Assembly: GCA_900175165.2 (NCBI GenBank)
Contig: FWWN02000588.1
Location: 1 to 49,122 of the forward strand
DNA: 49,122 nucleotides
DNA from: Rhizomucor pusillus
Lineage: Eukaryota; Mucoromycota; Mucoromycetes; Mucorales; Lichtheimiaceae
Direction: 5' to 3'
Shown piece by piece: positions 1-49,122 of this stretch. Position numbers and translations under genes: made by a program. The notes under the pieces are model-generated. The model saw only the letters and a list, made by a program, of their open reading frames with translations, had not been told where the DNA came from and ran no database searches. Numbering within the stretch: position 1 is the stretch's first letter; each line of letters begins with the position of its first letter.

Positions 1-990
1 TTTCGGTTGTTCCCATAATTTAATTCTTGTACAGATTAAATTGTATCACAATAAATGTAGTTCGATACTTTACTTTTGCTCCTATGCGATACAGATAGGA
101 TACATACGTAGGTCTGCTGACTGCCAACGATTGTTTTAAAATACAGGGTATGAGATGCCTTTGTAGTTTGCAGGGGGAAGACGTACCTCAACGACAACAT
201 TGGCAAACTGAAGGGGGTCACAACCAACCTGTATCAGCACCCGTTCACCAAGCAGATGCACAGCTCGGCTCTGTACCGATGTCTCACTCTTCCGCTTGGC
301 ATTTCGAGGTGTTACGATGGGTACTCCAGCCCATCGAAGAAACTGGGAACAAGTACACCTGGTAATGCATCTTGTAGGATGTCTGTTATCTGGGCGACTG
401 AATGCTGGCTTTCGCAAGGATACATATTTGTTACTCACCTTTTTTTTTCTCTTTACAAGTGCTTTGGCGGTCGCTGCGCTCGTCTCCCTAACGAAAAGGT
501 TTTCAGTGAAATCCGCATTAAATGATAACCTCGCTTGGCCTTCATAACCTCCAATCTCCAGCGGTTTTGCATCCGCTTCGCTACTGCAAGCATGGTGCCA
601 TCGAATTCCTGGTTTACTAAGATATACGCTCGCCTAGATCAATGTGCATAAGTGCTCTGCCATTAGCACTTTCTCCATCGTCGATATCATCGACTTTTCT
701 CCACCGTGACACTCTTTCAGCATCATTCCGATTGTCATAATCTGAACGCTCGATATCATGTTGTCATTTGCTCACCGTCAAGTCTAATTCCTTACGCGGA
801 AAGAGCAGAGCATAATGAAGTGGACCATAAAAGCATATATGCCACTAGTACGACTTCTATTGTAACTGCGTTTGTATTTTCATCGTCACTCGGCAGGCAT
901 AATCACAGCATTTCAATGCAGGCGTGTGTATTGTATTGACGACACTCTCGTTTTATTGAGATTTACTTTAAGAAGACCAAGAATAATAAT
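1..990. other. No gene recognised; accessory-type sequence
   Basis: I see no family I can name here. A minus-strand reading frame (136-438, 100 codons) and overlapping plus-strand frames cover 150-550, but none shows a recognisable motif or a convincing exon structure. The stretch adjoins the inverted repeat and transposase remnants, so decayed mobile DNA is the most likely content. This is inference from the neighbours only. Confidence 0.4.
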
Positions 991-1316
991 GTGATTCAGC
1001 AGCTGTGGCAAGATGGTACCAAGACAGATCACTTCTTGCTTTTTTAGCTTGAACACTGGATACGAAGGGGCATTGCATTGTCATGCATAATGTGCCATTC
1101 AATCATCCTAGAAAGGCAGGTGGATTTATAGAAAAGCATGGTTAGCTTCATATTCCCAGTTTTCAAGCGATCGAATGTCAAAGCAGGGATCAGAAGGAGC
1201 CAGCTTTCTGAATAGGCACTTTCAAGGATATAAATTTCACAGTTACTTCCGTTACTTTCGTTACCACCGTTACTTATGTAACTACCATGGCCATGTCCAG
1301 CGAGCAAGGTGAGCTT
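991..1316 (+). repeat. Left arm of a ~325-bp inverted repeat
   Basis: This arm is the reverse complement of 2182-2503. By eye the arms differ by a 4-nt indel (about 1011-1014, absent at the matching point near 2484) and one substitution near 1051/2448. The inner edges (GGTGAGCTT against AAGCTCACC) and the outer edges (GTGATTCAGC against GCTGAATCAC) are sharp. An open frame of about 87 codons runs through both arms. On the left it extends past the inner edge (minus strand, 1044-1352), which suggests that this arm is the parent copy. Possible explanations are the terminal repeat of a DNA transposon or an inverted duplication of a gene fragment. Confidence 0.85.
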
Positions 1317-1705
1317 TGCAAATAATTCGTATGGCGCTCTTAAGGAACGCATTAGGCATTTTCACAATGATCCTGCTGTTTGCGCAGGTTCGGCTCGAGA
1401 ATCCGTCCACATTGAATATGAGCATGATCAGAAAAACCTTTTCTTTTTTCCAAGGCTGACAGACAGTATCGGATTGCTCTCGCGATGAACATAGGGTCAA
1501 TTCTATGTTGGATTTCCACTAGGCTCGGTGGATTTCGAGTTTGGCATATACGATATGTCAGACCTTGTTCCGTCAAGGTATCCAGTCGCATTTAAGTGAT
1601 ATAGAGCACTAGTTGCACCGTTTGCTGCAAAAATTAATAAAAAATAGAGACCTTTTACATTCGTTACTTACTCAAGACTGAGCTGACAATAATGTCTTTA
1701 GTTCG

Positions 1706-2158
1706 TTGTTCTGCAGCACATCATTCTGCAGCATCGCTTTGGAGAGTGAATTGGACCCAGGCCTATGCGGCTTTATCAGGGAAGAAGGGAATCCATTTTG
1801 GAAGGTGACATGGGATCACTGGGCCAACAAGTGCCTCATTGCCACGGCCGATTCAATCGAGAAATTTACACTGGAGCGAACAAGGCAGCCCATAGTAGCT
1901 CCAGCCTACTTCTTCACGCAGCATGAGAGGCATCTGCTGGCCAAGCACCACGACGAAGAAGATGCCAAACGGGCCATGCTCGACACCTGCGTAATGTCAG
2001 CGACCTGGCCAAAAAGATCTCGAAGTGCGCACAAGAGTCTAGACAACAGTTGTTACGTACATCGATCAGACGTTGAAGTTTACAAACAGTCGTTTAATCG
2101 ATATGGCAGTCATCTGACCATATCACAGAAAGACGCTTTGAATTTTATCAGAAAATAA
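1706..2158 (+). CDS. Unrecognised ORF inside the inverted repeat
   Basis: This is an open frame of 150 codons lying between the two repeat arms and ending 23 bp before the right one. The composition is protein-like (several His, Trp and Cys residues, acidic patch HHDEEDAK), but I recognise no domain, signal peptide or membrane segment. The start is simply the first ATG; an upstream exon is possible because most genes in this window are spliced. If the arms are transposon ends, this would be cargo or a remnant of the element's own protein. Confidence 0.25.
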   Translation: MFCSTSFCSIALESELDPGLCGFIREEGNPFWKVTWDHWANKCLIATADSIEKFTLERTRQPIVAPAYFFTQHERHLLAKHHDEEDAKRAMLDTCVMSATWPKRSRSAHKSLDNSCYVHRSDVEVYKQSFNRYGSHLTISQKDALNFIRK

Positions 2159-2181
2159 AGCCAATTCAATAACATTGGCTT

Positions 2182-2503
2182 AAGCTCACCTTGCTCGCTG
2201 GACATGGCCATGGTAGTTACATAAGTAACGGTGGTAACGAAAGTAACGGAAGTAACTGTGAAATTTATATCCTTGAAAGTGCCTATTCAGAAAGCTGGCT
2301 CCTTCTGATCCCTGCTTTGACATTCGATCGCTTGAAAACTGGGAATATGAAGCTAACCATGCTTTTCTATAAATCCACCTGCCTTTCTAGGATGATTGAA
2401 TGGCACATTATGCATGACAATGCAATGCCCCTTCGTATCCAGTGTTCGAGCTAAAAAAGCAAGAAGTGATCTGTCTTGGTACCAGCCACAGCTGCTGAAT
2501 CAC
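2182..2503 (-). repeat. Right arm of the ~325-bp inverted repeat
   Basis: This is the partner of 991-1316 in opposite orientation, separated by about 865 bp. I could not find a clear target-site duplication just outside the arms: the left flank ends in ...aataat and the right flank starts with gttaat.... The near identity of the arms implies either a recent origin or gene conversion between them. Confidence 0.85.
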
Positions 2504-2935
2504 GTTAATGTTCACGTCAATATAACATCTTTTTAAAGATAGATATTTTTGAGTAGCCTCTTCTTCAGTATTATGAGCTTAACGACACATGCACTCGAGG
2601 TGTTATGCATAAAAGCGATATGAAATGTGAGCGGATTACTGGAAGGAACTGATGGATTCTCTACCCTCTCCAGCCCTTTACAAAAGTCTCCGAGACCTTA
2701 AATTAAAATTGTCTCATCACAGATCGCTTACCTTAAAGTACCCTTCATTCTATTCCGCATCTTAAAATTTGCGCGTTACCCATGATCTCCCAAATGTATG
2801 GACATCGATTTTCTTGCGAATCGCATCAGAGTTGCTCTCTGTTGCGACACTTATCTAAGCATTTATGGGAATGAGAAGTAAAGCCTTCAAAATCGCTCAG
2901 CGTTAAGCTATTGGACGCTTCGCTGATTCCGGTCA

Positions 2936-3229
2936 TTAGTGTCTCCTTTTCCAATAACCCGTTGCGCTTAACTTTGCTCTTGACGACCGACCAAACTGCT
3001 CGATAGGATTGAGTTCAGGTGCATACGATGGAAATAAGGCACATCGATATCGCCGAGACTCAATATACTTACAAATATCGTCAGATTTGTGGATGTTCTG
3101 TGGATGGGTAATAGCAATGAAACGCGGGTAACTTTTTGTACTTATATTTTCGTGAGCGCTGCATGTCCCAGCCTCCTGTTTATTTTGCTCGCTCTCTTCC
3201 AAGGTGATGTATGTACAACAAGTTGTCAT
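2936..3229 (-). pseudogene. IS630/Tc1-mariner transposase, C-terminal remnant
   Basis: The minus-strand frame ends with the typical third catalytic block of DDE transposases of the IS630/Tc1-mariner superfamily: NIHKSDDICKYIESR, then SYAPELNPIEQF, where the Glu of PELNPIE is the final acidic catalytic residue. The Trp that normally follows EQF is disrupted and the tail is frameshifted. There is no complete N-terminal half in frame. The nucleotide sequence around PELNPIEQF closely resembles a second remnant at about 31.7 kb, so both belong to one family. It is inactive in this form. Confidence 0.75.
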
Positions 3230-3726
3230 TAGAGTCCTGGAGCTGCATACTACTAATCATCTGGCTTATGCCGCCTAGCCTCTTTGTCATGCTAATTTGC
3301 GATAAAATCGCGACCTCCTTAGACGTAGCTTTTAGTACCAGTGGGAAGCTCAGCGTACGCGTCATGTCGGCCAAGACGCTGGCGAACCGTTTGGGCACGA
3401 CACCATTACTCCTCAGGTCAAGAACATTGTTTTCTCCACTACATGAATACAACTAAGTACTCACCCACTGTCGCAAAAATTTCAGCAACCTACTAATATC
3501 CTATGATTGCCATCAATTTTTCTTCGTCACTTGACAGTTGCTTAACATCACTCGCCCGTAACCTCTTTTTTGTACTCTCTTGTTCCAGTCTATCATCTGG
3601 TGCTGCCCACCTATCACCTGTTGAAGTGACCGCACGCGCGCTTGGCAGCAAATTTGCTTGTCCCTGATCATCTCGGACCTCGCCGTAGTGGTGTATGATA
3701 TTTGGTGTTGCTGCGGTGACGTCCAA
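3180..3726 (-). other. Unrecognised minus-strand coding fragments
   Basis: There are two adjacent open frames: 3493-3726 (ends SSDEEKLMAIIGY) and 3180-3452 (contains PKRFASVLADMTRTLSFPL and ISMTKRLGGISQM). They look protein-like and could be exons of one gene or of a retroelement-linked family, but I cannot name the family. The first overlaps no other call; the second overlaps the transposase remnant by about 50 bp in another frame. Confidence 0.25.
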
Positions 3727-4329
3727 AAATTAGATCCAAATTATTAAAAAGTCGTGAACATCAATAAACTTACCGCGAGAAGATTCAATAGAATGATATG
3801 CTCGGTCGCTGGGCTCGTGAGAATGCTACCTGCGGTATTGACCAGTTTTTGCACCTTGGATATCACACCTATGTTACTCTTCTCGGTTACAGCAGTCAGT
3901 TTTTGTCCCAGAAAAGCGCAGTCAGCGTCTTCAGATTTTCCATAAACGCAGGATCATCGCTGGAAAGTAATCTCCTTGCAAGATGACGCAGTAGACCCGC
4001 TGTCGACCATTTTTTGAGTGTGTGTACCGCACAAAAACCTTCCATGACCACAAAGATGCATTTCTCATCCAAGGCAACATATTTAATTGACTGTTGAGCC
4101 TCTAAATACTGACGAGTAGCCTACCGGACTCCAGGAAAACTGGTGCGCTTGGCTAGATATCCAAAATTCTTTGGATCTCTGTAGACTTAGATGTAGACTT
4201 CGGCTTTTCGCTATCAGTCATGACTAAGAAGCTTAGGTAGTGACCTATTGTGTTCATAAGCCCAGCACAGCTTCCTCGCTTTCTCTTCTTGGCTAACGGC
4301 TGTGGCAGTCTCAGGCTGCACTTAATTAA

Positions 4330-4960
4330 CCTGAGGCAGAGATCGCGCCCAAAATGGTGGTTGTCTGCGCTCGTGTTTTGGGCACAGTGTTAACTGCAGG
4401 CGAACCTTTCTTTGACCAGGCCATACTGCGCTTCATGTTGACATGGAAGGCAGACTCATCTATAGGAAGGCACAATTAGTCCTGAAGTCCATATCGGTTC
4501 CCTCCTACTTGCGAACCCAATCAAGGCGCTCTTGAATCTTGACCCCGCTGCTCCTATCTGCAGGCCGAAACCGGGCATTCTTAAGTGATAGGTTGCACTG
4601 CGTCCTCGTGAAGTCATAAACGGTGCTCTTAGAGACTTTGAGTCCTTTAATCCTCTGAAGCAGTCGCACCATTAACTGCTTCAAGGCAACCGAAGGGTTC
4701 TCATCGACGTACTCTAGAATGACCTTCTTATGCTCTTCACCAAGGATACGCGGACGACCATTCGTCTTACGCTTCTCGAACGTGCTATCAGGATTCGCCT
4801 CATACTGTTTAACCCGTCCTTGAGCTGTACGAACATGGATGCCTAAATGTTTTGCGGCAGCTGAAGCACTCAGAACTTTCTCAAAATTTGTAGAATCTGA
4901 CTTCGTCCTGATCCGTGTAGAGCGTGTACACTCGCTTGATTGACGCTTTTCTCATGCGAA
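4330..4960 (-). pseudogene. IS630/Tc1-mariner transposase, N-terminal and central remnant
   Basis: Reading the minus strand, 4882 down to 4505 is an open stretch of 126 codons without an ATG. It has a helix-turn-helix region (LSASAAAKHLGIHVRTAQ), a basic linker (NGRPRILGEEHKK) and a second HTH (KGLKVSKSTVYDFTR). After a stop the frame resumes with the first catalytic block (DESAFHVNMKRSMAWSKKG, then PKTRAQTTTILGAISASG), where the Asp of DESAF is catalytic. Several stops and frameshifts separate these blocks, and the region down to about 3960 is degenerate. The family call is firm; the copy is dead. Confidence 0.75.
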
Positions 4961-5285
4961 CGTCCGTATCCTTCTTTACGTCTTCGGTCTGCCGCGATCG
5001 CTCTCGCGAGTTTCGATTAGGCAAATACTGCGTGTATGAACTTAGCGTTTAAAGAGTATACTGCTCTTCGTCGACGACGCAGTCCATGGGCTCAACTCTG
5101 CTGTACTCATAGATAGCATTGCCTTGCTTATCTTCATTAAAAAGAAAACTGGATACTCATCTTGTTATCTGAAATTTCAAATGCACGATGAGGTAGGAAG
5201 GAGGAAGATGCGACATCTGATTTGCCAGCGCCGCGAAATCGGTTTCATTGGATGGCCAATCTAATTATGGAAAGAGTGTATCAGC

Positions 5286-6473
5286 ATGGATCTTGTACCT
5301 GACATAGTCTTTGAAAAGGTGCGGCTCGCTTTGATTGCCAAGTACGGCGATGGCTAATCAGTATGCAGCAAGAAGGCAATCTGTGTGCGCAACATGCACT
5401 AAAGTAAGTCGCTGCCTTGAGTTCGCCATGACGACTTGCCATCTAAGTGTCCCATTTCACAGCGCGTTGCTTCAAGGTAGTTTTGCGAGCACCTTTGTAG
5501 CGAACTAGCGTCTACTATATACTCAGCCAGATTGACTGCATAGGCCATTATTACACTGCCATCGATCTTGCAGAAATAGGACAGATACTGGATGAACAGG
5601 AGATAGCCATGACCGGTCGGGTTGATGCCGCCGAACGTAACTATGATGATACAGGCTACTTTAGTATACAGGTAACAATGTTGACCCCAAAAATCCATTT
5701 AACTGCTATACGTATATCTGAAACGCTTCATCTGCTTAGGTAATACAAAAGGCACTGCGCGATGGATGGAACCTTGGCCTAGTGCCGTGGCAATCTGAAG
5801 AAGCGCGAAATGCAAGGGAGCACCCAGAGTGAGTTGTTCTTTTTCATATCGATAATCTCGCTTTTTAACGATATTATCTTTGCTCCAGGAACGAATTAGC
5901 ATTCATATGTAACCTAGATAAGCACTGGCAAGCACCAAAAATGTCGAACCTCTATCTATTTAAAAGCTAACGGGTTTATCTAGGTTTACATTGCGCAAGT
6001 TTGGAGGCGTTCCGTGGCGATGGTACAACTTGAATTCCACGCAAAATGGACCGACATATGTCAGTGAGACGTACCTGGGTATGCTGCTTGATCAGATACA
6101 CAATGAAAGTGAGTGTTGCGCCATGATGATGATGATAATGACAAGTAGTGATAAAAAATTGACACCTTTATTCTTGTGACCAGACTATTCGATCTTTGTG
6201 GTGCGAGGGCATCTAGAGGATTCTGTAGCAGACAGACGAGCAAGAACATTGCCGCGGCCGCAAGTGCAAAAGAAGACACAAGACAACGAACCTTTCGGAG
6301 GCCGTGGCTACTCTTTGAATGAACCGTTTGTGCCAGAGGCAGAAGAACAAGAAGATGAAGAAGCACAGCTCTCCCGAGCTATTGAATTGAGCCTTCAGCA
6401 ATCACAGCAGCAACCAGCAATGGATATGGATGAAATACGCCGGAAGCGATTAGCAAAACTCGGTCAAAAATAG
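5286..6473 (+). CDS. Ataxin-3-like Josephin deubiquitinase
   Basis: This is a cysteine protease that removes or edits ubiquitin chains. My model has eight exons: 5286-5318, 5369-5403, 5463-5476, 5544-5671, 5740-5828, 5889-5927, 5984-6108 and 6184-6473, giving 250 aa. The Josephin domain spans residues 1-165. The catalytic Cys17 lies in QEGNLCAQHALNALLQG, His112 in LDKHWFTLRKFGG and Asn128 in WYNLNS, so the triad is complete. The DDTGYFSIQ and SIFVVRGHL blocks also match ataxin-3. A ubiquitin-interacting motif (EEAQLSRAIELSLQQS) sits near residue 215. Exon 3 is only 14 nt, and the intron after exon 6 starts with GC (GCAAGC) instead of GT. The gene converges on the small secreted-protein gene, with 102 bp between stop codons. 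It is shorter than human ataxin-3 and has no long polyglutamine tract. Confidence 0.93.
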
Positions 6474-6575
6474 TTGTTATATTGCGACAACATTGTGGTG
6501 TTTATTGAACCCGAATAAAAGGAAACAAAAATGTATTCCGTACAAATGAGTAAGAAAAGCAGGATGCTTTTGCGT

Positions 6576-6866
6576 CTAGTTGATGACTTGATTGATGTTG
6601 GAGGTTTGGCTCTTGGAGCTAAGAATATCGATGCCGAGGCCGTTGAGCTACAGCGGTGAGAGAAGATTATGAATGAGAGGGAATGATCGTTGTGTTTCCG
6701 ATTCTTATATACTTACGATGCCCTTTTCGTCACCCTTGTTGTTGCTGCCGCCAGCGATAGCGATCTTGTCACCAGAGCTGTGCTCTTCCTTGTGCTTCCA
6801 GGGAGCTGCAGAGGTGGTGGAGACGGCAAAGATAGCAAAGAGAGCAAGGATGTAGGAGGCCTTCAT
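6576..6866 (-). CDS. Small secreted protein, 73 aa
   Basis: There are two exons (6717-6866 and 6576-6647) with a 69-nt GT-AG intron. The N-terminus is a textbook signal peptide: MKASYILALFAIFAVSTTSA, with likely cleavage after the Ala-Ala before PWKHKEEHS. The mature part is about 50 aa, polar and Gly/Ser/Asn-rich (IAIAGGSNNKGDEKG), with no cysteine. No domain is recognised. A TATA box lies about 100 bp upstream, so this looks like a well-expressed secreted or cell-wall-associated peptide. Function unknown. Confidence 0.75.
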
Positions 6867-6955
6867 TATTGTTGCTGTTGGTTGTTTCTTGAGCTGTTGT
6901 TTAGTTGGAAGAAGTTTTGTTCGATAATGTCTCGCAAAGCATTTCGTCGCACTGT

Positions 6956-6963
6956 CTTTTATA
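6956..6963 (-). promoter_or_regulatory. TATA box of the small secreted-protein gene
   Basis: On the minus strand this reads TATAAAAG, about 90 nt upstream of the start codon at 6866. The sequence between is rich in A/T and pyrimidines, as expected for a fungal core promoter. Confidence 0.6.
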
Positions 6964-6966
6964 CCT

Positions 6967-8785
6967 TTTGGCTGTCATCTCTCGGATGCTCTCCCCGGTT
7001 ATCAAGAAGGAGAACCCATACTTCTCTCTCTCTGTATATGTCTTGTTGCAAGTGTATGTATAGTATACCCCCTTTTTTCATCGACATGTAAATTCACGCC
7101 TTCGTTCCGCGAACGCCCTTTTCATTATGTCTATTACTATTTCCAGAGACGTCCCGCTTCCTGATCGTCTCTGTGCTCTGGAAGGAGGCATATTCGCTTG
7201 CATTACATTAGATCAACTAGTTTCCTTATGGATTCAAAATGCAATGGTATACATATTCACCGTCGCAATGAATATTCGACATTAATAGTTTACGCTATGT
7301 ACGCGTATTTCCTGATATCCACTCGGTTGATATTTGTGCCTGGAGCGACATGAAAATGGGAGGGGGTTTTTCGAACCTTAACTTTGTATGCATACGCATG
7401 GAAGAGAATAGGGGGCAAACGATATACTCGCTGAGCAATCTTGTGCACACCAATGTTTGCGTACGCTCTGTTATTCCCTCTATCTCTTCTCTTACGTTCT
7501 CCTGAATTGCCGCGGAGTCGTCATCTATTAGCGGCAACTGCTAGTAACGGTCCTTGCGCGGAAATATGTCCTTCCTGTGCGCACGCAGAGCCGAATCCTT
7601 GGACCAAGATTGCGAATGCTTTTCTAGTTCTCTTACAATCATAAATAATGTAATTGTCAGCACATGGTCGTAGTCTCTAGTATTCTTTTATACATAGTAC
7701 TACTTTGTTATTGCGATAACAAGTGAATTGATCTACATAGTATGAACATCTACGCCCATCATAAATATTCTAGTAAAGTGTCATTATGTACTGTTCCTAA
7801 AAATAAGTCCTTCGCGACAAGCCGAGACTAGCGTTGTGTATGTAACAAGCAGCACAACACGTCCTTCTCTGTATAGTTACATTAACGATTAGCCAAATCC
7901 CCTAGTCCCAAAATTAGGTACTGTCTACAAGCTACTACCTGGCTACTCCATGGTTGCATATTTAAAACGAACGACTTGGTTTCCTCACTTGTAATTGGCC
8001 GTTAAGTACCATCCTGTAACATTCAGTGAGAAAAAAAAACCGTATCTACTGTATAAAAAATACACCAATACGCAGTCTGCAAACTATGATTACATGCTAT
8101 ATCAGCGCATAAGCCGTAGCATAATTCGACCCCTGAAGCCTTGCTTACAGCAATGCTGCTGTTCAGCATTTGGCGGCATCGGCAACATAGTATGTAGTAC
8201 ACTAACGCAAGCCGATTGACAGTTGATGCAAGGGGTTAACCTTCCAAGGTCGGACGAGCGACGCGTGTCATGGAAAAACTGGAATTACTTGGCAAAGCCG
8301 CTCAAAGGTATTCTGATGTATGCAATGGATTTCTTTGTGTGTGTGTCTCCAAGCAACCCCTCAGGCGTTCGTAGCATCCAGAGATTGCCATAGAAAAGAA
8401 ATATCACGTGGCAACAATGTCAATCCGGTTACTGACGGGATGTCCGCAGAACGACTGCCTCTAACAAACCTGATAAGCAGGCACTTTGGGCTTGCATGGT
8501 ATGAAATTCATAGGTTTGATTGAGGACACATCGTTTCGAACGTGCTTCTAACTGCTGCGAAGTTGCATATTTGCCCAAATTTCGTACCTGCACTTGATTG
8601 TCGCAGCTGCTTGGAACTATCATTGTATCGCTCTCGTCTATATTATTATCATTCATGTTGGAAGTCCAAGGTGTCAGCAGTTTTTGGACAAGCTGGTCCA
8701 TATACACACACTGTCTGTTTTCTTTTCAACTGGGACTGAAAACTTGAACCCTGGTGCTTCTGCTTACATGCTCGCGCCATGAACC
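6967..8785. other. Intergenic; no gene supported
   Basis: These 1.8 kb lie between the divergent secreted-protein and tafazzin genes. Open frames at 7295-7537 (-) and 8429-8707 (-) show no motif, and their composition is what AT-rich noncoding DNA gives by chance. A short ATG frame at 8271 (MEKLELLGKAAQR) is followed by a GTATTC, but I found no convincing second exon. The region probably holds the two promoters. Confidence 0.45.
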
Positions 8786-9961
8786 ATGCGATTCCTACGC
8801 AGCAGTAGTAACCGCACGCGCATTCTTCTCACGTCGGCTGTCGCAGGCGCCGGCGGTTGGTACACATATAAGCATCAGAAGAAGCTGCAACAAGGAGGAC
8901 AACAGTCTGCGCCGCCGGCGCCTGAAGCGAGCGTGGAGGAGAGTCTTGTAGGCGAGGTCGGCCAAACGCACGCACGCAAACCCATTCTGTTCCAATGGTC
9001 GAGTTTGCCAAAATTCATTGAGAAGCGCTACGACCCGCAGTGGCCAGGTAATGGCCCTTTGTGGAACGCTGCAAGCACAGCGGTTATTGGATCAGTCGGC
9101 ATAGTCGCCAAGGTGTTTGTAAAATATCTGGCGCACACGCGTGTGTACAATCTAGACAAGTTTTTGGCAATCGTGGATGACAAGGATAGGAACCGCCCGT
9201 TGATAACAGGTAATGGCATATTGCATGATTTTTTACAGTTCCTCTACTTGGTTCTGACTTCACTCTAGTCTCTAACCACGAGTCCGTCTGGGATGACCCT
9301 CTGCTGTGGGGCGTGTTGCCCATGGAGACGCTATTTTCAATCCACAAGATGAGATGGGTGCTGGGAGCCGCAGATATTTGTTTTACAAGCTTGTAAGGGA
9401 GAATTTGGCAGCACATGACGCTTTCTTTGTAAAAACACACACTAACATCCATCGCCCCACTTTAGATCCAAATCTATTTTCTTTTCATTAGGTCAGGCGG
9501 TGCCAACCATCAGAGGTTCAGGAATTTATCAACCAGCCGTCGACTTTGCAATTCACAAGGCAAATGAAAATGGATGGATCCATATATTTCCTGAAGCGCG
9601 TGTGAATCAGAGTGCTTCCATGATACGCTTCAAGTGGGGTGTAGGCCGTATCATTATGGAGTCTGAGCGGTCGCCTATCGTTATTCCCGTCTGGCACAAT
9701 GGCATGTCCCAAGTACGACCATTGCAAGGACCGCCAATCCGCTTCTTCCAGCCGGTTACGCTCGCTTTTGGCGAGCCCATCGACTTTCAAGATACTTTGG
9801 ATGCATGGCATGCTGGAAAGATAACGGAGGTTGAGGCACGGATAGAAATCACGAGAACAATATTTGAAGCACTAGGTGCGCTTAAAAAGAAGACAGAGTG
9901 CATGAAACGCAGCTTAGAAACGGGTGACAACTCGGATTTAGAAGATACCACGCGTCCATAG
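8786..9961 (+). CDS. TAZ1: Tafazzin, phospholipid-lysophospholipid transacylase
   Basis: This enzyme remodels cardiolipin acyl chains at mitochondrial membranes. Three exons (8786-9209, 9269-9392, 9466-9961) give 347 aa. The N-terminus is basic and hydrophobic (MRFLRSSSNRTRILL), fitting mitochondrial membrane targeting. The acyltransferase motif HX4D is present (NHESVWD, His145/Asp150) followed by DPLLWGVLP, and the tafazzin block LGQAVPTIRGSGIYQP lies at residues 191-206. The second motif reads IFPEARVNQS (residues 223-232), matching FPEGRVN of the family. The second intron's acceptor was chosen so that the exon starts SKSIFFSLGQ, which restores the conserved FSLGQ. Length is in the usual range for tafazzins. 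Confidence 0.92.
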
Positions 9962-10062
9962 ACTTTTTATTCAATTACTATCATCTCAATAATCATATCA
10001 TCCCCCATTTTTTGATGTACAGACTCCATTTTATCCTGTGTTAATAAATGATGGAAGTGCAC

Positions 10063-10356
10063 CTAGAACACACAGTGATGTTCGATGTTTGGCATACGTT
10101 GTGGTGTGTAGTTAATAGGCACTAACTGATCAATAACCACTAGCTCGCTAAATGTGTTATCGTATGCATCGAGTACACCAAGATCACTCGGAATCTGTAT
10201 AGTGTCAACAAGGTTTTTTTGGGTTTCAATGGATCATCGACGCAAAAACGATGCTTGCGCTTGGACCGATTTGTATCATATGGGCTAAAATTTTCAAAAA
10301 CTTGTGAGTAGCTGGATTATTGGCCAGCCAATATTAAAGAACCCGTATTGATTCAT
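10063..10356 (-). pseudogene. Possible small gene with a poly-A frameshift
   Basis: Two protein-like frames abut on the minus strand. The first contains PYDTNRSKRKHRFCVDDPL followed by KPKK; the second contains DTIQIPSDLGVLDAYD and ends NIEHHCVF before a stop at 10063. They are offset by one nucleotide at a run of seven A (about 10216). An ATG at 10356 could supply a first exon (MNQYG) through a weak GTTCTT donor. I do not recognise the protein. It may be a real gene with a homopolymer sequencing error, or a decayed one. Confidence 0.3.
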
Positions 10357-10419
10357 AGGAAACACATGAAAGAACGGGTTTAATTAATCAACTACAACGC
10401 GAGTTTTTATTGTCCATGT

Positions 10420-10689
10420 TTATTTTTCTTTGTTGTGCTGGAGAGCTGGGCATTGTTCTGCTTCGGGTCCAGTAGTCACTGGGTTATCTTCCTTGTCAAA
10501 TCGCATGGGATGACCGGTGATCCGCCTGTGTAGCTCGCCAGCCTTTTCAGCCAAATCGTGTTTCTGCTGTACCGATTGGGCCTGGAATATCTGCTAAGTG
10601 CTACAGAATCCATACAGAAAGCCAAAGAGAGGCGAACATACTTGTCCGATTTTATCAACAGCTTGTTCGAGTACAGCTTTTGGATCCAT
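10420..10689 (-). CDS. Conserved-looking small protein, 73 aa, unknown function
   Basis: There are two exons (10642-10689 and 10420-10593) joined by a 48-nt intron with a clean GTATGT donor. The protein starts MDPKAVLEQAVDKIGQ and continues with an amphipathic helical stretch (KHDLAEKAGELHRRITG) and a polar tail. It has no signal peptide and no membrane segment. The downstream end faces the tafazzin gene and the start is 83 bp from the FANCD2 stop codon. An acceptor three nucleotides further on would drop one Gln. I cannot assign a family. Confidence 0.65.
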
Positions 10690-10772
10690 TATGAAATATA
10701 CGCGAAAGAAAGAGAGGGAAAGAAAAATCCCGTTTTTATTGTTTGTTTGTTTGTTTGTAGGTAGGGGTTTTT

Positions 10773-13700
10773 TCAAGACAAATCGTCTTGATTCAAATTG
10801 AATATTTTTGCGCTTTTTGGTATAGGTGGTCTCCCCAGACCCAACCGTCGTCTCTTGAGCTTTGGTGCTTCGAAACTCTTTGACGTTGGAGGTCTTTGCT
10901 GCTCCTCCTCCTCCTCCTTATCGTTTTCATCCTCATAATCGTCGCGGATACGTAAAAATGACGCAGCTGTGCGCTTTACACGTATTGGCTGGTCGTCGTC
11001 GTCGCTATCAAGGACGATTTGCATTGATTCGTTATCGTCGTCGTCCTTGTCCAGCTGATCTTCTTCATCATCCTCTTCTGCTGCTTCAAGGAATAACTGA
11101 TCTTCTTTTGCTGCTGTTTCTTCGTCTTCCTCATCTTCGTTTTCTTCTTGATCCTGCACTGACGGTCCAGTCCGTACTACCATTTCACCTCGCGTATGTT
11201 TTTGACGAGAAGTTTGTTTCCGCTGATTTTTAGATGAGCTACTACTTCTTGATCTCGATGCACTGCTGCTGACGCTTGCTACGTCATCTTGATCTTCACT
11301 TCCAGAGTCACTAGGGTACTCTCGTGGTATCTAACAAGGCATTTACAATTATTAAGACTTGTGCGCACTTGAAGTTTACTTGACGCCTTTTTACCTGCGA
11401 CGAGACTTCTTGGCCTCGAAGATCTCTATGCTTCAATGCACCCAAGAAAAATGCATCGGATGGAGCATTATTCTGTGACAAGAGCATTTTTACATCGAAA
11501 ATGACGGTTTCCATAGCTTTCTTTAAAGGAGGAACATATGTTGCCAGTTGTGTATCTTTGATGACTTTGACGTGCGAGCAAATGATCTAGAATGAAAGTA
11601 GTTTCAGTTATGTTGTATAGGTGCTATATTCAATTTGACAGTACCTGAAGCATGCGAGTGCTGGTCTGGAAATCTTTGAATATACTGACAACGACATCCT
11701 TGTGAGTTTTGAAAACTTTGTTGAAATAAGGTATAGAATGCTTTGAGAATTGATCCACAAACAAACGGCCATTCTTCAGCAAGACTCCAAAGAGCGAGCG
11801 TTGGTCTTTGCTTTTGATGTAGCTCGTCAATCGTTCAAATATGTTAACAATTTTGCCCGTCTTTGCCAAAACTACATCAACGTTATCATCGTCTGTCTCT
11901 TTAAGTATAGCAATTGCTTTGATGGCCTGGTTAATCATTGCCTATTCCAAATATACGTTAGCTGCGGTCTTCTATCTGCTGCGATCCAGCATTCAAATTA
12001 CCTGGTAATAGTAAAGTACTGTATCGCTTCTCAGAAGGGGATGACCTTCTACTTGGTCTTCAGTTTCGTATAGAGGAAGGATCCTGTTAACATAATCGTG
12101 CAAAGTCTCGAGAGGGTAATCGTGTAACTCTATAGATTGTTCGAGTAGATAGGGGATCTCTTTCTAAAATATCAAAACATCACATTAGCAAGGAGATTGT
12201 TCGACAGCAAAGTATAAAAGCAAGCATACCTTGATATTTCGCCAATCAAACCAGTCAGTGCTAATTATCCTAGCAGCAATCGCTTGCGTGTTTTTTCTCA
12301 AAGGCTCAGGTTCATTTGAGAAAGACCGTAAACGGACTAGGATCTTAAAATGCATAACAGCCATGGTTGCCGTAGGCATCATATCGCTGTAACGGTAAAT
12401 ATAATGAAATGCATCCTGCAGCAGTTTCCTAAACGGTTGCCCTTGAGAGTCGTCTGCCGTTATCCGATTTGCGATACTGCCCACGAGAATCTAGGGCAGA
12501 AACAGCAAATCAGACTCGAAGCTTGTTCATGGGTTAGCGTCTAGCGGTAACCTTACCGATAATATTAAATCGTTTCCGTTCTTCTTGAATTCAGGCCAAT
12601 AGACGATCTTTTGTAAGATTTCAAAAATCAGACTGACACAGTTAACGAGCCCTTCTGCGCCCTGTCAACAAAGGTTGTTAGCCGATCTATGTTATTCAAT
12701 TTCAACAGTCAATACTGCTTACCTCTGGGATGCGACCGCCTTGGGTATCCTGGATCTGCATATCTTCATATGCCTTTTCCAAGATTCCGAAAATGTTGGG
12801 CAGGTATTGTAAAGTCTCTTGAAGAAACTCGCCAGTACTCATTCTAGCGAGCGACGCTATCGTGTGTGCATTTTTGTATTCATTCACTGCTTTCTTCTTT
12901 CCAAAGAAATTGGTTGCTGCAGGGACAATCTTGAGATCCAGTTTGTTATTAAGATCTTGCAACAAGTAGATAATGTCATCATACTAAAGTTCACTTCCGT
13001 TAGCACTGCGGCAAATTACGTATATAGTAGCCAGAGACTTTACATTTAATTTTTCTGCATCTGGAGCACCATCGGTCTCGTCAGAAGGACGTAGAATACT
13101 CAAAACATCAAGCTATACAACGTGAGCATTTAAAGTTTGTTTTCTTTCAATCATACATATTAGATCTTACATTTAGGGCTCTCATGTAAGATCTCAGATC
13201 AGATATCGATTCCACTGCGATGCCCTTTGCGGTCTCATGTGTATCTGCTTTCAGGTCTCCTTCGGAACTACCATCGTTCGTAGAAAGATCCTAGTGCTAA
13301 GTTAGCATAGATACAAGTAAAGCTGCATCACAACTCAGCATACCTGGATGCTCAAGTTTCTGGTATCTGTGATGAACGGTGATATTTGTTGCAGTTCTAG
13401 AGGAACATAACGTGACATATGCTTGAGCACATTCTCGAGTTTAGCTTCCAAGGATAATATGTTTTTCAGGCGTATTGTCAGCTTATCACGCATCTCTTCC
13501 TCGCCTCCAACTGAGAATGCATTCAGAAGCTCTCTCAACCTGGAGGTACAGAATATTGATCAACAAGTATTATCATTACGTAATTGTATCTATGCGCATA
13601 CCAGTTGATAGCGTAGAATAGGAGGTCACACACATCTTGCTGCTCGCTGGTTCTAAGCTCATTGGGGTTATCGTCGCTGTACAGCATCAGGCCGCATCCA

Positions 13701-16542
13701 AGAAGCGCATCGATGTCTTCGAGACTGCCATCATTTAGCTTCTTTTCACACGCTTGTAGAAGGTTAAACATTGCACAAAGAGGAGAAGCAAGCAGCTTCC
13801 GTTTGACATTATCCACACCAGAAAATAGGGAATACAGCTTGAGTACAATGGGCCCCTCCTGTAAGTTAACAGTTAGTGCATTCATGCCATATGTAAAAGG
13901 TCGTTATCATGGACGTTACCTCTCCGTCCAGATGCATTGCAATGCATGGTTTTATACTAAGTTCCGCGTTTCGTGCCGCTGAATCCACGATTTGGAGGGC
14001 TTCTTCACGGTCTTCAACGTAAGTATCGGTAAAGCTACTCGTCATATTTTCCTTGATCCATAGCTGCAAGCGCTCGTCAAGAGCTTCGTTTGCAATCATA
14101 TACGCCAGTTCGTCGTAAAGGAGTGCCATGCATCGCTATAATGCACGCGTCAATGTAATACCTCCAAGTAACTAAAGGTTAGTGCTTACCGGGATACTGC
14201 TGCAGTTCCGGAGGATCATCTCCAATAAACCAATCGCTTGCTGCAGCATAGGATGTCTCAATGCATCATCCGCGGTGTATTCCCTCTCTACAGGAGAAGA
14301 TTATCTCTTAGCCTTCGTTGCATATTTCTTCTCTTTGTGATCCATACGTTTGCTGCGTTGGGCACTGGATCCTTGCCCGTTTTCGTTTTCGATGATAAAC
14401 ATTGGGTTACCGAGCACCTTGACACCGGCCAAGCATCCCATGATACCCATATTTTTGTATTTTTCACGAGGGTTTGATAACTGCTTACGAATAACAATCT
14501 GTATATCTGACCACAAGCTTGTTGATTCGGATCCATTTTCAGCCTGTAATTGTTGGGTTGGTGAGCTATGTGTAGTAAGTCGCAATATTCTATGCTTACT
14601 CCCAATGCCAGTATGCTGAATACTGCAAATAGAGTACGGATTTGTGGCAAAGTCATATTATCGAGATAATCGAGGATGCCTTTAATGAATACGCCGTAAA
14701 CAGCCATGCTCTGGACGTTATCCTCCGCAAGATCGTAGAGCACACTCAGCGCAATATCTATTTCCTGCTGGTAAATTGTAAGGTTAAGGGTTGATGTAAG
14801 CAAGTATTATATAAACTCGATTGCAGTGTAATGTCGGAAAAGGATATTGATCCACTTCCAATGTGTGTCACAAGGGAGCCCACGATCTCTTGTCTGAGGT
14901 ATGCGTCGCCCGCTTTGAACATGCAAATATAGAGAGCCCGAGAGCAAGGGGCAGCAGCGCCGTTCTGTTTGCAGGTTCGCAGTAGACTTTCCGTGAGTGA
15001 TAATATAGTATTCCAGTACGCCGAAAGTCCATTAGCATGTTGGAGGATGGAATCTTGGACGAGCTCAGGGGTAATAAAGCCAGAAATGACTTTTTTCCTG
15101 AATATTTGCTCTGCTTTCTTTTTCATAGATGTCATGGAGTGTAAAACGATGAGTACAAGTACGTCGATCACCTTGTGTGCCTCCTATGTGCATATTTATA
15201 TTAGCATTGTGTCGTTTACAAGAGAATAAGGTAAGGATGTTTACTGTTTCCTCGAGGGCCGTAATGGATTTAACCCATGCATCGCAGACAAACTTGTGAA
15301 ATTGGAGACCAAGTTTAATAGATTCTAACCGTGACAATAATTGTTAGAAAAAGAAAAGAAATGAAGGTTGAAGGATGCAAACTTACCTAGAATCAGGGCT
15401 TCTGGTGCATTTTTCTCGCCACTATCTTGTTTCTCGAGACTAGTTTCCAGTGACTGGAAATCCAGTTTTTCGCGAATTCCGTATATCACCTTTACACATT
15501 GTTGTAAGTTGCAACAAGCCTCTCAAATATATCCAATTTTCTCACCTCGTCAATAGACATGGTGTTTACAGTCTGGAGTAGAAACTTCACCAAGACCGGT
15601 AACTCGTCCAATTCAGCGGACACTAGGCGATCTAGGATAGTTTGGCGGAACTCATCCTATGTAGCATAGTTAAAATTCATGAGTCGTCAAAGATATTCTT
15701 TGCAGTCAATTACCGATATTTCTGAATGCATGGCCAGATTGGATAGCGTATCCAGTATAGGCACTGTTAATTCTGCGTTCTCACTCATAAGTTCTTTGAG
15801 AAAAACAACAATAGGCTACAGTGATCACAAAAGGGTTGGTACCGTCATGCATATTATTTTAAACATTTACATCGTACCTTCTGCTCGGAATCGTTAACAA
15901 TATCTGGAAGTGAGACGATTATTTCATGCTGAAGAACGGTTGGTGTGGCCTCGATGATCTCAATAAGTTTGCCTGTCAATTCTTGCGGCTCGACTATGTA
16001 TTCAAGCCAGCGCAATTGATTCAAGATCAGTCGAGCAGTGCATGAGCTTGACGCACTGGCATTGTATGATCAGTTTACTGTCGAAACTACCCACAGCTCT
16101 ATCCAACCTACTCGTTCTCAAGCTCGTCGTAGAATTCTGGCAAGCGTTCCAATAAATAGGTCATTAGTTTAGGCTGGAGTATATCAATTGCTAACAGCGT
16201 CTTTATCAAGCTTTCGATTGTGTTGACACGACACGGTGCTCCTATATCTCCTGAAAGCTTCGCTGGCAATAAGCATTGTCGAAACTTTTGTATATCTGTC
16301 ATATGGTTGTTCAAGCTTTCGAAAAACTCTTCCAAGATCTCCTGACTGCGAGGATCGCCTCGAATCCTGAGTGACAGATTCCGTCGAAACAGGATAGGCT
16401 CGGTGCCTGAGGATTGTCGATTCAATGTTTAGCACGATCGGTCCTCTGGGTTGTCTCCTAGCAAGCACATACTGAAAGTAGGCTGCCCTTGTACATTGCA
16501 ACCGGATTCCTGCAACAGCTCGACGAATAGGTTTCGTGTCAT
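10773..16542 (-). CDS. FANCD2: Fanconi anaemia group D2 protein homologue
   Basis: FANCD2 clamps DNA with FANCI after mono-ubiquitination and starts interstrand-crosslink repair. I joined 23 exons, all in phase, into 1,477 aa (human about 1,450). Exon 1 is 16473-16542 and the last is 10773-11330. Similarity runs along the whole length: LLAIDILQPKLM near the N-terminus, QEIVGSLVTHIGSGS, LLYDELAYMI, and near the C-terminus GRLFVDQF and GALKHRDLRGQE. The ubiquitin-acceptor lysine is kept: VFIKGILDYLDNMT, Lys455 here, aligned with human Lys561. The tail is acidic, as in animals, and ends with a basic stretch. One intron (14771-14847) is of the U12 AT-AC class. I chose the ATG at 16542 because the open frame upstream runs into the divergent neighbour; an in-frame ATG at 16644 would add 34 residues. 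Confidence 0.93.
14771..14847 (-). other. U12-type AT-AC intron within FANCD2
   Basis: On the coding strand the intron begins ATATCCTTTT, a full match to the U12 donor consensus, and ends TTTAC. A branch site CCCTTAAC lies with its A 13 nt before the end, in the normal U12 range. No GT-AG junction here keeps phase and the conserved residues. Splicing at AT-AC joins THIGSGS to QQEIDIALSVL in frame, exactly as in animal FANCD2 (THICSGN-EAEVDTAL). Length is 77 nt. Confidence 0.88.
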
Positions 16543-16645
16543 ACAAGTGCCTAAAGACGCGTATAAGCGCGAATTTTTCGTTCCCGCATTTAGCTCCTTC
16601 CTCTTTTCTCCTCGGTTCCCTTCCTCCTTCTTTTTCAAGCACACA
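16543..16645. promoter_or_regulatory. Short bidirectional promoter, FANCD2 and PLP dehydratase
   Basis: Only 103 bp separate the start codons of two divergent genes. The right half (about 16590-16640) is strongly pyrimidine-rich on the plus strand, the leader type seen before other start codons in this window, such as 45736. I see no TATA box. With the alternative FANCD2 start at 16644 the gap would shrink to one base, which is why the inner start is preferred. Confidence 0.5.
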
Positions 16646-17974
16646 ATGGACTCCTCAGAGGACGAGAATTTTCTGTTCGAAGACTTGGAGTCTCTTCACG
16701 TTGGTACGCCTCTGCTCCACTCTCCAAACTTGAGTAAGCAGCTGGAATGGTATGTCAAAAGTCCCAGTGACAGAGTCAACGTTGGAGATCTAATCGCCTT
16801 GATCGCCCAGCAACGTGTTTCTAAAGATGGAGAATATACAGCCGTCAGGCTCTGTCAAAATGAGGTGGGTGCCTCCTTAAAGTATACGTAACAGAAAGCT
16901 TATAGACAAACAGGGGAATTGGCGCGTTCTGTTTGCAGGCGGTGCAAACGCGAGGAACCAATATCCAGTTTGTATGTGGATCTGGTGCAAACGCTGCTCT
17001 TGCCGTATCATACTGTGCAAGACAATTTGGAGTGGAAGCAATTATTGTCGTACCCAAGGCAACGAATGAGCGAATATGTGAAGCTATACGGACAGATGGT
17101 TCACATTTGATTCTGTTCGGGGATGATTGGACGGCAGCTGATATACACGCGCGAAAACTCGTACGCAGGAACAGGTAGGGGAACCTTGTCCAGGTACCTA
17201 TTGCGTGTTGTTCATCCTCCCCATCCCAAAATATAGTATATATGTACCTTCTTCCGATCATCCACATATCTGGCAAGGACACTCGACCATTGTGCAAGAA
17301 TTAAAGACGCAATTACACGACAATCCTCCGGCAGCAATTATCTGTCCTGTTGGAGGAGGCGGTTTACTGAATGGCATTATCATGGGACTTCAAAACGCAG
17401 AGTGGAAGGATGTGCCTGTTATCGCAGTGGAGACTCATGGAAGCAATGCGTTCCAGGCATCGGTAGTTGCCGGCAAACGGGTCACGGTTGAAAAAAACAA
17501 CACTATCGCGACGAGTTTAGTATCCAAAACAGTAAGCGCGAAATCTCTCGAGCTCAGTCTGGAACACCCGGTGGTGCCGTTTGCAGTAAGCGATGCTATG
17601 GCAGCCAATGCCGTCCGATTATTTGCAGGTATGTGGTATTCACACGACCAATCTGATATTATGTATGATGTCTAAACCTCCCACTAGAGGATAACAAGAT
17701 GCTGGTGGAAGTCTCCGCAGGAGCAGCGTTATCCCTTTGCTACACAGAATTGATACGCGACATCTTACCATCCCTGACAACAACAAACGATGTGGTGGTG
17801 CTGGTGACTGGTGGTTCTGACATCAGCTTGGAACAAGTGGAAGAATATCGTAAAAAATATGCAAATCCAGCTGTGCTTGTCAAGAGCGGCAGCGCAATAT
17901 TCATGAAAATGGACAATACCCTACACACCATGACCGATTTAGACTCGGAGAATGTTCCTGTAAATACTGCATAA
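16646..17974 (+). CDS. L-serine/threonine dehydratase-like PLP enzyme
   Basis: This is a fold-type II pyridoxal-phosphate enzyme of the SDS/CHA1 group, expected to deaminate serine or threonine to pyruvate or 2-oxobutyrate. Five exons (16646-16749, 16811-16864, 16914-17174, 17237-17628, 17688-17974) give 365 aa. The substrate-side motif TPLLHSPNLS is followed by LKMENIQPSGSVKMRGIG, with Lys51 as the Schiff-base lysine. CGSGANAALAVSY matches the Asn loop, and PVGGGGLLNG is the phosphate-binding loop. The usual SFK is SVK here and the usual SSGGNAG is GSGANAA, so substrate preference may differ. The first-exon donor GTATGT and second donor GTGGGT were chosen because they alone rebuild the PLP motif. 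The gene converges on the fumarate reductase gene. Confidence 0.88.
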
Positions 17975-18138
17975 AACTGAAGTTCACCACGGCCATGTTG
18001 CCAGAGGTTGTAAATTGCAAAGTGTAAAACAAAATTTCGTGTGCTTTCTGCGGCGATTAGGATTTATTTCACTATTTTTCTTAACGCGTGCAACGGATGA
18101 CAATTTGATACAGTATAAACTATAAATTTCTCCTTCTC

Positions 18139-19692
<1,554 letters not shown>

Positions 19693-19702
19693 GATTTTTT
19701 TT

Positions 19703-21041
19703 CTAAGTCCGAATATCTTTATTGTTTCGTTTCCAATACGGTTCCTCCCAGACTTGTTCATCCAAACCTTGGATCCAGCTGCTATGCAGCTTTGTTAAAA
19801 ACAAGTCCTTCTCTACATATCGCTGTCTAAGCCAAGCTGAAAGCTCTTCGTCGTTGTCAGGTAAGTCTGCTATCGCGTATCTTTTCACATTGACGTGGAA
19901 TTCATAGTCATTTTCCAGCGGTCGAACATGTACTCTGACCATATCTGGTGCCGTTGCAGTGCCGTCGCTGCATCTATATGCGATTGTCACATCTTGGAAT
20001 ACTTATATAAGTACACTGGTAAATGGCTAAGCAGCATGTTGAGTGACAAACCGTAAACATATTTGACGTGAGACGAACGGAAAGAGTTTACACACGTGAT
20101 GAAACCCTTGGTACGCGGTAACAGGACGTTGCGCATAATCTCGTATCCATGCTCATTGCAGTATGCTTGACTCTAAACATCCAAGTTTAGAGAACAATTA
20201 AAAAAAGGATTTTGACGATAGCTTACAAGTAATAACTTCGTTGGCGTAAGTCTCGTGCCTTCTGCGAAGCTCATGAGCCAGACTGGCATTTTTAAACGCT
20301 TGATATTGGCAAATTGAGCCTGTATCCGTTTCTCATCCTGCGCCCAGCTACGTCGTACAAATATGAAATCTGCAAGCTGCAAACTGTTACATTTTTGGAA
20401 TTAGAAGGATTCTCCATGCTATAACTTACCCACATGCCCCAGCCAAAGAATGGCAACTGTGTACATTGCAACCGTTAAGGTTATTTTCATGTCTTTAGCA
20501 ACAGTAACAGGATCTTACCCATTTAATTGAATCCTTGACAAAGTACTAATATGTCTTTGTCAATGTACGTTTCCAGTAGCCATAGTAATCAGTCAAGATA
20601 GCCATTACCTTGCAGTTGCTAAGCATTTGTCGTCGTATGGCAACAGAGTGTAGCAAGTAGAAATCTGTCCATGATCGATGGTTGCATATTACGATTGCAG
20701 ATTCCTTATCTGGCAGCCTGTCGCCTGAGAATGTAATGTGCGCTTTTTGTCGTTTCTGTAAAATATGTCTTGTTGGCAAATAAAGCAACAAAAGCAGAGT
20801 GTTGACAAGGACGGTACCTCAAATATATACTAAAATTCATTCACTGCATTAGATATGCAAAGGTATATGCAATTATTTGAATTGTTTTACCTGCATAACG
20901 GACCACACTGTGCCAACAAGCTTTGAGTTTATCTGGACAAGCAGACGCTCCGAGAATGGTCTGAGTAGAAACGAAGAGACTTGCACAACCTGCAGCGTTC
21001 CTGCCATGCTTGACAACCGGTTCATTCAGCATATGCAGCAC
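19703..21041 (-). CDS. LPAT/AGPAT-family acyltransferase (LCLAT1/AGPAT5-like)
   Basis: This is a membrane-bound enzyme that acylates lysophospholipids. Seven exons (20891-21041, 20609-20817, 20519-20545, 20430-20456, 20227-20376, 20052-20172, 19703-19992) give 324 aa. A hydrophobic segment (VNTLLLLLYLP, residues 55-65) precedes motif I, NHRSWTDF (His97, Asp102). Motif II FIFVRRSW and motif III FAEGTR (residues 175-180) follow, with Ala in place of the usual Pro. The GWGMW block and the C-terminal half with VTIAYRC fit the LCLAT1/AGPAT5 branch rather than plant-type plastid LPATs. Exons 3 and 4 are 27 nt each. The N-terminal exon is the least certain: MLHMLNEPV at 21041 is the first in-frame ATG, but an upstream exon is possible. 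Confidence 0.85.
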
Positions 21042-21421
21042 GATCGCATGTTGGGATCTGGAGCGAATTACCCGAATAAAAAGAAAACTGCAGCCACCGC
21101 ATTGGCTGCGTCCGAGATCGTTCTGATCGCGCCCATGGAGGGTGGGGTTTCAAGCGTACAGTAAACAAGAGCGGAATTGCAGCATTGATGAGTTAAATTT
21201 TTTCCCTTTCCCTTTTTGGGCGAATCCTTTTGGCATGAAAAGCTCATGCACAGTGAAGTTCTGATCTTCTTCTTTCTGAGTAGATATCAGCACAAGGTAA
21301 TAATTCCTCTTACAATCAGATCCAAAAACGTCGCAATCACTGACAAAAATAGTAGTATATTTCACGTTACCTGCGTCTGACGAGCATTGGACGTGATCTC
21401 TTCTCTTTCGAGTTGTGATCT

Positions 21422-21472
21422 NNNNNNNNNNNNNNNNNNNNNNNNNNNNNNNNNNNNNNNNNNNNNNNNNNN
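21422..21472. other. Assembly gap, 51 N
   Basis: A run of 51 N interrupts the sequence and is flanked by a homopolymer A run on its right side. Reading frames crossing it are not meaningful. Any gene here is split by the gap. Confidence 0.99.
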
Positions 21473-21479
21473 AAAAAAA

Positions 21480-21720
21480 AAACGACAACAAGAGACAAAA
21501 GCAAGTCGCCGAGATTGCTGTTTAGTTCTGAAAAGCAGAACAACATCCATCCCACGATCTCTGGCTCTTTGACGCCGGCGAGCACCAGTTTGTCGATGGC
21601 AATCTTCATTTGCTTGCCGAGCTTTACAATATCTCTTTCGTGTACGTTCCCACCGAGATTGTGCTGCTTCTTGACCTCGACAAAGGAAAAGCTCGTAGTT
21701 CAAAGTGGAAACAGGGTTTA
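21480..21720 (-). pseudogene. Fragment of an unrecognised, probably lineage-specific protein
   Basis: After a possible AG acceptor near 21685 the minus strand reads VKKQHNLGGNVHERDIVKLG and continues with MKIAIDKLVLAGVKEPEIV. This is protein-like and in one frame until the poly-A and N gap. A possible upstream exon (SENNFKSKAAATIDDVK, near 21900) ends at a GT. The style resembles large families of unknown function seen in zygomycete genomes, but I cannot name one, and the gap prevents a full model. Confidence 0.3.
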
Positions 21721-21998
21721 CGAATGCCAAAAAATTGGGCATCATCAAGGTATCATCGGCGGGTTGCGCAGATGGGAGGTGGCAAGTCATCCTAGTCCAA
21801 CAGTGAATATGTCGCCAGAACGCTGAAAAATAGTGTATGGTCACCAATCTTGTTTGACCTCGACTTTGTCCGTTAAAATAAGACCTTCACGTCGTCGATG
21901 GTTGCTGCTGCTTTGCTCTTGAAATTATTCTCTGATTCCATCATGGCAGCTCTGCAGACAGGAAATGCAGGATATCGAGGCAAGATCTGATGTCTTCG

Positions 21999-22244
21999 TT
22001 ATTCTTCAGAGTCATTCAAATCCTTCCCTGATGGCTTGCGTGTCATCTGGTACCACTCGTTGTACTTTTCGATCTGCCAAACAGCGTCATCGTCGGCAGC
22101 GTGCTCTAACTTTTCCTGTGGCTCCAGGCTCTTGATGATCATGTCCTGTTTATCGGGCGTCAAGGATGACAGCGGATAGCACCCGTTGGCAGCTGTAATG
22201 ATCCATGATATGCGGTACTTGCGAGCGTTGGTCGCATTAGTGAA
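21999..22244 (-). pseudogene. C-terminal fragment of an unrecognised protein
   Basis: A minus-strand frame of about 80 codons without its own ATG ends at a stop at 21999. It contains NARKYRISWIITAANGCYPL, LTPDKQDMIIKSLEP and DDDAVWQIEKYNEWYQM. The composition is clearly protein-like (Trp, Tyr and charged residues), with a stop immediately upstream, so a spliced or decayed gene is likely. I found no convincing upstream exon in 22245-22946, which otherwise holds nothing I recognise. Confidence 0.35.
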
Positions 22245-22946
22245 TTATACACCGAGAACAGCACTTGTTTCCAGGAAGTAACTTTTTGACAAGTCGAGAG
22301 GATAATGAGGAAAGAATAAAGGAGGACACGCGACCCATCCGGTCCGCTATTGACTGAAATTCAAGCCGCTGTTACACAAGGCACCATGATTCGGACCCTG
22401 TCCGCATGAAAAATCAAGTTTTGATTGTTCTCGTGGACAATCTCTGTGCCTCCTTTCTTTGAGACTCTTGATGGGTTACTGCTTTTTGAATGAACTTTTT
22501 GATTTTTTTATTAACACTGCAAAGCCAATTTGAGCAACACACCTCATCTTCGGAGCTCAGCCCCTTAGACAATAATTATTGCTCGCGATGCTTAACAGCG
22601 GCTAGCTTTCAATCAACATGACGATAGAACGCTGAGATGCGGGAACGCATGTGTCACTAAGCTGGACCTAGTAATGCTGCCACGGTAGGAGAAATTTGCC
22701 GATCTCGCAGAGAATAGTTTAACGAGGATATCCAAACCTGTTGCAAAGTTTTGACGCGGCAATGTTTGTTCTGCAATGTATTGAAAGCTGGATACACATG
22801 AACACCATCGTTATATCAATGCAGCCTTACTCTGCATTGTCCAAATTTGCCGAGCTCATCCTTCAAAGCATTTACTAGATTAATAAATACACAACATGCC
22901 TGGTTTCTTTACAAAATTTTCCGAAAAAAGATCGAATATCTGGTCT

Positions 22947-24247
22947 TTACGCTGCAGCATCATTGTAATACATTTGTTTTCCTATAGAAAACATGGAACT
23001 CGGTTCTGACGATGCCAAGGTATCCAACTCGTCAGTCAGATCTAAGCATTGTTTCAAGTATTATTTGCTTCTGTAATTTGTTTCGTGCTACAATGTGGCT
23101 TACCAGAATACTGGGAAATCACTCGACCCAGATTCTTGTACTGAAACTTGAGAGATGCCTCTCCCTCTTCGATAAGTCGCTGCGTCAACTTATACAAACG
23201 GTGGAATTGTTCGTCTTTTTCCCAATCATTGTCATCTTCCTGCAGAAAGTTACGATCTCGGTTAGAGCTTGCTGAGAAATTGTTTACGTATGGCACGTAC
23301 GTCTCCGTCAACTTCCATAGTTACGGGCGTCAGTAGCGGTTGCGGCGGTGGGAAATCTCCTCTGTAGGTATGGATGGTCAGGAATCTCCTTTTCTCCGGT
23401 ATTTATCTATCCATTTGTCGTCGTACTAACTGTGATATCTGCTTTTTGAGCTTTGCGACTTGCGAAGCCTGCTTCCGCACTGTCATTTCCAGCATTTCAT
23501 TTACAGCAAGTAGTGACCTGTTGGATATCTCCAAATCGGCAATCTATATTTGCAAAGACAGTGTAAGATTCCGTAATCGACAAAGAAGAAAAGGGAAAGT
23601 GTTTTGACCTTGCGATTGACGCGAGCTTCTGATATTTCATCATCCTCTACTTCGTTATCGTCGCTTTGTCCTTGCTGCTTCTTGTCATCCTCTGAATCAT
23701 CGTCGTCGTCGTCTTCATCCTCACTGCTGCCGCCGCCGCTGTTGCTGCTGCTCCTCAGGGTGGTTTCGGAGTCGCTCGCCTGCGCGTTTTTGGAGGAGGA
23801 GGAGGAAGAGGCATCTGACACTGCAGGCACTATCGTTTTGGAACGAGTCAGGGGCCGCGGTGCAGTGTTCGATATGATGTTATGCGACGCTGATGTTGGC
23901 GGAATATAATGGGGTCGACGTGCGGTGGCGGCAGCACTGCTGCTTGAAGAAGAGGAGACACTTGGGGTCGTAAGAGACCTCGAAAGATTTGATCGCGGTC
24001 TGTATATCTCGTAAGAGCCTGGTTGCTTCTGGGGCTGCTGCTGATGATGCTGTGGGCGTGAAGGTGGATGGAAGATATTAAGCTGATGCTTGTTTGTGGA
24101 GGAGATACTTATTTTTGCCGCGCTGGCCACTTTAGGTTTCCGGGATTCCGTCAGTTCCGCGGGTGCCGCATGCCGTCGTCTGCTGGAAAGAGAATGGGTT
24201 GGTCGTATGATATTGATTGCTTTAGGAGGACCGGATTCTTTCACCAT
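22947..24247 (-). CDS. Low-complexity protein with short coiled coil, unknown function
   Basis: Five exons (23609-24247, 23431-23543, 23301-23361, 23104-23239, 22947-23041) give 347 aa. The first 210 residues are disordered: Ser, Pro and Gln runs, then an acidic block (EDEDDDDDDSEDD) and DDNEVEDDEISEARVNRK. Next comes a conserved-looking helix, IADLEISNRSLLAVNEMLE, continuing as a coiled coil (RKQASQVAKLKKQIS), a Pro linker and a second helix (FHRLYKLTQRLIEEGEASL). Fungal proteins with this order (disorder, then LEISNxSLLAIN) are known but uncharacterised. The donor GTTAGT after exon 2 was chosen because it alone keeps the frame into GDFPPPQPLL. The exon 1 donor (GTCAAA) is weak. Confidence 0.75.
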
Positions 24248-24694
24248 CAATGGTGTGTCGCAAAGCAGGAAGGAAAAAGGAAAAGAAAAGAAAAGTGTGC
24301 CTGCAGACCGATATGTAATCCTTTCCATTCCTTCTCAAAACCCCCTTGAAAACACGGGCTTTTGCATGCAGGACATGATTTGCCTTTTACTGCAATGGAG
24401 CAGCAACTTGCATGGTGCAAGGCAAACATACAAATAATAATGAATTCCAAATATTACAGTGCTGATAAACATCTGTGCTCATGCTTTCCAATGACATCTT
24501 GACGGAAAGCTTTTAGCATATGGATTCTTTGAGATGTACCGGAAGTCTTCGGTTTCCTGCATCCTTTATTGGCAACCAACTTTGAGGCACAATCGAAACT
24601 GCATACTTGTGTTGCGAAAAGCGCACGCAAACATAATCAGTAATAGCGGAACCACATATCGGGAGCAATCATCTTGCTATGTTATCTTGCGAGT
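24248..24694. other. Intergenic, no gene seen
   Basis: This lies between two minus-strand genes. It contains purine-rich sequence near 24280-24300, complementary to a CT-rich leader just upstream of the 24247 start codon. Short frames here show no motifs. It should hold the promoter of the coiled-coil gene and the 3' end of nothing identifiable. Confidence 0.4.
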
Positions 24695-25930
24695 TTATTT
24701 TGGAAGGTTTGGAGAAATGCAGGATATTGAGTTCGGCTGATTCGATCTGGTGTTGGGTCGCTTACGAGATGCACAGCTTTGTTCAAATGCTTCTGATATT
24801 CTCTTGGTACCGCGATTAACCGTGAGGAGATTATAGACTTGTCGTCCTTTATCTTGTCCTGACTTGCGTGATGTATCAGAGTTAGCAGCTGTACCGGTAT
24901 TCCGTCGGTTGGAAACAATCGGCGATGAATTGTTGAAACGCGATGTTGAGGATAGTAGTCTACTAGAGATTCTAATATTCTTTGTTGAACTGTCTTTGGA
25001 ATTCGCTCTGCCTTTGATCGTAATTCCTGCAGAACCCGCCACTTCAGCGCTGTTAGATCTTTTCTGAATGCTGGCCGATGACGCGTTGGGACATGGAGAT
25101 GAGGGTATTCTGTCGGCTCTGGTAGCAGCGGCGAGACCTTTGATTATCATTCCAAGAGACCCAGCTGCTCGAATGTTGTCATGTTTGTCATGTCGGTTTG
25201 GAGGATAAGGAGAAGATGCGTTTGAATGTGAAGATGAAGATACTCTGTTGAGGATGGAGTTTGCTGTTGAATACACGTTGTTGGAAGAGGCGCGACCTCT
25301 GATTGTTATGCCGGATTTCATTCTTGGATTGTCGTCATTTCGGTTTTGATGATCGCGAGGAAATGTGTTTGAACGTGGAGGCAATCCATCGACGACGTGA
25401 TTGTTGTTGCTGTTATTCTTCGAACATTCTTCATTGGCTGCTGCCCTGCCTTTGATTATTATGCCTTGGTATGGCGTTGTCGATGGCGCAGAGGATCCAC
25501 TATCTGTAGACACGGTATTTGGTCGTTTGTTGCTTCGTATTTTATCTGCGTTGTCGCGGGAATCGCGCTTTTGACCGGTGATACACGTCTTTGATGACGT
25601 ATGGGAGCCAGAAGCCTATATCATAATGTGAATTTTCGTTATTACTTGCATAAATGTACATGTACCTCTGCAATGTACCTTTGAAGCACTGTGTTTTTCG
25701 TTTTGAGCCTTTGACGCTTCGCGTCGTTGGCGTGCTTCCAGGATCTGCTGGCGTACGCGCAATACTTCAGGAGAGAGTCCCGCAGGTGGAGCTGATGATT
25801 CTTGATTTCCACTTTGAGAAGACTGCGCAAAGTTGGGATTGAAATAAAACTGTGAACCAGTTTGAGGTTGATACGCCATCATTTGCGGCATAGCATACGG
25901 GTAGAAGGGTAGATATCCAGGTATCGCCAT
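24695..25930 (-). CDS. Protein with four degenerate GxxIKGRA repeats, unknown function
   Basis: Two exons (25679-25930 and 24695-25615) give 390 aa. The N-terminus is Tyr/Pro/Gln-rich (MAIPGYLPFYPYAMPQMM), followed by a helix (SPEVLRVRQQILEARQRRE). The rest is basic and Ser/Asn-rich and carries four copies of one short motif: GIIIKGRAAA, GITIRGRASS, GMIIKGLAAA and GITIKGRANS, starting near residues 135, 186, 239 and 281. The spacing is 42-53 residues. The sequence suggests a disordered scaffold or nucleic-acid-binding protein with repeated short linear motifs; that is inference. No known domain is seen. The stop is 61 bp from the next gene's end on the same strand. Confidence 0.65.
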
Positions 25931-25991
25931 GCTAAAAGAAAACAATGAAATCAAGAGGTTAGTAAACAAACCTATAAACTAGGAGTGTACA

Positions 25992-26822
25992 CTATTCCGC
26001 GTTCATGGTCTCCTGATATTCAAGAAACTTGATCTTATGCGTCGTCCGACCTTTTTCACAGAGCATGGTAGGTACTGCCAAGCGAAAAACACCAAAAGGA
26101 GCTTGGAAGCCGCATTGACGGACGTGATCAGCCAGCGAGTAGGCCGTGTCGTGAATAGAAGACTCTACGCAGGAAGAGGAAGAAAACGGGTTGTAAGAAC
26201 GTACTTTGAACCAGCCATGTATGGATTCATATGTGGGTGATGATAACCGCGAGCTCGACGGTAACCAGGATGTTTTCCATTTGCATTGTAGCCTGCCTTG
26301 TCAGTCTTGCTGCTTTCGTCGGCAACTTGGGTCTTGCGCTTTTCATCTCTTCCTACAGTTGCTTCTTTTCTTCCTGCTGCCTTAGATACTTGGAACGATT
26401 TTTCTTGGTCTTTGCCTTCGACGGTCACAGTCTTGTCTGTATTCAAAGCATCGACCGCGCCAATCGGACCCTTGGCTTCTTGAACAGCTGGTTCCTTGCT
26501 AACACTTGATTCTGTATCCAACTTTTGGTTGGCTGCCTCGCTTGTGGAGGACCGATCACGATTGAGCTTGCTGTTTCCCATGTCACTCGATTGCGGGGCA
26601 GTTTCTTGAACAACCTCCTTGGTATCATTAGTCTCTGATTTTGAGTCTTTAGTATCACTGATCTCTCCAATCGCGTTGTCTTGGGTAGCTGTCTCAGATG
26701 TAGACGGTTCGTCACACAAAAGACCAAGCTCGCGTTCAAATTGTTCGAGATCAAAATCACATGTCAATGTCACCAAGATCGCCGTAATCGAGTTCTTCCA
26801 AATCGAATAGATCGTCAGTCAT
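25992..26822 (-). CDS. Acidic protein of unknown function, with an apparent frameshift
   Basis: The ATG at 26822 opens MTDDLFDLEELDYGDLGDI and hits a stop after 21 codons. One base out of frame, the protein continues smoothly as FDLEQFERELGLLCDEPS and stays open to about 26165, through a Ser/Thr/Glu/Lys-rich disordered region to HPGYRRARGYHHPHMNPYM. No GT-AG intron restores the frame, so a one-base indel near 26757 is likely. A last exon (about 25992-26160) reads SIHDTAYSLADHVRQCGF and ends KFLEYQETMNAE; its junction is uncertain. The family is unknown to me. It may be an intact gene with a sequencing error. Confidence 0.5.
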
Positions 26823-28679
26823 GCTGAATTTTGTGAAAGTAGCTGGTACAAAATAAACTGCAAAGAGAAAAAGAAAGAGAAGGAGAAAGAGAAGGATGCT
26901 GCGCAACTCTGCACAGACCACTATTTATGCGGACTTAACAAGCGCCACTACAGGTTTTTTAATCTGAAAATCAGAGAAGATTTATGGATATTGCTTCGTT
27001 GTGTTTTGGACAGACAATGTCATCGAAATGAACGATGGGATGAGGCCGATCTTTTTATAATCACTCCATTCCTCTGCCTTACAATGTATAAGACAGCAAA
27101 ATGGAAACCGAGAAATCTCGCTAACTGCATAAATAGTTATGGAAGAAAGCCTTTTGCCCCAAGAAAGCCAATTTGAGATTGGGATCACGAGATCCATCCT
27201 TCCTTGCTGAATATGTACCATCGATTAAGGCGTTCATGCTGCCGATGATATGAACCATCCTCTAATGATCCCTTGGCAGGATATTTAGATAATTTGACCA
27301 GAGACACATCTTGGATTTTGCATTATCTTAGCTATTTGGCAAGCGCAAAAAGATAGCGATCTACGTTTTTCGAAAACCTGCTGAACTAACGGTAAGTCGT
27401 AACCGTAGCAACATTCCACATTTATTCGCTTAACTCTGAGTTGAGTTTTTTGTCGTTCTGCCTTTCATAATCGTTTATATTCTGGTCAGCAACCAAACAC
27501 ACTTTGAATATGCTCTCGAATGAAAAAGGAAAAAGAATAATAATAATCGTCCCACCTTAATGATGCACAGAAAACGTGACCGACAAGTTGTTTGCTTTCC
27601 AACCGTGCTGGCTAGTGACTCATCAAGCCTTGTTTCGATCCTCTGTCATGCTATCTCGATATCAATCCGCCTCTAAGCTATCTTGTTCATCAATTCAAAT
27701 TTCTGTTGTAAACTACAACCATCAGATTAACAAGTATAGATGTGTGCAACTTGAAAGATTATCCCAAAACGTGCTGGCGGATAGAAATCGACCAGTCCGG
27801 ATTTGCTGATAAGCATCCGAAAGCGGTTTGCTGCATATTACTGTGCCTCTTATCCGTTCCTTCCTCAAGCGTACCCGCATATATATCACTCACTGTCTTC
27901 CGTATGTCTGACAGAATATGTAATCGTGTACACAACAAATAAGACAATATCTGTCAAAACAAGGGAGTAACTTGAGAGGATTGAAAACTCGGTACATCAA
28001 TATACTGCTCATTTTGATGCCTTTACTCCTAGCTAATCAACAGCACAACTCTACATACTACTCTAGTAGAACGACTTTCTATCCTGAGTTCTTATCGTAA
28101 CTTGAAGGCATCAAGCGTAAACAACGGAACTCAGAGAGAGCGCAAAGTGTGAGTCCCATTATGCAGACTATTATGAAGTTTATGTGTCGCAATGTCAACC
28201 TTCTTGGCTGCAAACCTGGATCTGAAGACTCATAAATTGGAACATGGAAAGGTATGAAGGCGTACTCATGTCAATCCTTCACAAATCCCTAAAGCGCATT
28301 AATACCATCATATTCGTTTAATGTTGTCTTGTGCCCCGCAAGGAGCTGAAACCATTGAAGAAAAAAAAGAATTGTCAGTTACGGGCCCGCGTCATCTATG
28401 ACTCGTTTTCCTCTTCTTTCTTCTTCTTTCCCTTTCTTTCCTCTTCTTTCCTGTTTTCTGTTTTTCTTTACGCAAGATGGAAGAACTGCAAAATACCACG
28501 ATTTAATCTTTCATTGAACTGTTTTCTGCTCTCCTAGTCTCGCTAAGCATACCTATCTATCATCCATTACTGCTCTTAGCTTTCAAAAGGCAAGAAAGAA
28601 GGAGTTGACAGAAGCCGCAGAAGGTAGGTGTGAGCAGAGTCCAAAGGGGCACAAGGCAAACTTTTACTGATATATTTCA
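26823..28679. other. Intergenic and accessory; no gene supported
   Basis: These 1.85 kb are AT-rich. A purine (GA) tract lies at about 26862-26895 and a pyrimidine tract at about 28400-28455. Frames at 26982-27221 (-) and 27576-27942 show no motif. The last 200 bp may contain the first exon of the Fanzor gene: LTEAAE at about 28600-28620, followed by a GTAGGT donor. I could not link it to the zinc-knuckle exon with a normal AG acceptor. Confidence 0.4.
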
Positions 28680-31366
28680 CCCACAATTATTTGCAACCAC
28701 TGTGGCGTAAAAGGCCACAAGATGAAGACCAATAGAAAGTGCAAGCTTTATACCGAAAGTGGCAAAGGTGAGCACGTTTACGGCACGATCAGTCATACCT
28801 CGAATCAACGATGTGCTAGTTGGCAAGAAAAGGGAACAAACAGATACAGAAAATGAAGAAGAAAGCCAAAGAAAGAAAAAGGGCAGGATACAGAAGGGAA
28901 GGGACCAATGCAAATGAAAATACAAAACCCTGTCCCAGATGCGGTTCCACTAGTCATTCAAGATCTACATCAAAGAATTGTCCTTACCATATCCAAACTT
29001 TGGAGGAGATCCTCGTATCACGATTTGGAAGGAATTTCGAGCGTTATACTCGCACCGTATCCCTGTCAGGAATTGTTAAAGAAGATTATCAAGAACAGCT
29101 ACAGCAGGGAATCCAGTAACTGTCATCTTTCATACGGAATGTCATTGTTCAAGTGATGGTCTTTGTTAATTTTTACATTGTGGAGCACGCGCACAATGCA
29201 ATTCCGGCCTATGTCTTTTCACAGACATTTTTCTATTCCGTATCGCAGCTCGTGATGGATATGGAAATAACAAACACCAATGACAAGATGCCTGATGACA
29301 TCCGCGACTATTGGGATCGCTTCAAAACGCAATATCCTTCGGCAATCTTTACGCAAGCAAGCATTCGAGGATACGCGANTCCGCTTGCTCGGGCTTGCCA
29401 AACGCTCCAAACTACGTATAGCAATATGATCGTCGAACACTTCCAGGACAGAGTGGAAAAATTCGTCATATTCAAGCTCCAAAGACTTATACCAGTAAAG
29501 CTACATAAGTGTTGTGTCTCATGATTAGCATCTATGTTAACTGTTAACCTGTAAAGAATATATCGAACAATCTTGCACGTAAATTAGCTAACGAGTGTAT
29601 TTACGAAGACCTTGCCGGAGGCAATCCCACAATACCGGAGGAGCTACAAGAAGACTGTGATCTCGACATTATCTTAGCGATACATACCATACAAATCTCG
29701 CTAAAAGACTATATTCCTGAACCATACACAATAACTGAAATGGCGGCAAATCCTGGAAGGTTCATTCCTGCGTTGCGTTTTATACTATCGCAGTATACAC
29801 TGGAGCACGAGCAGGGAAACGAGAAGACCGGCAAGACTTCGCCAAAATTATTTGCTCTGACGCCACAACCATCATTGCATTGGCGGTTTGTGGACATCGA
29901 TGCAGCAACTTTGGCAACAATTTTTCATTTGGGAACCTCCGTAACACATCAACAAAAAACCAATACGTTCAAGACTGTGCTTGATTTCAATCTGTATCGA
30001 TTTTTCAAGTAAGTGGATTTTAGTGTAATAGTGATTTATAATTTCTTATGCGTTGTTTAGCAGCGAAGAATGCATGTTTACCAACATGGTCACAACCAAT
30101 GGCTTCCAGTTGTCATTACATTTCGCAAGACCTGCAAAAAGTCCCGGGATGGAATTAGAACTTTCAGATTTCAAAGAAGAAATCGAAAACTATTTCATGC
30201 CCTGCGCTCTGGATACCGGGAGACGGGATATTTTCCAAGCTGCATATGGTGCTCAAAACACAGAACATGAAATTCGACGTTCGTATACGAGGGAGTATTA
30301 TCAATGGACAGGATCGCCGAAAAGGAACGAAAACCTCAAGAAGGCCAGAAACCGAAATGGCATTGAAGAGATAGAATCCAATTTTCCAAGTGCAAAGACT
30401 GCAGACATTACACGATACAGTGAATACGTGTGGTACCTTTTCTTACACTTGGAAACGCTATTCACATTCTATTGCTTCGACAATAACGCAGAGAGAAGAT
30501 TCAGAGCATATCAAGGCAAACAAAGGGCACAAGAAGAACTAGTGAATGTCATCGTTAATGGAGGAAAGAAATACAACTCTGCGAAGAGAAAACATAGGAG
30601 GAGAAACCGTCGAGAACGGAAAAAGCGAAAACGAAGGAGAAAGCTATTTAAACGGAAACGGAGGAATCTTACAGGAATAAGGTAATAAGACGTACCAATA
30701 TTTCAAAACAAATGGCTAGTTTCCAGCGCGGACTTCCAGATTGCCCATCCAAAATGAATCTGCAGTGAGATCGACTCTAGAAGAAGACAAGAATAAGCCT
30801 GATATGAAACAGAAGAAATGGGCAAAAGCGAAGTTCACTCCAAACTCTGAAGGGAAGTTGCCGTTGGTGATATTTGGCAATGGAATGTTCGGCGAAGATA
30901 ATGTCCCAATGAAGGGTCATCGGCCTGGTCTCGTTGGTGTGCTTTACCGCATGTTGAAGCGACGAGAAGCTCGCGGAGAACTGGTGGTCGTAATTATTGA
31001 TGAATACTTAACGTCGCAGGTAACTGACAACTGCAAAATCCCTCTCAAACATCTTCTAACGCCATGCTAATACATCAGATTTGCCATAATTGCCAAGGGA
31101 GGAGCTTGAAAAATGTCATTACTGCAGACGGCGTGCGTCGCCATAGTTTGCAAGTATGCAAGAACTGTGGCATATTATGGAATAGAGACACGAACGCCTG
31201 CAAAAATATGTTCCACATAGCTACATCTATCTGGTCGGGCAATGGTCGCCCTGGCCAGTTTGTCTGGCCTAAGCAACAGATCACGGCTACGAATGTCGGA
31301 CCCAGTAGGGTTTACATTTTTACGGCATGTTCTATTTACTTGCAAACCCCGCCTCAAGTATACTAA
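28680..31366 (+). pseudogene. Fanzor (TnpB-like RNA-guided nuclease), nearly complete, interrupted
   Basis: Fanzors are eukaryotic TnpB relatives that cut DNA guided by an RNA made at their own locus. An N-terminal exon (28680-28767) has a zinc knuckle, CNHCGVKGHKMKTNRKC. From 28820 the exons 28820-29494, 29557-30008, 30061-30681, 30740-31019 and 31079-31366 keep one phase for 772 codons. A second Cys/His cluster (CPRCGSTSHSRSTSKNC) and helical REC-like sequence are followed by RuvC-I CALDTGRRDIFQAAYG (Asp at 30212), a bridge with YYQWTGSPKR, RuvC-II VVIIDEYLTSQ (Glu at 31002), a CHNC...CKNC zinc ribbon and RuvC-III WNRDTNACKN (Asp at 31187). All catalytic residues are present. There is one in-frame TAA (29117), one ambiguous base (29379), and the knuckle exon joins out of frame. 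A mariner remnant follows downstream. Confidence 0.9.
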
Positions 31367-31626
31367 TAATTAGTATTTGCTTAGTATGTCGGTAAGCCGT
31401 GATCCAAGTTTCCGATATCGAAACTTTACTCATTGAGAGATATTTTGCGTTATTTGGAGCGCTGGCACCGCACTGTTGCAAGTTTAAGCTCAAGATGGCA
31501 AGTGTACTTGGACTCTAATTCGAGACGAATGTTTATTAATTTCTTTCCAAAGGTCCAAATTTGATTCCAGTGCGATGCAAAATTGATGCTCCAAACCGCA
31601 AACTGTCTGTAAACATGCAATACTCT

Positions 31627-31790
31627 GCAATGGATAATGCCACGTATCCATATGTCTGACGATATTTCCAAACAGATTGAGTCTCGGGGATATGGCTGTG
31701 CCTATCGTCCATCATATGCACCTGAGCTCAATCCTATCGAGCAATTTTGGTCGGGAGATCAGTAAATCGTGAAAAGAGCGCGCGTATCCG
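31627..31790 (+). pseudogene. Tc1-mariner/IS630 transposase C-terminal remnant
   Basis: A frame reading HMSDDISKQIESRGYGCAYR and then PSYAPELNPIEQFW is the last DDE block of the superfamily; the Glu of PELNPIE is the third catalytic residue. Just upstream AMDNA (expected MDNAPIH, second catalytic Asp) is one frame off. After EQFW comes SGDQ, a stop and VKRARVSDNE, the usual tail. Only this block survives. It lies 260 bp downstream of, and on the same strand as, the Fanzor gene, and it resembles the remnant at 2936-3229. Confidence 0.8.
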
Positions 31791-32032
31791 ACAATGAAAC
31801 AACAATAGTTTACTGTTACCCTTACAATCGTAAAGGCACAAATATCATCATGTAAATGTCTCACTTAGATAGCTTTCCGTTCCTCAGGAAGCTACTGCTG
31901 CAACGTACCTATGCTTTCAACTTTTCGGCATTGCATTGGGCGGCTGCTCCGTTTCATGCTTGATCAAAACTCCGGCCTCCATTATTAGATGCGAACTGCC
32001 AAAAAAAGAACCCCCTCTTTCTAATTGCCAAC

Positions 32033-32879
32033 ATGGTGGTATGTATAAGCAGCGATGCCAAGATGGACAAAATGGGCATGGAGGAACGATAGAGCGATGA
32101 ACGATCCAGAAACCGATGGATGGATGATGGATGACGAATGGAATAGCCACGGATGGATTTTTGTGCGGAGCAACCGTTACATTTGATGATTCGAATTGAG
32201 CATTCAACGCAGTGTGCGATTTTAAACAAAAGGATTAAGAGAGAGCGGGATAGAGGGGGAGAGAGGGAATGATATTGCGAATTAGCCGACTGATCTAATT
32301 AATGACGACTGTAGCAAGGATCCTTCAAGCGTCAGGTCGAAGTTGGTCGCGTTGTTCTCCTTGGCAACGGTCCCCACGGCAATCAACTCGTAAACCAGCT
32401 CGCTGTTATCGTCGATATCGTTGATCATAGCCGTGTAAGTCGACAAACGCGCGCAGCAGTCAGGACAGAAAAACGAGATGATATTAATATCGAACATGAA
32501 AATTCATGCAGGCTATCGTTGACGCTCCCCTTGCCAACTTCCGCGGTGCCGTTACCTTCAAGAACATGATCCTTACCGGTCTTGTTATTGAGGGCCTTCC
32601 CCGCAACGCTGGTGCCAAGTTCACCAAGCAAGCGTTCGAGAAGGCTGAAATTGAAGCCAAGTGGAACAAGACTGCTTGGGCTCAAAAGCTTAAGACCCGC
32701 GAAACTCGTGCCCAATTGACCGATTTCGATCGCTTCAAGGTCAGAAAGTTGAAGGCTCAGGTAAGCAGAAGAGAAACATTTGTTGAGGAAAAGGATTGAG
32801 TAATAACGATTTGCCCAATCAGCGTCGTTTCGCCGTCCGATCCGCTGTTGCTCAGAGCAAGAAGGCAATTACTGCATAA
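32033..32879 (+). CDS. RPL14: 60S ribosomal protein eL14
   Basis: This is a large-subunit ribosomal protein. Four exons (32033-32038, 32315-32434, 32512-32760, 32823-32879) give 143 aa. FKRQVEVGRVVLLGNGP starts the KOW-like SH3 fold; QLAVIVDIVDHSRAIVDAP and LTDFDRFKVRKLKAQRRFAV are typical eL14 blocks. Exon 1 is only ATG GTG; I chose it because it is followed by a GTATGT donor, keeps phase and gives the expected MVxGxFKR start. Intron 1 (276 nt) is the longest in the window, common for ribosomal protein genes. A CT-rich leader precedes the ATG. The stretch after the gene (32880-33382) has no recognisable gene. Confidence 0.9.
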
Positions 32880-33382
32880 ATGTCTGCATTGACTTAATAC
32901 ATTGTAAATTTGTATTGCTTGAACCAATCCCTGCCGCCGCCAATTTTTCTTGACATTCGATGTGTATATTTGGAGACGCCTGAACCTTTGTGAGAAGAAT
33001 ACACCTCGGGCCTAGCCGATTGAAACAACGTAATTCAGTAGCACCTTCGACGCTTGTGCCCATGGGAAACCGAACGACGAGAAACTTCAGCGTTGTAATG
33101 AAAGCAGAAGAGATGTTCAGATTGTGGAGAAGGACCCCGATTTCTTTGATGGAAAAGGTTGACGAGTAACTAATGTGTACTACACAATTTCCCATAAATG
33201 GCGAAAATATGGAGTCTACAAGAGGGGCCGTTACCTGCATTTTTGATGGCCCTGTAACACGAATACCCCGCAATAGCAAACACGATCCTCGGTTAAAGAA
33301 ACCTTATTATTACATTATTTTCTAACAATGGAAAAGTTCTTTGGAAAAGGGGGTAAAGGGTCTAGCTCAGTATATGGGGAAT

Positions 33383-35094
33383 TTAGAGTTTCGCAGCTTG
33401 CTTCCTTGCAGCCGAGATACCGGCTTTCTTGCCCAAGATGGCTCCCATCATGAGACCGCTGCGTTGGATTGAATGCATCTGTTAGCATTGTCCAACAGAA
33501 CTCATAGAAATATGCTCACCTTCCACCCGGATAATTATCGTAGAACAAACCACCCACGATCTCACCCGCAGCGTACAAGTTCTCAATCGGTTGGCGTTGG
33601 CCGTTGAGAACTGCTGCGGTTTTCGGATCAACAGCTAATCCACCAAACGTGAATGTGATGCCTATAAATATTGATGATATCAGGATATCGTGTGTGAAAT
33701 GGAAAAGATGTATGTGTGGGGTGTATGTTACCTGTGGTAATCTTAACAGCCACGAAAGGTCCCTGATCAATTGTCAATGCCCAGTTGGACTTGGGCAGAG
33801 CCAATCGCTTGGCAGAAGATTGAGTGGAGAGACCATCCTTAATAGCTGGATCCCATTTGCAGTTTGGATTTTCTTTACGATGCAATCTGACAGCCTCGTT
33901 GTATTCTTGGATAGTCTTGATAAACTGTTCTTTATTTGCCAGCGTTGCTTTCCAAGAACCCTTCTTTGGTGTAGCCAACTTTTCCGCGAGTTCCTCGATG
34001 GTATTCGCAGTAATCTTCTCCACAACATCGTCGCTGTATTCTTCCTCACGAAGCCAGGATAAGGCTTTGGAGTCCCAGATCTGGAACGCGACGCCTCCAG
34101 GCTGCTTGAGAACCTCCTTGCCAAAGAATGCATAAGTGTAGTTGCGGAAGTCCATGCCTTCGTCCACGAAACGGTTGCCGTCTCGATTGACCATGATACC
34201 CAAAGGATAGCCGCTCTTTGTAAACTGGTTAGTCAGATGCACGTCGCCCTTGTTGGGGTCGGTGTTAGCATCCCAGCAGGTAGCGTGACAGGAGCTGTAG
34301 CCACCCGCTGCAAGAGCGTTGCAGTCTCGCTGAGCAATCAGTAAACCGTCGCCAGTGTTGAAAGGCGTTCCACGGACGTGGGCGAGATCCCAGTTTGGGC
34401 CGAGATACTGTGCTCGCAAAGCAGAGCTGGATTCAAATCCACCACAGGTTAATATCACCGCGCCAGCTCGGATTGTCTTGTTTACACCGTCTGCGGTGAG
34501 GACCTTGACACCAGAGACGCGTGTGCTTTGGCTGTCAGTAACAAGCCCAGTCATACTTGTGCCGTACTGGACGACCACGCCGTGTCGAGCAGCAGATTCT
34601 TCATATTGTTGGATCATGCCTTTGCCTCCATCAACGACGCTGAGGACCATACCGCCCCAGAACTTGAAGCGTCCGTTCACTTTGTAGGCCTGGCGATTGA
34701 ACGAAAGTCTGAACTTGATACCAACTTTGCTAAGCCAGTCAATAACTTGACGGCTTTCACCCACGAGCACCTTGGCAAGCTCCGGGTCTGCGCGACCGCC
34801 TGTCACACGCATCAAGTCATTTGTGAACTGCTCGGGAGTGTAAGGGTCCATATCGATTAGTTTGGCAGTCTCAGCATCCACGTTGTGAAGGATAGGCATG
34901 AGGTCATGTAGTCCATAGAAGACGGTCCGAAAAGCACCCGCAGTGAAGAAGCTGTTGCCACCAGGATAAGCGTCTTTGGTAGACTTTTCGATAAGTAAGA
35001 CACGCTTTGCACCAGCTTGCTTGGCAGAGATAGCAGCTGAGAATCCAGCATTGCCACCTCCTACAACGACAATATCCCACTTGCTGGAATCCAT
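33383..35094 (-). CDS. FAD-dependent dehydrogenase, TcuA/fumarate reductase-like
   Basis: This belongs to the FAD-binding-2 family (fumarate reductase/succinate dehydrogenase flavoprotein group). Three exons (33732-35094, 33520-33661, 33383-33458) give 526 aa. The FAD site is IVVVGGGNAGFSAAISAKQ with LIEKS and PGGNSFFTAGAFRT. The C-terminal block AAGEIVGGLFYDNYPGGSG is the mark of the bacterial tricarballylate dehydrogenase (TcuA) branch, where the fumarate reductase His/Arg pattern is replaced by NYPGG. It is likely to oxidise a small carboxylate, but the substrate cannot be read from sequence. There is no signal peptide. It is transcribed away from a carboxylate-type MFS transporter, with 1.34 kb between start codons, a pairing that recalls bacterial tcu operons. 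The 3' splice site at 33458 gives a tidy GLMMGAILGKKAG end. Confidence 0.88.
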
Positions 35095-36290
35095 GACTTT
35101 TGAAAGATATCTTCAGAAAAACGAAAGGGGAAAGGTCGGGCCACAAGGTGAACCCACCAAATTTGTATAGGGCTCCCTTCCCCCCAAAGATTCCCGCCCC
35201 CCACAGTAAGTCACGGAGATTATATCTGTACCCTACATCTCAAAAAACATTACTTACAATGTCCACTGTAAGACGGCTGTTCGATGTTACCTAGTTTCCA
35301 GAAACTTGGACGCTCATATGAGAAATGTTTTTATTATTTATCTTTAAAGGCCTTTAGACACTGAAGGAGTTTGCATGAAACTTCTCCATCGAAAACCTCC
35401 AGACAGTAATATTTACAGCAGATCACAATGCAGTTTCAAACGAATATACGACAGAAAATCAGTTTTAAAACTGTTTGAATAATATTCAGAGCATTGGTTG
35501 TGGAATTCGGTTCCATACTTTTGATTCCATTTTGAGGAGCCTTACTCAGCAAGATCGTGAATCAAGATAAACATATGATATTCTCGTACGATCCTTTAAG
35601 ATGCACAGAGCAAATATAGAGTCAATCACGACGTAGTATCAAATAGTAGTATGCTGCGGTGCACGCATGGTATAGCATTTTAGACAGATCCCTTCTTTTC
35701 TTTGACGGCGGGAGGAAAACGCGGGAGGGGGTGGAGCGAGGAATGAAGACGCACAGGGCAAAGTCATACAGATTCTGCAGATAATTTTCCCGCGCCATAC
35801 TTCCATAAAAGGCGAATATACAACCTAAATCTTGCAACCTGATTCACACGTACAAACCAAAATTCCCCGTGATACAGCGAGCATTGGTGGGCTGAATAAA
35901 GGTGACGCATACTAACAACTGGTTTCAGGTTCATCGTATCAATCGTCGGAGACCGACAATGGCTTGATAACAACCACAGCAAATGCACAGCCCCCTGATT
36001 GGTTACATTGTGTTGCTGCTTGGCACAGTTTGGCAGATTTTGAATTTAGTGTATAACTGCTAATACTTTGACGTCAGATCGTTGCTGCATCGAATCATGT
36101 ACTCGGACTTGCTGTCAGTTTGTGGTCGCAAGGTGATACAATCCACAGTTTTAGTGATCCATGAGAAGAATTCGTTCACCCGAGTCTAAAATTACCTTTT
36201 CAGTCGTATTTCCCAGAGGATCCCTCTCTCTCTGCCACGCGTGATCCTATTTCGGGGGATGCACTTTTTACAAAGTTTTGACTCGCATCT

Positions 36291-36340
36291 GCGTGTGGTG
36301 TGTGTGTGTGTGTATGTATGTATGTGTTTGCGTGCGTGTG
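36291..36340. repeat. TG-rich microsatellite
   Basis: A run of TG dinucleotides grades into TATG and CGTG units over about 50 bp. It is upstream of the transporter's TATA box and may form alternating purine-pyrimidine DNA. Confidence 0.85.
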
Positions 36341-36358
36341 AAGCACGCCAAAAATTCA

Positions 36359-36366
36359 TATAAAAA
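36359..36366 (+). promoter_or_regulatory. TATA box of the MFS transporter gene
   Basis: TATAAAAA lies 76 nt before the start codon at 36435, followed by a CT-rich tract, which is the same arrangement as at the JEN-type gene. Confidence 0.6.
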
Positions 36367-36434
36367 CCACCATCCCCTTTTCTCCTACTTCTACTTTTTC
36401 ATCTTTCCATTCTCCATACCGTTTTTATTGCAGA

Positions 36435-38391
36435 ATGTCTTCATCAGACAAGATACAGAATAGTGGGAGCAACCCCTCCAATGACAAGGAATCGATCCAG
36501 CATGTGGATGAAGTCATTGCTGTGGAGGAGGAAAAGATCGTAGTTGCACCTGAAATGTTGAAGAAGCTACTACGGAAACTTGATTTACGGTTGCTACCTG
36601 TACTTTGCGCGCTGTATCTAATGGCGTACCTTGACCGGTGCGTACAAAGTCGTAATAATAGTAGCGGGATCAAAGATTTTACTGACTCTGTTGTTAGTTC
36701 AAATATTGGTAACGCCAAACTTGGTGGTCTGATAGAAGACACAAACACGACTACTTTCCAATACCAGTGGTGCCTGTCTGTGTTTTACTTTGGATACATC
36801 CTGTTTGATATCCCTGCCAATATCATCCTGCGCCGCTGGCGTGCGTCATACTGGCTAGCATTCATCACATTGTAAGTAGGATGCAAGGGAGAAGACGGGA
36901 AAACTTGGTATCCTGCATCTTGATTACTAACATGCTGTAATCTAGTGCATGGGGCGTTGCTGCCATGTGCATGGCCGCAGTTACAAGCTTCCCAGGCCTG
37001 CTTATTGACCGATTGGTACTAGGTATTTTGGAAGCAGGCTTCTTCCCCGGTGTTTTGTAAGCATTTCATCACTGAACGATTACGTGCTTCGCAAACTCTA
37101 ACCTTACTCAAAGATACTACTTGTCCACCTGGTACACCCGTAAAGAATACGGTCTCCGTGTCAGTTACTTTTGGTCATGTGGTTCGCTAGCCGGCGCGTT
37201 TGGAGGCCTTATCGCCTATGGTATTACTCAAATCCCAACTGACAGACTCAACACGTGGCAATGGTATGAAAGACAACTCATATAGCTACATTTTTTCTGC
37301 TAAGTCGACTTATCGTGAACTTTTGTAGGCTTTTCATCATTGAAGGCATTCCATCTGTTCTTCTGGCGCTTGTTGCTGCATGGTACCTTCCAAACACTCC
37401 TGAAACTGCAAAGTTTTTGACCGACGAAGAGCGAGAGATCGAGATCCGCCGACTTGCGAAAGGTAAACGCTTCTGGTATAATTTATCAGCTGCCATTCTG
37501 CAGATATTGATATGCAAGATTAAAATAGATCAGGGTGCAGCCAACGACCACAGCTGGTCTTGGCCACAAGTCATCTCAGTATTTACAGACTACAAGACAT
37601 ATACTTACATGCTCATCTACATCACCGGCACAAGTGCTTTGCAGGGCGTTACCCTCTTCTTACCTTCAATTATCAAGGGAATGGGCAGCTGGTCAACTGC
37701 TGCATCTCAAGCATTAACGACTCCTCCTTACGTTGCTGCATTCATATTTACAAACGTTGCAGGCTGGACCTCCGATAAGCTGTTCGACCGATGCTACCAT
37801 TTAGTTGTTATCAACATCATTGGCATGGCCGGTTTCTTGATGCTCATGTTTGTTCCAAAGGAACAAGTCGGCGTCCAATACTTTGCTGCCTGTGTTGCCA
37901 CTACGGCTGTGGTATGTATAAAGTTTCTGACGTATCCTTGCATAATATGCAGTGAGGCTAAATTTACCCCTTTTCCGCCCCATGTGTAGTATGCGAATGT
38001 TCCCGTCAAAGTCGCATGGTTCAACAACAACTTGTAAGTCCAGGAAGAGTATCTGTCCCTCGCTGGTAAGACTCACATTACATTTCCTTGCAGTGCTGGC
38101 CTTACACGTCGTGCCATCGCTGTGGCAGCCATTGCAGCTGTTGGTACAATCGGTGGCGCCATTGGCGGTCAGATCTATTTCGATCCACCAAACTATTTCG
38201 GCGGTAACACGATTGCATTCTGTTGCCTGGGCGCACAGACCATTGCCGACCTTGTCCTGCGCTTCGTCCTAAGCCGTGAGAACAAGCGACGGGACAGAAT
38301 GAGTCAGGAGCAGAAGGAAGCAGAGATTTTCAAGTACGGTGGTGTCGAGCTCGCTGGTGACAGACATCCCGATTTCCGTTATGTATTGTAG
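36435..38391 (+). CDS. MFS transporter, anion:cation symporter (Dal5/Tna1) family
   Basis: This is a plasma-membrane proton symporter for an organic anion (carboxylate or vitamin type). Eight exons (36435-36637, 36698-36871, 36946-37056, 37114-37263, 37329-37462, 37529-37911, 37990-38033, 38094-38391) give 498 aa, the normal size. The cytoplasmic N-terminus ends in KLDLRLLPVLCALYLMAYLD, then RSNIGNAKLGGL, the ACS-family signature after TM1. ILEAGFFPGVLYYLSTWYTR marks TM4, and WLFIIEGIPSVLLAL marks TM6. The central loop EEREIEIRRLAK and the C-terminal tail with DRHPDFRYVL are also typical. Divergent to the TcuA-like dehydrogenase, so it may import that enzyme's substrate; this is inference. 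Confidence 0.9.
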
Positions 38392-38962
38392 AATATTTAT
38401 TCTATCCTTCTTCTTTCATATTTTTCATGGATATAAAATGTATGTATGTTCTCGTATCCATATATCTATACTATATACCTTGATTCAGTACTTTAAAAGG
38501 ATGATTTACTTGTATGTTCTTAACGATTCTCGACATGTTCGTTTGTATATCCTTATTTAGAAAGAGAGCGGTGACAGTGCACAGGTCCTGGAATGTTGCA
38601 CAGACTGTTTCGGCGGTAAAAGCCGATGCGCTCGTATGTAGTCAACGATGTAAAAACTATAATTCTTTCCAAAGCGTCAATTCAGGAACGTGCGTTATTT
38701 TTACTCCCTCGGGCGTTATAGAGTCTGTCGCAAGAAAAGAGATAAAGTTATAGTGCGAGTACTACAAGCTCCTCATCGTTCCAGGTAGTTATCTGTCTTG
38801 CGTAACTCTCTGTGGTAACCAGGAGCTACCTATTGGGTTTTTGCTCTTGCTGATTGGGCAACAAACTAAACGCATTGTACCACAATATTAATCTTGAAGA
38901 ATCCAAACATTCTTTTACTTTTTATCTTTCGTCCTCTCCTTTCGCTGCTGCCTACATCTCCC
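38392..38962. other. Intergenic, no gene seen
   Basis: AT-rich sequence lies between two plus-strand genes and holds the 3' end of the transporter and the promoter of the methyltransferase. Short frames here have no motifs. Confidence 0.45.
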
Positions 38963-40294
38963 ATGGGTTCAATTGTCTCCTTTTGCGAACCACAGACGAA
39001 CAGGCTGTCGGTCGGGCAGGATGATCGTATAGCTGTAAATGCTCCTCAGCAGACTGCTGCGTCGTCCGAGAATAGTGCTAGCAAGCAGCAACTTAGCAAC
39101 GGAAGCAGCAGTCATCGTTTTGATATGGGAAGACGATACGTAAATCAGCCCGATGTTGCTTACATGCTGCCTAACGACGACGAAGGTATTGCACAGGCAG
39201 ACGGATGATTTGCCAATCTGTCTGACGACGATGCCTCCTGTTTGTTCCTATAGAAAATGATCGCATACATCAGCAACATTGGTTCTTCAAAATTATCCTC
39301 GGCGGTAACTATCACGTGCCAATCGAGCAGGATCTCATCAAAGGCATCACCGTGTTGGATGCTGGTTGCGGTAAGCGTCCAGAGTAACAATGTAGTAGAA
39401 TGTATTATCGACTTGATGGATTACGTTCCAGGACCTGCCACCTGGTCTTTAGAGATGTCCAGGGAATACCCAAAGACGCAATTCTATGGCTGCGATATCT
39501 CGGCGGTGTTTCCGCAAACCGTCAAACCGCAAAATTGTCACTTTGACGTGGCCAATATCCTCACCGGACTACCCTATCCTGACAACCATTTCGATTTTGT
39601 GCACCAGCGCCTCTTGACCGCTGGATTCAGGGCCGACGACTGGGTGAAGGTAGCTAACTATTATCGATCCCCACCCTGGGAGAGGCTCTTTACAAATTTT
39701 CTGTTTCCAGGATATAAGCGAATTGTTGCGCGTATTGAAACCTGGAGGATGGCTGGAATTGATCGAGGTATGTGCTGATCTCTCGACAGCGGTTTTTTTC
39801 TAAGTGTATTGATTTCTAACACGCTGCAGTGGAGTATTGACGTGGAGAATAACCATGGGAAGAGAATGCAAGAACTTTTCCAAGTCAGTAAGTAGTGTCG
39901 ATGATGAACACCTAAAGCTGTTGACCCATCCACAAACTTTTATTCAATCAATGTTCTTGCAGTGGGCAAAACCGCGCAGTTAAGAGGTATCTCGCTCACC
40001 TTGGCTCCTAAGCTCGGTGAATACCTTGAGAGAGGAGGAGCAACCAATATCCAGCAGCAAGTTTTTAAGCCTGCCTTGAAAGAACCAGACCACATCGGTG
40101 AAGCTAGATGGGCTACATTCTGCGAAGGATACCGGGGACTACGGCCGCTGCTGATAAAGGCTCATCCAGAATTCGAAAATGACGACAATTTTGAAGAATT
40201 CCTACGTGCCAGCGGCGAGGAAGCTCAAGAACATAATACCCGTTTACCTATTTATGTGTTCACTTGTCAAAAGCCAGCAATCGAAAAGCAATAA
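38963..40294 (+). CDS. Class I SAM-dependent methyltransferase, substrate unknown
   Basis: Six exons (38963-39185, 39254-39370, 39432-39649, 39711-39767, 39830-39887, 39963-40294) give 334 aa. A Ser/Gln-rich N-terminal region of about 65 residues precedes the fold. Motif I is VLDAGCGPATWSLEM; the acidic residue of motif II is in FYGCDIS; PYPDNHFDFVHQRLL and LRVLKPGGWLELIE are motifs IV and V. This type (UbiE/LaeA-like, Methyltransf_25) is expanded in zygomycete fungi, and the real substrate is usually unknown. The domain call is firm; the role is open. No membrane segment is seen. Confidence 0.85.
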
Positions 40295-40395
40295 GACTCT
40301 TTTCTTCTTTTGATCTATTGGCTAAGCATTTTATGTACTAGTTTATTGGACTGGTTTGCTTAATATTGTCTACTAGTCTCTGTATGAAATACATG

Positions 40396-43300
40396 CTAGG
40401 ATGATTTTTGTTTAGTTTCGGGTGTCGAGATGATTAGATGACCAACCAAAAGGCGTGAGAGGAGGAATAAGATGATGGTAAATGTAATAAATAGCTCTGC
40501 AATGCAGAAATGGCTAATACTGGTGCCGATTTCCAACCAGCTGCCAAAATCAGATACAAAGTAGAAAAAGTTGATCGTCTGTATGTCTGTCACGCTCAAG
40601 ACGACCATGAAGATGCTGAACGGTGCAAGGTCCAAACTGCTGCTCAGGACACCGAGAACCGCCGAAACCGCAAAGAACGGGATCAATATCTTGACAATGA
40701 GCAGGGCGCCCATTAGGAACGGGTTGAATATGGTGACAAAACGGTAAACGCTTGCCAGAGAGAAACTGCTCAGGGACGCAATATTGCCTGTGCCAAAAAA
40801 TGCCACATTGATGAAGAACATAAACAGCAATGCTGCCCGGATATCACCGCCTTGAAGTGAGCGTGAAGTCTTTCTGGAAGCATTGCCGTACAGGGCGCGC
40901 TCCATTTCCAGCCACGATAGAATAGTCGCACAGAACGATACGTAGAATAGCATCTCGTATGAAATGCTAAGTAACGTCATGAGCGGTCCAAAAGCGAGGC
41001 AGATTGACAGTAAACGTGCAAGATAATCCTCGGAGGAGGGACCGCGGTATATAAATGGGAAGAGTGTTGATCCAACTAACATTGCAAAAGTCACTTAGCA
41101 ATGCCTTTTTATCTTTCTAACTTTGCATATTAACAAGCTTACCGACGATTATCCAACTGACAACTTGATTGAAGACAGGTAGACCTTCTCGACGTTGGAG
41201 ACTCTGCGATGAAAAATATACCAAGATAACGCTCGCAAGATTGGCCAATAACTGCAAATCATTAGGAAATCAGATCAGTTATCAGCATATTGTAAGGCCA
41301 CACTCAGAGGGAAGTCTTACCTGAATGTATACGGTGGTTGCTGTCGTTCGAATGATGCGATTCGCAGACTGTAGTTTGCGAAGCACCGTACTTCCTGCGA
41401 CGAACCCGGCGAGACCGCCACAAACACTATAAAAATTAATCTTCCTTGTTAGTAAATACAAGATGAATCATAGCAGCCTAAACAACTTACACCAAGGTGA
41501 TATCTTCTCCCTTTTCTACAGGCAGCAGAGTAAAAATGCTCGTACATAAGCAAGAGCATACCCACAATCCAAGAAGAAGCGCATGCTCATTGAACATCCG
41601 TTTTGGCAAAGTCAGTGGCCAGAATGCCGCCAAAACGAAGCATATTGAAAGAATCTCTCTACGGAAAAAGCTGTAGACCTATATACTCCATATCAGTATG
41701 CTACCCTGAGCGTCCATTCCAAGCATGGAAAAAAGATACGTACCAATGCTTCCAACACAATGATAATGGCAAGCAACCAAAACGCGAATTTTCCAGCGCC
41801 ATGGCTTGCAGCGAGCTGAAACCCTGCTACCAAAGACTGCTTGTTGCGGACAACCTGGTTCCAAAAGTAGACCGGGAAGAACACATAGGCGTAGTACATG
41901 GCCGGCATACTTTGTGCCCAAATAAGCCCAGCAAGCACTGCGAACACAGCAGCCGAAGCAGTGTCGATCTGTGTATCAATCGATTAGCCATCAGTGGTTG
42001 TTCTGATCCTTTTTAATTCCTACCAGCAACAAGGCAGATTTGGATATGGTTGATGCCGGTTCACCAACAATGACAAAATTTCGCACCGTAAACTCGAGAC
42101 AGAAAACACACCATCCGAGATATCCGGCCGTGATCACGCTTCTTAGGAACAACCAGTCGTAAGTTTGAAAGTATCGCAGTCCACAAAGGCAGATTTCCAT
42201 AAGTTCTTGCGACATTTCCATAGCCTTTGCAAAGTTTCCATCATCAATCTCTCGTCGTATACTCGATACGTAAGCATCCGGATCTTTAGAACCAGATAAC
42301 GGTTCAAAAGGTCTAAATAAAACCTCGCTCTTCTCCTTTTCATCTTTAAAGTATATAAAGCAATTAATTGACAGTAACCAGAAAATCAAATCTGGATACT
42401 CTACCGTGTTTTACGCGGACTTGGGCCAGCATTTCTCTTGCATTGGCGAACGATGCTTCGGCCTTGAACTGATCTGATTCCCCAAGATATTTCGTAGGAA
42501 GTTCTCCTACCGAGTTTACTGGGATCGGTATTCCCAGAAGCGAAGACATGAGCGGTGCAATGTCGGCTTGCAGCACATCGTTGCGTTCGAGATCGTTCAC
42601 ATCCGAGTCCATTGTGAGGATATCGTGGCCGATTCCAGTAAAGCGGGGTGGATGTATACCCGCTCCCCATGCAATCAATGGAGTTCGTGTGTTATCAGGA
42701 TGGCCATCGCCGTGGGCCCCTCTGTTATTCATTCCATGATCTGCCGTAAAGATATAACTCGTTCGTCCGTCGTGACCGTAAAATTCGTCTATGATCTCTG
42801 TGATTTCCTTAATACCACGATCGACCAGGCGGATATTGTTGTGATATTCCTTAGAATGCGGACGGAATCCGTGGCCATTGGTATCCAGTCCTAGCAGATG
42901 TAAAAAGAAGACGATTTTCTTCTGTCGAAGTCGTCGATCCAGATCCTGATCGGCCTTTGCTCTCGCAAAAAGGTCTTTAACCTTGTCAAACACCCAAATA
43001 TCCAAATGCGATGCCTCTATATTAAAATGTTTTAGCCAAAGATGCATGTCTCTGCATGACGGATGAATGGCTTGCCTTCTGAAAAATCCTCAAATTCAGG
43101 TGGATACATGAACGTCTCTATACGATTTGGATCACTAGCTCCATGCTGGAACATTGGCAAAATATCAGGCGAGCCGAATGACCAAGTGTGCTGAGACTGG
43201 TTGAAGACAGAGTCGAAGTTGACCGGATTCATCGTCCAACCTAGCAAGTGCATTAATTTTCGCACATGGACTGTTATTGTTGCTAAGCAACATGTAGCGG

Positions 43301-43743
43301 CGCCTTACCGGTTGTCACTGCGCTCACGTCCTCGTAAAACCCTGCAATGATAGCCACGTGCCCTGGACGAGATTCAGTCGGGACACGCGTGTGGGATACA
43401 CCCCAACTGCCCTGTTCTCGCATAACTTTGCGCAAGAACGGGGCGCGTTCCTGACCTTGTCGCTCAAAAACCTTGTCTGCTCGCAGACCGTCGGCTGTAA
43501 AAGTGTTAGAAAGAGAGAGAGAGAGTATTTTCGAGTTAATATTATGTTTGTTGTATAAGACCAGTTGGTCGCAACACACTTGCCTACAAACAGCACGAGA
43601 CGATCTGCCGGTGGCGGCAGAGGATTGAGCTGCGGCGTCATGCCATGGACAAGAGGAGATTTGAAGTAAATGTCAAAGATGCTAAACAGGTAGACGACAT
43701 GGAAGATGATGCCGACAAGCAGCAATCCCGTCCGGGATAGCAT
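40396..43743 (-). CDS. MCD4: GPI ethanolamine phosphate transferase 1 (PIG-N/Mcd4)
   Basis: This ER membrane enzyme adds phosphoethanolamine to the first mannose of GPI anchors. Ten exons (43584-43743, 43309-43494, 43076-43240, 42405-43016, 42024-42343, 41744-41968, 41491-41678, 41321-41426, 41143-41251, 40396-41093) give 922 aa, the normal length. TM1 is residues 5-26. The alkaline-phosphatase-like active site is complete: ADGLRAD, nucleophile Thr93 in [31 protein letters not shown] and [27 protein letters not shown]-like LFRPFEPL starts the PIG-N region, followed by many membrane helices. Introns 1 and 3 begin with GC (GCAAGT, GCAAGC) and no GT site restores the motifs. 101 bp separate its end from the convergent methyltransferase gene. 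Confidence 0.93.
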
Positions 43744-44668
43744 AGTTTGGCAAAAGGAACGTGCGGGGAAAATGTACGACAGCAGGCTGTCAAGTCGGCC
43801 ATCAATTTTTCGCGACGCAGGCAGTGCGCATTGGACTTTTGCAATGTACTTAAATCAATACTGGACACCTTTTTCATTGACGCTTAGAAAGATAATATCC
43901 AGAACATTATTCAAGCTATTTGACATCGGTATATGCACAGAATGGAAGTTATGCAATAAAAACTATTTGGACTTGGCGCATCGGACGAGTAACCAACAAG
44001 GAGATCAATGACAGGTGAACCGGCACGCGGGCTCAGCTTCTGCTGCATTGCATACAGAAATGTTGATTCAGGTCATCAATGCACATTCTCCCTATGTATG
44101 CACGATGTATCCAAGCTGATGCGATGTGAGAAGAAAAGTATTTCCAAATTTGTTGATAACACCCGCTCTGTGCTGGTTTTGTATTGGAAGACGTAGCAGC
44201 AGCAGGAGCACTTCCGGTTCTTCCCTATGGTTACATCATAGAAGCTATGGAAATACTGCTTTGCGATCAACGAGCGTCTTAAAATGAAAAGCAAGACCAA
44301 TGCATACTAATAACTGCGCCGTTGTTGGTCTTATTGGCATGTTGAGCAGCAACTGGCTCGAAACTACTAGACAATTTATTGTTCTTGTTATATTAATTAA
44401 TTATTCTATTGATTTTGGATCTGAAACGTCGAATATTACATTTGTCAAACATCGTCATTCAAAGATATTAGAGCTGCAACTTATCGTGCCCGCGGGACTT
44501 TCCGGCTTCGTCGGCTAGCGAAAGCAAATCTGTATGGTGAATGGCGCTAGGCAGGTAGCAAAAACGTTAATGATGATTGGATGGGATCATCTGGTTGGGT
44601 TAGCGCTCTTTTGGATGAAAAAGTTACAGATTTACATACGCGTGTGAGCGTAAATCCTGCATGCTACA

Positions 44669-44821
44669 TTTTCCGATATCCTGGTCGATGATGAAGCGTT
44701 TGTGGAGGAACTGTCACCATCGTCTTCTATGAAACAGTTCAACTTGATCAAATCGAACAGCTTTGGTATGACGATTGTTCCTTTTGCTGATGGCGAAGCT
44801 GAACGTTATTTTGTTTGGTAA
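44669..44821 (+). pseudogene. Possible C-terminal gene fragment, unrecognised
   Basis: A plus-strand frame reads DILVDDEAFVEELSPSSSM, then KQFNLIKSNSFGMTIVPFAD, GEAERYFVW and a stop. An upstream frame (WDHLVGLALFWMKKLQIYIR, near 44580-44640) could be a preceding exon. I cannot name a family, and no start is evident. It is either a decayed gene or a chance frame. Confidence 0.2.
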
Positions 44822-45643
44822 CGAACGACCTTTTTTTACCAGACCGGGAAAGAAAAAAACTTAAATTTCTCCCAGATCGTAATTTTTATTTTCATCTGGC
44901 GACAAAGAATAGAAGGAAATGAAAGGCGGGAATGGGAGCATGATACGATAGTTTTTCCTGACATTCGCATCGAAGAAAGATTGCGGACGTGCGGAGCGGC
45001 GTTGTACACTGGGTAATGTCTTCCCTTGTGACATGGGATCGAGAATAAGGGTGTAGGGGTGCATCTGGAGAGGGAAAGGAATGAAAAGAAACATGGGGGA
45101 CCTGGGGGACTCGTTGCGGGGAAGGGAAGCTTGAATATCGTGGAATAGTCGATGCGCGGAGCACAGCCGAGTGTCACACATCTATAGCTTCTGGAATAGA
45201 CGAGCAGCTACGCATCTTCATCATCACCATTTCGCTGCTCTGTGTCACGTTCCCCGCGTCGGGAGAAATATCTCTTATCACTGAAACTGAAAGGCGCAAC
45301 TCGCCATGGGAAATGCGGGGGCCAAGTAAATCTTACTGTATTTGTATATTCAACTAAGTAGGACAATGACCGTAGCATATTGCCAAACGATCTCTTGTTT
45401 GGGCAAGGTGGTATCCGTCCGATAGCAATGAAAGCAGCTTGGCCCGAGCAGGAAGGAGGAGCGCCACACTGCAGCGAAACTTTCTGATCTAAGGGTTTTG
45501 GGGTTCTCACAACGAGAACCCTTTCGATTCGGCTTGATCGCGTCCCACAGGCGATTAGCGAGCAACAAGAGCAAATAGTCCTTAAAAAGGAAAAGTGTTA
45601 CAAAGCAACAGATTTTTTTGTCCTTGTGAAAGCCTGCATGGGG

Positions 45644-45650
45644 TATATAA
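45644..45650 (+). promoter_or_regulatory. TATA box of the JEN-type transporter gene
   Basis: TATATAA is followed by AGG, 86 nt before the ATG at 45736, with a CT-rich leader between them. Confidence 0.65.
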
Positions 45651-45735
45651 AGGCCTGAGCGAGAGTCCCAGATTGAATGGATCACTGCCTCTTTCTTTCT
45701 TGTCACTTTTCCCTTTTTTCAGCATAACATACAAG

Positions 45736-48050
45736 ATGCCTGAAGCTCCAGTGGCGACACAAGGTCAAGATCAAAAGCAAGAGATTGAACATAAAGAAGC
45801 TGCTACTGCTGAGCAGAAGACTAGCAGCGAGAAATTCAAGACCACATTCAAAGATTACATGAAATCATCCTTTGGGACACTCATCCAGAAGCCGCAAGGA
45901 CGGCCACCAAACATGTGGAAACAATTCATTAGTCTGAACAACAAGCAACGATTGACTTTTGCAGCTGGTAATAAGAAGGGTACGGAATGTATACGAAACT
46001 TGACCTGATCGGAACTGTGTAGCATTCCTGGGCTGGACCTGCGATGCGTACGATTTCTTCTGCGTCTCTTTGGGTGTCACATCTATTGGTAAAGACGGGA
46101 TGAACAATACTATTTTCGGATCGAGTAAAAAACTGATGGAGGTCTTCTTACTATTATCAATTACGATAACCAGCCGAGGATTTCGGTGTACAGCCATCTG
46201 ACGTTACAAGTAAGTTACAAGTCAGGAAAGGTATTCCACAGAACCGTCTTTCTGACCACAATATTCTCTATCAGGTGCAATCACAACCACTCTTGTATGT
46301 TCTGGCTTGCCTCCTATTTGCTCATGCAAAGTTCAAACTTTAACAAATTCTCCATTTTTAGATGTTAAGATCCATCGGTGCCTTAATTTTTGGGTAAAAC
46401 ATATCTCGCCTGACTGCCGATTAGAAATACTCACGCTCCAAATACAGTATTGCGGCAGATCGCTGGGGCCGTCGATGGCCTTTGATGATTGATATCATTC
46501 TGTTTTCGGTCATCAACATGGCGAGCGGCTTTGCACCCAACCTGCAGGTACGCCGAGTTTTTTCCTATTGATGTACATAGGGGTTGCCTGGTTCGTTAAC
46601 ATTCCCGTTTGTGCAGACTTTTATCGGCCTCCGTGCGCTCTTTGGTATTGCGATGGGCGGTGAATGGGTAACATTGCTCAGTGAGCGTTTCACACACGCT
46701 TTATCTCCCCGCTCACTGGCAATTTCTAGGGTCTCGGTGCGAGTTTGGCGCTGGAAACGCTTCCCATTGAATCTCGAGGTCTCTTTTCCGGAATTTACCA
46801 AGAAGGTACAGTCGAAAGAAACGGGGGAAGAATGCCCCTGCATCGATCTATGCGAATTTTTGGATTTTGACAATAGAACGGGTACCTTGTAGGTTACGCA
46901 GCCGGCTATCTGTTGGCAGCGCTCGTCAACTATGCAGTCCAGATCACCGGCTCTACATGGAGAATTATGTTCTGGGCGGGCGCCGCATTTGCACTGCTGG
47001 CAGTAGGGATCCGTTTTTTTGTTCCTGAATCTGAGGCGTTCGAAAAAACCAAGGAAGCCCGCAAGATCATGAGCCGGTCGTTCTTCAAGGAAATCTGGCT
47101 AATGATCAAGTTCCACTGGATTCGCGTCATTTATATGATTATCCTTATGGCCTTTTTCAACTTCTTATCGCACGGTTCCCAAGATCTGTATCCGACGTTC
47201 TTGAAGACTCAGCTTGGATATTCAACGACGGATCAGACAGTCACAAGCGTGATTTACAACGTCGGTGCTATTGTTGGCGGTACTGTCATCGGTTTCTACT
47301 CTAGTTGGCTCGGCCGCAAGCTATGCATTGCTTTGTCGTGTATCTTCGTTGGAGCGTTCATTCCACTCTGGATTTATGCTCCCAACATGCAGTCGCTCCA
47401 GTTCGGCTCGTTCGTTATGCAGTTCTTTGTCCAAGGAGCTTGGGGTGTTATTCCCGCTCATCTCAACGAGCTGTCGCCTGCAGCTTTCCGTGGTCTGATG
47501 CCTGGTCTCGCCTACCAGCTTGGTAACCTGGTAAGCTCATACACGCAGTTATTTACTTTGAATCAACTAAAATACGCGTTCCACTGTTACTAGATCAGCG
47601 CTGCCAGTAGCCAGATTCAGGCTTCACTGGGTGAGAAGTATCCTTTGAGAAACCCAGATGGCAGCCTGGTGATGCGTGACGGAAAAACGGTCGCCGACTA
47701 TGGCAAGACCCAAGCCATATTTATGGGCGTTGTCGCTGGATGTCTCTTGATAGTTAGTGAGTATCTGCTGGCCAGAAAATGACAAGCTTCACAGAGATAT
47801 CTGACAGAGATATTTTTGTATAGCCATTCTTGGTCGAGAAGAGAGAAACAAGAACTTTTTGGATAACTTCATTGAAGATGAGCACGGTAATGCCATCACG
47901 TCTCAAGATCTTGACGACTTCCGACTTGAGCAGGGCGAAACGTCTGGATCACAACGCAAGAAACAAGTAGAACCGAACGAAACTGAGCGCACAGACAGCC
48001 TGCCAGAGAAAATAGACGTGAAACACACTGAAGATGTTGCAGCAAAGTAA
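45736..48050 (+). CDS. JEN/SHS-family carboxylate:H+ symporter
   Basis: This is a plasma-membrane MFS transporter of the sialate/lactate (Jen1) family, importing monocarboxylates or related acids with protons. Eleven exons (45736-45967, 46023-46088, 46174-46209, 46275-46294, 46362-46393, 46448-46547, 46617-46667, 46730-46805, 46893-47530, 47594-47756, 47824-48050) give 546 aa. GWTCDAYDFFCVSLGV is TM1; TLMLRSIGALIFG (one residue is the splice join) and ADRWGRRWP are the MFS loop 2-3; RALFGIAMGGEWGLGASLAL and LPIESRGLFSGIYQEGYAAG are JEN signatures. The C-terminal tail is long, acidic and charged (about 75 aa), as in regulated fungal permeases. Three exons in the N-terminal half are only 20-36 nt. 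Exact substrate is not readable. Confidence 0.9.
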
Positions 48051-49122
48051 TCATCAACCTTATTAATATTATCGTGCAACTATTATTATATCTGTGTATT
48101 ATTTTTATGTATATGTATATATAAAAGACGGTAATATGTTACATTCTTATCTGTGATTTCTTGGTTTGAGCATTTGTAGCTAGATCAAAAAAAATTAATG
48201 TAAAGAGCAATAGCAATAACATTGCGTGGTATAATAATGAACCAAGCATCCTTTGGTTCCACAAGCTCGAATTCATTTATCCTCGAATTTTTCATCGACC
48301 TGTCAATGCATCTAGGGGATTGACAGCAACATGCTGGTATGCGTTGCTTAGGAACGGCATTTTGAATATTTTTTGTATCAATAGGAGAGCAATGGTAAAG
48401 ACGGGCAGAGGCGTGATAAATAATTGTTCTTCACATTGCTATCAGCTGTTATTGTCTGTCCCTTGACAATACGAATGCATATTTAGAGGAGTCTGTCGAC
48501 TAAATATGCTGCTCTGGTATTTGTAGACAAAATAGTGAGTATTAGGTGCATGGAATCTAAGCAAATGATGCAACTCGTGGGATATATGGGCACCATTTAT
48601 TGAGGTTTGTCATCGTCTGAAAAGTTAGTTAATAAAATTCTCATTCTAGAATCGGCAGCATGAATAAGGGCTAAATCGAAGAGCCTCTGTGGTCTTGCGA
48701 AGGCCGCCAATAATAACAGGAGAATTCAGTTCACTTATTAGAGTGAGACAAGGAGCTTTATTGCAGTGTGTGGGTGCATGTGTGACAAAATGCTTAGAAT
48801 TTAGATTTGTGGTCCATTCTTCTCCCCTGAAATTCTCCTCCTCAATTAAAGAAGGTTGCAGCCGCAGCTGGACTGTGCGGACCGAGAGTGAGATTTCTTG
48901 TGTTTCATGCCATCTCATTTCCTTTGAGGTTCCGAACCCGAATGGAGGTACAGAACATGCAATTGCCCACGTTGCCGGACCTTTGCCACTTTTATGAATT
49001 AATCGCTATTTTCTCTTCGGTATACTACAGCTGGATAACTCTTCAAGTATTATCCTTGTCGCTCTTAATTTGCTTGCATTTCTTTTCTGTATCTGCCAGC
49101 TATCTTTTCTTTTTTTTTTTTT
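48051..49122. other. Intergenic end of window; no gene seen
   Basis: AT-rich 3' flank of the transporter gene (TATATGTATATATAAAAG around 48110), then sequence with only motif-free frames (48646-48997). The window ends in a CT tract and poly-T that may be the start of another gene's leader or a scaffold edge. Confidence 0.4.

Follow-up and report, generated by a model that had tools for sequence, protein, structure and literature searches.

Fanzor proteins are eukaryotic relatives of CRISPR-type RNA-guided DNA cutters. The closest described systems come from fungi. SPu-1 of Spizellomyces punctatus, a transposon of ~2.1 kb, carries a single ORF and 33-bp repeats and occurs in intact copies (PMC3627910). 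SPu-1 and its protein, SpuFz1, have in common with the locus described here the Fanzor1 fold, TA flanks and terminal repeats (PMC3627910, PMC10432273), an omega RNA located after the stop codon and before the right end, and extra conserved bases by the left TA, with CA before the left repeat and a TAM of CATA (PMC10432273). The right end is the position of the omega RNA in the Fanzor systems described there (PMC10432273), and the Fanzor1 omega RNAs known so far measure 75-150 nt (PMC11423790). In the Mucorales, PpFz1 of Parasitella parasitica is a Fanzor1 with an FRI insertion, a 75-nt omega RNA and the TAM ATN (PMC11423790). The Fanzor1 families MCi, ROr and PBl of Mucor, Rhizopus and Phycomyces (Bao and Jurka 2013) belong to the same fungal group as our locus.

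The window, i.e. the whole stretch of 49,122 nucleotides analysed here, corresponds to contig C49 in an assembly of Rhizomucor pusillus that totals 24.45 Mb in 353 contigs. It very likely contains a dead copy of a cut-and-paste DNA transposon that carried Fanzor1, with TA flanks and weak Tc1/mariner-like ends, in which the predicted fold of a putative right-end RNA has been kept. A first-pass annotation had reported a Fanzor gene at 28680-31366; the gene is there, and the whole is a larger transposon (26951-31620) with ends, other copies and a putative right-end RNA.

Identity and structure of the Fanzor gene

The protein belongs to Fanzor1, with RuvC acids and zinc ribbon, and its host is a fungus, which agrees with the identity and host proposed in the first-pass annotation. 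A profile search matched the Pfam zinc-ribbon domain PF07282 above the cut-off (E 1.2e-10; 41.8 bits against 26.3), and solved Fanzor1 is nearer to the protein than Fanzor2, TnpB or Cas12 are. RuvC and zinc ribbon are shared with TnpB of IS200/IS605 and IS607, and the guided_TnpB model matches at E 1.1e-7, under that model's cut-off. The carrier of the gene, with its common ends and TA, is a eukaryotic, non-IS607 DNA transposon, as expected for Fanzor1. Sequence relatives are present in Mucor and Rhizopus; a profile search at E 0.01 did not recover the PpFz1 sequence. Among named proteins, three fragmentary models from Rhizomucor pusillus are nearest. P0001 equals copy C25 throughout its first 83 residues (100% identity), and P0002 agrees with copy C316 at 97.5% of 158 positions, which makes R. 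pusillus, or a very close relative, the probable host. Among the 120 hits listed for a neighbouring oxidoreductase frame, none came from R. pusillus. A genome-wide PF07282 search gave 28 matches and missed the window at E 0.001, because an intron splits the motif. Further Fanzor-type zinc-ribbon loci lie in other surroundings of the same genome (L001-L003, L004-L006, L007, L008); L004-L006 are located at contig ends and have up to 1242 identical bases in common.

All exons lie on the forward strand. An exon with a first zinc-knuckle-like motif (28690-28767) is followed by one with the second knuckle and the start of a helical, REC-like region (28820-29494), which is coding throughout in homologues; no Pfam match below E 0.06 was obtained for the knuckle exons. 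The next exons encode a REC/WED-like region (29557-30008), RuvC-I with a basic stretch (30061-30681; D at 30212-30214), the relocated RuvC-II glutamate (30740-31019; E at 31002-31004), and the four-Cys zinc ribbon with RuvC-III (31079-31366; D at 31187-31189). The three catalytic acids are as previously read, and both ribbon Cys pairs, at 31082/31091 and 31157/31166, are intact. From 29225 onwards (29225-29494 and the four following exons) the reading frame stays in phase over 636 codons plus stop, across four GT..AG introns of 52-62 nt each. A stop-free run of this length has a chance probability of ~2e-16 from base composition alone. The window sequence includes one N, in the 29378 region.

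The motif D-X(125,275)-[TS]-[TS]-X-X-C4-X(5,50)-RD in the C-terminal half marks the Fanzor/TnpB superfamily (PMC3627910) and is found here, with 246 residues from D (30212) to TS, the C4 ribbon, and RD five residues on, as counted on the translation. A relocated glutamate (Ealt) six residues ahead of the ribbon is a Fanzor trait (PMC10711439) and is present as EYLTSQICHNC, under a pattern that allowed 12-30 residues between the Cys pairs; the window has 21, outside the published 12-18 (PMC10711439). DPG at RuvC-I is near-exclusive to Fanzors, but not universal (PMC10711439). The window copy reads DTG; DPG occurs in the same-family copy C25 and P0002, and also in family B (L037, L039). SpuFz1 aligns as DPN at this position, and DTG is therefore not taken as excluding Fanzor identity. 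Right behind the usual stop codon, an intron-like stretch (31325-31384; donor-like site, TACTAAT, TTAG) is present in families A, C and D, with GC in place of the donor-like GT in the window.

Extent, copies and possible mobilisation of the element

Family-A copies share a left end, CAGG directly behind TA, and a right end, GCA(G) directly before TA. These common ends in sister copies with differing flanks delimit the window's element, a member of family A of ~4.67 kb on the forward strand (26951-31620), flanked by TA at 26949-26950, with C in front (CTA), and at 31621-31622 (strand not assigned for either flank). TA is present at 8/9 family-A left ends. The left terminal repeat (26951-26976, forward strand) is weak and imperfect relative to the right end, as judged by eye. 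Pieces of the element were matched on 12 further contigs, mostly at 85-97% identity with the exception of C286 (77-79%), and C146 and C59 have additional matches to the left part; in long aligned blocks the sister copies are ~88-96% identical to the window. Three family-A copies with internal deletions (L032, L033 and L035, on contigs C207, C256 and C307) keep left and/or right end sequence and recall the ghost elements known from S. punctatus.

The tie between family D and Fanzor comes from a copy on C14 that has an internal deletion and retains left end, Fanzor coding sequence and right end, and secondly from L067 (contig C9), a very short ghost-like copy in which ~80 nt of the left end are joined to ~97 nt of the right end. 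For 25/31 left ends and 10/12 right ends of family D, at most 1.3 kb of contig remains in the direction of the element, a pattern that assembly breaks caused by many similar copies would produce.

The ORF listing holds no transposase frame in the 5' 1.2 kb of the window element. A Tc1/mariner transposase remnant (31629-31754, forward strand) was considered as the element's own transposase and rejected, as it lies beyond the common right end and other copies are flanked differently. Joined, the flanks of the window element can be aligned to Tc1/mariner copies that are continuous across this TA; the match is clear for the right flank and weak for the left, where it comprises only the 5 nt before TA (GCCAC). 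Another Tc1/mariner transposase fragment lies at 2987-3094 (minus strand) of the window, which also holds two host FAD_binding_2 (fumarate reductase-type) oxidoreductase frames on the minus strand (33631-35112 and 18325-19497).

The family-D left end and the 5' end of a resident mariner are 79% alike over 28 nt. On contig C80 (L108:2065-4506) a Tc1/mariner frame of 262 aa with MDNAPIH and ELNPIEQFWS motifs, whose 5' end has this 79% similarity to the left end of the family-D Fanzor element, abuts a family-D left part. The join is apparently a chimera, by which the mobiliser is not proven, and family D was discarded as a route to the mobiliser on this ground.

A possible target motif beside the left TA

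A C precedes the left TA at 39/43 ends in total (7/9 in family A, 32/34 in family D), and the full CTA is found at 33/43. Family A and an initial set of 17 family-D ends had suggested the motif; in the 17 further family-D ends examined afterwards, C was present in 17/17 and CTA in 13/17. As background, C precedes 16.5% of TA in the window. We infer that CTA would be the TAM of the Fanzor. It is rather unlikely that the C merely reflects a target preference of the transposase or a base of the element itself, a reading favoured by the fact that the C is about as conserved as the adjacent element bases. No mirrored G exists behind the right TA (6/28 against a background of 18.5%), C stands at 1/16 ends of a resident mariner whose repeat is similar (Fisher P 1.4e-9), and CTA occurs in 2/8 mariner paralogues aligned to the window target, all of which argues against that reading.

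A putative omega RNA at the right end

Between stop codon and right end, a conserved structured RNA is recognizable as sequence and as predicted fold. The predicted omega RNA scaffold spans 31415-31612 on the forward strand, with its paired part at 31441-31605. An RNA extending beyond the right end would have 31623-31642 (forward strand) as its guide, following the published omega RNA layout. Over the stretches 31100-31366 (coding), 31367-31500 and 31501-31622, the window is 63-64%, 70-72% and 78-80% identical to five family-B copies, 57-58%, 64% and 73-77% to two family-C copies, and 57-60%, 58-62% and 73-74% to three family-D copies. Over the last 120 nt, conservation thus clearly exceeds that of the coding part; in family D, the first part has no such excess.

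The 17 aligned right ends give a fold of 34 pairs, among them a long-range helix; six of the pairs have two-sided changes. Pairing cells (95.3% against 91.3 +/- 0.6% shuffled and at most 46.4% slid), two-sided cells (34 against 14.4 +/- 3.8) and the covariation score (0.264 against 0.197) were reached by 0/500 shuffles; no excess was found in the count of pairs changed on both sides (6 against 5.2; 182/500 as high) or in further pair types (22 against 25.2; 500/500 as high). Kinship among the copies inflates these covariation counts. The alignment folds at -21.1 kcal/mol in sense and -13.6 kcal/mol in antisense, and shuffling the columns of the sense alignment 100 times gave -4.0 +/- 2.7 kcal/mol with a minimum of -14.6; the window right end folded alone has a z of -2.42.

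A model built from these ends (R1) matches the window once, at 31415-31605, and recognizes ends outside its building set as well (L034, L040, L057, L060, L061, L066, L067, L109). At E 0.1 it has no match in L001-L008, and this right-end RNA is thus not detectable at the Fanzor loci there. Rfam gave no match in 26900-31800 up to E 1.

The conserved right end might alternatively be transposase-binding or other cis-acting DNA that produces no RNA. The conserved part takes in the terminal repeat, R1 has weak antisense matches of 19-41 bits on ten family C/D loci, and the two covariation measures at shuffle level point the same way. Against this stand the long-range helix, the two-sided changes, the better folding in sense, the preponderance of G-T over A-C cells (76 against 10), a count that is biased in this direction by prediction of the structure on the sense strand, and the agreement in position with known Fanzor omega RNAs. 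We regard such an RNA-free right end as distinctly improbable.

Inactivation of the protein gene

The first-pass annotation counted five exons in phase over 772 codons. Codon 100 of the chain that begins at 28820 is an in-frame TAA (29117-29119), and the open part is that from 29225. Copies C3 and C316 have the same TAA, and the internal stop is consequently not brand new; it is absent from C25, C218, C2 and C286, and C122 does not reach the site. An intron at 29116-29224 that would skip the TAA was rejected because phases do not fit and the relatives P0003, P0004 and P0007 are coding across the stretch. Near 28900 the window is 1 nt longer than all five other copies spanning the spot; small length differences elsewhere nearby vary among copies. 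The first knuckle exon, spliced from GT 28768 to AG 28818-28819, leads into a frame that ends ahead of the second knuckle, and the acceptor AG before this exon is lost in the window and C25 and kept in 5/6 other copies spanning the site. The family stop (31313-31315) is also lost, and the frame continues to 31366.

The window copy is accordingly predicted to be unable to make the full protein, and breaks, gaps or truncation affect every family-A copy compared. The dN of 0.31-0.49 against eight family B-D loci, with saturated dS, fits past purifying selection on the protein. Despite catalytic acids, ribbon cysteines and five in-phase exons, the earlier reading of a recent, possibly still functional or just-inactivated gene is hardly credible in view of internal stop, frame break, lost acceptor, lost family stop, a dN/dS of 0.48-0.81 against four family-A copies, and copies that are ~88-96% identical. 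The protein gene is broken, but the putative guide-RNA stretch at the right end remains well preserved.

Proposed history and comparison with known systems

Under the reading as an inactivated Fanzor1 transposon, the ancestral unit would have encoded Fanzor1 and a structured omega RNA at its right end, and a trans-acting transposase, most likely from the Tc1/mariner group, would have moved it. Once transcribed, the omega RNA would take the DNA adjoining the insertion as its guide; a site emptied by excision, with CTA and guide sequence, might then be recut by the Fanzor, and repair from the sister copy would restore the element. In the present state the protein gene is broken and the right-end RNA would keep its fold. 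The 5-nt left-flank match, two of the five covariation measures, DTG, the weak terminal repeats and the lack of a listed 5' transposase ORF count against this explanation.

Many right ends of protein-dead Fanzor copies, including that of the window, might still be guide-RNA genes, served in trans by a Fanzor from an intact, unassembled family-D copy. We consider this unlikely; if true, the genome would hold insertion-specific guides behind CTA, some of which, as here, would be copied from the transposase sequence of a rival mariner. A well-kept guide-RNA end beside a broken protein gene would be a natural setting for the question of whether Fanzor guides act in trans. The copy number suffices to derive the omega RNA fold and the target motif from sequence alone, and both are thereby concrete enough to be tested as predictions in an intact relative.

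A literature search without most subscription journals found no paper naming both "Fanzor" and "Rhizomucor", and the present data add a group of Fanzor1 families in Rhizomucor. The dead transposon is new as a member and of the same kind as those known. In contrast to SPu-1, it measures 4.67 kb and has introns, weak repeats, a broken protein, a predicted CTA and a longer folded right end; from the MCi, ROr and PBl families it is distinguished by its TA flanks.
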